IMG/VR virus record: IMGVR_UViG_3300025000_000234
Location: 1 to 38,772 of that record
Reading direction: 5' to 3' (one strand)
Origin: a virus
DNA length: 38,772 nucleotides
Made by a program: the position numbers and the translations under genes. The notes under the pieces are model-generated. The model ran no database searches. It worked only from the letters and a program-made list of their open reading frames with translations, and was not told the origin of the DNA. Shown in pieces: positions 1 to 38,772 of the stretch; position 1 is the first letter of the stretch; every line of letters starts with the position of its first letter.

Positions 1-1819
1 CAGCGAACATTCCAAGCTCGTGGAACTTCCTCGATGGTGAGTGCGAATCATGAGCCACTCTTGTCGCGTTGAGCACAGCGTTCGCCATCTCGGTGGCCGC
101 AGATACAGCCATTCCAATGCCAGCTCGAATGCCGTCGGCTAGCCCTAAGGGGACACTGATACCGGCTGCAAACATCTGCCCGGCCAAGCCCATGACTACG
201 CCAAGAACCTGGCTTGGCATACCTGTCACGGTGTCGACCAATTCGGAGGCAAACACCGTGATGCGTCCTGGCAGGTAGGCAATCTGGGCAACCACCGAAA
301 CGAACGCGGCGGAGATGGTGGCACCGGCGCCCACAACGAACCCCAGCGCTTCTCCCAAGATCCTGAACGCCTCGGCGGTCTTTTCAATGTCGCTCGCCTT
401 CTTTCCGTCGATGGAGTCGAAGGCTTTCATGAGCGGCCCGAGGCCCGAGAGCAAGCCTTCCTTGAAGCCTTTGCCGAAGCTTTCGATGAGAGGAAGAACG
501 GTTTCGACGATGGTCAGAACCCTGTCGAACGACGCGCTCGCTTCTTTCGCGTCGAACTTGCCAAGCATGTCCGACAGCGCCTTTCCGATGCTGTTGATGA
601 TCGCTACCACTCGCTGCCCCGAATCCGACTTTGGATCCAGCGCGTCTCCCAGCCACTTCCCTGCGTCCTTGAACGCGTTGAAGTAGGTTGCCAGTCCGCC
701 CTTCACGTTCTTGCCAGCGGCCTCGAAAAGCTCCTGCGGACGAGAGGTGGCCGTGGACCAAATACCAGTCCACATGCTGGAGAACTTCTCCATCGCCATG
801 CCCAAGGTGCCGCCGGAGTACGTGGTGCGAATGACCTCGATGATAGCCTTCTCGGCCATGGCCGAGTCGATCTTGCCATCCGACATCGCCTTGCGGACGG
901 CGTCCACGGACTTGCCGCCCATGTCCTTGCCGAGCTGCTCGTAGATCTTGCCTGCGATGCCCTGGAACGACTCCATCTCCATGACCCCTCCGGTGAGCTT
1001 CCCCATGCCGCGGAGCTTGGCAAAGCCGCGAATCATCTCATCCATCTTGGAGGCGTCGAACCCCTTCATCGCCGCGACATCGCCCACGGCCTTCATAATC
1101 GTCTCGAGCTCGTTGGTCTTGAACCCGCCCACCAGTAGCTTCTGGTAGGCGCCGACGATTTGGTCCGTGCGAAAGGGCGTCTTCGCGGCAAAGTCCACCG
1201 CTTTGCCGTACAGCCGATCGGCCGCGTCGGCCGTGCCCAGCATCGTCTCGAAGGCGACCATGGCGTTCTCTCGGAATGAGAGAGACTGCATACCAAACTT
1301 CGTGAACGCAATCACTGCCTTGGCGCCAAAGTAGACGACCGCCGCTGCCGCTGCGGCGAGAGCAGCTGTGACAGCCGCAATGGCGCCCACAAAGGCCATC
1401 GCTCCAGCACTGGCGACGCCGCCCAGTTTGGAACCAACTCCGCCGACCGAAGTGCCAAAGATGCCCAGCACGCCGTTGGCCTTACCGACCGCGCTGTCGA
1501 CGGACACCAGCGCGCGCGACAGAGACATTGCCGCGTTGACGGCACTGGGGCCGCCAATGCTTCCAATGCCCTGAATCATGCGCTGGAACATGCTCAGCTT
1601 GGCAACTGCACCACCAGGAACGGTCGGAACGAGGGCGTCCCCACCCTTGACGAACCTTCCGTTAGCATCCCGAGCTCGCCCCTGTGACGCCTCGAACTTC
1701 TTCGTTGCCTTATCGGCCTTCTGCAGAGACGCCGTGACCTTGTCTACGCCCTTGGCCGCGGACGCAGCGGGGCCGCTCATCCGGTCGCTGATAGCGAATG
1801 CCCAGCTGAGAGCGCCCAT
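1..1819 (-). CDS. Tape-measure protein (C-terminus cut by window edge)
   Basis: This is the tail-length ruler, expected inside the tail tube. It has 606 visible codons from an ATG at 1819 and no stop before base 1. The N-terminus is alpha-helical and lysine/alanine-rich. Residues 140-165 form a long Ala/Val hydrophobic segment typical of tape-measure proteins. A stretch near residues 195-330 (FRENAMVAFETMLGTADAA, then KTPFRTDQI) resembles the conserved N-terminal core of phage tape measures. The last visible residues contain HSPSRKFHELG, an SPS-R-x-F-x-x-L-G motif that usually sits close to the C-terminus, so little is probably missing. It starts two bases after the stop of the frameshift chaperone extension, the classic place for this gene. 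Family assignment rests on context plus motif; confidence is high. Confidence 0.9.
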   Translation of the reverse strand, partial: MGALSWAFAISDRMSGPAASAAKGVDKVTASLQKADKATKKFEASQGRARDANGRFVKGGDALVPTVPGGAVAKLSMFQRMIQGIGSIGGPSAVNAAMSLSRALVSVDSAVGKANGVLGIFGTSVGGVGSKLGGVASAGAMAFVGAIAAVTAALAAAAAAVVYFGAKAVIAFTKFGMQSLSFRENAMVAFETMLGTADAADRLYGKAVDFAAKTPFRTDQIVGAYQKLLVGGFKTNELETIMKAVGDVAAMKGFDASKMDEMIRGFAKLRGMGKLTGGVMEMESFQGIAGKIYEQLGKDMGGKSVDAVRKAMSDGKIDSAMAEKAIIEVIRTTYSGGTLGMAMEKFSSMWTGIWSTATSRPQELFEAAGKNVKGGLATYFNAFKDAGKWLGDALDPKSDSGQRVVAIINSIGKALSDMLGKFDAKEASASFDRVLTIVETVLPLIESFGKGFKEGLLSGLGPLMKAFDSIDGKKASDIEKTAEAFRILGEALGFVVGAGATISAAFVSVVAQIAYLPGRITVFASELVDTVTGMPSQVLGVVMGLAGQMFAAGISVPLGLADGIRAGIGMAVSAATEMANAVLNATRVAHDSHSPSRKFHELGMFA

Positions 1820-1821
1820 TG

Positions 1822-1980
1822 TCAGTCTTCGAGTAGGTTGATCCGAACGGCGTGAAAGAACTCAGCGACGAGCAGATATCCGACGTCAGCGTCCATCGTG
1901 TCCTCGTCGCGACGTGCGGCGCGCAGACATCGAGCGGCAACTCCCGGCTTCCACCGCGCCTCGTGGAACCGGTTCAGAGT
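1822..1980 (-). CDS. Tail assembly chaperone, -1 frameshift extension (GT-type)
   Basis: This reading frame has no convincing start of its own and is reached by a -1 slip at the heptamer A AAA AAA (1986-1980) in the upstream chaperone gene. After slipping, translation reads 52 more residues (TLNRFHEARWKPG, ending INLLED) and stops at 1822-1824, two bases before the tape-measure ATG. The fused product would be about 157 residues. It corresponds to the G/GT pair of lambda and the equivalent pairs of most long-tailed phages, where the longer form bridges tape measure and tube subunits during tail assembly. The slippery heptamer in the correct phase and the extension filling the gap exactly are seen in the sequence; the role follows from the family. 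Confidence 0.85.
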   Translation of the reverse strand, partial: TLNRFHEARWKPGVAARCLRAARRDEDTMDADVGYLLVAEFFHAVRINLLED

Positions 1981-2294
1981 TTTTTTGCCTTCACCTTCTC
2001 GTGGAGCTTGGCGAGCTCGGCGAGCTTGTTGCCGAGGGTGACGACGATGAACGGGTAGTCGACCACGACTTGATCGAAGTCCTCCGGCCACACGATGCAC
2101 GTCGCGGCAAGGCCTTTGAAGGCGTCGAGCTTGTTGCCGTCCTTGTTCCCGCCGTCCTGCAGGAACCGCTCCACCTCCGGCTCGGTGGGCGCCTTGGCGA
2201 CGTAGTCGTCGCCGTCCTCGTCGGTCAGAAGGTAGAGACGGCCGCCGAACTTCTTCTTCAGCTCAACGATGGTTGTTTCTTCGATTTTCGGCAT
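1974..2294 (-). CDS. Tail assembly chaperone (G-type, unshifted product)
   Basis: This is a 106-residue acidic/lysine-rich protein starting MPKIEETTIVELKKKFGG and ending KVKAKKL. I chose the ATG at 2294, between the tube stop at 2302 and this reading frame, because the longer upstream version overlaps the tube gene. The penultimate codons GCA AAA AAA form a perfect -1 slippery sequence just before the stop. Size, position between tube and tape measure, and the frameshift site identify it as the short form of the tail assembly chaperone. It acts in the host cytoplasm during tail assembly and is not expected in the virion. Primary sequence alone would not identify it. Confidence 0.85.
   Translation of the reverse strand: MPKIEETTIVELKKKFGGRLYLLTDEDGDDYVAKAPTEPEVERFLQDGGNKDGNKLDAFKGLAATCIVWPEDFDQVVVDYPFIVVTLGNKLAELAKLHEKVKAKKL
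1979..1987 (-). promoter_or_regulatory. Programmed -1 ribosomal frameshift site
   Basis: The minus strand reads GC A AAA AAA CTC TGA, with the 0-frame codons AAA AAA. A slip of one base back at the seven As joins the short chaperone to the -1 frame, which is open to the base before the tape-measure gene. The 0-frame stop follows after one codon. Poly-A heptamers in this phase are known efficient slippery sites. Confidence 0.85.
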
Positions 2295-2301
2295 GGTTTC
2301 C

Positions 2302-2751
2302 TCAGACCCGCTTGCTGACGCCGGGCTTTCCGTTCCAGAGAATGACGCCGGCAACGAGGAGCTCGACCTTGACCGGGATTGCCTCGTTGCTGCCCTTTGC
2401 CGCGCTCACGGAGGGCTTCTTGATGCGGCACCGGGGGATGGTGTCAGTGATGACAGGCGAGACGTTCTTTTCGCTGTACGAGTTGGTGAGCGTGAAGAAC
2501 TGCTCGTACGGGGCATCGCCAAGTGAATCGAAGAACTCCTGGTAGTGGGAGCGAGTGTGGAACTCGATCGAGCACGTGCCTTCGTACTCCCCCTTCGTTG
2601 CCCCGACCGGGTTGCCATCGCTGTCCTTGATGACGGCACCATCCAGGCCGTCGTCGTAGTCGATGCTGGAAATGTAGTCGCCGCGCAGCTTGCCTACCGA
2701 GGTCCGGAGCGACGAGAAGCTGTACTCGTGACCGTTGGTGTTGAATCCCAT
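2302..2751 (-). CDS. Tail tube protein
   Basis: This 149-residue protein lies directly after the sheath gene, the invariant position of the tube subunit in contractile-tail phages. It starts MGFNTNGHEYSFSSLR with a strong Shine-Dalgarno (GGAGGACACC before ATG). The protein is beta-rich with an internal GDAPYEQFFTLTNSYSEKNVSP segment and ends LLVAGVILWNGKPGVSKRV. It polymerises into the inner tube through which DNA passes. The call comes mainly from synteny (sheath, tube, chaperone with frameshift, tape measure) and from the length; I do not recognise a specific Pfam signature by eye. Confidence 0.8.
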   Translation of the reverse strand: MGFNTNGHEYSFSSLRTSVGKLRGDYISSIDYDDGLDGAVIKDSDGNPVGATKGEYEGTCSIEFHTRSHYQEFFDSLGDAPYEQFFTLTNSYSEKNVSPVITDTIPRCRIKKPSVSAAKGSNEAIPVKVELLVAGVILWNGKPGVSKRV

Positions 2752-2763
2752 GGTGTCCTCCGA

Positions 2764-4152
2764 TCACTCGCTCACGGTGCGGGTGAAGCCGATATCGTGC
2801 TCGATCCACTTCGCATCGGGCTTGATCTGGATGCGCGTCTTGCAGCGGAGCGTGCGGTTCGTGTAGACGCGGTTCACCACGAACGCGACGGCGCTGGCGT
2901 TCTTGTCCGCGACGACGCCGTCCTCGAGCATCTGCTTGATGAACTCCTCGATGCCCTTCGCCTCGTGCTCAGCAAGGGCGCCGGATGCCGCGAGTTCGAA
3001 GTCGTCGTGGAGATACTCCCAGAGGCCGGCATCGGAGATGCGCAGAGCCTTGTCCATCACCCGACCGTTTCGGAGCTGGGAGAAGTCCGAACCCTGCGCG
3101 GCAAGCGTGTAGTCGTCCTCGACGAAGTACCCGGCACCCGCCTTCTCGACGTAGGTCCGAAGGACGCAGAATCGGCCAGTGTCGGTGCCGAGTCCGGGCG
3201 TCTTGCGCTCGTCCCGATGCAGGCTCGTGATGCCGAGAAGCGTCCCGTCCTTGGTGCGACCGATGTGGGTGTTCGGCTTTGTCTGGAGCGCCCGCCGAGC
3301 CATCACCCACGCCGCACTGCGCTTGTAGTAGCGTCCGTCGACGTCGCTGAACAGCTCGACGAATCCTGCGCCGCACACAACGCGCTTCGCGTCGGTGTTG
3401 ATCGTGGCGGTGAGCAAGTTCGTGTCGGTGTCGTCCGCCGCCTCGATGAAGAACCGCATGTAGCGCTTCGATGTTTCGGCGGAGGCAAGCTTGACCTGCA
3501 ATGCCGCGGCGAGGGCTGCAGTCGCAGCCCCGTCGGCGGGGGTCCCGACGACCAGGCCAAGCGATGCCTGGTGGGGAGTGAGCAGGAACGCGTCGATGGC
3601 ATCGTTGAGCTCAGAGGTGGAGAAGCCAGGCGCGGTGCACGGCCAGGTGTAAGTCTCGTCGAGAACGTACGTGCCGGCCGAGAATGTGAGCGTCATGTTG
3701 CTGTCCGGGATCGCGTAGGTCCCTCCGACCGGCACCTGAATGACGCCCGACCAGGTGTCGCCTCCGTCGAGGGTAACCTGGAATTCCGCCACCCCGAGTG
3801 CGCCGGCCTTCGTGATCTTCGCCGTCGGCTGGTAGGCGTCATACGGAGCGCCTGCCACCGTGACCGCTGGGCCAGTTCCGGACTGCGTCACGGCCCCCAC
3901 TGTCCCCACTACGTCCTTGTTGACCGGCACGAGGAGAATCGGGCCGGAGCCGAGCAAGTACGACGCAGCGTGCACAAGCGGGCCGAAGCCCTGCGCAGCC
4001 TTCATGTCGTCCTTGTCGGAGTACGAGTAGACCTCGTCGTCAGTGCCGCCGGAGCATGCCCCGAACACCACCATCACGTTTTCGACGCTGGCCGGGACAG
4101 TGCCCAGCGCACCGTCGCGAACCGTATTGCGCACGCCTGTCTGCTGTGTCAT
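2764..4152 (-). CDS. Tail sheath protein (DUF2586-like)
   Basis: This 462-residue protein forms the contractile outer sheath. It begins MTQQTGVRNTVRDGALG and has the arrangement expected of phage sheaths: an N-terminal region with ENVMVVFGACSGGTDDEVYSYSD, an inserted beta-rich domain (about residues 95-180, many Gly/Thr), and a conserved C-terminal half. That half includes LTPHQASLGLVVG, a RGYYKRSAAWVMARRAL-like core (here GRYYKRSAAWVM), HRDERKTPGLGTDTGRF and a C-terminal tail with INRVYTN-like (VVNRVYTNRTLRCKTRI) sequence typical of sheath ends. It shows that the phage is a myovirus. The gene sits immediately upstream of the tube gene. Family naming is from memory of the pattern, not from a search. 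Confidence 0.85.
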   Translation of the reverse strand: MTQQTGVRNTVRDGALGTVPASVENVMVVFGACSGGTDDEVYSYSDKDDMKAAQGFGPLVHAASYLLGSGPILLVPVNKDVVGTVGAVTQSGTGPAVTVAGAPYDAYQPTAKITKAGALGVAEFQVTLDGGDTWSGVIQVPVGGTYAIPDSNMTLTFSAGTYVLDETYTWPCTAPGFSTSELNDAIDAFLLTPHQASLGLVVGTPADGAATAALAAALQVKLASAETSKRYMRFFIEAADDTDTNLLTATINTDAKRVVCGAGFVELFSDVDGRYYKRSAAWVMARRALQTKPNTHIGRTKDGTLLGITSLHRDERKTPGLGTDTGRFCVLRTYVEKAGAGYFVEDDYTLAAQGSDFSQLRNGRVMDKALRISDAGLWEYLHDDFELAASGALAEHEAKGIEEFIKQMLEDGVVADKNASAVAFVVNRVYTNRTLRCKTRIQIKPDAKWIEHDIGFTRTVSE

Positions 4153-4160
4153 CGGTTACC

Positions 4161-4373
4161 TCAACGGATCGGCATGGATTTGGCGGCATTGATCGCCTTG
4201 TCGTATTCGGCTTCAGTGAGCTGGACACCGGATCGGATCCAGCGGTGGAGAGCCTCGGCCGCGGCGAAGAGCCAGGCCGGGGTCGGCTTCGTGTTGCGCC
4301 ATTCCTCTGGCGACTTGCGCACTGGTGCCTTCGCGTCACGCTCGGCGACGCGCGTCTCGGTCTTCTCTTCCAT
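4161..4373 (-). CDS. Small hypothetical tail-module protein
   Basis: The gene encodes 70 residues, MEEKTETRVAERDAKAPVRK, through to AINAAKSMPIR. It is too short to stand out among larger overlapping frames, but it fills the gap between tail terminator and sheath exactly, and its ATG lies three bases after the upstream gene. The N-terminal 20 residues are highly charged; the rest (WLFAAAEALHRWIRSGVQLTEAEYDKAINAAK) is predicted helical. Small charged proteins of this kind precede sheath genes in Mu-like phages; function is unknown. Confidence 0.65.
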   Translation of the reverse strand: MEEKTETRVAERDAKAPVRKSPEEWRNTKPTPAWLFAAAEALHRWIRSGVQLTEAEYDKAINAAKSMPIR

Positions 4374-4375
4374 GA

Positions 4376-4864
4376 TCAGGGTTCTCCGTGCTCGATCCAG
4401 CCGTCGCCGGAGGTCGAGTCGCTTTCGTACACCCAGCCGTCGAGCGTCGTTGTCTCGACGAGCTCGTCGCGGATGGGCCAGTTGATCGTTATCGTCAGCA
4501 CCGTGGCCTCGCCGCGACTGAGCCATTCCTGGGACTCGGCGACAGGCATGCTCCGCCGCGGGGTCATCGACGTAGACGCGTGCCGCTGCAGCGCGACCAT
4601 CTCGTTGTTCCGAATCGCCCGGAGCGTCTCTTCGTCTTTCGCCCAGCAGTGAATCTCGACGAGCTGGCTCTCGACCCACAGCTTGCGCGGATTGCCCCCC
4701 GCGATGTCCGGCCCAGTGAACTCGGAATCGGCCGCGATCCAGCAGACGTAGGGCGGCGACTTGTGCTTGTTCAGCTCCTTGCGCCCGAAGCCGTGTGGCG
4801 GGGCATTCACGCCCAACTCGACCACGACAGCGTCCATAAGCTGCTCGAGTTCGCACTTGGCCAT
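4376..4864 (-). CDS. Probable tail terminator protein
   Basis: This 162-residue protein begins MAKCELEQLMDAVVVELG and has the layout of phage tail terminators: an N-terminal helix, then SPPYVCWIAADSEFTGPDIAGG and SQLVEIHCWAKDEETLRAIRNNEMVALQRH (strand followed by a long helix), then a C-terminal strand VLTITINWPI. Terminators cap the tail tube and mediate head joining. Its place between the gpG-like protein and the sheath supports this. A generic minor tail protein is the alternative. Confidence 0.6.
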   Translation of the reverse strand: MAKCELEQLMDAVVVELGVNAPPHGFGRKELNKHKSPPYVCWIAADSEFTGPDIAGGNPRKLWVESQLVEIHCWAKDEETLRAIRNNEMVALQRHASTSMTPRRSMPVAESQEWLSRGEATVLTITINWPIRDELVETTTLDGWVYESDSTSGDGWIEHGEP

Positions 4865-4867
4865 TGC

Positions 4868-5116
4868 TCACGCCTGCTTCAGCCACATGTACACGCCTGC
4901 AGCCAGCATCCCCAGCGCCAGCATGCCCCAGAGCGCCTCCCGCGTCGGATGCAAGTAGACGATGACCCAGCCGACGATGATAAGCAGCAGTCTGGCAACA
5001 CGCCAAGCCCAAGTGTGCCACGGCTGAGGCACCTTCGGAGGCGGCTCGTAGGGCGGCTCTCCGAGCTTGCGATATCGCGTTCGCCCGTGGCTGTAGTACT
5101 CGATTTCGACGCCCAT
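4868..5116 (-). CDS. Small two-helix membrane protein
   Basis: An 82-residue protein with a soluble N-terminus (MGVEIEYYSHGRTRYRKLGE, Pro-rich to residue 35) and two hydrophobic helices: about residues 40-57 (VARLLLIIVGWVIVYL) and 62-79 (ALWGMLALGMLAAGVYMWL). It has the size and shape of a small holin or of a membrane accessory protein, but no lysozyme or spanin gene lies next to it, so the lysis role is only a possibility. It is embedded among tail genes. Confidence 0.6.
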   Translation of the reverse strand: MGVEIEYYSHGRTRYRKLGEPPYEPPPKVPQPWHTWAWRVARLLLIIVGWVIVYLHPTREALWGMLALGMLAAGVYMWLKQA

Positions 5117-5119
5117 ATG

Positions 5120-5683
5120 TCACTCCCCGAAGTGTGCACGCATGAAGTCGTCGGCCGCCTCGAGCGCACGGGCGTCGAGCTCGGCAGGCATGCCATTGAG
5201 GGGAGCGAACGGGCGAGCGGGGATGACCACCTTCTTGACGAAGACGAATCCGCCGCCCTTGCGACTGGCGCCTTGCCGTCGCGTTCCCCTGCCGCTCTGC
5301 TTGAACGACACGCCCTGGAACCGCAGGGCCTTGGCCTTCTTCGGACGGATCGTCGCACCGTACTGGTGAGTCGTGGCGTACTTGACCCCGACGCTGACGC
5401 TGAATCCGGTGGCCGAGACGCCAATCGGCGTGATCGCGCCGCGCATGATGCCGGAGTTGAGCAGCGGCTTCTGACCCCGGCCGTTCGCGGAGCTCCGGAA
5501 CTTCAGCGGTGCCCACCGATCGCCGTAGGGGCTCTCTCCTCGGCGAAAGCAGTCGGTCATGAAGTCGCGGTATTCCTCAGCGAGGTTCTGAACGAAGGCC
5601 TTCTTCCACGACGCGGTGCTCAGCTTGGAGAACTGGGCGCTGAGCTTCCGTGCCTTGCCGAAGTCTCCGACTACGCCGCCCAT
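5120..5683 (-). CDS. Tail completion protein, Mu gpG-like (phage virion morphogenesis family)
   Basis: This 187-residue protein is chosen to start at ATG 5683, which overlaps the gp36 stop as ATGA. Family features are visible: ESPYGDRWAPLK (the conserved x-P-x-G-x-x-W-x-P-L block), KPLLNSGIMRGAIT, YATTHQYGATI (H-Q-x-G) and a late IPARPFAPL segment, all typical of the gpG/gpS virion morphogenesis family. The protein acts at the head-tail interface during tail completion. Its position after gp36/DUF1320 matches Mu-like gene order. Confidence 0.85.
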   Translation of the reverse strand: MGGVVGDFGKARKLSAQFSKLSTASWKKAFVQNLAEEYRDFMTDCFRRGESPYGDRWAPLKFRSSANGRGQKPLLNSGIMRGAITPIGVSATGFSVSVGVKYATTHQYGATIRPKKAKALRFQGVSFKQSGRGTRRQGASRKGGGFVFVKKVVIPARPFAPLNGMPAELDARALEAADDFMRAHFGE

Positions 5684-6390
5684 CACCAGCCTCGCAGTGG
5701 TTTTGTGACAACGAACGCACCACCGTCCTCAACTGTTGGAGTCGAGTCCACGATGTCATCGGGTTTGATCTTGCCCTGACTCACCTTCTCGAACCAACGA
5801 ATGGCATCCTCGTAGTTCATTCGGATGAGTTCGTCTTTGCCTTCCGGGGCATATCCGGTGGACACCATGAACCGATACGCCGCGATCGAGGCGGTGTGGC
5901 TGGTGACGTCTTCGCCCCAGCTCACCAGGGGCAGCTCGTATTGGTTGCTGAGATAGCCGGTGGCCGTCCCGCTCGCCGCAATCAGAGCACGGTTGAGCTT
6001 CTGCGTGTCGGCGCCGTCCAGCGCGTCGCCGAGAGACAGCGCCTCGAGGTCGGCTTCCGTGGCGAAGAGCTGCTGTGCGGCACCGGTCACCAGCAGCGTC
6101 GCCGATGTGCCGACGAGCGTGTAGGTGACTCGCACGTAGCGGTCGAGGCCGACCAGCGCGAGTTCCTCGGTGCCAGCGGCGACCGACGTGGTGAAGGAAA
6201 CGACCGTGCGCCAGGACGTCTCGTTCGGAGACGTCTGGACAGCGACACCCACGGACGTGCCGACGAGTGCTGCCACGACCAGCATGAGCTTCGCCGCGGA
6301 TCGGTGCTCGCCGATGTCGGCGGACGCACCTTCCCCGCTCGCGTCGATCGTCGTCAGAGCGAGCGGGGTGATGGCAAGCTTATTGGCCAT
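5683..6390 (-). CDS. Mu gp36-like head-tail protein (DUF1320) with extra N-terminal domain
   Basis: The C-terminal part (about residues 105-215) is a clear DUF1320/gp36 domain: LFATEADLEALSLGDALDG, AASGTATGYLSNQYELPL, IAAYRFMVSTGY, and NYEDAIRWFEKVSQGKI. Members of this family are usually about 130-150 residues, so the 235-residue length is unusual. The additional N-terminal 105 residues are beta-rich and resemble the separate 120-residue protein encoded at 7416-7778: compare SWRTVVSFTTSVAAGTEE and LDRYVRVTYTL with TWRTLAAFTAQTEAGTER and CDRYARANWAL. This suggests a duplicated decoration-like domain fused onto the connector protein. The stop overlaps the gpG start. Confidence 0.85.
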   Translation of the reverse strand: MANKLAITPLALTTIDASGEGASADIGEHRSAAKLMLVVAALVGTSVGVAVQTSPNETSWRTVVSFTTSVAAGTEELALVGLDRYVRVTYTLVGTSATLLVTGAAQQLFATEADLEALSLGDALDGADTQKLNRALIAASGTATGYLSNQYELPLVSWGEDVTSHTASIAAYRFMVSTGYAPEGKDELIRMNYEDAIRWFEKVSQGKIKPDDIVDSTPTVEDGGAFVVTKPLRGW

Positions 6391-6402
6391 GATCGGCTAT
6401 GG

Positions 6403-7356
6403 TCACGGGCTGACGTAGGCGTTCGCGTACCAGGCCGTGCCGACCTTGAGACAGAACACGCACAGCCGCTTGGACGCCGTAAGCGCCGTGGTCAGGTTGG
6501 TCGGTCCCGTCGCGTCGCGCACGGTCACGGCCTGATCGTTGAGGGTCCCATCGCCGATGATCCAGCAGTAGGTCCCCGACAATGCATCCGCGGGAAGCGT
6601 GATGGTCGACCCAGCGTCGAGCGCGGGAATCGTGTAGATGCCACCGCTCACGATTGCCGGCGGAATGACATCGTTTGCAGCGTGTGCGGGAAGGGCCGCT
6701 ACGGGACCTCCCATCGCGGCGCCCCACTCGGGCAACGTCGCGCCCGCGTTCATTCGCAGGAGCTGGTACGCGGTGCCCTTGGCGAGGTCGTCGATCGTGT
6801 CGTCGGCGCTCGCGATGAGTACGCCGCCAGCATCCACGGTCGCGAGGCCCGTGCCGCCGTTGACGACGGGAACGGCGCCAGTCAGCGCCACGGTTGCGTC
6901 GATGTCGCCACCGTTCGCCGCGTCAGAGTGGTCGTGGTCGGCGTTGGAGAAGTCTTCGATCGTGGGCGCGGACGAGATCTGACTGACCGCTGCGAACGTG
7001 AGACTCGTCGTTCCGATCACGATCGAGCCGGTGGTCGTCAGCTGGTACTCCAGGTTCGCACTGACGCTGCCCTTGCGAACGGAGACACGCAGTCCGCCGC
7101 CGTTGCTCATGACGTTGTCGGGCTTCTCGACGCGGGTGAGAGGTGCCTCGGACGAAGCCACCTTCCCAACCCTGTACACGCCGTTCTCGGCGCCCGTGGT
7201 CTGGTTCTTGAGCAGGACAAGGTCACCCTCGACGAGGGTGATGCCGTCCATGGTCGTAGAGCACGCGGTCAGGTCCGCGACGTTGGCCGTGCTGGCCGCC
7301 GCGACGGCGAGGACCAGCAGCGCCCCGGGCATGGGGAGTCCATACGGAGAGAACAT
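6403..7356 (-). CDS. Fibre-like structural protein
   Basis: This 317-residue protein contains, after a short hydrophobic N-terminus, the block VADLTACSTTMDGITLVEGDLVLLKNQTT with ENGVYRVG, a beta-rich module frequent in phage fibre and neck proteins. A fibre-type module follows (VVNGGTGLATVDAGGVLIAS, then LLRMNAGATLPEWG). The C-terminal third is beta-rich with an ASKRLCVFCLKVGTAWYANAYVSP end. It lies in the head/connector cluster, not in the distal tail cluster, so a head or neck fibre is more likely than a receptor-binding tail fibre. Sequence quotes are split; the modules are recognised by eye only. Confidence 0.65.
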   Translation of the reverse strand: MFSPYGLPMPGALLVLAVAAASTANVADLTACSTTMDGITLVEGDLVLLKNQTTGAENGVYRVGKVASSEAPLTRVEKPDNVMSNGGGLRVSVRKGSVSANLEYQLTTTGSIVIGTTSLTFAAVSQISSAPTIEDFSNADHDHSDAANGGDIDATVALTGAVPVVNGGTGLATVDAGGVLIASADDTIDDLAKGTAYQLLRMNAGATLPEWGAAMGGPVAALPAHAANDVIPPAIVSGGIYTIPALDAGSTITLPADALSGTYCWIIGDGTLNDQAVTVRDATGPTNLTTALTASKRLCVFCLKVGTAWYANAYVSP

Positions 7357-7415
7357 GTTTCTGTGCCTTTCAGCCGCGAGGCGGCCGTGAATTGTCGATG
7401 TGCTTCAGCGTACGG

Positions 7416-7778
7416 TCAGACGGCTTCGCCGCTGACGGAGTAAGTGGCAGTCGTGGTGCCGCCAGCGAGTGCCCAGTTGGCCCGGGCGTACCGGTCGCAG
7501 CCGGGGAACGACTTGCGCTCGGTGCCGGCTTCGGTCTGGGCTGTGAAGGCGGCAAGCGTTCGCCAGGTCGTCCCGTCTTTCGACGTCTGGACCGTGACGG
7601 TGAGCGCGGTATTGGCTCCCACCGCGGTGGAGGTGAGGTCGAGCAGCAGGGTGCCCTTCGTGCCCACCTCGACGGTGTCTCCGTTGCCACTGGCCCCGCT
7701 CACGGACTTGGCGGACGCCAGGGCGATTTCGTCGTAGTGCTCCATGCGGTGGAGCCGTTCGTTCTTGTACGAGCCCAT
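7416..7778 (-). CDS. Small beta-rich head protein, possible decoration protein
   Basis: This 120-residue protein begins MGSYKNERLHRMEHYDEIAL. Residues 30-118 are rich in Gly/Thr/Val (GTKGTLLLDLTSTAVGANT, TVTVQTSKDGTTWRT, and a closing TTTATYSVSGEAV) and form the same domain that is fused to the N-terminus of the gp36-like protein at 5683-6390. The Ig/discoidin-like pattern (strand, DGTTWRT, ERxxxGCDRYARA) suggests a surface or connector beta-sandwich. Being four genes after the capsid gene, a head decoration role is plausible but unproven. Confidence 0.6.
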   Translation of the reverse strand: MGSYKNERLHRMEHYDEIALASAKSVSGASGNGDTVEVGTKGTLLLDLTSTAVGANTALTVTVQTSKDGTTWRTLAAFTAQTEAGTERKSFPGCDRYARANWALAGGTTTATYSVSGEAV

Positions 7779-7780
7779 GA

Positions 7781-8068
7781 TCAGGTCTCCAGTGCCGCAA
7801 GGGCGGTGAGAACGGCGCGTGCCGCCCGGCGCGACAATCCGCGCCCGGCGAGCTCGGCCTCGGTGACGTCCTGCAGGTCCTCGACCGCGCCGTAGCCGGC
7901 CGTGATGAGGTCCGCACGACGGGGGAAGTCGTCGGGGATGGGAGTGCCGGAGATGTCGTCGCGCACCTTACGGTACACGCCGCCGAGCTCCGACTCCTCC
8001 TCATCCGCGGCCAGCGCCTGCATCGTCAGCACCCGCCGGTGATGCAGGATCATCGATTCGTTGCCCAT
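7781..8068 (-). CDS. Small head-module protein with helix-hairpin-helix-like end
   Basis: This 95-residue protein follows the capsid gene by twelve bases. Its C-terminal half, AVEDLQDVTEAELAGRGLS then RRAARAVLTALAALE, has the look of a helix-hairpin-helix or SAP-like fold (a helix, a glycine turn, then an Arg/Ala helix). Proteins of about 100 residues at this position are often small head-tail connector or stabilising proteins. The exact function is unknown. Confidence 0.6.
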   Translation of the reverse strand: MGNESMILHHRRVLTMQALAADEEESELGGVYRKVRDDISGTPIPDDFPRRADLITAGYGAVEDLQDVTEAELAGRGLSRRAARAVLTALAALET

Positions 8069-8080
8069 GTGACGACGGAC

Positions 8081-8944
8081 TCAGTTGTGGGTGAGCAGAG
8101 CGATGCCGGGCTTGGTCTTCCCGGGCATACGCTTGTAGCGATGCACAACCGCGTAGGTCGAGACCACCACGATGTCAGAAGTGCCGAGGATGTCGCGCCC
8201 CACCTCGACAACGGGTTTGCCGTTGTACCAGAGCGCGATGGCGTTCTTCTTGGCGATGATCGTGGTGTACTTCGGAGGGGTCGCGCTCGATGCGGAGACG
8301 CGGTCGCTCTTGCCCCACGGGATGCCGGCGAACTTCGACAGACCGCCGTTGGCGGCGTCGGTGACGAGCGGGCGCCCCGTCGCGTCCTTGAGCTTGAGCA
8401 CGTCGGACTCGACCTTGGAGTGCGAAACCATGAGCGCAATATCGTCGCTCTCGTCGCCCCACTTGGCGCGAGCATCGACAACCGCGTCGTAGTCGAGCGT
8501 GCGAGGAGTCGTCGCGCTGTAGATGTCCGTCAGCATCGCGGGCAGCGACGCCACGCCGCCAGTGATGGCGAGCCGATCGACGGCCGCGCCGAAGCCACCC
8601 AGCAGCTGCTTGGCCGCCTCGACGTAGGGGTCGCCAGCGCCGGCGAAGCGGGCCCAGTCCGTGGACGAGAACGCCTTGCCGATCTTGACGACGGTCCCCT
8701 TCTCGTCTTCCTGCGTGATCTTCTGCGGGGTGAAGGCGGCTCCGTCGGAGATGGTCTCCCACTCGCCGATGCTCCCGAAGTACGGCACGGTCACTTCCGT
8801 GCCGACTTCGTTGATTCCCCCTGGGAACGTGTTGTTGACGGCCACCGCCCCGGTTCCCCAGAGCGCATTAAGCCCGCCGGCGAACGTGGCCTCAACGGCT
8901 TCCACGAGCACCTCGGGCACGACGAGATCAATAAGCTTCGTCAT
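8081..8944 (-). CDS. Major capsid protein (HK97-fold)
   Basis: A 287-residue protein starting MTKLIDLVVPEVLVEAVEAT. It shows the usual HK97-type layout: an N-terminal arm, VGTEVTVPYFGSIGEWETISDGA, an A/P-domain segment AMLTDIYSATTP, KWGDESDDIALMVSHSKVES, PLVTDAANGGLSKFAGIPWG and a C-terminal part with ALWYNGKPVVEVGRDILG and VVVSTYAVVHRYKRMPGK. It directly follows the protease/scaffold gene, as in Mu-like phages. It forms the icosahedral shell. The length agrees with small HK97-fold capsid proteins. Confidence 0.9.
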   Translation of the reverse strand: MTKLIDLVVPEVLVEAVEATFAGGLNALWGTGAVAVNNTFPGGINEVGTEVTVPYFGSIGEWETISDGAAFTPQKITQEDEKGTVVKIGKAFSSTDWARFAGAGDPYVEAAKQLLGGFGAAVDRLAITGGVASLPAMLTDIYSATTPRTLDYDAVVDARAKWGDESDDIALMVSHSKVESDVLKLKDATGRPLVTDAANGGLSKFAGIPWGKSDRVSASSATPPKYTTIIAKKNAIALWYNGKPVVEVGRDILGTSDIVVVSTYAVVHRYKRMPGKTKPGIALLTHN

Positions 8945-8961
8945 CTGTCTTCAATCCCTTC

Positions 8962-10395
8962 TCAGGCCGTGTGCGCCTGGTGTTCGGCCTTGAGAGCCTC
9001 GTAGGTCTTCCGATCGGTCCGGTAGAGATCGGCCTTCTGCTTGTAGGTGAGCTCCGCCCACTTCTTGCCCGCGATCGTGGCGGCGACGCTCTGACCGGTG
9101 GCGCTCTCGTCGGTGTTGTTGGTCTTGGAGGCGAGAGCCTGTTGGACGGGCATGGTCTCGATGTGACCCTTCAGCCACTCAGGATCGCCCAGCCCCTTGT
9201 CGCGAAGGGAATTCTCCATCGCCGGGGTGATCTTCTTGTCGGCGATTCCCTTGGCGATGAGACCGGCGACCTTCGACTCGTTCACGGCCGCCTCGAGCTT
9301 GACGATGTCCTTCTGGGCTTCCTCGAGCTTCTTGGCGGACTCGCTCCAGCCTTCGAGCTTGCCAATGGCCTCGCTGTCGGTCTTGGCTCCGGTCGCATCG
9401 AGCACACGCTTGCGCGTCTGCAGTGCGAGGGAGACCTCGGACACTGCCTCGTCGAGCGAGGCGGTATGGGTCATCGTCTCGAGCGTCTTGAGCACGCTCA
9501 ACCGGGAGTTGAGCGCGTCGGACACGTCCTTGTCGGTGGCAGTGGCCATGAGGCCGAGTGCCAAGATGAGAGCGGTGCGTTCCATGGTGGAACCGGCTTT
9601 CTCCGTCGCTTGGACGGTGTTGTCTTCCGTGGCACTCCGCACACGGATCGAATGCGTTCGTTCGTCGCGTGGAGCTGGCCGGCGCGACATGGTGATTGGC
9701 TCGTAGGTGCGGTGGACTTCCTCCACCTCGTCAGCGAGCGTGGCTTCGAGTCCGGTGAGCGAGTAGCCCCGCCGGTACATCTTGCCGTTGAGCTCGTACA
9801 CGAATACGTCGTCGTAGACCGCCTCGATGTACGGCCACTCGTCCGCCACCTTGATCGAGAGCGCCTTGCGGATCGCTCGGCTGATGTCCTCAAAGGACAG
9901 ACTGGCCTGCAGCTTCACCGAGCGCCGGTCGGCCACCAGCGGTTCGATGCCCAGCATTGCCGGGTCATTCGTCAGCGCGATGTTCCGGAGCTCGACGACG
10001 CGGCCCGTCTCGACCTCGGCCATGCACCATGGGGAGAAGTAGCCCCACTCCTTGTCTTCGATTGCCTTGTAAGCAGCAGGTGTCCACTCGATGTTGACGG
10101 CCCAGAGTTCGGGCCCGTCGTCGGTTTCGCGAACCTCGAGGTCGAACCATCCCGCCGCCTTCTGGTGCTGCGGATCCGGGTCCTCGACATCCAACGCGTG
10201 CGGCCGAGCGTGGGCGTAGTCGAAGTGCAGCCGAATCCCTCGCGCGGTGAATTCCGACATCACCGCTTCGGCCGCCTCGGCGTCGAACACAATGGGGCCG
10301 GTATACGATGGATTCACGCCGGCCTTGAAGATGCGAATCTCCGAGGGCGGCTTGCCTGCCAGCTTCTTCGCCAGCAAGTAGCGTCGCTTTAGCAT
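8962..10395 (-). CDS. Head maturation protease with C-terminal scaffold (Mu I-like)
   Basis: This 477-residue protein is started at ATG 10395 (MLKRRYLLAKKLAG) because CGGAG lies five bases upstream; the in-frame ATG at 10410 abuts the terminator. Residues 1-190 carry the Mu I-type protease core: LHFDYAHARP, an AAGWFDLEVRETDDGPELWAVNIEWT block, EWGYFSPWC and ALTNDPAMLGIEPL. The C-terminal half is helical and charged (KKLEEAQKDIVKLEAAVNES, KKITPAMENSLRDKGLG) and looks like a scaffold. An internal ATG at 9585 (MERTALILALGLM) could give a separate 207-residue scaffold, as Mu gene I contains gene Z, but no strong ribosome site is visible there. The protease processes the prohead before packaging. 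Confidence 0.85.
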   Translation of the reverse strand: MLKRRYLLAKKLAGKPPSEIRIFKAGVNPSYTGPIVFDAEAAEAVMSEFTARGIRLHFDYAHARPHALDVEDPDPQHQKAAGWFDLEVRETDDGPELWAVNIEWTPAAYKAIEDKEWGYFSPWCMAEVETGRVVELRNIALTNDPAMLGIEPLVADRRSVKLQASLSFEDISRAIRKALSIKVADEWPYIEAVYDDVFVYELNGKMYRRGYSLTGLEATLADEVEEVHRTYEPITMSRRPAPRDERTHSIRVRSATEDNTVQATEKAGSTMERTALILALGLMATATDKDVSDALNSRLSVLKTLETMTHTASLDEAVSEVSLALQTRKRVLDATGAKTDSEAIGKLEGWSESAKKLEEAQKDIVKLEAAVNESKVAGLIAKGIADKKITPAMENSLRDKGLGDPEWLKGHIETMPVQQALASKTNNTDESATGQSVAATIAGKKWAELTYKQKADLYRTDRKTYEALKAEHQAHTA

Positions 10396-10411
10396 TGCAA
10401 CTCCGGGCATG

Positions 10412-10438
10412 AAAAAGCCCGCCGGGTCGGGGCGGGCT
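10412..10438 (-). terminator. Rho-independent terminator between head genes
   Basis: The minus strand forms an 8-base-pair stem AGCCCGCC/GGCGGGCT with a 7-base loop, followed by five Ts. It lies between the small gene ending at 10462 and the protease start at 10395, inside what is otherwise one late transcription unit. It could act as an attenuator that sets the ratio of portal/terminase to capsid transcripts, or be overcome by phage antitermination. Confidence 0.8.
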
Positions 10439-10461
10439 CTCAGCGTCAGTTCGTCAGGTGG

Positions 10462-10809
10462 TCAGTAGATGGCGTCGGGGTCGGGCTCTTCTTCAGCCCA
10501 GGCCGCGTCTCTCGCGATGATCGCTACGGCATCCGCAGGGATGTCGGCGTCGGTCGGAGCGTATGTCGAGGTTTCGAGCTGGACTCCGACTCGCCGGGCA
10601 TGCTGGTCGAGGAAGCGGTGCATGAGCCATGCGCTCAGCAGGTCGAGTGGGACATCGCCACCGGGCGCCATTCCGACGTCGACCGGAGAGCCGAGCTCCA
10701 CGCCCGCCCTGACCCGCTCAGCGAGAGGAGTCCGGCCGGTCACGAGGACGGAACCCTTGTCCGTCCAGCGCACCGTCGTGCCGTCCTCGAACTCCCACTT
10801 GTGGATCAC
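10462..10809 (-). CDS. Hypothetical head-module protein
   Basis: The start is GTG 10809, which overlaps the stop of the MuF-like gene as GTGA, the same coupling used elsewhere in this region; it gives 115 residues starting (V)IHKWEFEDGTTVRWTDKG. The N-terminal 35 residues look like a small beta-hairpin module (strand, DGTTVRW, VLVTGRTPLAERV). The C-terminal part is acidic (AEEEPDPDAIY). No family is recognised. It is the last gene before the terminator at 10412-10438. Confidence 0.65.
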   Translation of the reverse strand: MIHKWEFEDGTTVRWTDKGSVLVTGRTPLAERVRAGVELGSPVDVGMAPGGDVPLDLLSAWLMHRFLDQHARRVGVQLETSTYAPTDADIPADAVAIIARDAAWAEEEPDPDAIY

Positions 10810-13310
10810 GCGTAGCCTCCAAGACAACCGAGCACCCACCAGAAGTGCTCGCTGTCTTCACGGTAAGTCCAGAACGGGTCGGTCGCCACTTTTTCTGCTC
10901 CCATCGAGAGCAGTTCGGTCGCGTCGGCCTGGTAGATCTTCCCGCAGTAGGCGGAGAAGAACTTGTCGGGCTTGGCAACTTCGCTCCACCCGTACGGGAT
11001 CCCCGTGAGCGCGCTCAGCGGCTTGGCAACCTCGCCGGCGGTCCGCTTTCCGAGGAATGCAACTGCGGCCTTATGCACCGAAGCGTTGAGCGTCTCGATG
11101 GCGTGCCCCCATTCGTGAATCAGGGACCGCAGGTCGTTGGCGTTGACCCGAGGCGGGGACATCCGGATATCGCAGTAGGCCCGTCCGTTGACGAACCGGA
11201 TCTGGGCCCGGCCGTCGAGCTTCTTGCTCATCATCGCGTCGTAGAACGCCTTGGCTCGATCGAGTCCAGGCATCTTGCGGGGCCGATTCGTGACCTTGGC
11301 TGTGCCCTTTGCTGAGTCGATGTTCGCGATGTGCCCAAGGATCGATGCGACTGCGTTGCCATCGTCGCCCTTGAGAAGCTCGCGCACGGACTTGTCCGGG
11401 TGGGTCTTGGCCGCTTCGACTACCGCTCTGACGCGATCGACGAGAGCCCCGGTCATCGGGCCGTCGTACTTGTCGAGGGCGTGCTTCTTGGCGATTGCCC
11501 CGACTTGCTTCGCGGTCATGTCGAGGCCCCGTTCCTGGGCCGCTCTCCCCCACGCCATCGCACGCGCAGCGTCGCCGTACTTCGAGAATTCCTTCTCCCA
11601 GTGCTCGACGGTGTGCTCAGGCTTCGGCCCCGCGCCCGACTTGGGCTTCGGCCTGGCTTCCGCCTTCTCGGGCTTCGGTGTCCGCTGAACCGGGCGCTTG
11701 TCGAGTCGCTTGAGCCTCGCCTCCAGCTCCTTGCGAATTTCCGGCGGATACTTCTTCGTGTCCGGCTTCCACTCTGCAGCATCCGGAGTCAGACCGAACC
11801 CATCTTGCGACGGTTCCGTCGAGGGAGTCTTGGTGATGCCCTTGCGCTCGGCCTGTGACTTGCGGATCGAGCGAACTACACTGCGGCACCCAAAATGCCG
11901 AGGGGGGTAGTTCGTCTGCCACCAAGGGTGTTCGGCCGGAAGGATCGTTCCGTCGGCCTGCTCGCACATCAGCGTCACGCGATTGTCGAGGATCGCGTCG
12001 AATTGCCAGAAGGGCCGGACCTTCAGGAGCGCTGGCTCCGTCATCTGCTGGTGCCGACCTGCGTTGTACGCGAGTTGCACGTTCGTCCGGTAGATGGTAT
12101 TACCTGTGTACAGACCGTTGATGGTGAAGTAGCCGTGCGCGGTAGAGAGGTTGAACACATGTCCGCGAAATGGAACGAAGCGACGCGAGGCAACGTGATC
12201 GAACTCTATATTTCTGGCCTCAGCATCAAGCGCGTTGCATTGGAGGTTGGCGCCTCCACTGGATGGGTAGCCTCCGTGATCTCCTCCGAGGGGCTCACAC
12301 GATCGCTGCGCGATGCCAGAAGACTGCACTTCGCGCGAGGTGGCAGGCCCTCGCGAGAACGAACCGACCTGCCTAGAGAACAGATCGTTCAGCGATACGT
12401 CTCCGGCGAAAGCGCCAACAGTCTTTGCGGCGCGTTCGGTGTTCACCAGGATACCATCCGGCGCATCGTTGTGTCTACGGGACTCCACTGGCGCAGCGTC
12501 GCAGAAGCCGCAACGCTTCGTGACCACGATCAGATGGCCGCACGCGGCGCAGAATCTAGGAGTCGTAAGGTTGGCCGGTTCGAAGACGTGATCGCTGATT
12601 GGATCTCGCAGCGCGGCGAATTGCCCGAAGCTCAGGTTCCTTGCAGGACGCGCAACATCGACATCGCAATTCCCCCCGTCGCCGTGGAAGTCGTCACTGC
12701 GTCCGTGAATCCGTTCAACGTTGCCTACCTGCGCAATCGCACCGAAGATCTGCGAGATGGTGGATGGTGGTGCTGTTACGTGATTATCTCCCAGCGTACC
12801 AAGGTGCTGTTGCCCACGGTAGCCGATCAGATCGTCGCCCTCGCGAAGTTGGCCCGCGGCAACCCATCCACGGCGCGTGAGCATTGGGTGATTCGGGGTT
12901 GCGGAGAACTTGCGGCCCGACGCGGTGACGACCTCGACAAGGGCCCCCTCGAACCACCGTCGATGAGCTGCCCTTATCACCCCTCCGCTCACAAGGGTGT
13001 CCCCGGGTAGGCACTCCACCCGCCACGCCGGATTCACGACGCTCCCAGCCCAGGCATCGAGGAGCTGCTGACCCACACGTTTCTTGAAGTCGTCCAGCGT
13101 CTCGCCGTTGGCAACGGCCCGGTCGAGAGCGAGCAGGACATCTCGAATCACGTCGGCTTGGGCCACGCCGGCCACGGTGAACGCCTTGCGCTGAGCCCGT
13201 TCGTCGAGCAGGTCCCAAACCTTCTTTCGGACCGGAGTTCGACCGAGCAGCCAAGACGCCGCGGGAGTGAACTCCTCGACGTCGGTGGGTGCGGCCCAGG
13301 GTGCGTTCAC
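10806..13310 (-). CDS. MuF-like minor head protein with intein and C-terminal metallopeptidase-like domain
   Basis: Started at GTG 13310, which overlaps the portal stop (GTGA); 834 residues. The extein is a MuF-family head morphogenesis protein: after splicing, residues NPAWRVE join TIYRTNVQLAYNAGRH, the conserved RTN core, followed by FWQFDAILDNRVTLMCEQADG and HPWWQTNYPPRHFGCRS. Residues 100-404 are an intein inserted exactly at the RTN core. The C-terminal region (about 640-834) contains LIHEWGHAIE (HEWGH at 732-736, a zincin HExxH motif) and later ADATELLSMGAEK, where the Glu may be a third metal ligand. The protein acts in head assembly and may be ejected or process other proteins. Splicing would leave a 529-residue product. 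Confidence 0.9.
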   Translation of the reverse strand: MNAPWAAPTDVEEFTPAASWLLGRTPVRKKVWDLLDERAQRKAFTVAGVAQADVIRDVLLALDRAVANGETLDDFKKRVGQQLLDAWAGSVVNPAWRVECLPGDTLVSGGVIRAAHRRWFEGALVEVVTASGRKFSATPNHPMLTRRGWVAAGQLREGDDLIGYRGQQHLGTLGDNHVTAPPSTISQIFGAIAQVGNVERIHGRSDDFHGDGGNCDVDVARPARNLSFGQFAALRDPISDHVFEPANLTTPRFCAACGHLIVVTKRCGFCDAAPVESRRHNDAPDGILVNTERAAKTVGAFAGDVSLNDLFSRQVGSFSRGPATSREVQSSGIAQRSCEPLGGDHGGYPSSGGANLQCNALDAEARNIEFDHVASRRFVPFRGHVFNLSTAHGYFTINGLYTGNTIYRTNVQLAYNAGRHQQMTEPALLKVRPFWQFDAILDNRVTLMCEQADGTILPAEHPWWQTNYPPRHFGCRSVVRSIRKSQAERKGITKTPSTEPSQDGFGLTPDAAEWKPDTKKYPPEIRKELEARLKRLDKRPVQRTPKPEKAEARPKPKSGAGPKPEHTVEHWEKEFSKYGDAARAMAWGRAAQERGLDMTAKQVGAIAKKHALDKYDGPMTGALVDRVRAVVEAAKTHPDKSVRELLKGDDGNAVASILGHIANIDSAKGTAKVTNRPRKMPGLDRAKAFYDAMMSKKLDGRAQIRFVNGRAYCDIRMSPPRVNANDLRSLIHEWGHAIETLNASVHKAAVAFLGKRTAGEVAKPLSALTGIPYGWSEVAKPDKFFSAYCGKIYQADATELLSMGAEKVATDPFWTYREDSEHFWWVLGCLGGYA
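12099..13013 (-). mobile_element. Intein in the MuF-like protein (305 residues)
   Basis: The Hint splicing blocks are visible: block A CLPGDTLVSGG starting with Cys1 (codon 13013-13011); block B KFSATPNHPML (T-x-x-H); block F/G RGHVFNLSTAHGYFTINGLYT ending in Asn (codon 12101-12099), with Thr as the +1 extein residue. The insertion lies between Glu and Thr of the conserved RxE-T-x-YRTN extein motif. The penultimate residue is Gly, not the usual His, so splicing may be slow or may use another route. The centre (about residues 90-265) has a CAAC...CGFC pair resembling a zinc knuckle. Almost the whole intein is antisense to the endonuclease gene at 12159-13010. Confidence 0.85.
12159..13010 (+). 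CDS. Putative homing endonuclease encoded antisense to the MuF intein
   Basis: A 283-residue protein on the strand opposite the intein. ATG 12159 is preceded by AGAGG nine bases upstream. Residues 8-46 (IELYISGLSIKRVALEVG, then VISSEGLTR) and 70-112 (LPREQIVQRYVSGESANSLC, then HQDTIRRIVVSTGLHW) are two helix-turn-helix units. Residues 140-212 resemble a Vsr/EDxHD-type nuclease core: NIDIAIPPVAVEVVTAS with Asp168 and Glu177, then LRNRTEDLRDGGWWCCYVII. The stop codon is directly adjacent to the intein Cys1 codon. Codons are in exact register with the intein codons, a phase in which GC-rich DNA often gives chance open frames, so reality rests on the nuclease motifs and the ribosome site. Confidence 0.6.
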   Translation: MSAKWNEATRGNVIELYISGLSIKRVALEVGASTGWVASVISSEGLTRSLRDARRLHFARGGRPSRERTDLPREQIVQRYVSGESANSLCGAFGVHQDTIRRIVVSTGLHWRSVAEAATLRDHDQMAARGAESRSRKVGRFEDVIADWISQRGELPEAQVPCRTRNIDIAIPPVAVEVVTASVNPFNVAYLRNRTEDLRDGGWWCCYVIISQRTKVLLPTVADQIVALAKLARGNPSTAREHWVIRGCGELAARRGDDLDKGPLEPPSMSCPYHPSAHKGVPG

Positions 13311-15169
13311 AGGTCCTCGACGACAGCGACGCGTCCCGCGAGCTCCGCCAAGATGGTCGCCTTGTGGGCGAGTTGCTCGAATGCGGCGTTGTCCTTGACC
13401 TGCCCATAGTGCTCGGCGAGCTGCGTCCGAAGACGCTCCGGCCAATCGTCCCCGTCCTCGAGGTCGTCGATGAGCTCGAGCAGCTTCGCCACGTCGGGCT
13501 CGATGGCGCGGGCGGTCACCTGGGCAGCGTCGGTTGCGATGTCGTCAACGAACTGCTGGCCGTTGATGACGCCGGACGCCTTGGCTGGGTCGTCGCCAGA
13601 GGCGAGGGTGATAGAGCGCGCCGACAGCTTCGCCTCAATGATGGGTCCGACGATGCGTGGCACTTCGGCTTGCAGCACCTGGTGGAGCCTTCGCTCAGTT
13701 TCCGCCATAGCGTCAGCGACAACCGCGTCCCAGACGGGACGCCGACGGCTCGCCTTGACGTCTTCCGCATCGTCCTGTGGCTCTGCGTCGTCCCCTTCGT
13801 TCGACGCATCCTCGTCACCTCCGAACTGCGGCGGAACCGGCGCTGGCTCCGACTCCTCCCACTCTGCCCCTTCCTCAAGAGGCATCCCGAACGTCCGTGC
13901 GTACTCGTTCTTGTCCACCGGAGCGCCCAACCCGAGCCACTTCTTCAGCGCGTCAGCGGCCTTGTCCCACGTGGTGGCGAGTGCTGCAGTGTCCGCCGGC
14001 GGTGTCGTGTCGCGCTTCGGCCAAGGGGCCTTGCGTCCATCGCCGAAGTTGAACGCCGCCCACCACCAGATGAGCTGCGACCGAATCGTCGTGGCGCTGG
14101 TCTCGTCGTCGGCGCGGATGATGGCCGCCGCCACCGCCGAGTGCACCTGCGCAGCGGCGTAGCTCCCGCCCTGAACCTCGGTGGAGAGGTTCTGTCCGAG
14201 GATGCGAATCGCGATGGCCGCGTTGGCCATGTTGATCTGCGCCTGGAACGTCTCCCAGGTGTCGGCGACAGCTTCGACGAGCTTCAGATCGTAGCCTGGC
14301 GGCGTAACGATCGTTGTGTCCCGCCCGAGGTCGGAGATGTCGCTCGCGAGCTCGTCGCGGTGCTCCCTGGTCGACCCCTCGTCGGTCGGGAATCCGACGA
14401 GCGTGCCCTGCCCGTGGCGCTCCGAATAGCGCCCCCAGTCGTCCCGGCCGTACTCCTTCAGGAGCCACCAGCGCGATACTGACCGCCACGCTCCTCGCGC
14501 CCACGGACGCTTGCTGCCGTACGGCGTGTACAGCAGCCACGTTCCGTCACCGGGGGTGACCTCGAGCTCGGAGCCGTCCTTCTGCCGAGCGAACCACTTG
14601 CGCTTGTCCTGGTCGTACCGAAGCGACGATGGGTGGATGACGTCGAAGCCGGGAGTCCCGTCCTCCCGGTGGGGGATGAGTCGGATTCCGCTCGGCTGCT
14701 CGACGCGCTCCCACGACGCAATCCGACCGACGCCCACACCGAGGATGATGCCCCACTCCATCCACTCGGAGAGGACGTCCTCGGGGACCATGTCCCACCA
14801 GTCCTCCTCGAGCTCCTCGAGCGGGGCGTTGGTATCCTGCTTCGGCGGCTGGAACTCGAGAGGCAGCCCCAGCAAGCCCCGGACGCGCACCTCGCGCAGA
14901 CACCCGCTCACTCGGTCGTCGGCGAGAATCTCATCGCACAGCAGAGCGGCAAGCCGGAGGTTGCCGGTGTCCGCCATCGCCTCCGCACGCTTGATGAGCG
15001 TGGGCGACCACTCGATTGACGACGAACGGACGGACGACTCGATGAACGGCGCAGGTTTCGGGATGCGCGGCACAACAGTCGCAGCGAGCGACACGGCACT
15101 GGCGATAGCGAGCACACGCCTCCCCACTTGCGTGAGAGTCGTCGATGCTCTGGTTCGCCAGTGGGTCAT
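13307..15169 (-). CDS. Portal protein (DUF935, Mu gp29-like)
   Basis: A 620-residue protein that forms the dodecameric portal vertex. DUF935-type segments are visible: RLAALLCDEILADDRVSGCLREVRVRGLL near residue 70-105, the WEWGIILGVGVG region (EWMEWGIILGVG), HREDGTPGFDVIHPSSLRYD, GRYSERHGQGTLVGF, PPGYDLKLVEAVADT and LGQNLSTEVQGGSYAAAQVH. The last is the gp29-type signature QNLTTE-x-x-GGS-x-AA. The C-terminus is acidic and helical, with a charged linker near residue 450. The order terminase, portal, MuF, protease, capsid is Mu-like. Its stop overlaps the MuF start by GTGA. (Segments quoted are discontinuous.). Confidence 0.92.
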   Translation of the reverse strand: MTHWRTRASTTLTQVGRRVLAIASAVSLAATVVPRIPKPAPFIESSVRSSSIEWSPTLIKRAEAMADTGNLRLAALLCDEILADDRVSGCLREVRVRGLLGLPLEFQPPKQDTNAPLEELEEDWWDMVPEDVLSEWMEWGIILGVGVGRIASWERVEQPSGIRLIPHREDGTPGFDVIHPSSLRYDQDKRKWFARQKDGSELEVTPGDGTWLLYTPYGSKRPWARGAWRSVSRWWLLKEYGRDDWGRYSERHGQGTLVGFPTDEGSTREHRDELASDISDLGRDTTIVTPPGYDLKLVEAVADTWETFQAQINMANAAIAIRILGQNLSTEVQGGSYAAAQVHSAVAAAIIRADDETSATTIRSQLIWWWAAFNFGDGRKAPWPKRDTTPPADTAALATTWDKAADALKKWLGLGAPVDKNEYARTFGMPLEEGAEWEESEPAPVPPQFGGDEDASNEGDDAEPQDDAEDVKASRRRPVWDAVVADAMAETERRLHQVLQAEVPRIVGPIIEAKLSARSITLASGDDPAKASGVINGQQFVDDIATDAAQVTARAIEPDVAKLLELIDDLEDGDDWPERLRTQLAEHYGQVKDNAAFEQLAHKATILAELAGRVAVVEDL

Positions 15170-15173
15170 TCGG

Positions 15174-17303
15174 TTACCGTCTGCTTCCGCCTCGCGCTGA
15201 CCTGCTCGATGGTCGGCCCCGCCGGAGTCCGTCGTAGTCCTGGAGCTTCTTGTTCAGGTCGAGGGCAGTGATGCCCCACACGAGAGCGTCGACCCTGTCT
15301 GGCGATGTCTCATCGTTCGCTGGGTCCCATCCGCACTGCTGGTCCTCGAGCTTCGGCAGCGTTCCCACGTGGTGGACTCTTCCCTTCTCGTAAAGGGTCG
15401 AGATCGGGTCTGCCCGGGTTGCCTTGCCCCGCGACGCGTGAACGGCCTTGAACGGCACACCCTGGCGCTCGGCTTGGACGTTGCGCTCGACAAGGTCTCC
15501 ACCGTTGTTGACCTCGCCGATGATGTAGTCCGCTTCCCAGCGGTCGAAGGCCTCGAGAGCTCGCGCTGCCCATTGCGCTGGCGAGAAGACCCCGGAGAGG
15601 TCATCGAGAACGTAGGCGTGCCCGTCCTCGCCCAGGCCGACGACGATGATGCCGGTCTCGTTGCTCTTCGGGTTGGTCGATACCGCCGGGTCGATGGCGA
15701 CGACCACCCGCCGCATGGGCGGGAGCGCGGGCGAGTACGACCCATCGTCATTGACCCTGAGTCGAAGGTCATCAATCCGAGTGCGCTGCCAGAGCGCGTT
15801 CGGGTTGTCCTCGAGAATCTCGGCATCGATTTCCTGCCTGCCGAGCCTCGTCCCCTCGTACTCGGTGAGGATGGAGGCGAAGAACGGCTTAGCGAGGTTC
15901 GACCGATTCTCGTAGGTCGAGCCCTTCGTAAGGGCGACATCCGCGCCTGCACGCTTGACGAGCTTCTTGATCGTCGCGATCGGCCTGGGCGTCGTCGTGA
16001 CGATGCCTTGCGGATTCGTTCCGAGCCGGAACCCGAACTGCAGCTGCGTCCACGCTTCCTGGAAGCGCCAGGCCGCAACTTCGTCCGCCCAAAACGTGTC
16101 GCAGTTGTGAACGAGAATCCCGTTGGCGAAGTACTCCGGCAGGCCCTCAACCGTGAGGTTGAACACCCGTCGAACGCCAACGTGCTCCCAGGTTGACGCA
16201 ACGCTGACTGCAGTACCGTCCGCGCCTTGACACGAACTCTCGCCCGCAGTGCTCGCACTTCCGGGTGCTCCTTCTGGCCTCGTCCGCGCGCTTCTGTTGG
16301 CACGCAGGGCACGCCGATGTGAAGCCGCCCCGCTTCCTGGGGAATGGCTTGCCGCAGTCCGAACAATCGATGTCGAACACCTCTCGTGACTCGACGTGCC
16401 TGTCGTAGTGCGTTCTGGGTGGCACGCACTCGAGGTTCTCGATCGCGTTGTTCGCCCGGTTGCCGTCCTTGTGATGGATGTGCCAACCAGGCGGGATCGG
16501 CCCGAGTTCCTGCTCCCAGATGACCCGGTGTTGGATGTAGTGGCGACCGTTCGCGTAGCCGATGACGTATCCGTTCGCTCCAACGCGCCAACGAATACCC
16601 TCAAGCCCTTCGTCAGCTTGCCGAGTGGTACCCATTGTTCGCAAGATAAGACCGGATGATCGGCTGTGCCAGTGAGAGAAGCCCCGTTTGAGAAGCTGAC
16701 GACGCCTACCTCGGCATCGTTCGAACCCGTTGCTACAACCGGTCGAAGACCATGTCTCGTTACGACCAAATCGCCAACGGCAATGGCCTCGATCGGTCTG
16801 GGCCCCGCCTCGGTCTCGACAAGCGTTCCAGCGACGAAGCACTGCGGACCGCGCAGTCGATCGGGTCGGTCGGCCGACAGGATGGTGGCAACAGCCCCGT
16901 TGGGCCATGTCAGCCGCCGCTTCGATGGCTCGTAGTGCGGCTTGAACCACGGAGGCGAGATCGTCAGAAGTCCCGACTCGCCCTCGAGCATGACGTCGCG
17001 CGCATCCGCGGACGTCGCTGCGATCAGGGTGATTCGCTTGGACTCACCTGATTCAACCTTGCCTCGGATCCACTCGGCGCCAGTGCGGGTTTTCCCGAAC
17101 CCGCGGCCCGCGAGGATGACCCAGATGACCCACGCCCACACGGGCGGGAGCTGCTTGTCGCGAGCCCAGAGACCTTGCCAGTCATACAGAAGCGTCCGAG
17201 CCGCTTCGTCCGGCAGCGTCGCTATCGCTTGCCGTACCTGGCTCGGACTCATCTGGCGGAGCAAGCTTCGCAATCGCTTCTGCGAGCTGGCTCCTTGCAT
17301 CAT
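15174..17303 (-). CDS. terL: Terminase large subunit with intein
   Basis: This is the packaging motor ATPase and nuclease. Precursor 709 residues from ATG 17303; a downstream ATG at 17252 is a possible alternative start. Walker A is LAGRGFGKT (65-72). The Walker B/DE motif follows the intein: CDTFWADEVAAW (401 onward). The RNase H-like nuclease begins VVVAIDPAVSTN and continues with GIIVVGLGEDGHAYVLDDL and IIGEVNNGGDLV. Residues 155-400 are an intein placed at RGPQ|CDTFW, immediately before the ATPase acidic motif; splicing would leave 463 residues. The gene overlaps the small terminase gene by about 120 bases, or 71 if the later start is used. Confidence 0.93.
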   Translation of the reverse strand: MMQGASSQKRLRSLLRQMSPSQVRQAIATLPDEAARTLLYDWQGLWARDKQLPPVWAWVIWVILAGRGFGKTRTGAEWIRGKVESGESKRITLIAATSADARDVMLEGESGLLTISPPWFKPHYEPSKRRLTWPNGAVATILSADRPDRLRGPQCFVAGTLVETEAGPRPIEAIAVGDLVVTRHGLRPVVATGSNDAEVGVVSFSNGASLTGTADHPVLSCEQWVPLGKLTKGLRVFVGALERTDTSSATRTVATTSNTGSSGSRNSGRSRLVGTSITRTATGRTTRSRTSSACHPERTTTGTSSHERCSTSIVRTAASHSPGSGAASHRRALRANRSARTRPEGAPGSASTAGESSCQGADGTAVSVASTWEHVGVRRVFNLTVEGLPEYFANGILVHNCDTFWADEVAAWRFQEAWTQLQFGFRLGTNPQGIVTTTPRPIATIKKLVKRAGADVALTKGSTYENRSNLAKPFFASILTEYEGTRLGRQEIDAEILEDNPNALWQRTRIDDLRLRVNDDGSYSPALPPMRRVVVAIDPAVSTNPKSNETGIIVVGLGEDGHAYVLDDLSGVFSPAQWAARALEAFDRWEADYIIGEVNNGGDLVERNVQAERQGVPFKAVHASRGKATRADPISTLYEKGRVHHVGTLPKLEDQQCGWDPANDETSPDRVDALVWGITALDLNKKLQDYDGLRRGRPSSRSARGGSRR
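16104..16841 (-). mobile_element. Intein in terminase large subunit (246 residues)
   Basis: All splicing blocks are present: block A CFVAGTLVETEAGPRPIEAI with Cys1 (codon 16841-16839), block B LTGTADHPVLS (T-A-D-H), block F RRVFNLTVEGLPEYFANGI and block G LVHN (His-Asn, codon 16106-16104), followed by Cys+1. It is a canonical class 1 intein in the catalytic region of TerL. Between blocks B and F the intein frame is open but reads a low-complexity Ser/Thr/Arg stretch, because the real content there is the HNH endonuclease in another frame (16147-16635). Confidence 0.95.
16147..16635 (-). CDS. HNH homing endonuclease nested out of frame in the TerL intein
   Basis: A 162-residue protein from ATG 16635, on the same strand as the intein but in a different frame. 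Residues 36-80 are an HNH_3-type core: HRVIWEQELGPIPPG, then WHIHHKDGNRANNAIENLEC. The C-terminal half has three Cys pairs: CSDC (91-94), CPAC (109-112) and CEHC...CSQRC (127-146), likely DNA-binding zinc fingers. The start codon lies within intein sequence coding EQWVPLGKL, so the first residues are dual-coding. No good Shine-Dalgarno is seen, so translation may depend on coupling, reinitiation or frameshifting. It would cut intein-less terL alleles. Confidence 0.85.
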   Translation of the reverse strand: MGTTRQADEGLEGIRWRVGANGYVIGYANGRHYIQHRVIWEQELGPIPPGWHIHHKDGNRANNAIENLECVPPRTHYDRHVESREVFDIDCSDCGKPFPRKRGGFTSACPACQQKRADEARRSTRKCEHCGREFVSRRGRYCSQRCVNLGARWRSTGVQPHG

Positions 17304-17712
17304 CAATCTCGATTGCTCCGCCGTCTGGACCGCTCACCTCGGAGCGGGATGGCGCATCCGTGCCGAGCAGTCGAGCTCGCCGCTCCTCGATCCGGAGGGC
17401 TGTGTCGATGGCCCTCGGGTCTCCACGCCTCACCTTGCCGCGCAGTGCCCAGAGCATTCCGTCGAGGCGGATGAGCATCAGGTCCCGGACGTCCTCTGCG
17501 GACTCCTCCGTCTGCTCCCGAAGCTCAGCGAACTGCTTCTGGACAAGCTTCCAGGCCGCTTGCTTGGAGATGCCGAGCGCCTTGCCGATCGCGGGATAAC
17601 TCGCGCCAGTGCGCTTCAAGTCGAGTGCCTTGGCGGCTCGGTCGATCGTGCGCACCTTCCGCGGCGTGACCTTGGTCGTCTTCGCCTTGGCCTTCGCCGT
17701 CTTCTTCTGCAT
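17182..17712 (-). CDS. terS: Terminase small subunit
   Basis: 176 residues from ATG 17712 (MQKKTAKAKAKTTKVTPRK). The N-terminus is lysine-rich. A helix-turn-helix follows at about residues 28-60: AAKALDLKRTGASYPAIGKA, then LGISKQAAWKLVQKQF, with the residue pattern of small terminase DNA-binding domains. A helical oligomerisation segment follows, containing LRGKVRRGDPRAIDTALRIE, which is typical of this family (R-x-GD-x-RA). The C-terminus is acidic/Ser-rich. It recognises the packaging site and directs TerL. It lies directly upstream of and overlaps terL. Confidence 0.87.
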   Translation of the reverse strand: MQKKTAKAKAKTTKVTPRKVRTIDRAAKALDLKRTGASYPAIGKALGISKQAAWKLVQKQFAELREQTEESAEDVRDLMLIRLDGMLWALRGKVRRGDPRAIDTALRIEERRARLLGTDAPSRSEVSGPDGGAIEIDDARSQLAEAIAKLAPPDESEPGTASDSDAAGRSGSDASV

Positions 17713-17730
17713 CGTCAACCAGTCCGTACG

Positions 17731-17949
17731 TCAACCCCACGACCACCGAAACGAGAACCGGCGGCTCCCACACTTGCACGCTGCCAAGGGGTCGGGCACC
17801 TCGAGCTCGAACACCGTTCGGCCGTCCACCTTCACCTCGCGCGAGATCTTCGCGCCGGCTTCCTTGAGCCGGTCGAGGTCGGCCTCAGCTCCGCAACGAA
17901 TGCACCGGCACCCGATGTCCACGCCGATTCCGTGCTCGAGCTCGGCCAT
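17731..17949 (-). CDS. Small zinc-ribbon protein
   Basis: A 72-residue protein from ATG 17949: MAELEHGIGVDIGCRCIRCG, ending CKCGSRRFSFRWSWG. The CRCIRC pair and the later CKC motif flanking VDGRTVFELEVPDPLA suggest a zinc ribbon. The reading frame is open upstream to 18093, but the extension lacks protein-like composition. Function is unknown; it sits at the end of the early block just before terS. Confidence 0.6.
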   Translation of the reverse strand: MAELEHGIGVDIGCRCIRCGAEADLDRLKEAGAKISREVKVDGRTVFELEVPDPLAACKCGSRRFSFRWSWG

Positions 17950-18197
17950 CTGGTGATGGTAGCTCCGGATAAGTGCGCTCGCCAGGTCCCACACGAAGGA
18001 GGCACATGTGAGACCTGGCTCGCGCTGGGGAGGAAGGAGGCGATGGCCCGACACGAGGTCGGGGCAGGCGTCCGACTCAAGCGCCGCACCCACGAAGTGG
18101 TGAAGCTCGTCGTTCGTCTGCCTCGGCCCCGCCTCGCGCGTCTATCGTCTGTGGAAGAGGTTGACGCCGTTCCGCTCTCGGCTGCGCCGGTCGCGAG
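17950..18197. other. Gap without a supported gene
   Basis: About 250 bases between two leftward genes. A plus-strand ATG at 18042 has a good upstream purine stretch (GGAAGGAGG), but the frame behind it overlaps the next minus-strand gene and does not resemble a known protein. I see no tRNA or strong terminator. Confidence 0.4.
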
Positions 18198-18653
18198 TTA
18201 CTCGGTTCGGGCTTCGCCCTCCCGTCCCACCCCCTGTTGTCCCCCTCCCAGAGACAACTCCTCCCTCTGTTCGTAGTGCGAACGAATTATCCCGGACTTC
18301 TGTCGCCTCCTGTTCCGTTTTCTCGCTGCATCCTCGCACCTCTTGCAGCAGAATCGCTTGGGCTGCCCGCCGGCTGGCACAAGGACGACAAACACCTTCC
18401 GGAACCCATCTTCTCCGCAACAGCACCTCGGGTTTTGGCAGATCCGTTTTTCAGCGCGCCGCTCTTTCACCCGATCCTCAGCGCGGCGCGCCTCCATTCT
18501 GTGCCTTGCCTTCTCCCTTCTCTGATCGATTCGCACTTCGAGATACATTGCCTCAATGAAGTCGACGTCAGAGTCGAATCCGCCCGCCTCGTCGACGAAG
18601 TTCTCTGCAAGCTGTACAAACATCGGCACGGTTTCATCCCAAGCCATGGTCAC
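18198..18653 (-). CDS. Cysteine-rich zinc-finger-like protein
   Basis: A 151-residue protein; start GTG 18653 overlaps the upstream stop as GTGA (an ATG two codons later is possible). The N-terminus is acidic (MFVQLAENFVDEAGGFDSDVD), the middle is strongly basic and helical (RREKARHRMEARRAEDRVKE), and residues 80-115 contain ICQNPRCCCGEDGF, then RFCCKRCEDAARKRNRRR, likely a zinc-binding treble-clef-like module. Possibly a late regulator or DNA-binding protein: in this position, between early genes and terS, many phages encode late transcription activators. Function not recognised. Confidence 0.65.
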   Translation of the reverse strand: MTMAWDETVPMFVQLAENFVDEAGGFDSDVDFIEAMYLEVRIDQRREKARHRMEARRAEDRVKERRAEKRICQNPRCCCGEDGFRKVFVVLVPAGGQPKRFCCKRCEDAARKRNRRRQKSGIIRSHYEQREELSLGGGQQGVGREGEARTE

Positions 18654-18871
18654 TCACCAGCCTTTGGTACCGGGCGTCGACCAGATCGCCACCTGCGACG
18701 AACGACCGGCACACCACATAGATTCGCATCACAACCGGCGCGTACGGCACCGTGTACATCGACGACAGCAAGCACCACGGAAGGGCCTACGTCGAGCAGC
18801 ACTTCCGGCGATATCACACCGATGTACACCCAAGGGCCCCGCCACAGCATCATTGCCCCAATCGCACCCAT
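18650..18871 (-). CDS. Small hypothetical protein
   Basis: 73 residues from ATG 18871, selected because GGGAGG lies five bases upstream. Its N-terminal 45 residues are hydrophobic (MGAIGAMMLWRGPWVYIGVI, then LLDVGPSVVLAVVDV) and the C-terminus is arginine-rich, suggesting a membrane-associated peptide. The stop overlaps the next start (GTGA). No family recognised. Confidence 0.55.
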   Translation of the reverse strand: MGAIGAMMLWRGPWVYIGVISPEVLLDVGPSVVLAVVDVHGAVRAGCDANLCGVPVVRRRWRSGRRPVPKAGE

Positions 18872-18884
18872 TGTTCCTCCCACG

Positions 18885-19418
18885 TCATCGACTCGCCTCG
18901 TAGTCGGCGTGCGCGGCATTCAGCGCCGCGATTGCCTCGTTCAGCACCTTGTCGAGAATCGCTTGTGCAGCCTCGCCATCCCGCTTCTGGGCCTGCATCG
19001 AGATCCAGAGCAACCACATCCGGCTCGTGGCGAGCGCGCGTGATCGCGCCGTGTCGCTCTTGCGTCCCCGCATTGCCGAGGACGCGGCCTTGTACCCACT
19101 CCGCGCGGTCGGCGTCCAGCATGCGAGCGCCAGCGACACTCCGGCCGACCCGAGTTGCCCATCAACTCCGTGGTGCAGTTCGAGCACCAATTGGCTTCGC
19201 TCCGAGCACCGTCGCAGGCGAGCGGCAACCTTGTTCGCGCGATCGCCCGCCATGGCGACGTATTCGTTGATGTCCGCGCTCACCCGTCGCTCGTTCTTAC
19301 CGGGCAGCGTGCCTTGCCTGAGCATCTCGAGTTGGGGGCCAAGGCACGAGCGAACCCCGCAGTCGCCTCGAGCTTCCACGAAGTACCATCGCAGGTCGGC
19401 CTCGTCGTCAGGTAGCAT
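18885..19418 (-). CDS. Hypothetical protein
   Basis: 177 residues, MLPDDEADLRWYFVEARGD, with 11 bases of overlap with the sigma-factor gene upstream. The protein is mostly helical; the middle has LRRCSERSQLVLELHHG and an Arg/Ser-rich stretch, and the C-terminus is a helix ending LNAAHADYEASR. Its link to the sigma factor by overlap suggests co-expression and possibly a role in switching to late transcription. Not recognised. Confidence 0.65.
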   Translation of the reverse strand: MLPDDEADLRWYFVEARGDCGVRSCLGPQLEMLRQGTLPGKNERRVSADINEYVAMAGDRANKVAARLRRCSERSQLVLELHHGVDGQLGSAGVSLALACWTPTARSGYKAASSAMRGRKSDTARSRALATSRMWLLWISMQAQKRDGEAAQAILDKVLNEAIAALNAAHADYEASR

Positions 19419-20187
19419 TCACGCCTCCAAGCCTCACCCGGAGCTTGCCGAGTGCTTCAATCTCGAGTTGCTGCGCGCGTTGCCGCGTCACGCCGAACTG
19501 CTGCCCGATCGCCTCAAACGACATCGGGTGGCGAGACATGTGACGCCAGATGATGGTCAGGCGCATCTTCTCTGGCAGGCTGTCCACCGCGATGCGTACG
19601 GCCTTGTCCCGGGCCCTCCGGCCCAGCGCTTGATCGACGGGTTCGCGAGGATCTGCCAGGACGTTCTCCAGCGTTCGCCCATCCTCGTCCGAAGCAGCTG
19701 CGTCCAGCGATGCAATCCTGTGGTGCATGGCAATGAACGCCTCCGCAACATCGCGCCGGGAGTTCGACCGCCTCATCAGCCCTTCAACGGGATCGTCATC
19801 CGCCAGCGCAGCCTCCATGTGCCTTCGCATGGTGTAGTATCGGGTGAACAGAATCGATTTGACCCCGCTGCGCCCCGCGGCGAACTGGAGCTTTGACTCG
19901 CGCCGGATGTGCTGCGTCCACCAGTGTTGTGCGTACGTCGAGAACCGGACTCCGACGGCGGGATCGAACTTTCCGATCGCATGGACGGTGCCCATCAGCG
20001 CGAGCTGCATCAGGTCCTCAGCGTCCTGTTCGGTCGCCTGCCCCCGGCTCCATCGCTTCACGTCGATGTTGATCAGCCTCACGAGCGAGGACAAGATCCG
20101 AACGATCGCAGCATCGTCGCCGGCCTTCGCCCGGACGAGAAGGTCAAGCTCCTCGGCTGGCGTCATTGGCGGGGTTGGCAAAATCAT
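19408..20187 (-). CDS. Phage-encoded sigma-70 family factor
   Basis: 259 residues; ATG 20187 overlaps the previous stop (ATGA). Sigma region 2 is recognisable: EDLMQLALMGTVHAIGKFDP, then VGVRFSTYAQHWWTQHIRRE, matching the DL-x-x-G-x-x-GL / F-x-TYA-x-WW-I-R pattern of RpoD/RpoH-type factors. Region 4 is LPEKMRLTIIWRHMSRHPMS, then FEAIGQQFGVTRQRAQQLEI, the canonical HTH. Region 1.1 is absent. It would redirect host RNA polymerase to phage promoters, most likely for the late leftward genes just downstream. Sequence similarity to primary and heat-shock sigmas is greater than to ECF sigmas. Confidence 0.92.
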   Translation of the reverse strand: MILPTPPMTPAEELDLLVRAKAGDDAAIVRILSSLVRLINIDVKRWSRGQATEQDAEDLMQLALMGTVHAIGKFDPAVGVRFSTYAQHWWTQHIRRESKLQFAAGRSGVKSILFTRYYTMRRHMEAALADDDPVEGLMRRSNSRRDVAEAFIAMHHRIASLDAAASDEDGRTLENVLADPREPVDQALGRRARDKAVRIAVDSLPEKMRLTIIWRHMSRHPMSFEAIGQQFGVTRQRAQQLEIEALGKLRVRLGGVNAT

Positions 20188-20486
20188 CGCATGGCTCCCA
20201 ACAGCTTCAGGCCCCTTTTGCGAGCCTTGCCCCGCCAGTACCGGCGGATGTGCAGCGTCTTCCTGGGAGCCCACCATGCCGTGGACATGCGCACCCAATC
20301 CAGGTACCGCCGAATGGCTCGATTGGACATCTTCAGCGTGAACGTGCACTCGTAGGTTCGTGGCGCGTACCTTCGAATCGGGTCGCTTTGCGGGGTAGCT
20401 GTTTCCCAGGTCACGCCTTTTACTGGGTATTCGACCCCATCGATCCACATCTGCGTTATGCGCGCGCCCTGGATCTCACCCGGCAT
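20184..20486 (-). CDS. Hypothetical basic protein
   Basis: 100 residues from ATG 20486 (MPGEIQGARITQMWIDGVEY), stop coupled to the sigma gene (ATGA). N-terminal half beta-like (RRYAPRTYECTFTLKMS), C-terminal half strongly basic with many Trp/Arg/Lys (WWAPRKTLHIRRYWRGKARK). Likely nucleic-acid binding. No family recognised. Confidence 0.6.
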   Translation of the reverse strand: MPGEIQGARITQMWIDGVEYPVKGVTWETATPQSDPIRRYAPRTYECTFTLKMSNRAIRRYLDWVRMSTAWWAPRKTLHIRRYWRGKARKRGLKLLGAMR

Positions 20487-20718
20487 TCGACACCTCCGCG
20501 CTTTCCTGTTCGAGCAGCTCGACAATCGCCCCCGCCTCCCGTTCCAGCTTGGCGAGACGCTTCTCGGTCAACACGCCCTTCGTCGCCCGGACGACAAGCG
20601 CCCCATCCTTTGCGACAGAGAGCGCACATCCCGCGTTACGAGCTCGCTGCAGGAGAGTCCGGGTGGCCTCGGTTACCGATGCCGCTCTGCGAACATGGAT
20701 GAAGACCGTCTCCGTCAC
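20476..20718 (-). CDS. Small protein with TubC_N-like docking domain
   Basis: 80 residues; start GTG 20718 overlaps the upstream stop (GTGA). Residues 18-70 follow the TubC_N docking pattern: TLLQRARNAGCALSVAKDG, ALVVRATKGVLTEKRLAKLE and AIVELLEQES (helix, G-hydrophobic, small hairpin, LT-x-x-x-x-x-L helix, L-L end). In phages such domains accompany replication proteins such as primases, and this gene lies beside the helicase cluster. The call is by pattern only. Confidence 0.6.
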   Translation of the reverse strand: MTETVFIHVRRAASVTEATRTLLQRARNAGCALSVAKDGALVVRATKGVLTEKRLAKLEREAGAIVELLEQESAEVSNAG

Positions 20719-20840
20719 CCGCACCTCCGGTGCTCTTCGATCCACTCCCAGGGGTAACCGCACAGCCCCCACCAGATCGCTCCGCAAACCGCGCAGCCCC
20801 ATCCCCAGGATCGCGCCATGATGTTCGGCAGCGGTTCCAC
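20715..20840 (-). CDS. Tiny Trp/Cys-rich protein
   Basis: 41 residues. GTG 20840 is chosen because GGGAGG lies eight bases upstream; ATG 20819 is an alternative. Sequence (V)EPLPNIMARSWGWGCAVCGA, then IWWGLCGYPWEWIEEHRRCG: seven Trp and four Cys. The stop overlaps the next start (GTGA), which supports translation. Function unknown; possibly a metal-binding or membrane-associated micropeptide. Confidence 0.5.
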   Translation of the reverse strand: MEPLPNIMARSWGWGCAVCGAIWWGLCGYPWEWIEEHRRCG

Positions 20841-20857
20841 GATCGAATCCTCCCGCT

Positions 20858-21313
20858 TCACGCTGCCATCCTTTCTCGAACGCTTCGCTCCACCGCCTTG
20901 GCGTCACCCACGCTGCGGACTACGGCGTAGACACCACCCGCCGCCTCGTGCATGGCCTGCCACTCTCGCTGCTCCGGGGTCTGGTCCTCGTCGTCGTCGC
21001 GCTTCACCTCTAGCGCGACCGACACCCCGCACACCACGCCGAGGATGTCCGCGGTGCCCTTCGGTGCGGCCTTGAACAACCCGCGGCCGGCCTCCCCGGC
21101 CTTCGTCGTGTACTCGTATACGCGCCTGCCGCTATTCGCGCGCCACCAGTACGCCTTGCCGTCGCGCGAGACGTACAGACCTGTCCGGACCCACTTGCCC
21201 TTGCCGGTCTTCTTCGAGATCTCGTAACGGCGCCTTTCGACGCCGAGCGATGCCAGGATCCAATCCTGCACGCTGTGCTCGAGCGGGCCTCGGAGTTGGA
21301 ATCTACGCGGCAT
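20858..21313 (-). CDS. VRR-NUC domain nuclease
   Basis: 151 residues from ATG 21313, coupled to the helicase stop (ATGA). The C-terminal half has the VRR-NUC fold signature of the PD-(D/E)xK superfamily: GTADILGVVCGVSVALEVKRDDD (Asp then E-V-K), followed by TPEQREWQAMHEAAGGVYAV, the typical Q-x-x-x-x-x-A-G-G-x-Y end. The N-terminus has HSVQDWILASLGVERRRYEI. Phage members are thought to act as structure-specific (Holliday-junction or flap) nucleases during replication or recombination. (Motif quotes are discontinuous with ligand residues D and E-x-K.). Confidence 0.85.
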   Translation of the reverse strand: MPRRFQLRGPLEHSVQDWILASLGVERRRYEISKKTGKGKWVRTGLYVSRDGKAYWWRANSGRRVYEYTTKAGEAGRGLFKAAPKGTADILGVVCGVSVALEVKRDDDEDQTPEQREWQAMHEAAGGVYAVVRSVGDAKAVERSVRERMAA

Positions 21314-22653
21314 CACCACCCTCCTCCGCGCGGACCGGGTTCGTCGTAGTCCGCCAGATCGTCGAACCGGGTGTAGACCTTCTGCCACGCAACCTTCGTC
21401 GAGCCGGTTGCGCCGTTCCGGTTTTTCGCGACGATGATGTGCTGGACTGTTTCGCTGTCCGAGCTCGGGTGAATGAAGATCACCTCGTCGGCGTCCTGTT
21501 CGATGTTTCCGCTCTCGCGAAGGTCGGAGAGCTGCGGGCGCGCGGACTTGCCGCGCTTCTCGACGTCCCGGTTGAGCTGCGAAAGGCACAGCACGACCAC
21601 CCCGAGGTCCTTCGCCAGCGCTTTCAGTCCCTTGGAGTTCTCGCCCACCTTCTCGTCCCGACTCTTGAGCTTCGGGTCGGTCGCCATCAGCTGCAGGTAG
21701 TCGATGACCACGAGACCAAGCGGCGTTCCCTGGCGCTTGAACCCGGCCGCCATCCGCCGTGCCTTGGCCCGAAGTGACGCGAGGGAGATCGAGGACTCGT
21801 CGTCAACATCGATCGGGAGCTTCCCGAGCCGCTGGCATTCGGTGGACAACCTGGACCACCCCTCTGCGTCCAGCTTGTTGGTGCGCAGGAGTTGCGAATC
21901 CACGCGGGCTCCGGAGCACGTCACACGGTCAACGAGCTGCTCTCGCGGCATCTCGAGCGAGAACACGCCAACGCCGATGTTTCTCTCGGCCGTGCTCACC
22001 GCCATGTTGTTGAGCGCGAGCGATGTCTTGCCCTTCCCCGGGCGAGCAGCGAGGTAGCACAGGTCTCCCGGTTGCAGCCCGGCCAGGATGGCGTCCACGT
22101 CGAGCAGCCCGGTGCGCACCGCGGATGTTTGCGCGAGGCCGGATTGCAGCGCCTTGAAACGCTCCCGAATCACGTCCTTGAGCCGAGCCGGCTTGATAAC
22201 CTCGTAGCGCTGGGTCGCCGCCAGAATTTCACGCTCCGCCCCGTCGATGAACTCGTCCGGGTCGCTCACGTTCTCGTTCTGCGCTTCCACTGCGACTTTG
22301 CGACACGTGGTAATGATCTGGCGAAGCCGCCACTTGTCGCGAACGCGCAGCGCGAGCTGCTCGACGTTGGCCTGCATCGGCACCTCGTTCACGAACTCGG
22401 CGATGGTCTTCGCTCCGCCAATCCGCTGGAGCTTACCGCGGTCCTCCAGCCATCCTTTCACGACCACCGCGTCGTACTCCACTCCAGCCTCCCGGAGCGA
22501 ACGCAATGCCTCATAGACCTGTTTCGTCACGTCGCTGTAAAACTGCTCCGGCGTGACGATGGGAATGACCCGATCGAGGAAGTCGACCGATATCAGCGCT
22601 GCGCCCACGATGGCCTGCTCCGCGCTCACGTCGCGTGGAAACAGCTCGTTCAC
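21313..22653 (-). CDS. dnaB: DnaB-type replicative helicase
   Basis: 446 residues; GTG 22653 overlaps the stop of the initiator gene (GTGA). The N-terminal DnaB domain begins SAEQAIVGAALISVDFLDRV. The RecA-like domain has Walker A ARPGKGKTSLALNNMA, then GVGVFSLEMPREQLVDR, Walker B LVVIDYLQLMATDPKLKSRD, VVVLCLSQLNRDVEKRGK, LRESGNIEQDADEVIFIHP and a C-terminal HIIVAKNRNGATG arginine-finger motif. It unwinds the replication fork and is probably loaded by the neighbouring initiator protein. Length is slightly below host DnaB (about 470), usual for phage forms. Confidence 0.95.
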   Translation of the reverse strand: MNELFPRDVSAEQAIVGAALISVDFLDRVIPIVTPEQFYSDVTKQVYEALRSLREAGVEYDAVVVKGWLEDRGKLQRIGGAKTIAEFVNEVPMQANVEQLALRVRDKWRLRQIITTCRKVAVEAQNENVSDPDEFIDGAEREILAATQRYEVIKPARLKDVIRERFKALQSGLAQTSAVRTGLLDVDAILAGLQPGDLCYLAARPGKGKTSLALNNMAVSTAERNIGVGVFSLEMPREQLVDRVTCSGARVDSQLLRTNKLDAEGWSRLSTECQRLGKLPIDVDDESSISLASLRAKARRMAAGFKRQGTPLGLVVIDYLQLMATDPKLKSRDEKVGENSKGLKALAKDLGVVVLCLSQLNRDVEKRGKSARPQLSDLRESGNIEQDADEVIFIHPSSDSETVQHIIVAKNRNGATGSTKVAWQKVYTRFDDLADYDEPGPRGGGW

Positions 22654-23798
22654 GACGCACCTCCAAACATGGCTTGACGCTGCCGCTGGTAGTCCGCCTG
22701 AGCCTTCGCTGGATCAACGGCCGCATCACGCGACCACGGCGTGCCGTACGTCGAGAGACTCTTGAGAATGAACCGGATCGGGTGACGGGCATCCACGAGA
22801 AATCCATCTCGCCCGTCGTCCCGTAGGTACGCCGCGAACCAGTGCTCAAGCACCTCCTGCACAACCGGCTCGACCGGATCGCCCGGCTTGCCGCGTGCCT
22901 GCAGCTCCGAGATCGCCTCGGACAGCGCTCGCTCAGCGACCTTGCCCATCGTGCCCCTACAGTCGCCGTTCTCGACGTACTTGCCGTACTTGCGCCGACT
23001 GGTCGCGTACATCTTGCGCCAGATCGAGAACGCTTGGCCCACCGGGGCCTTGGGCTTCAGTTCAGGTTGCTTGGCCTTCCGGCGCTTCGACTCTGGGGGC
23101 GAGTCCGGGACAAGGGCCAACAGCTCAGGCTTCAGGTCCGGGTCCGGGTCCGGCAACGCCACCGGCGCTTGGGGCGGGACCGGATCGGTCTCGCCCGTAC
23201 CGTAGGTACGTATCTCTTCTCTCTCTTCTCTTCTCTTCTCTTCTCTACGTGACGCCGTGTGACCGCGCGTGACGGTGGCATCACAGTTTGTGACTGTTGA
23301 GTCACGTGGCGTGACGGCGCCGTCACGTGGCGTGATGACGCTGGATTGTCTGGACCCATCACACGGCGTTGCGTCTACTGTGGGCCCATTGGGGGGGTCG
23401 AATGAGCCTCGTGACGAGGTGTCACGTGGCGTGACAGGCTCATCGAACGCTCGGGCCCGGGCGCGTCGCTTCTGTTGGCGCACTCTGTCGCTCTGCTTCG
23501 ACTCCTGGGCCTCCACAAAGTTCGGGACTTGCAACAGGGTCTCGTCACTGAGGAAGTGAATGGCGCCGTCTTCCTCGAGAACCCCGACCATCTCCGCGAG
23601 GTCAGCGTCCCAGGTTGCAGAGAGCGCCGCGGCGATGGCCTTGCGACCAGCTTTCCCAAGACGCATCACCCCAGCGGGGTCCAAGCGCTTCAGAATCTCG
23701 TCGAACAATCCCCGCGCCTTCCACGGGAGCACGAGCCATTCCGGCTCGTCGCGCGTGTAGAGCTTGATCCATCGCTCATCTTGCCAGTCACGCGACAT
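22650..23798 (-). CDS. Replication initiator/organiser with iteron-like repeats in its gene
   Basis: 382 residues from ATG 23798 (MSRDWQDERWIKLYTRDEPE). The N-terminal about 115 residues resemble phage replisome-organiser N-domains (WLVLPWKARGLFDEILKRLD, GAIHFLSDETLLQVPNFVEA, and a basic QQKRRARARAF end). Residues 118-200 are a low-complexity linker with repeated TPRD units and a charged REEKRREEREE run; the DNA under it carries the repeats described separately. The C-terminal domain (SIWRKMYATSRRKYGKYVEN, ISELQARGKPGDPVEPVVQE, then ARHPIRFILKSLSTYG) is likely to contact DnaB. The stop couples to the helicase. Function is inferred from position and layout, as for lambda O. Confidence 0.75.
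   Translation of the reverse strand: MSRDWQDERWIKLYTRDEPEWLVLPWKARGLFDEILKRLDPAGVMRLGKAGRKAIAAALSATWDADLAEMVGVLEEDGAIHFLSDETLLQVPNFVEAQESKQSDRVRQQKRRARARAFDEPVTPRDTSSRGSFDPPNGPTVDATPCDGSRQSSVITPRDGAVTPRDSTVTNCDATVTRGHTASRREEKRREEREEIRTYGTGETDPVPPQAPVALPDPDPDLKPELLALVPDSPPESKRRKAKQPELKPKAPVGQAFSIWRKMYATSRRKYGKYVENGDCRGTMGKVAERALSEAISELQARGKPGDPVEPVVQEVLEHWFAAYLRDDGRDGFLVDARHPIRFILKSLSTYGTPWSRDAAVDPAKAQADYQRQRQAMFGGAS
23214..23247 (-). repeat. Purine tract of (GAGAA/AGAGA) repeats beside the iterons
   Basis: About 34 bases of uninterrupted pyrimidines on plus (repeats of TTCTC), purines on minus, encode the REEKRREEREE run of the initiator. Such tracts can form altered helices; here it directly flanks the iteron-like repeats and may be the opening region. 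Confidence 0.6.
23259..23435. repeat. Iteron-like repeats GTCACGTGGCGTGAC, predicted phage origin
   Basis: Three near-identical copies lie at 23301-23315, 23322-23336 (last base T) and 23421-23435. Each is an imperfect dyad, GTCACG-TGG-CGTGAC. Degenerate copies occur at 23259-23273 and near 23358-23372. They are inside the initiator gene, as in the lambda O gene, and adjoin the purine tract. Origin function is an inference from this arrangement. Confidence 0.6.
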
Positions 23799-24369
23799 CT
23801 CGGCTCCATGCTTCTGCGATTTCGATTGCCTCAAACGCGCACATCTCGGGCGATTCGAAGACCTCGGTCGCCATGAATCGAAGCGTCAGGATTCCAAGCG
23901 CTGCCATCGATCGGTCGCGTCGCCGGTCCGTGACCATCCGTTCGAATGTGCTGTGGTGGCGAATACTGTCCACTTCGACCACCACGCGAGACCTGCCCCC
24001 ACCGTTCAGAATGAAGTCCGCTCGGTAGGCGGCACGGCCGGTCTTGATGACTACCTGCTGCTCGAGGGTCATGCCGCGAGGAAGCAACGCAGTCAGCGCG
24101 GCGAGAAGGAGCTCTTCTGGCGGACTCTCGGACCGGTCCTCGACCGGCTTGGGAGGAGCGACGGCGCGAACGGCGATGGCCTCTTCGGTGATGATGTGCC
24201 CGCCTTCCGTCGATTCCCACAGGCCGAGCTCCTTGAACCGGTCGTGGAACCGATCTGCCAGGTCGAACTGGACCGTCCGGCTGCGACTGAACCTGGCGCG
24301 CGCCGCCACCGCCGCCCAAACGAGGCGCTCGTCATCAGAGAGCTTCGCGAGCTTCTCGTCGTACGTCAC
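23788..24369 (-). CDS. DUF559/Vsr-like endonuclease
   Basis: 193 residues; GTG 24369 overlaps the upstream stop (GTGA). The N-terminal part (VTYDEKLAKLSDDERLVWAA through IITEEAIAVRAVA) is helical, perhaps a winged-helix DNA-binding domain. The C-terminal domain from residue 100 follows the DUF559/Vsr nuclease pattern: LEQQVVIKTGRAAYRADFIL, RVVVEVDSIRHHSTFERMV, then DRRRDRSMAALGILTLRFMA. Catalytic candidates are the Asp in RADF, Glu in VVEVD and the HH pair. It overlaps the initiator gene by 11 bases. Could be a repair, recombination or homing nuclease. Confidence 0.75.
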   Translation of the reverse strand: MTYDEKLAKLSDDERLVWAAVAARARFSRSRTVQFDLADRFHDRFKELGLWESTEGGHIITEEAIAVRAVAPPKPVEDRSESPPEELLLAALTALLPRGMTLEQQVVIKTGRAAYRADFILNGGGRSRVVVEVDSIRHHSTFERMVTDRRRDRSMAALGILTLRFMATEVFESPEMCAFEAIEIAEAWSRDVA

Positions 24370-25202
24370 TCGCACACCTCCGGCACTTCGGCCCACACGC
24401 GCCCATCCAGCTCCGGGAGCTCCACGAGCCGACCGTCCACCGGGCCTTGCTTGTACAGAAACGGCACTCCAGCCTCTGCGCATTGGTCCCGAAGGCTCCG
24501 CACCCAATCGAGCTCAAGAGGACGCCCGAGGCGTTTTCCTGGGGCGCTCTCGCAGCCGCAGATGACCCAACCAACGGGCCACTCCCACGTCCCACCCGTC
24601 GACGGGACGCGAGGGTCAGGGTGCTGTAGCCGCTCTCCGCTATTCGATATCAGAGTCGGCCTCAAATGACGTCGAAAGTCAATCGCCCCCAACATCGGCT
24701 CGACGGACACCATCGTCTTGCACCTCAGTGCGAGCAGCTTCACCACATCGCGATCGGCCGCACCCTGGTCTTCGACCGTGATGCCCACACGGACGTGATC
24801 CGGGAATTCGCCGGGCTTCCACGGCAACAAGTGCGCGTTCTCGATCCTCTTCGTGAGAATCAACCACTCAAGATTCGTGGTCTCCTCGATGATGGAGCAC
24901 GCCCGCTTGCGGGGCTCCACGAGCTCCGGTCGGTCCTCGAGGAAGTCGCCCATCGACATGCAGAACACCCGTGGCCGAACCCCAGAATCCGCGGCCTGCC
25001 GATTCCACACCAGCGGGTCAGACCAAACCTTGGGGGAGGCAATGCGCCGCTGGACGCCGTGCCCGAAGACGTTCTTCCCCACTCGCTTTGCGAAGGCGTG
25101 GGCATAACACGCATCGCACGCTCGCCGGTCGGGAAGCTTCGCGCAACCCCACCAGAAGTTTTGCGTGGAATCACACCAAGCTATGCCGGTTTTCGCTCCC
25201 AT
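24366..25202 (-). CDS. DUF5131 / phage Gp37-Gp68 family protein
   Basis: 278 residues; ATG 25202 overlaps the upstream stop (ATGA). Family features: TGIAWCDSTQNFWWGCAKLP then CDACYAHAFAKRVG (the W-x-P/W-x-GC...C-x-x-CYA cysteine cluster), PRVFCMSMGDFLE, EWLILTKRIEN, VRVGITVEDQGAADRDVVKL, TMVSVEPMLGAID, VGWVICGCESAPGKR and GVPFLYKQ. The cysteine cluster and TIM-barrel-like pattern resemble radical-SAM proteins, but the biochemical role of the family is unproven as far as I know. It lies in the DNA-modification cluster. Confidence 0.88.
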   Translation of the reverse strand: MGAKTGIAWCDSTQNFWWGCAKLPDRRACDACYAHAFAKRVGKNVFGHGVQRRIASPKVWSDPLVWNRQAADSGVRPRVFCMSMGDFLEDRPELVEPRKRACSIIEETTNLEWLILTKRIENAHLLPWKPGEFPDHVRVGITVEDQGAADRDVVKLLALRCKTMVSVEPMLGAIDFRRHLRPTLISNSGERLQHPDPRVPSTGGTWEWPVGWVICGCESAPGKRLGRPLELDWVRSLRDQCAEAGVPFLYKQGPVDGRLVELPELDGRVWAEVPEVCE

Positions 25203-25777
25203 CACATTGCCTCACTTCCAAACAGTCCAAACCCAATCTCCACCCCAAGCTCGTTGCCCCAGCACTCCCACCCAGGCCGGTGACGCCTGGCGAAGAGCTC
25301 GACGCGTGGCCCCGCTCCGCCCGTCAGTCGCTCGATCAACTCGTATGTGGCCGCCGGCTTCTCCGAATGGGAGAGGCGAGGCGCACACACGACCGATCGA
25401 ACAGCGTGGTCAACAACGAGCTTGAGCCCGTGGCCCCGCGATCCGATCAAACACACCTCGTGCTCGTGCCGCACGTACCGGCCCATCCCGAGGCGTCGAG
25501 GGGGTTCGCGGTCGCTACCCGTTTTCACCCACACAAATTCACTCTTCGGTTCGAATCCCCAGCACCGCATGATGTCGAGAGCGTCCTGCTGCATTGCCGA
25601 CACGCGCCACATGAACAGCAGCGCATCGGTCGCGATCGGCGGGAGTCGCAGAATGCGAAGGTCCGAAGACGACATCACCCGGTAGTTTTTCGCCGCACCC
25701 CGCTTCTTGCCGGGGAGTCGATCGGAGAAGCGCCACGGGGGGTCGGCGAGGACGATGCGGGCGGGTTGGGACAACAT
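25202..25777 (-). CDS. MT-A70 family N6-adenine DNA methyltransferase
   Basis: 191 residues; ATG 25777 overlaps the upstream stop (ATGA). The catalytic motif is IVLADPPWRFSD (DPPW). Further MT-A70 signatures: AKNYRVMSSSDLRILRLPPI, ALLFMWRVSAMQQDALDIMR, WGFEPKSEFVWVKTG, GMGRYVRHEHEVCLIGSRG and RLSHSEKPAATYELIERLTG, ending RVELFARRHRPGWECWGNE. It methylates adenine N6 using SAM. No restriction partner is nearby, so protection of phage DNA or regulation is likely. Confidence 0.93.
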   Translation of the reverse strand: MLSQPARIVLADPPWRFSDRLPGKKRGAAKNYRVMSSSDLRILRLPPIATDALLFMWRVSAMQQDALDIMRCWGFEPKSEFVWVKTGSDREPPRRLGMGRYVRHEHEVCLIGSRGHGLKLVVDHAVRSVVCAPRLSHSEKPAATYELIERLTGGAGPRVELFARRHRPGWECWGNELGVEIGFGLFGSEAM

Positions 25778-26835
25778 CACCCGACCCCCGCGAAGAGCGT
25801 CCGTTGCTCGTCAATTGGCAGGCAGTGGGGCGAAAACCAGATCCGCTCGAGCTCGCGATTCGTGTTGGCCTCCGCGGCGTACCCTCGTGCCGCCTTCCAC
25901 GCATGCTCGGCCCAGCTCGTCGGCATCTCGTGCTCGCCGGCATACCCACACAGCGCGATTCGGAGGTCCGGATCATCTCCGTGTTCGAGCGCCCACTCAC
26001 GAACCAACGCGGAGATATTCGCGTCATCCTCAGAGTACATACCAGGGTCACGGAACTCGTGGCTGTATGGCGGGTCCAGGAACACGGCGCACGGGCGGCG
26101 TCCACCAACGTTCTTGCCCTTTCCCAGGACCGATGGGCTGACCACGCGCTTCCAGTCGCCGCACGCCACTCGCACCCGTCGGAGTCGGGCTTGGAGTTCG
26201 AGAAACCAGTCGGTGCATGGCGGAGCAGACACGCCGTGGAGTCCTCGGTCATTGCCTAGCGATGGAAGATGGGTGCCTTGGGCAAGGCGTTGATGGCTGT
26301 GCACCCCGCGACCGGCGCAGGAGTCGGTGACGGACAGGTGAGGCAGTTGCTGGCTGAGGTGCGCCGCGTTCGCATGCACGCCCTTGCCGATGCCATCAAA
26401 CTTTGGATGCTTGTGGTTGTTTGGTTCGACGCACCACCCGTCACCGATCCACTGGCAGATACCCCACACCCAGAACCCCGCGATTTTCACATCAAAGAAG
26501 TCGGGGTCGACGTGCATCTGCTCTCGGAGGTACGGGAGTTGGTCCACGAGCCACCTGTGACGGGCGTGTAGATCGGCTTCGTTCACCGGCCAGTCCGCAT
26601 GACGGGCGACATCGGCTGGATCGGCGGATACCGCGCGCCAGAAGTTGGCGAGGTAGCGATCACGATCGTTGACCGTTTCGATCTTGCCCGGACCGCCTGG
26701 ACGACCAAGGAGCACGGCAAGGCTTCCTGCGAATGGCTCGACGTAGTTTGGAACGTCGGGCCCAAACGCTCGCCAGACGACGTCAGCAACGCGGCGCTTG
26801 CCACCGAACCAGGGGAACGGAGCCTTGACGGTCAT
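25777..26835 (-). CDS. D12-class (Dam-type) N6-adenine methyltransferase
   Basis: 352 residues; ATG 26835 coupled to the DUF1643 stop (ATGA). Motif X/I: VKAPFPWFGGKRRVADVVWR and YVEPFAGSLAVLLGRPG; NDRDRYLANFWRAV follows. Motif IV is VFLDPPYSHEFRDPGMYSED (DPPY). The central target-recognition part is long and includes the region around WVWGICQWIGDGW and RGVHSHQRLAQGTHLPSLGN. C-terminal NTNRELERIWFSPHC resembles the D12 end. Function: methylation of adenine in a short target, with no matching nuclease in the window. Confidence 0.93.
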   Translation of the reverse strand: MTVKAPFPWFGGKRRVADVVWRAFGPDVPNYVEPFAGSLAVLLGRPGGPGKIETVNDRDRYLANFWRAVSADPADVARHADWPVNEADLHARHRWLVDQLPYLREQMHVDPDFFDVKIAGFWVWGICQWIGDGWCVEPNNHKHPKFDGIGKGVHANAAHLSQQLPHLSVTDSCAGRGVHSHQRLAQGTHLPSLGNDRGLHGVSAPPCTDWFLELQARLRRVRVACGDWKRVVSPSVLGKGKNVGGRRPCAVFLDPPYSHEFRDPGMYSEDDANISALVREWALEHGDDPDLRIALCGYAGEHEMPTSWAEHAWKAARGYAAEANTNRELERIWFSPHCLPIDEQRTLFAGVG

Positions 26836-27332
26836 GGCGCCTCCCAAGGAACCAGCTCCGCGGTCTTCCGCAGGTAGAGCGGGTGGCGTGGATGGCCGCA
26901 CACTGTGGTCCCTAGGCACATTGGAGGACGGCCGCCGCATCCGAGCACTGCCGCAACCGCCCTCGCTCGTTCCCGCGCCTCTGGAAATGCGCCCCACCCA
27001 ACAACGAGCACATTCGCGCGATCCGCCGCCGCGAATATCGCCTCGTCGTTACCCTCACCAACTGGGTCCGGATCGGTCAGCAACACCTTCGGATCCGGCG
27101 ACACGATCGCGAAGAGATTGACGACCTCGAGGCCACCGCATCCCCACGCACGCGCAAACCCAACGCACCTGCGCAACGTCGGATCGAGCTCCGTCTCATT
27201 CGCGGTTGACGGGTTCAACATGCAGAAGCACGCGGGCTTCGCGTCGCTCCACCGTCGCCAGAGTCGGTACCGGTACCGGCGATCGGCGGAGAAGTCAGCG
27301 CCAGCGTCTGTGCCGAACAGGGGGAGCGTCAT
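26832..27332 (-). CDS. DUF1643 family protein
   Basis: 166 residues; ATG 27332 overlaps the stop of the C5 methyltransferase (ATGA). DUF1643 hallmarks are clear: YRYRLWRRWSDAKPACFCML, NPSTANETELDPTLRRCVGF, GGLEVVNLFAIVSPDPKVLL, DPVGEGNDEAIFAAAD, VLVVGWGAFPEARERARAV, then a C-terminal GHPRHPLYLRKTAELVPW. The family is common in phages and mobile elements and its function is not established. Here it is within the modification cluster, suggesting a link to nucleotide or DNA metabolism. Confidence 0.9.
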   Translation of the reverse strand: MTLPLFGTDAGADFSADRRYRYRLWRRWSDAKPACFCMLNPSTANETELDPTLRRCVGFARAWGCGGLEVVNLFAIVSPDPKVLLTDPDPVGEGNDEAIFAAADRANVLVVGWGAFPEARERARAVAAVLGCGGRPPMCLGTTVCGHPRHPLYLRKTAELVPWEAP

Positions 27333-28942
27333 CGTTCCCCCAACGACGCGACGACTTCGGCCGGAGCAACCCAGACCTGTCCGGTCCCGGATAGTGCCCA
27401 CGTCTCAAGCGACGCCTGCGTCAGCGCGACGAGCATCTGCTCCGCGATCGCGCGCGCAGCTCCGACCGGCACAGCATTCCCGATGCGCTCACGCCACGCG
27501 CTGGTCTTCGATCCCGCGAGCTGCAGCGGCCGGCCCTTCCATTCGGCGGGGAGGCCTTGGAGCACGGCGAGCTCGAGCGTGGTGAGCGGCCGATGCCACG
27601 TGCCGTCCGCAGCCACGATGAGAGGGGGCGGCGGTGGCTTGCGAGCGTCCTCAACCTTGAGCGAGAGCGCCTCCTGCCAGGTCATCACCCCACGGCGACG
27701 GGGGTCGGCCACGGAGTAGGCGCCCTGCCCTGGATGCGACCCGCCCGCAACCGTCGGACTCGATTCGTTCCAGCGAAGAACGCCGTAGCCGTGGTCGTAC
27801 GCGGTACGGACTCGGGGGTCGGCCACGGCGCCAGCGGAGCAATGCCCCACCCGGCCCGACTGCCCCGTCACGGCTGGGCTTGGGTCGGACCAGCGCACCA
27901 CGCCCATCGTTCCGCGCCGCGGCGTGTGGTCGAGGGTGACGCGTGGATCGGCAACCGCGAACCTGCCGTTGTCCACGCATGCACTGCCCGTTACCGTTCC
28001 CGCGGGCTCATCCCATAACGAGACGCCGTACGATCCGCTCCGCGGTTCACACCCCAACCGAGGATCGGCGACCGCGGTCGGGCCGTTGCTACCGCTCCCG
28101 GCGACTGTCGCTGAGGGTTCGTCCCACCGGCCCACATGGTGGCGGCGGAAGACCTCGCGGCGTGGTTGCCCGTCCTCCAGCACTCCCTCGAGGTCGCGCC
28201 AGTCTCCACCGGCTGGGATGAGCGCAAGGCGGAGCCAGTTCAACCACGAGAGTCGTGGCAGCTTGTGCATCGGACCGCCTTCGTCGCCGCCTGGAATGGG
28301 GAGCTGCTCGAGCACCTCGCCGCATGCGCGCACCCGCAGCTTCGGAGGTTGGTAGAGCAGCGGGGGTACCTTCCCCGGGTGTCGCGCGACGAGCAGGTAC
28401 CGACGACGATGTTGGGCGAGGCCGCCGAGCTCGCCGCAGTCATGCGACCCGGCGTGGAAGACGTAACCCGCGGCCCGTAGCATCTTGCGAACGCGACGGA
28501 GAAGGCCAGCGCCCCGGGTGGCGATGCGGGGGACGTTCTCGAGCAGGACGAGTCCCGGGGGATCGGCGCCCCACGCGTCGAGCATGAGCTTGACGAACTG
28601 GACCACCAGCCGGTTCATCGCCTGGTACTTCGACGACCGAGCCGCGGCCTTCGACAGAAGCCCCGAGAAGCCCTTGCACGGCGGACTCATGAACACGACG
28701 TCGGGCGCGCGCTCCCCCGCGAAGTCGCGGAGCTGCTCGACGGTCATGGTCGCGATGTCCGTGCACAGCGCTGGCGAATCGGTGAGGTAGACGAAGTCCT
28801 TGCAGCTCGAAGGGTCGTTGTCGATCCCGCCGATGGCTCGGAACTGGGCATCGACACCGAGCAGCTTGACTTGCGCATCGAGGAACCCGCGGGCGCCACC
28901 ACCCAACCCGCAGAACGGAAACAGCGCGGTGAAGGTCAGCAT
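27329..28942 (-). CDS. DNA cytosine-5 methyltransferase with internal repeats
   Basis: 537 residues. C5-methyltransferase motifs: I LFPFCGLGGGARGFLDA; IV VVFMSPPCKGFSGLLS with catalytic Cys; VI LVLLENVPRIATRG; VIII LAQHRRRYLLVARHP; X ERIGNAVPVGAARAIAEQ. Between VIII and the C-terminal motifs the target-recognition region holds four tandem units of about 40 residues (about residues 268-418), each with W-[DNS]-E/D-P/S-S-x-T-V and ending AVADPR. One such W-x-x-P-x-x-T-V element is usual near motif IX; four is unusual. It methylates cytosine, and no restriction enzyme is nearby. Confidence 0.93.
   Translation of the reverse strand: MLTFTALFPFCGLGGGARGFLDAQVKLLGVDAQFRAIGGIDNDPSSCKDFVYLTDSPALCTDIATMTVEQLRDFAGERAPDVVFMSPPCKGFSGLLSKAAARSSKYQAMNRLVVQFVKLMLDAWGADPPGLVLLENVPRIATRGAGLLRRVRKMLRAAGYVFHAGSHDCGELGGLAQHRRRYLLVARHPGKVPPLLYQPPKLRVRACGEVLEQLPIPGGDEGGPMHKLPRLSWLNWLRLALIPAGGDWRDLEGVLEDGQPRREVFRRHHVGRWDEPSATVAGSGSNGPTAVADPRLGCEPRSGSYGVSLWDEPAGTVTGSACVDNGRFAVADPRVTLDHTPRRGTMGVVRWSDPSPAVTGQSGRVGHCSAGAVADPRVRTAYDHGYGVLRWNESSPTVAGGSHPGQGAYSVADPRRRGVMTWQEALSLKVEDARKPPPPPLIVAADGTWHRPLTTLELAVLQGLPAEWKGRPLQLAGSKTSAWRERIGNAVPVGAARAIAEQMLVALTQASLETWALSGTGQVWVAPAEVVASLGER
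27690..28140 (-). repeat. Four tandem coding repeats in the C5 methyltransferase
   Basis: The units are about 115-126 bases long and each ends in sequence coding A-V-A-D-P-R (the plus strand shows GGTCGGCCAC, GGTCGGCCAC, GATCGGCAAC and GATCGGCGAC at about 27705, 27818, 27946 and 28069). Each also codes a Y-G-V-x-x-W-D-E-P-S-x-T-V element. Confidence 0.8.
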
Positions 28943-30315
28943 CGCCCCTCCGCCGCCCTGAGCTGCTCGGACATGTTCCGCGGGTCGCCGATGAGCTGAG
29001 GCATGCGCGGCCCCCAGGGCGTCCAGGCCCTGGCTATCTCCAGATCCAGAAGCGCATCGTGGCCCACGTGAGTGGGCCGGACGTCGTCGAAATCATCAAC
29101 GATGACAACCGCATACAAGTCGTGGCAATCTATGCCGCCCTTGCATTGCCGATCGTCGGATACGCCGGCCAGTAAAGCGGATTCGTTCGCGGCTTGAACC
29201 ACGAGCGGCAGGAGTTGACCCAACGTGTCCACGCTCTCCAGGGCCATGCGATCGAGATGCCCTTCGGCGAGGTGGGCGTAGCGCTCCGTCTGCTTCAACG
29301 ACGAGTGCCCGAGAAAGTCCCGGACCTCGATCATGGTGGGCGGCTTGCCGAAGTACCCGCTAACGAGCGCCGACGCCGCGGTGTGCCTCAGGTCATGCGG
29401 GCGAACGCGTCGGGTGATGCCGGCCTTCTCGAGCACCGTACGCCACACGCGGTCAAACCACTTGCCGTAGTAGCCGCCGAATGGGCCTGGGAAGGCGAGA
29501 CCCTTGGGGTTGCGGCTAGTGTGCTCGGGCATCACCAAAGTCGTCCACACCTCCCATCCACGCGCCGCAAGCGGCATCCACGGCAGGATGCGCACCTTCT
29601 TGTTCTTCGTGGGCCCGTCGTTCTCCGACCCGAAGCGGATGACGATCCCGTCTGGCCTGACATCGGCCAGGTGGAGCGCCAGCCATTCCCATCGACGCAG
29701 GCCGGTGCCGACGAGAAAGGCTACGATCGCACGGTCGCGCGCCATGATGCTGTCGTTGCCGATGATGGATCGCAGCTCGCCCATCGTGAGAAACGTCCAC
29801 GCGTCGTCAGCCTTCCACCCTCGAGGCATGCTGACACGATGGGTCGGGTCGACCTGAATCATCTCGCGGTCGAGCGCGTACCGAAACACCTGCGTTACGA
29901 CGGACAGATCAAGAGCTGTGGTGTTGCGCGAATACCCGTCGCCGTCGCTCCACTGCGCAAAGCGCGTATCCAGCCACAGCAGCAGATCGCGGCGAGCGAT
30001 GGTGTCGATGGGCAGACGCGTCCACCGTTCCTTCGACACGCGCCCCACTGCTCCGCCGTAGGACCGAGAGAGACGGTCCTTGTTTGGGAGCGAATCGAAC
30101 CACCGGTGCGCCACGGTCGACCACGTGTCACCGTCGATGGGCAGGATGCCGTCCTGCTGGTGGACGGCAATTGCGGCGTCCAGGATGCGCTCTGCGGCCT
30201 CGTAGGTCGGCTGCGGGTCGAGGGGCTTTCGCCCCATGCAACGAGGCATCCTGGGGCGATAGACTCCGCGGTCCAGTACGATCGTTCCGGTCCCCGGCTT
30301 CCTCCTGCTGGTCAT
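28936..30315 (-). CDS. int: Tyrosine integrase
   Basis: 459 residues starting MTSRRKPGTGTIVLDRGVYR. The catalytic domain has Arg I in VGTGLRRWEWLALHLADV, the Lys hairpin near KNKKVRILPW, the H-x-x-R box RVRPHDLRHTAASALVS, the second His/Gly box FLGHSSLKQTERYAHLA with the nucleophile Tyr in the ERYAH segment. An N-terminal SAM-like core-binding domain precedes it. An unusual C-terminal extension of about 90 residues follows (from residue 370, LLPLVVQAANESALLAGVSD, to AAEGRC). It integrates the phage and shows that it is temperate. No attP with clear arm sites was found next to it. Confidence 0.95.
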   Translation of the reverse strand: MTSRRKPGTGTIVLDRGVYRPRMPRCMGRKPLDPQPTYEAAERILDAAIAVHQQDGILPIDGDTWSTVAHRWFDSLPNKDRLSRSYGGAVGRVSKERWTRLPIDTIARRDLLLWLDTRFAQWSDGDGYSRNTTALDLSVVTQVFRYALDREMIQVDPTHRVSMPRGWKADDAWTFLTMGELRSIIGNDSIMARDRAIVAFLVGTGLRRWEWLALHLADVRPDGIVIRFGSENDGPTKNKKVRILPWMPLAARGWEVWTTLVMPEHTSRNPKGLAFPGPFGGYYGKWFDRVWRTVLEKAGITRRVRPHDLRHTAASALVSGYFGKPPTMIEVRDFLGHSSLKQTERYAHLAEGHLDRMALESVDTLGQLLPLVVQAANESALLAGVSDDRQCKGGIDCHDLYAVVIVDDFDDVRPTHVGHDALLDLEIARAWTPWGPRMPQLIGDPRNMSEQLRAAEGRC

Positions 30316-30500
30316 CCGAGCTTCCTCCTTCGCATCATGCTGCGGGCTTCCTGCATCGCCTCTTCCGACGCTTCGACCTTCGCCGAACGCGGCTTGCGGG
30401 GGCCAGGCGCCTTGGCCGACTCCTCGATGATGTCGGCGAGCTCGTCGGCGAATGCGGCCGCGGCACGACGAATCCTGGTCCTCATCTCCTGGCGGTTCAC
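30312..30500 (-). CDS. Small basic helical protein upstream of int
   Basis: 62 residues; start GTG 30500 overlaps the upstream stop (GTGA) and its stop overlaps int (ATGA). It is (V)NRQEMRTRIRRAAAAFADE with LADIIEES, then a Pro/Lys-rich linker and a C-terminal helix EAMQEARSMMRRRKLG. Position directly before int could fit an excisionase, but no excisionase-type winged helix is visible. Function unknown. Confidence 0.6.
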   Translation of the reverse strand: MNRQEMRTRIRRAAAAFADELADIIEESAKAPGPRKPRSAKVEASEEAMQEARSMMRRRKLG

Positions 30501-30877
30501 CACATCACCTCGTCCGGGCCGTCCGGGTCGTGGTCTACGACCTCGAGCGTCTCTGGAAACACCCACCGCACAGGCTTGCCGCACTTACGAGCGTAGGCGA
30601 CCTCCTTCGTGACGCCATCGGACCCGCGCCATCCGTCGAGCATGCACACCCAGACCTCAGCGCATCCGTCGATGAGCGCGTGGTCGTACGCTTGCCACCA
30701 TCCGAAGCCGCCTGGCAATCCGCCGCGGACCGCGATCGGGTGGGTGTGAGCGATCGGTGACAGCACGTGATGCCCTGCCAGCAGAAGGCGGCCGGCCACG
30801 TCGCAGACGGCTTCGAAGCGTTGCACTTCGACGGCGGGATCGTCGTGCGTGTAGGGGCTTGCGAGGTAGGCTAACAC
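30497..30877 (-). CDS. DUF1937 family protein (deoxyribosyltransferase-like)
   Basis: 126 residues from GTG 30877. It starts (V)LAYLASPYTHDDPAVEVQRF, the nucleoside 2-deoxyribosyltransferase-like opening Y-L-A-S-P-Y, and continues HHVLSPIAHTHPIAVRGGLP and DGCAEVWVCMLDGWRGSDGV with KEVAYARKCGKPVRW, the W-x-x-S-x-G-V-x-x-E motif. This matches DUF1937, common in phages and presumed to act on nucleosides or nucleotides. Possible role: making or salvaging nucleotides for modified phage DNA. Confidence 0.88.
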   Translation of the reverse strand: MLAYLASPYTHDDPAVEVQRFEAVCDVAGRLLLAGHHVLSPIAHTHPIAVRGGLPGGFGWWQAYDHALIDGCAEVWVCMLDGWRGSDGVTKEVAYARKCGKPVRWVFPETLEVVDHDPDGPDEVMW

Positions 30878-31161
30878 TGGGTCGCCTCCGCAATTGCAGC
30901 CTTGAGCCCACGAATCTCTCGCACCACATCGGTGAGCGTCATCGAGCCTTCAAGCCCAGCGACGTGGTGGTCGACGGCGCGGTGCAGCGCGGACTCCAGC
31001 GAACCGAAGTATCCGACCGCGCGCCACACCTCTTCCCCGGCGCGAACCGAAGGCTTGCCAGAAACGCTGGTCTCGCCGATGGTGTGTAGACGCTGCAGGA
31101 TAAACTCAGCCTTGCCCGGGCTGGTCTCGACCCGCAGGTCCTTGGTGAGCGTCAGTATCAC
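30871..31161 (-). CDS. Hypothetical protein
   Basis: 96 residues, MILTLTKDLRVETSPGKAEF, with GKPSVRAGEEVWRAVGYFGS and LESALHRAVDHHVAGLE, ending in a helix IRGLKAAIAEATQC. The pattern of a short strand followed by a Y-F-x-x-L-E-x-A-L/H helix is common in small phage proteins of unknown role. Coupled upstream by ATGA and downstream by overlap. Confidence 0.7.
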   Translation of the reverse strand: MILTLTKDLRVETSPGKAEFILQRLHTIGETSVSGKPSVRAGEEVWRAVGYFGSLESALHRAVDHHVAGLEGSMTLTDVVREIRGLKAAIAEATQC

Positions 31162-31418
31162 TTCGCCCTCCGAATCTTCGTAACGACGCCGCTTGAATCC
31201 GTGGCAGCGGCAACCGCGCGCTCGACGTCCTCGTCTCCGAGGTCCGCAACCATCGAGGCGATTTCATCGTCGATCGTGTCGATCGCTTCCTTCTCCTCGG
31301 TCATGACGCGCTTGCGCTCGGACTTGTGCCAGGCGCGGAGCTGGAGCTTCTGCACGAGCTGAGCGAACCGATCGGCACGCTCTTCGTCGGTGAGGTGGAA
31401 TAGTCGCATTTGTGCCAT
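31158..31418 (-). CDS. Hypothetical helical protein
   Basis: 86 residues from ATG 31418, MAQMRLFHLTDEERADRFAQ, almost entirely helical and strongly charged (HKSERKRVMTEEKEAIDTID). Probably a coiled-coil. Not recognised. Confidence 0.65.
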   Translation of the reverse strand: MAQMRLFHLTDEERADRFAQLVQKLQLRAWHKSERKRVMTEEKEAIDTIDDEIASMVADLGDEDVERAVAAATDSSGVVTKIRRAK

Positions 31419-31429
31419 CTAGATAAGCC

Positions 31430-31597
31430 TCATGCATGGTCGAGAATGCGGAAAATGCTGAACTCGGTGAGCGTCGCGAGCAGGGCGCCGTCGCTCACTC
31501 GGCGCATCTCCGAACCGACCGGGCACTGACGCAGCCTGGAGAACCCGTCGCGGCCGCAGATCGCGAGGCGCTTGCCTTCGTGGACGATGATGTACAT
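31430..31597 (-). CDS. Small hypothetical protein
   Basis: 55 residues; ATG 31597 overlaps the upstream stop (ATGA). It reads MYIIVHEGKRLAICGRDGFS, then RLRQCPVGSEMRRVSDGALL and TLTEFSIFRILDHA, a compact beta-type sequence. Not recognised. Confidence 0.6.
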   Translation of the reverse strand: MYIIVHEGKRLAICGRDGFSRLRQCPVGSEMRRVSDGALLATLTEFSIFRILDHA

Positions 31598-32163
31598 CAG
31601 CCTTCCTCCCTGGCAAGCTCGTGGCGAAGCGATGCCAGCGCCATCTCGACGTCCGCCAGCTTCTCGGAGAGGGACTTGCGTTCTTCGGCATCGATGGACC
31701 CATCGAGCATGGCAGTGCGCCACTCGGCGGCAACGTCGCCAACCTCCGCGTGCAGGTCGTCCATTAGGTCACGCAGCGAGCGAGACCGGTCCGTGATGTG
31801 CGAGGCGTACTGAACATGGGACAGGGCCGCCGTCAGCGTTGCCAAGGCCACGTCACGTCCCCTGCGGCTGGACTCGGCCATGGTCAGCAATCGCCCAAGC
31901 GGCACGGTGCGCGGGTGGTCAGCGTCACTCCACCAGGTGGCGAGGTTGCGCGACACGCCAGCAGCGTCAGCAGCTGCACGCTGGCTCATTCCAGCTGCGC
32001 CCAGGGCGATCGCAAACGCCCTCGACGCAACGCCTTTGCACTGGGCTACCGCGTAGTCAGACGCACGCCTCGGCTTGGCCACTGACGGGCCTGGCGCCTG
32101 GGTCGTATCCTTTCCAGCATGGTTGGCGTTGCATTCATCCCGAATCGTTGCTACGTTCTGCAT
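31597..32163 (-). CDS. HTH regulator-like protein
   Basis: 188 residues from ATG 32163, preceded by GGAGG nine bases upstream. Residues 45-95 contain a Cro/CII-like HTH: ASRAFAIALGAAGMSQRAAA, then DAAGVSRNLATWWSDADHPR, followed by VPLGRLLTMAE. The C-terminal 90 residues are helical (LRDLMDDLHAEVGDVAAEWR and KSLSEKLADVEMALASLRHE). It is likely a DNA-binding regulator of early leftward genes. The N-terminal 40 residues are disordered. Confidence 0.75.
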   Translation of the reverse strand: MQNVATIRDECNANHAGKDTTQAPGPSVAKPRRASDYAVAQCKGVASRAFAIALGAAGMSQRAAADAAGVSRNLATWWSDADHPRTVPLGRLLTMAESSRRGRDVALATLTAALSHVQYASHITDRSRSLRDLMDDLHAEVGDVAAEWRTAMLDGSIDAEERKSLSEKLADVEMALASLRHELAREEG

Positions 32164-32180
32164 TGCAATCAACCTCCGTG

Positions 32181-32205
32181 TGTGCCCGGGTACCAGCCGG
32201 GCACA
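32181..32205. other. Perfect intercistronic hairpin
   Basis: The inverted repeat TGTGCCCGG/CCGGGCACA has a 7-base loop and lies between two leftward genes, just upstream of the ribosome site of the HTH gene. No T-run follows on minus; a short T-rich run (TTCGTTTTG) follows on plus. It may be an attenuator, a processing site or a weak rightward terminator. Confidence 0.55.
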
Positions 32206-32214
32206 TTCGTTTTG

Positions 32215-32586
32215 TCAGGCGACCTCGGTCGGCGTGATCCAGAGCCTCGCTGGTCCGAAGTCGAAGCCTCGATCCGATGCGAAGGTTGCGAACTCCGCCC
32301 ATGTCTTTTCGGCGTGCGCGATGCTCGACTTGAACGGCTCCGACGACTCGATCTCATCGAGAGGCATGGCCGTCTCGAGGAAGTCAGGGCACCCCAGCGC
32401 GTAGAACCCTACAAGGAAGCGCCCGTCCTCGTAGGGGAACTCAACACATTCGGCCTGCCCCCATCCTCGATTCTTGCCCGACTTTCGCCACGCCTCGGAG
32501 AGGTCTTCCATCTTCTCCCATGCGGCTTCGGGGTCGGCATCCGCGTACTCAACCCCAACCAACAACGCCAACGTCATCTGTCCCAT
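32215..32586 (-). CDS. Hypothetical acidic protein
   Basis: 123 residues, MGQMTLALLVGVEYADADPE, with a good ribosome site (GAGGGAGGAACACG before ATG). It contains GFYALGCPDFLETAMPLDEI and AHAEKTWAEFATFASDRGFD, ending RLWITPTEVA. The alternating strand/helix pattern suggests a compact globular protein; family not recognised. Confidence 0.7.
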   Translation of the reverse strand: MGQMTLALLVGVEYADADPEAAWEKMEDLSEAWRKSGKNRGWGQAECVEFPYEDGRFLVGFYALGCPDFLETAMPLDEIESSEPFKSSIAHAEKTWAEFATFASDRGFDFGPARLWITPTEVA

Positions 32587-32598
32587 CGTGTTCCTCCC

Positions 32599-32766
32599 TC
32601 AGTTCTCGCGGCCAGCCAGCGGCCTACGCAGCTCCCACTGCACCAGAGTCATCGCGAGCACCAAGCCCCACCGAGTGACCGGGATGCGGCCGTGGTAGAG
32701 GATGTTCTGCGACATCACGAGCACGACCTCAGCGTGGGTGGGCAGGTGGCGATCGGTGGCGAGCAT
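32599..32766 (-). CDS. Small hypothetical protein
   Basis: 55 residues from ATG 32766 with GGAGG ten bases upstream. Sequence starts MLATDRHLPTHAEVVLVMSQ and ends in TLVQWELRRPLAGREN. It fits between the noncoding stretch on its right and the gene at 32586, twelve bases apart. Not recognised. Confidence 0.6.
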   Translation of the reverse strand: MLATDRHLPTHAEVVLVMSQNILYHGRIPVTRWGLVLAMTLVQWELRRPLAGREN

Positions 32767-32849
32767 TCAGACGTGTCCTCCGAATGCCGTCTCTCCGGCT
32801 GTCACGCCTGGTCTGTTGCCCCGGCGTTCGGGATTCTCTGTAGAGCCTG

Positions 32850-32988
32850 CGGGGTGCCCAGGAGTCGAACCTGGCTTGCTCCGCCGTCGGCACTGACTCC
32901 CTGGGGTCAGAGAGCCGAGCAGCATGCTGTGAGCCTCCCGTCCGGTGTCTTGCGGCAACGCCCATGTTCCACCGGGTGGTTGCACCCC
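32850..32988 (-). ncRNA. tRNA-like element: perfect T-arm and acceptor, enlarged middle
   Basis: On the minus strand the 3' end reads CCAGG-TTCGACT-CCTGG followed directly by GCACCCC: a canonical 5-bp T-stem, a T-loop with all invariant bases (TTC, purine, A) and a 7-base acceptor strand plus discriminator G. A perfectly complementary GGGGTGC lies at 32988-32982, 138 bases upstream. The middle is too long and has no normal D-arm or anticodon arm; it has its own hairpins (TCGGC/GCCGA around 32885-32915). It may be a degenerate tRNA, a tRNA mimic, or a tRNA 3'-end copy of the type found in attP. Confidence 0.45.
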
Positions 32989-33019
32989 TACCGTGCTTCC
33001 CAGGCAACATTGGGCGGTG

Positions 33020-33106
33020 TCAGCCGTCGTCCTGGGCCCGTCGTTCAGTCTGGCCGACGGGAAGCGCGTAGGGTCTACACGCGTCGCGGGCTGTGCTGTG
33101 CGACAC
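33020..33106 (-). CDS. Possible 28-residue leader peptide
   Basis: GTG 33106 is preceded at six bases by GGAGGTGATC (33117-33108), a perfect complement of the 16S rRNA end and the strongest ribosome site in the window. The peptide is (V)SHSTARDACRPYALPVGQT, then ERRAQDDG. No family; could be a leader peptide or only a chance match. Confidence 0.3.
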   Translation of the reverse strand: MSHSTARDACRPYALPVGQTERRAQDDG

Positions 33107-33181
33107 TGATCACCTCCGTTCTGGTAGATTGTGGATGGCATCGTTGTTTCGCGGTTGATCTCATCGGCCGTGTGGCCGGCA

Positions 33182-33215
33182 CCTCGAAAGCCCCGGGCCT
33201 GGTGGCTGCGGGGCT
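33182..33215 (-). terminator. Candidate hairpin terminator
   Basis: On minus the stem AGCCCCG/CGGGGCT with a 13-base loop is followed by TTTCG, twenty bases after the stop of the gene at 33235. The T-run is short, so termination would be weak. It closes the block of small genes before the noncoding stretch. Confidence 0.45.
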
Positions 33216-33234
33216 GGTACGGACGCTGGGGAGG

Positions 33235-33474
33235 TTAGGGAGGACTCTTTCTCATCTCCGCATGCGCGGGGCAGTAGTCACGGTCGGGGCCCACGTTCGT
33301 TGCGCATCGCGAGCACATCGGGCGGTCGCAAGTCTGGCCCTCCTTTGGCCCGCGCAACGGCCAGTCACACAGCAGGGTTGCGACTCGGCCGCACTTGCAT
33401 CGCGTCTTGGGACCTCGACTGCACGCGATACCAATCACGGAACCATCAGCGGACTTGAATGGGACACAGGGCAT
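33235..33474 (-). CDS. Small Cys-rich zinc-binding protein
   Basis: 79 residues; its ATG follows the upstream TAG without a gap. It contains CKCGRVATLLCDWPLRGPKE, then CDRPMCSRCATNVGPDRDYC with PAHAEMRKSPP, i.e. a C-x-C, a C, C-x-x-x-x-C-x-x-C and a C-x-x-H: the ligand pattern of a small treble-clef/zinc finger also seen in phage 'host nuclease inhibitor'-sized proteins. Function unknown. Confidence 0.75.
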   Translation of the reverse strand: MPCVPFKSADGSVIGIACSRGPKTRCKCGRVATLLCDWPLRGPKEGQTCDRPMCSRCATNVGPDRDYCPAHAEMRKSPP

Positions 33475-33660
33475 CTACTTGTCCTCCGCGCACACGATCG
33501 ACCAGCCGCACGACTGGACGGGGTTCGGATCACACGCGGCCTTGCAGTCGCTGGCGCGGTAGGTGCCAACAACCACTGCCGCAACGGCAGCCACTACGAC
33601 GATAAGCACCACGCCGATGAGTCCGGGCCCAACGTCAAACTGGGTATCCCGAAGATGCAT
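33475..33660 (-). CDS. Small single-pass membrane protein with Cys-rich tail
   Basis: 61 residues: MHLRDTQFDVGPGLIGVVLI then VVVAAVAAVVVGTYRASDCK. Residues 13-32 form one hydrophobic helix, and the outer tail has four Cys (CKAACDPNPVQSCGWSIVC), suggesting disulfides on the outside. Candidates are a superinfection-exclusion or envelope protein. ATG follows the previous stop directly. Confidence 0.6.
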   Translation of the reverse strand: MHLRDTQFDVGPGLIGVVLIVVVAAVAAVVVGTYRASDCKAACDPNPVQSCGWSIVCAEDK

Positions 33661-33771
33661 CTACACAGCCCTCCGAAGCCAGAACAGGCGCCCCACAAGG
33701 CGGCACCAATCGCCTCGAGCGTCGAGAAAGACCGGGTGGCGGTAGCCCTTGGGCATGAGGCGGAGTCGCAT
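33661..33771 (-). CDS. Tiny basic protein
   Basis: 36 residues, MRLRLMPKGYRHPVFLDARG, then DWCRLVGRLFWLRRAV. It fills exactly the space between its neighbours: TGA of the upstream gene directly before its ATG and its TAG directly before the next ATG. This tight packing supports translation; function unknown. Confidence 0.5.
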   Translation of the reverse strand: MRLRLMPKGYRHPVFLDARGDWCRLVGRLFWLRRAV

Positions 33772-34101
33772 TCAGGCACCTACCGATCGGATTGGTCTGT
33801 CCAGCCATGCCAACAGGTCATCGGTTTTCACGGTGTACCGGCTTCCAGGCTTCCGTTCGCCAGCCTCAAGCGGTCCTGGTCCCCACGCGTCAGAGAGGAT
33901 CTGGCCCACGGTACGACCGGAGGTTGCGGACTCGACGGCGAGCACGCGCTGTGCGCGACGCTGGAAGCGCTCGATGGTGCCGCGCGCTACCGGGTTGCCC
34001 ACTTCATCGAGGTCCAGTTCCGCGAACCAACTGAGCATCGCCGAGATGTTCATGCACAGCTCGCCCTCGACCTCGAAGATTTTCTCTGGTTCGGATGGCA
34101 T
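33772..34101 (-). CDS. Hypothetical protein, possibly DNA-binding
   Basis: 109 residues, MPSEPEKIFEVEGELCMNIS. The middle is an Arg-rich helix (TIERFQRRAQRVLAVESATS), and the C-terminus GSRYTVKTDDLLAWLDRP resembles the end of helix-turn-helix/excisionase-type domains (basic strand then D-L-x-x-W-L). The assignment is weak. Confidence 0.6.
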   Translation of the reverse strand: MPSEPEKIFEVEGELCMNISAMLSWFAELDLDEVGNPVARGTIERFQRRAQRVLAVESATSGRTVGQILSDAWGPGPLEAGERKPGSRYTVKTDDLLAWLDRPIRSVGA

Positions 34102-34104
34102 GGT

Positions 34105-35622
34105 TCAGCCTTCTGTTCCTGCACTGGCCGCAACGACAGCCTTGGCAGCCTCAAGAATCGACTTGCCATCGACCACCGCCGACAAGAGAGCGCGCCCGTA
34201 GAAGAGCGCAAACTGCTCGACCATGTCGCCGTTTCGATCCATACGAAGCAGTCCTTGCCCTCGGTTGTCCAATGGGTGAACGGCGTGCCACGAGCCGACC
34301 AACGCAAGAACAACCTGCACGAGTCCCATATCGTTCTGAGCGTCGAGAATCCCTTGAATGGCTGGGTGCGACTTGTTGACGAGAACGGACCCGCCGAGTT
34401 CGTAGTGCCCGATGCGCTCGTCGTTGGGCCATTCGATCAGTTCGATGCGAACGTTCCCGCGAAGTCCCTTCGTGAACGTGTGACCGGGCTGCGTCTGTTT
34501 TGCATTCTTGTGCTTGGCACCGTCTCCAGTGGGCCGCTTGGTCCCGTGTGTGCTGCCCTTGTCTCGCTTTGCCTTGGTGTTCGGCGGGGCAAGTACATTG
34601 TTCACGAACGACTCAGCCCGATTCAGGAGCGCTGCCGATTCGAGTTGCTGCGTCCTGCATTCAGCCCGTTCAAGAACCGACTTGCAAGCGTCGAACACAG
34701 CTCCGTACAACGCGTTCTCGTCCTTGGCGACACCGTCCTTGTTCTTGTTCAGCGTCCACTCTCGACTGAGCCTCACGGAACCAGAAATGCGGCGGACGCC
34801 ATACGGGGCACAACCTCGACTCGACGCCGCTTGGATGACGCGGAACCCGTGAAAGTAGGTGATGCCTGGCCGTTCGTTGGGAACGCCGTCTGCGACGATG
34901 CCAACGCAGACTTGAGCGCGCTTGCCGTTGACATCGATCGTTTCGTTGACGTACCCCGGCTCGAGTTCCGGTCTGTGCCACTGCGTCAGAGGGGTTGGGA
35001 GCTGCCCACGCCTTCCGTTGACCAACACGATCTGCTTGCCATCGTTGATCGCTGGTGTGTAGATGTACCCGAGCAATTCGAGCAACTTGTCCCACTCTTT
35101 GCCTTCCGGAACGCGGCGAATCACCGGTTTGACCATAACGTGCGTTCCGATGTCTCCAGGCGCCGACGGCTTGTCTGGCCGGAGAATGTCCGAAGCCTTG
35201 ACGGTCCAAGAACTGGACTTGCACAAGTCTGCCCATCTGAGGTTGAGGCGTCTGACCACACCCCCATGTACGCTCTTGACAGATGCGCAAGAATCGACGC
35301 CGCCGAGCCAAAGCATCGCATCCTTTGCGCCAATACCGTAACGGCCGAGAATGTTCCGCTTCTTATCGTGCGGCTCATGGCTGCCGAAGCGCACAAGCGG
35401 CACGAGAGACTTGCACCCTTCGCCGTTGTCGGACACGAGGATGTGTTGCGCTCCGTCCTTGCGAGGCTTCCCAAATTCGATCGTGACCGTCGTTGCGCCA
35501 GCGTCGAGAGAATTGTCAATCATCTCGCACAGTGCCTTGCTGTAGGTGAGACTTTGCGTCGCAAGGCTCTGAATCAGATGGGTGCTAGGACTGATATCAA
35601 GCGTTTCCAACTCGTCGCTCAT
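34105..35622 (-). CDS. GHKL-family ATPase (MutL/Hsp90/MORC-like)
   Basis: 505 residues from ATG 35622 (MSDELETLDISPSTHLIQSL). The Bergerat ATP-binding fold motifs are clear: N box ALCEMIDNSLDAGATTVTIE (Glu33, Asp36, Asn37), G1 ILVSDNGEGC (65-67), G2 GRYGIGAKDAMLWLGG (93-100). An S5-like transducer follows with HVMVKPVIRRVPEGKEWDKL and IDVNGKRAQVCVGIVADGVP. The C-terminal 170 residues contain a basic linker and a helical end (ILEAAKAVVAASAGTEG). It overlaps the ParB-like gene by 26 bases, so the two are co-expressed. Possible roles: DNA repair, chromatin-like DNA clamp or defence/counter-defence. Confidence 0.88.
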   Translation of the reverse strand: MSDELETLDISPSTHLIQSLATQSLTYSKALCEMIDNSLDAGATTVTIEFGKPRKDGAQHILVSDNGEGCKSLVPLVRFGSHEPHDKKRNILGRYGIGAKDAMLWLGGVDSCASVKSVHGGVVRRLNLRWADLCKSSSWTVKASDILRPDKPSAPGDIGTHVMVKPVIRRVPEGKEWDKLLELLGYIYTPAINDGKQIVLVNGRRGQLPTPLTQWHRPELEPGYVNETIDVNGKRAQVCVGIVADGVPNERPGITYFHGFRVIQAASSRGCAPYGVRRISGSVRLSREWTLNKNKDGVAKDENALYGAVFDACKSVLERAECRTQQLESAALLNRAESFVNNVLAPPNTKAKRDKGSTHGTKRPTGDGAKHKNAKQTQPGHTFTKGLRGNVRIELIEWPNDERIGHYELGGSVLVNKSHPAIQGILDAQNDMGLVQVVLALVGSWHAVHPLDNRGQGLLRMDRNGDMVEQFALFYGRALLSAVVDGKSILEAAKAVVAASAGTEG

Positions 35623-36433
35623 TGCACATGTTCTCCAATCGTGTGGCCCATCCGCCAACCATTGCTTCCAGTTCATCAAGTTGCGACAGCGGGAAGTCGG
35701 CCAGCGTCTTTCGAATGCAGTCGTCGACTTCCCAGATCAGCCGCATCGACTTTGCGATGTCGGTTTCCTCTTCGTCCTCTTCGTCATCGGCAGGGGGCTC
35801 TTCGATGACTTCCTCATCGTCTTCCACCAGCGCCAGCTTGGGGCGCTTCTCGCTGGCAGGCTCGGTCGCTTCGACCGGCTCTGTCTCCGGCTCCGCTTCG
35901 CTCGGCTCCGGTGCAGGCTTGCGCGACTTGGGCTTGCGCTTGGCGGGGTATTCCCGCCCGTCGCTCGTGGTGCGGGTGGGCTCCGTTGGGCATTGCGGAA
36001 GTTCCGCAATGATTGACTTGCGCACTGATGCGACGGTCTTGTCCGACACGCCGCACTGCGTAGCAATCCAGCGGTCGGAACGGTGGGACCATTCCTCATC
36101 GGTCAACAGGACAGTGACCGCGCGGCGCATGTCAGCCCGTGTGCGCTTGAGTCCGTGCGCCGCGTTGGCCCCTACCGAAAACAGGATAGCGTCACGACGA
36201 GTCCCCTGCCGGACGTCCACCTGTATCGACTTCTTGCCGACGGACACCGCAGCATCAACACGATGGAAGCCATCAGCAAGCCAATGGTCCGTCCCATCGT
36301 GGAAGACGACGACGGGTGGGAACGTCGCATTGCCGCGCATCGCCTCCGCGTACTCCGCGACTGTTTCTTCGTCGCGTGACTCGCGTGTTTGCGTTCCGCC
36401 GTCGAGGCGAATCTTCGCAATGGACAGTTGCAT
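35597..36433 (-). CDS. ParB/Srx-like protein
   Basis: 278 residues from ATG 36433. The N-terminal ParB/sulfiredoxin-like fold is visible: IAKIRLDGGTQTRESRDEET, YAEAMRGNATFPPVVVFHDG, HWLADGFHRVDAAVSVGKKS (the G-x-H-R motif). The HTH region follows, KRTRADMRRAVTVLLTDEEW then WIATQCGVSDKTVASVRKSI. Residues 165-245 are a low-complexity acidic/Lys/Pro linker, and the C-terminus is a helix (SQLDELEAMVGGWATRLENM). It sits in operon with the XRE regulator and the GHKL ATPase. It may bind phage DNA, segregate it or act as a nuclease/CTPase-type factor. Confidence 0.85.
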   Translation of the reverse strand: MQLSIAKIRLDGGTQTRESRDEETVAEYAEAMRGNATFPPVVVFHDGTDHWLADGFHRVDAAVSVGKKSIQVDVRQGTRRDAILFSVGANAAHGLKRTRADMRRAVTVLLTDEEWSHRSDRWIATQCGVSDKTVASVRKSIIAELPQCPTEPTRTTSDGREYPAKRKPKSRKPAPEPSEAEPETEPVEATEPASEKRPKLALVEDDEEVIEEPPADDEEDEEETDIAKSMRLIWEVDDCIRKTLADFPLSQLDELEAMVGGWATRLENMCNERRVGNA

Positions 36434-36434
36434 C

Positions 36435-36743
36435 TCAGCCCTCCGTCCCGCTCTTCGCCTTCTCGCAGTCGCACCGGTGGAAGGTGCCCGTGTCGTCGGG
36501 TTTGGCAGCCACCGCAATCTGATCGATGCGCGCCTGCTCTTCCTCGGTCCGCCACCACTCGCGAGGGATGCTCAGGACCAAGGCGAGAATGTCGCGCTGT
36601 TCCGTGTCCGGTCGACTATCCCCGCTCAGCCAAGCGGACACCGACGGTTGTTTCACCCCAACCAAATCGGCCAAACCGCCCTGCGACAACTCGAGGGCCC
36701 TCATATGGTCTTGCAAAGCCTCTCGGCCCTTCGTGTTCACCAT
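36435..36743 (-). CDS. XRE-family regulator (Cro-like)
   Basis: 102 residues starting MVNTKGREALQDHMRALELS; HTH QGGLADLVGVKQPSVSAWLS (residues 21-40). It is the first gene of the leftward early operon, and its start codon lies about five bases from the operator/promoter at 36749-36779, so the mRNA would be leaderless or nearly so. Divergent from the repressor gene, it takes the Cro position. A short C-terminal Cys pair (CDCEK) is present. Confidence 0.85.
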   Translation of the reverse strand: MVNTKGREALQDHMRALELSQGGLADLVGVKQPSVSAWLSGDSRPDTEQRDILALVLSIPREWWRTEEEQARIDQIAVAAKPDDTGTFHRCDCEKAKSGTEG

Positions 36744-36748
36744 GGCCC

Positions 36749-36779
36749 ATAGGTATAGGGATAGCTATGCCAGAGTCAA
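36749..36779 (-). promoter_or_regulatory. Leftward early promoter with operator
   Basis: On minus: TTGACT (36779-36774), 16 bases, TATACC (36757-36752). The spacer and -10 box are covered by the 20-base site ATAGGTATAGGGATAGCTAT (plus, 36749-36768), made of three ATAG tetramers at 6-base spacing and a CTAT. A site of the same build is at 38539-38558. Confidence 0.65.
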
Positions 36780-36838
36780 GAGCAAATCGTGTCTCGAACA
36801 TAACCTTCCCTATCGGCACTCGTTCTACCATCAGGTCC

Positions 36839-37375
36839 ATGGCGGACTTGGCGCATGACGAAAACGAGCGGCTCCGGGATGCGATGCGCTTGGCGAAGGA
36901 CGAGTTGTTCGGCGGAAACGTCACCAGCATGGCCAAGGCTATCGGCCGGTCGCAGCCGTCGATTTCGGACTTCCTGAACGGCGTGGGCGGCGCGAGCCTC
37001 GAGACCGCCCGCCGGTTCGCCAAGGTGACGGGGCAGCCGCTCTGGAAGATTCTCGGCGCTGAGACCTCGACGGTGCCAACGCGCCCAGTTCGAGACAGTC
37101 TTCACTTCCTTCCAGACACGATTCACCTCGACGAGTCCGAGCGTGCACACGTGGTCGCCGCGATGACGCGCGGAGTCTCCGAGGGCACCGTACTGGATGT
37201 GGTGTCGACGCTCGCGAGCGGAGCGGAGCGGCCTACGCCAGAGGAGCTCTACCAGATGCTTCGAGGGACGCAGCAGCTCAAGCGCGGCGCGGCAGTTGGC
37301 GCCACCATGGAAGAGGAAACGCTTCCGTCTGTTGAATCGGTCAAGCGTGGCCCAAAGCGGAAGGGGGCTCGATGA
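36839..37375 (+). CDS. Phage repressor with N-terminal HTH (CI/ImmR-like)
   Basis: 178 residues from ATG 36839 (MADLAHDENERLRDAMRLAK); an in-frame ATG at 36767 would add 24 residues but lies in the operator. The HTH is NVTSMAKAIGRSQPSISDFL with NGVGGASLETARRFAKVTGQ. The C-terminal half (HLDESERAHVVAAMTRGVSE, TLDVVSTLA-like) is helical and has no LexA-type Ser/Lys protease, so inactivation by the nearby ImmA-like protease, not by self-cleavage, is likely. It is the main rightward gene of the switch. The stop overlaps the next start (ATGA). Confidence 0.8.
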   Translation: MADLAHDENERLRDAMRLAKDELFGGNVTSMAKAIGRSQPSISDFLNGVGGASLETARRFAKVTGQPLWKILGAETSTVPTRPVRDSLHFLPDTIHLDESERAHVVAAMTRGVSEGTVLDVVSTLASGAERPTPEELYQMLRGTQQLKRGAAVGATMEEETLPSVESVKRGPKRKGAR

Positions 37376-37757
37376 CAGGCGAGGAGACGGACCTGTTCGT
37401 GGATCGCTCCGTTCGCGTGACAACCCATCGCATCGTGATCAACAGCACCACTTATGCGCTGGCCAACGTGACGAGCGTGTCATCGTACGTCCAGCCAAGG
37501 CCACTCCTCATCGTTCTTTGGTCTGCTGCTGGCGCTCGCCGCCGGCTCTTGCATCTTGGTCGATTGCTCAAGCAGCCGGGTTATCGGATTCGTCGAGCTG
37601 TTCGTTGCGGTATTTTTGGTCGCGATGTACGTGAAGTGGCCCAGGTCGTACTGGGTTCGTATAGGCACAGCCGGCGCTGAGACCAATGCCGTGTCTGGAC
37701 CGAGGGAATGGGTAGGGCGTCGTTCTGGCCATCAACACGGCCATCACCAGAAGGTGA
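37372..37757 (+). pseudogene. DUF6232-like membrane protein with two frameshifts
   Basis: The N-terminus (MTGEETDLFVDRSVRVTTHR, then IVINSTTYALANVTSV) is in frame with ATG 37372. The hydrophobic helix pair FFGLLLALAAGSCILV and IGFVELFVAVFLVAMYVKWP, followed by RSYWVRIGTAGAETNAVSG, continues only in the next frame. The conserved end VVLAINTAITRR continues in the third frame and stops at 37757. Together the pieces give a full DUF6232-like order. Two +1 shifts, near 37490-37515 and near 37716, are needed. Either the gene is decayed or two sequencing errors are present. The stop is two bases from the convergent ImmA-like gene. Confidence 0.65.
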
Positions 37758-37759
37758 GG

Positions 37760-38515
37760 CTACGCCACAGCTTCGTCGTCCAGCAGTAGCGCCACCCGCT
37801 GCCGATCGTCCGTGAGTCTTGCGCGTCGGACCCCTGGGCCGGCTACCCGACGCACGTCGCGGATTCGAGCCGTCGCCAGGCGTCGGATGTCTGACTCTGG
37901 CGGCAACGAGACCTCCGAGAGCGACCGCACGCGGACCAACTGTGGTGAGACGACGATGACGGCAGGAAGAGCCCCCGCTTCCCCGAGTCGAAGAGCCACC
38001 GCGGTCTGTGAGGCTTGGAACACTTCGGCCAGCCCGGCGATATCGTCCCCGAGTTCCCGCCTCGCGTCTCGTAGTGCTCGATGAGGGATGACGAGACACG
38101 CCGCGACGTAGTCCGCCTCGAGCTCCAGCAAGGGCGACCGTTCCTCCCGGTGATGGTCGAGGATGTGGTGCCCGAGTTCGTGAGCGATGGCGAAGCGCTC
38201 CTCGATGGGTGACAACCCGCGCCGAAGGTAGATGCGCACCTGCCCATCGAGCCTCGAAAGCGTGGCCGATGCTCCGCGTGGCAGAGCTGAGGCTGGCACC
38301 CTTCGAACAGCGTCCGAGCCGAGCACCCGGCGCGCCACCATCAGCATCGACACGGCTGATGTTCCGTCGACCCCAGCCGATCGGAGCGCATGTTCCGCGG
38401 CTCCCTCCAGGTTCGATTGGTCCACAGGCGAACGGTAGCTCCATTCCCGGAGCGCGTCTCGACGTATCGATGTCGCACACGTAACCACCCGAATCAGAAA
38501 AACGACATGGGTCAT
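37760..38515 (-). CDS. ImmA/IrrE-type metallopeptidase
   Basis: 251 residues from ATG 38515; GTG 38425 (VDQSNLEGAAEHALRSAGVD), with GGAG upstream, is an equally plausible start and matches where the family homology begins. The zinc site is RFAIAHELGHHILDHHREE (HELGH 112-116) with a downstream E-x-E-A-D-Y (LELEADYVAACLVIP), as in ImmA of ICEBs1-like elements. The C-terminal domain includes FQASQTAVALRLGEAGALPA, a winged-helix-like end. It is expected to cleave the repressor at 36839 and trigger induction. Confidence 0.9.
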   Translation of the reverse strand: MTHVVFLIRVVTCATSIRRDALREWSYRSPVDQSNLEGAAEHALRSAGVDGTSAVSMLMVARRVLGSDAVRRVPASALPRGASATLSRLDGQVRIYLRRGLSPIEERFAIAHELGHHILDHHREERSPLLELEADYVAACLVIPHRALRDARRELGDDIAGLAEVFQASQTAVALRLGEAGALPAVIVVSPQLVRVRSLSEVSLPPESDIRRLATARIRDVRRVAGPGVRRARLTDDRQRVALLLDDEAVA

Positions 38516-38526
38516 AGCCAAGCCTA

Positions 38527-38558
38527 TTGACTCCGCACATAGGAATAGCTATATCTAT
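38527..38558 (+). promoter_or_regulatory. Rightward promoter with operator
   Basis: TTGACT (38527-38532), a 17-base spacer, TATATC (38550-38555). The 20-base site ATAGGAATAGCTATATCTAT (38539-38558) overlaps spacer and -10 and is a perfect dyad of tetramers: ATAG-GA-ATAG-CTAT-AT-CTAT. It lies between divergent genes and is probably bound by the phage repressor or the XRE protein. Confidence 0.7.
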
Positions 38559-38577
38559 CAAACCACGGAGGAACCCA

Positions 38578-38772
38578 TGCTCGACCAAACCGCCACCCTC
38601 GATTCCCTGGACTTCTCCTGCGAAGGCATGCGCCCCACTGAGAAGCGCACCGGGCGCCTGGCCCGCGCTGGCGAGAAGACCTTCCTGGTCCGCCTCCCCC
38701 GCGGCAAGGTCATCGGCAAGGCTCACACGGAGGCTCTCGCCGTGTCGCTGGCGGAGTCCGTGGGCGGAACGG
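38578..38772 (+). CDS. Start of a rightward gene, cut by window edge
   Basis: 65 codons are visible from ATG 38578 with the ribosome site GGAGG five to six bases upstream. It begins MLDQTATLDSLDFSCEGMRP, with RLARAGEKTFLVRLPRGKVI next. The promoter at 38527 drives it. The sequence has no family I recognise; it may be a small regulator or antirepressor. The other strand carries only a shadow frame. Confidence 0.7.

What the first reader, a model, noticed from the sequence alone, without database searches (positions are those of the whole stretch)
12099..13013. Homing endonuclease gene lying codon-for-codon antisense inside an intein
The 305-residue intein of the MuF-like gene has, on the opposite strand, a 283-codon gene (12159-13010) with its own ribosome site, two HTH units and a Vsr/EDxHD-like nuclease core (Asp168, Glu177, LRDGGWWCCYVI strand). 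The antisense gene ends directly next to the intein Cys1 codon, so nearly all of the splicing protein is dual-coding. For example intein block B residues T-P-N-H are antisense to V-I-R-G of the endonuclease, and the nuclease motif DIA...VAVE is antisense to the intein stretch F-H-G-D-G...D-V-D. Known inteins carry their endonuclease in frame; I know of no description of a full antisense arrangement. Seen: both frames, motifs, register. Inferred: that both are translated and used.
Basis: partly seen in the sequence, partly recalled or inferred. Interest (0 to 1): 0.88.

Follow-up and report, generated by a model that had tools for sequence, protein, structure and literature searches.

The report
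Endonuclease gene hidden antisense inside intein
In many phages the DNA of a self-splicing protein insert in a head gene also encodes, on the other strand and codon for codon, what looks like a DNA-cutting homing enzyme, so two unrelated proteins share one stretch of DNA and are both kept by selection.

Summary
Confirmed, and much larger than the window. The MuF-like head gene (minus strand) carries a 305-residue intein (12099-13013). A 283-codon ORF (12159-13010, plus strand) lies codon-aligned antisense across 93% of it. In this G+C-rich window alone the open antisense frame proves nothing (P about 0.06). Relatives settle it. Both frames recur together in phages of Gordonia, Vibrio, Salmonella, Escherichia, Klebsiella, Helicobacter and others: over the matched span 75 of 79 distinct loci are open in both frames. 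In 19 loci under 50% G+C, these spans hold 2 stops in 4,600 codons against 225 expected from the exteins' antisense. The antisense protein models as two helix-turn-helix units plus a Vsr/I-Bth0305I-like nuclease. Codon-position and permutation tests show selection on both frames opposite the N-terminal splicing half; the HTH half is selected only in the endonuclease frame, and opposite it the intein is a mostly disordered, stop-free linker. HEN start codon and Shine-Dalgarno usually lie opposite intein block F (HVYNL). One exact intein-less site was verified in a near relative. Two closely related loci carry the nuclease free-standing, its antisense full of stops. Ten paper searches found no description. 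Translation, splicing and cleavage are untested.

The parts
12099..13013 (-). Intein of the MuF-like gene, 305 aa: Cys1, block B T39-P-N-H42, block F G284-H285-V-F-N-L289, C-terminal Asn305 followed by Thr+1
12159..13010 (+). Antisense homing endonuclease gene (HEN), 283 codons plus TAG, codon-aligned with the intein frame
12145..12150 (+). Shine-Dalgarno-like GAGAGG of the HEN; lies opposite intein block F
   Evidence: sequence; the same place in relatives
12159..12161 (+). HEN start codon ATG, antisense of block F His285 (CAT)
   Evidence: relatives
12174..12281 (+). HTH unit 1 of the HEN (residues 6-41, PF13384)
12375..12470 (+). HTH unit 2 of the HEN (residues 73-104, PF13518)
12567..12926 (+). 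Vsr/I-Bth0305I-like nuclease domain of the HEN (residues 137-256; E142, D168, E177, R194)
12888..12899 (-). Intein block B T-P-N-H (residues 39-42), antisense to HEN V244-I-R-G247
12681..12689 (-). Intein F109-H-G111 of the DFHGDG motif, antisense to HEN A175-V-E177
12159..12566 (-). Intein region opposite the HTH half of the HEN: mostly disordered linker, open but not conserved as protein; its last residues (about 268-285) belong to the C-terminal splicing half
13011..13013 (-). Intein Cys1 codon, directly next to the HEN stop codon TAG (13008-13010)
13014..13310 (-). N-extein of the MuF-like protein (start codon not settled; the ORF is open to 13445)
10806..12098 (-). C-extein of the MuF-like protein

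Best explanation
A mobile intein whose homing endonuclease is a separate gene on the opposite strand, overlapping the splicing protein codon for codon. The minus-strand precursor splices itself out of the MuF head protein. The plus-strand gene, with its own ribosome site and start codon opposite intein block F, makes a two-HTH, Vsr/EDxHD-like nuclease. That nuclease probably cuts intein-less MuF alleles so that repair copies the whole element. Shown: both frames, homology and predicted fold of both proteins, selection on both, conserved start and ribosome site, an exact empty site in a near relative of one member. Inferred: transcription and translation of the HEN, splicing, cleavage and homing. 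Also inferred: because the nuclease domain lies opposite the N-terminal splicing half, a deletion that removes the nuclease would also destroy splicing of a head protein, while opposite-strand expression frees the nuclease from the timing and amount of head-protein synthesis.
For: Recurrence: 15 of 15 first loci in the same register (that search used open frames only). Over the matched span 75 of 79 distinct loci open in both frames, 77 of 79 with an N-intein profile hit; all 70 HEN ORFs read from their start codon to their stop have no stop in the intein frame. Intein-first sample: HEN profile in 67 of 67 distinct DNA sequences; recounted over the full span, 63 of 66 distinct proteins without a stop, the other three with one stop near the C-terminus. 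Stops: in 19 intein-carrying loci under 50% G+C, 2 stops in 4,600 HEN codons against 225 expected from the exteins' antisense. Single phages (Helicobacter, two Vibrio, Aaphi23, Idiomarina): chance of an open intein frame given the HEN protein 3e-6 to 4e-9, of an open HEN frame given the intein 2e-9 to 9e-12. Codon positions and permutations: HEN conserved beyond intein constraint in 16 of 16 pairs, intein beyond HEN in 15 of 16; by region. Start: start codon within four codons before block F V in 70 of 79, directly before it in 59; block F His is CAT in 50 of 54 (24.3 expected), Leu is CTC in 58 of 74 (16.8 expected). HEN: AF2 mean pLDDT 85.4; Vsr Z 10.3, I-Bth0305I Z 8.7; PF18741 in 39 of 61 at E 0.01 or better; I-Bth0305I by family profile 1.2e-6. 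Intein: intein structures by Foldseek. Mobility: Snoke and intein-less fEg-Eco19 differ by exactly 272 aa at 93.6% extein DNA identity; 26 of 60 listed records show the same two-piece, 50-57% match; several insertion sites. Free-standing relatives have antisense full of stops.
Against: No expression, splicing or cleavage data. No sigma-70-like promoter in the two stretches scanned, upstream of the HEN in Snoke and in the window. The window's protein taken alone matches HTH models but no nuclease family in Pfam, PHROGs or PDB sequences; the nuclease assignment rests on the family profile and the model. pTM of the HEN model is 0.52, so the arrangement of its domains is unsure. Intein-frame conservation given the HEN is weak in one pair (Vivi2-Malisha, 23 of 400 permutations as good) and absent opposite the HTH half (z 0.8). 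The His of the G-x(2,3)-H pattern after Glu177 is found in 29 of 61 HENs and not in the window's. 9 of 79 distinct loci, the two free-standing ones included, have no start codon at the block F place or no block F hit. HENs with internal stops exist (L068, L106).
Confidence: 0.87

Rival explanations
1. The antisense ORF is a by-product of G+C-rich, codon-aligned sense coding and is not a gene.
For: In the window alone the open frame is not significant (P 0.06), and other long antisense ORFs occur in the window.
Against: Kept open in phages of low G+C (18 of 21 distinct loci under 50%; the other three are two free-standing HENs and one decayed HEN); HEN-frame selection; family matches to MTES_1575 and I-Bth0305I and window matches to HTH models, none of which is antisense of an intein as far as known; free-standing homologues outside any intein; start codon and ribosome site kept against codon bias.
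Confidence: 0.01
2. Only the HEN is functional; the MuF/intein reading frame is kept open passively and no protein splicing happens.
For: Opposite the HTH half the intein frame shows no conservation of its own and is mostly predicted disordered.
Against: Block B His is invariant in 60 of 60 aligned inteins (Cys1 and the terminal Asn are too, but chose rows by them). Removing the window's intein restores one continuous Phage_Mu_F match, profile 3-111 of 112. Exact 272-aa presence/absence. Intein frame conserved beyond the HEN opposite the nuclease domain and tail (z 7.3, 4.6 and 14.6 by region). Two loci with HEN stops keep the intein frame open (L068, L106).
Confidence: 0.04
3. The antisense protein is a nuclease-derived DNA-binding regulator or otherwise domesticated protein, not an active homing enzyme.
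For: Two HTH units; the His of the G-x-x-H pattern is missing in the window's protein and in about half of the relatives.
Against: E142 and D168 in 61 of 61 and E177 in 60 of 61 relatives; the element is present or absent at the same site in near relatives and occupies several sites, as expected of a homing element.
Confidence: 0.08

Closest known systems
Canonical large inteins with a nested homing endonuclease domain (for example PI-SceI, PI-MtuI)
   Same: Hint splicing domain with a homing endonuclease encoded between the N-terminal and C-terminal splicing halves; insertion into conserved motifs of a host protein
   Different: There the endonuclease is a domain of the same polypeptide and frame. 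Here it is a separate protein from the opposite strand that also overlaps the N-terminal splicing half; the intein's own middle is mostly an unstructured linker.
'Fractured genes': split inteins with a free-standing Vsr-like homing endonuclease gene between the halves (Dassa et al. 2009; recalled, paper not held)
   Same: Phage setting, an intein, and a Vsr-related homing endonuclease as its own gene
   Different: There (as recalled) the host gene is broken into two ORFs with the endonuclease gene between them. Here the host gene and intein stay one continuous ORF and the endonuclease shares the same DNA antisense.
I-Bth0305I (EDxHD family, phage intron endonuclease; PDB 3r3p)
   Same: Catalytic-domain fold (Z 8.7) and family-profile similarity (1.2e-6); DNA-binding regions outside the nuclease (passages of PMC3943268)
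   Different: Carried by an intron, and not known to be antisense to a protein-coding frame (recalled); the window's protein lacks the His of the G-x-x-H pattern.
Antisense homing endonuclease genes in group I introns of nuclear rDNA (PMC9548176; title and start of abstract seen)
   Same: Homing endonuclease on the strand opposite to the host gene
   Different: The host element is an RNA intron in rDNA, so the overlap is with a ribozyme and not with a second protein frame.

Membership tests
Intein (Hint protein-splicing element) | Nucleophile at position 1, block B TxxH, C-terminal Asn followed by Cys/Ser/Thr | tested here: met
   Window: C1, T39-P-N-H42, N305 then Thr+1 (sequence). Block B His42 invariant in 60 of 60 aligned inteins; Cys1 and Asn305 are also invariant there, but one search used them to place the ends, so for the relatives that is partly by construction
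Intein (Hint protein-splicing element) | Hint fold | tested here: met
   AF2 model of the window's intein, Hint ends pLDDT about 95; Foldseek hits are inteins, 7qsu 7.4e-4 and RecA mini-intein 1.3e-3; sequence matches to PI-MtuI 1.7e-4. PF14890 is below its curated cut-off in the window itself (21.9 against 35.8 bits) and matches 56 of 63 MuF ORFs at E 0.001 or better
Intein (Hint protein-splicing element) | In-frame insertion whose removal restores the host protein | tested here: met
   Window: joined exteins give one Phage_Mu_F match 3-111 of 112, 4.4e-20; Snoke against fEg-Eco19 exact empty site
Intein (Hint protein-splicing element) | Protein splicing activity | not testable with these tools
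   needs expression and mass spectrometry or western blot
Homing endonuclease, Vsr-like/EDxHD | Vsr-like nuclease fold | tested here: met
   VIA-align on the model: 1cw0 Vsr Z 10.3 (110 aligned, 2.9 A), 3r3p I-Bth0305I Z 8.7 (92, 3.3 A), 3hrl Z 8.7 (87, 1.9 A). Foldseek alone gave no hit at E 0.001 or better; 3r3p was second at 0.14
Homing endonuclease, Vsr-like/EDxHD | Acidic catalytic residues | tested here: met
   E142 and D168 in 61 of 61, E177 in 60 of 61; that these are the catalytic ones is inferred from the fold
Homing endonuclease, Vsr-like/EDxHD | His and second Asp of the EDxHD signature (order and spacing not checked in a source) | tested here: inconclusive
   A His in E-[VIL]-x(1-3)-G-x(2-3)-H in 29 of 61, not in the window; the second Asp was not mapped
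Homing endonuclease, Vsr-like/EDxHD | Element present/absent at an exact site in close relatives | tested here: met
   For Snoke. For the window's own site no intein-less relative was looked for
Homing endonuclease, Vsr-like/EDxHD | Site-specific DNA cleavage | not testable with these tools
   needs purified protein
Canonical large intein with in-frame endonuclease domain | Endonuclease in the same reading frame as the splicing domain | tested here: not met
   Endonuclease on the strand opposite the intein in 77 of 79 distinct loci, the other two free-standing; the intein-frame middle is mostly predicted disordered
Fractured gene with split intein and free-standing endonuclease | Host gene broken into two ORFs | tested here: not met
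   One continuous MuF-intein ORF in the window; no intein-frame stop opposite the HEN in 32 of 32 loci

The most novel reading that the evidence does not exclude
A previously undescribed, widespread class of phage inteins in which splicing domain and homing endonuclease are dual-coded on opposite strands in codon register. Two unrelated enzyme folds (Hint and Vsr-like nuclease) are thus kept as a natural sense-antisense pair. The overlap protects the nuclease from deletion by locking it into the splicing of a head protein, and it lets the nuclease be made independently of the late head genes.
Probability: 0.6. Interest if true: 0.95.

Novelty: new variant of a known kind. Interest (0 to 1): 0.9.

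Why it matters
Long antisense protein overlaps in bacteria and phages are disputed because single cases can be chance. Here the overlap recurs over a wide range of phages and base compositions, with codon-level selection visible in both frames and natural controls: free-standing nuclease, decayed nuclease, and an exact intein-less site. It offers a test system for how two unrelated protein folds can share one DNA, and it changes intein biology: the nuclease need not be in frame, should not be deletable as a block without breaking splicing, and could be expressed on its own schedule. It also sits in phages of easily grown hosts (Kagunavirus, Gordonia phages), where the annotations I saw mostly name only a head or hypothetical protein, so it can be tested at once.

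Tried and rejected
Chance ORF: rejected from relatives, not from the window. Mirror artefact: an antisense profile can hit the antisense of any member of a conserved family, so HEN-profile hits opposite inteins were not taken as proof. The independent lines are family matches to HTH, MTES_1575 and I-Bth0305I models, free-standing homologues, codon positions and permutations. The zinc-finger-like match C1_1 in the intein is weak; not pursued. Promoter scans of one stretch each in Snoke and the window were empty. The window protein alone gave nothing usable for the nuclease part in Pfam, PHROGs or PDB sequences. blastn of the Cronobacter phage ES2 HEN region found no match in the E. coli genome collection; one two-pattern scan of genome contigs gave one relative. 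Foldseek on the HEN model gave no hit at E 0.001 or better. PADLOC, plasmids and Rfam were not searched.

Limits of the tests. Searches align by the HEN frame, which flatters the HEN test; one search aligns by the fixed frame and is the conservative version. Pairs are not independent, and in close pairs (such as KlebRCIP-EdwMSW3) shared ancestry alone raises both scores. In one search the region called middle holds both the nuclease core and the HTH half. In one search stops were counted in the tblastn match span, not always the whole HEN. In one search several spans covered only one profile domain; one search recounts them over the full span. In the HEN tree the free-standing relative falls inside an embedded group (93/80, within a 99/90 group), on a long branch, so escape from the intein is only suggested.

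Rows dropped: L032 (same arrangement as L042) and L039 (record marked UNVERIFIED, with frameshifts) were left out; L024 and L025 there have the same sequence in this region. In one search, 109 loci collapse to 79 distinct; they come from the 80, 25 and 1 loci that the tool kept of 279, 25 and 1 relatives plus 3 phage loci, and some are the same contigs as L022-L027. In one search, 73 of the 79 gave mappable intein ends. In one search, 80 loci collapse to 67 distinct DNA sequences (66 proteins), partly the same contigs as, and the search patterns favour inteins with DFHGDG. Its three exceptions each hold one stop at antisense position 242, near the C-terminus; two of them are the same contigs as L125 and L110, whose HEN ORF ends at 219 aa. 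One line ('block F codons') was sliced out of frame and is not used.
Full report
What is in the window. The minus-strand MuF-like head gene (ORF 10806-13445) is interrupted in frame by a 305-residue intein at 12099-13013. With the intein left out the exteins give one continuous Phage_Mu_F match, profile positions 3-111 of 112, E 4.4e-20; with it, only 37-111 is matched. Opposite it lies a plus-strand ORF of 283 codons, 12159-13010, in exact codon register. Its stop codon abuts the intein Cys1 codon, and GAGAGG lies 8 nt before its ATG. It covers 93% of the intein.

Is it chance? In this window alone it could be: the chance of an open frame is 0.06 given the HEN protein and 0.09 given the intein protein, and other long antisense ORFs exist in the window. 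The case rests on relatives. tblastn with the antisense protein found 41 phage records. In the first 15 loci compared (the window plus 14) both frames were found open and in the same register. In 32 loci the intein frame had no stop opposite the HEN in any. In Helicobacter, two Vibrio, Aaphi23 and Idiomarina phages the chance of that is 3e-6 to 4e-9, and of an open HEN frame given the intein 2e-9 to 9e-12; in the Salmonella and Escherichia phages it is weaker (2e-3 to 2e-5, and 3e-4 to 1e-7). Over 79 distinct HEN sequences from 109 loci, 75 are open in both frames in the matched span, 77 carry an N-intein and 76 a C-intein match. For the 19 intein-carrying loci below 50% G+C the codon-aligned antisense of the exteins has 321 stops in 6,570 codons, while the HEN spans have 2 in 4,600, against 225 expected.

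Natural controls. In Acinetobacter phage BUCT629 (L042) and in a closely related IMG/VR contig (L058) the same kind of nuclease is free-standing beside an intein-less MuF gene, and its antisense frame has 12 and 9 stops. So the HEN does not keep its antisense open by itself. In two loci (L068, L106) the HEN has stops while the intein frame is intact, the decay expected of a homing gene inside a splicing element that must be kept.

Selection in both frames. In the enterobacterial and Salmonella sets exteins before the intein vary most at codon position 3 (0.58 and 0.54). Opposite the N-terminal intein, positions 1 and 3 are alike and lower (0.12 and 0.11; 0.20 and 0.24). From there to the HEN start, a stretch that holds the nuclease core and the HTH half, intein position 1, which is HEN position 3, varies most (0.29 against 0.12 at position 3; 0.27 against 0.11). 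Beyond the HEN start, position 3 rises again (0.34, 0.38). The Gordonia set (three phages) shows the same trend on few differences. Synonymous-codon permutation in 16 divergent pairs: HEN conserved beyond what the intein imposes in all 16 (at most 2 of 400 permutations as good), intein beyond the HEN in 15 (at most 1 of 400; the exception, Vivi2-Malisha, 23 of 400). By region over 9 pairs: HTH half HEN z 18.4, intein z 0.8; nuclease core (HEN 137-216) 16.3 and 7.3; last helix 3.8 and 4.6; tail opposite intein 1-49, 8.4 and 14.6. Eight pairs split in two gave the same picture, except that the close pair KlebRCIP-EdwMSW3 shows intein conservation in the HTH half too. So about half of the overlap is coded twice in earnest; for the rest the intein needs mainly to stay open. 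The models agree: the HEN has 233 of 283 residues at pLDDT 70 or more (mean 85.4, pTM 0.52); the intein is confident at its two Hint ends and fairly so at about 81-120, but about 37-47 from 131 to 260.

What the antisense protein is. Two HTH units, then a nuclease domain. 39 of 61 relatives match PF18741 (MTES_1575) and 12 match DUF559 at E 0.01 or better; the window's own protein matches only HTH models. The family profile finds I-Bth0305I (3r3p, 1.2e-6) and 3hrl (9.5e-8). The model of the window's protein aligns with Vsr at Z 10.3 and with I-Bth0305I at Z 8.7; Foldseek alone gave no hit at E 0.001 or better. E142 and D168 are invariant in 61 of 61, E177 in 60. The His found after Glu177 in 29 of 61 relatives is absent from the window's protein, so full membership in EDxHD is left open.

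Start signal. A start codon was found within four codons before the V of block F in 70 of 79 distinct loci (61 ATG, 5 TTG, 4 GTG), 59 of them directly before it. Block F His is CAT in 50 of 54 (24.3 expected from each extein's own codon use) and Leu is CTC, which gives the GAG of the ribosome site, in 58 of 74 (16.8 expected). In five loci the intein residue is Gln instead of His while the start codon is kept as TTG. These expectations ignore shared ancestry.

Mobility. Snoke and the intein-less fEg-Eco19 have MuF exteins 93.6% identical in DNA and differ by exactly 272 codons, with the same residues on both sides of the junction. In the megablast listing 26 of 60 rows shown, of 230 records, match Snoke in two pieces over 50-57%; only fEg-Eco19 was checked at the residue level. 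In 69 of 73 mapped inteins the C-extein begins C-x-C (42 CRC, 17 KC-type CKC, ends). The window's sits elsewhere, VE|C...N|TIYRTN, and Escherichia phage BEU35 has one at a third place. Of 63 MuF-intein ORFs 46 match Phage_Mu_F and 6 the phage portal model.

How it most likely works. The precursor splices out of the head protein. The antisense gene supplies a nuclease that recognises intein-less MuF DNA through its HTH units and cuts it, and repair copies the element. Splicing, cleavage and expression are inferred. Two consequences follow, also inferred: a block deletion of the nuclease would break splicing, and the nuclease can be made apart from the late head genes. No sigma-70-like promoter was found in the two stretches scanned.

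Is it known? Ten full-text searches over an open PubMed Central library, without preprint servers and with few subscription papers, listed no paper whose title or start of abstract describes an endonuclease gene antisense to an intein; I did not read the listed papers through. [quoted passage not shown] Antisense endonuclease genes are in print for group I introns (PMC9548176, title and start of abstract). The 'fractured genes' paper (Dassa et al. 2009) and the I-Bth0305I paper (Taylor et al. 2011) are not held; what I say of the first is recalled, and the second I know here from its reference and passages in PMC3943268 and from PDB 3r3p.

Noticed in passing
window 11103-11117 (-): HEWGH, an HExxH-type metal-binding motif, in the C-terminal part of the MuF-like protein: a possible metallopeptidase fused to the head protein.
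   Followed up: no
window 11880-11891 (-): The GCRS motif of the window's MuF protein looks like the site where most mapped relatives carry their intein (C-x-C at the C-extein start); here that site is empty and the intein sits further upstream in the gene.
   Followed up: partly
L042 3806-4696, L058 2384-3391: Free-standing relatives of the HEN beside intein-less MuF genes (Acinetobacter phage and a related contig); one of them, L042, falls inside an intein-embedded group in the tree, which suggests escape from an intein.
   Followed up: partly
Salmonella phages like vB_SenS_AG11 (hits H365-H375): Their similarity to the Snoke MuF gene stops at base 725-731, about where the intein begins; a different insert or a divergent C-terminus may follow.
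   Followed up: no
L106 2501-3163, L068 401-934: HEN frames with internal stops while the intein frame stays open: probably decayed endonucleases.
   Followed up: partly
Salmonella phage records such as H145, H150: The feature under the match is annotated as 'NAD+--asparagine ADP-ribosyltransferase'; the name was not checked.
   Followed up: no
window about 12498-12590 (-), intein residues 142-172: A CxxC...CxxC zinc-finger-like stretch in the intein, weakly like C1_1; it lies opposite the HEN and may be a mirror effect.
   Followed up: no
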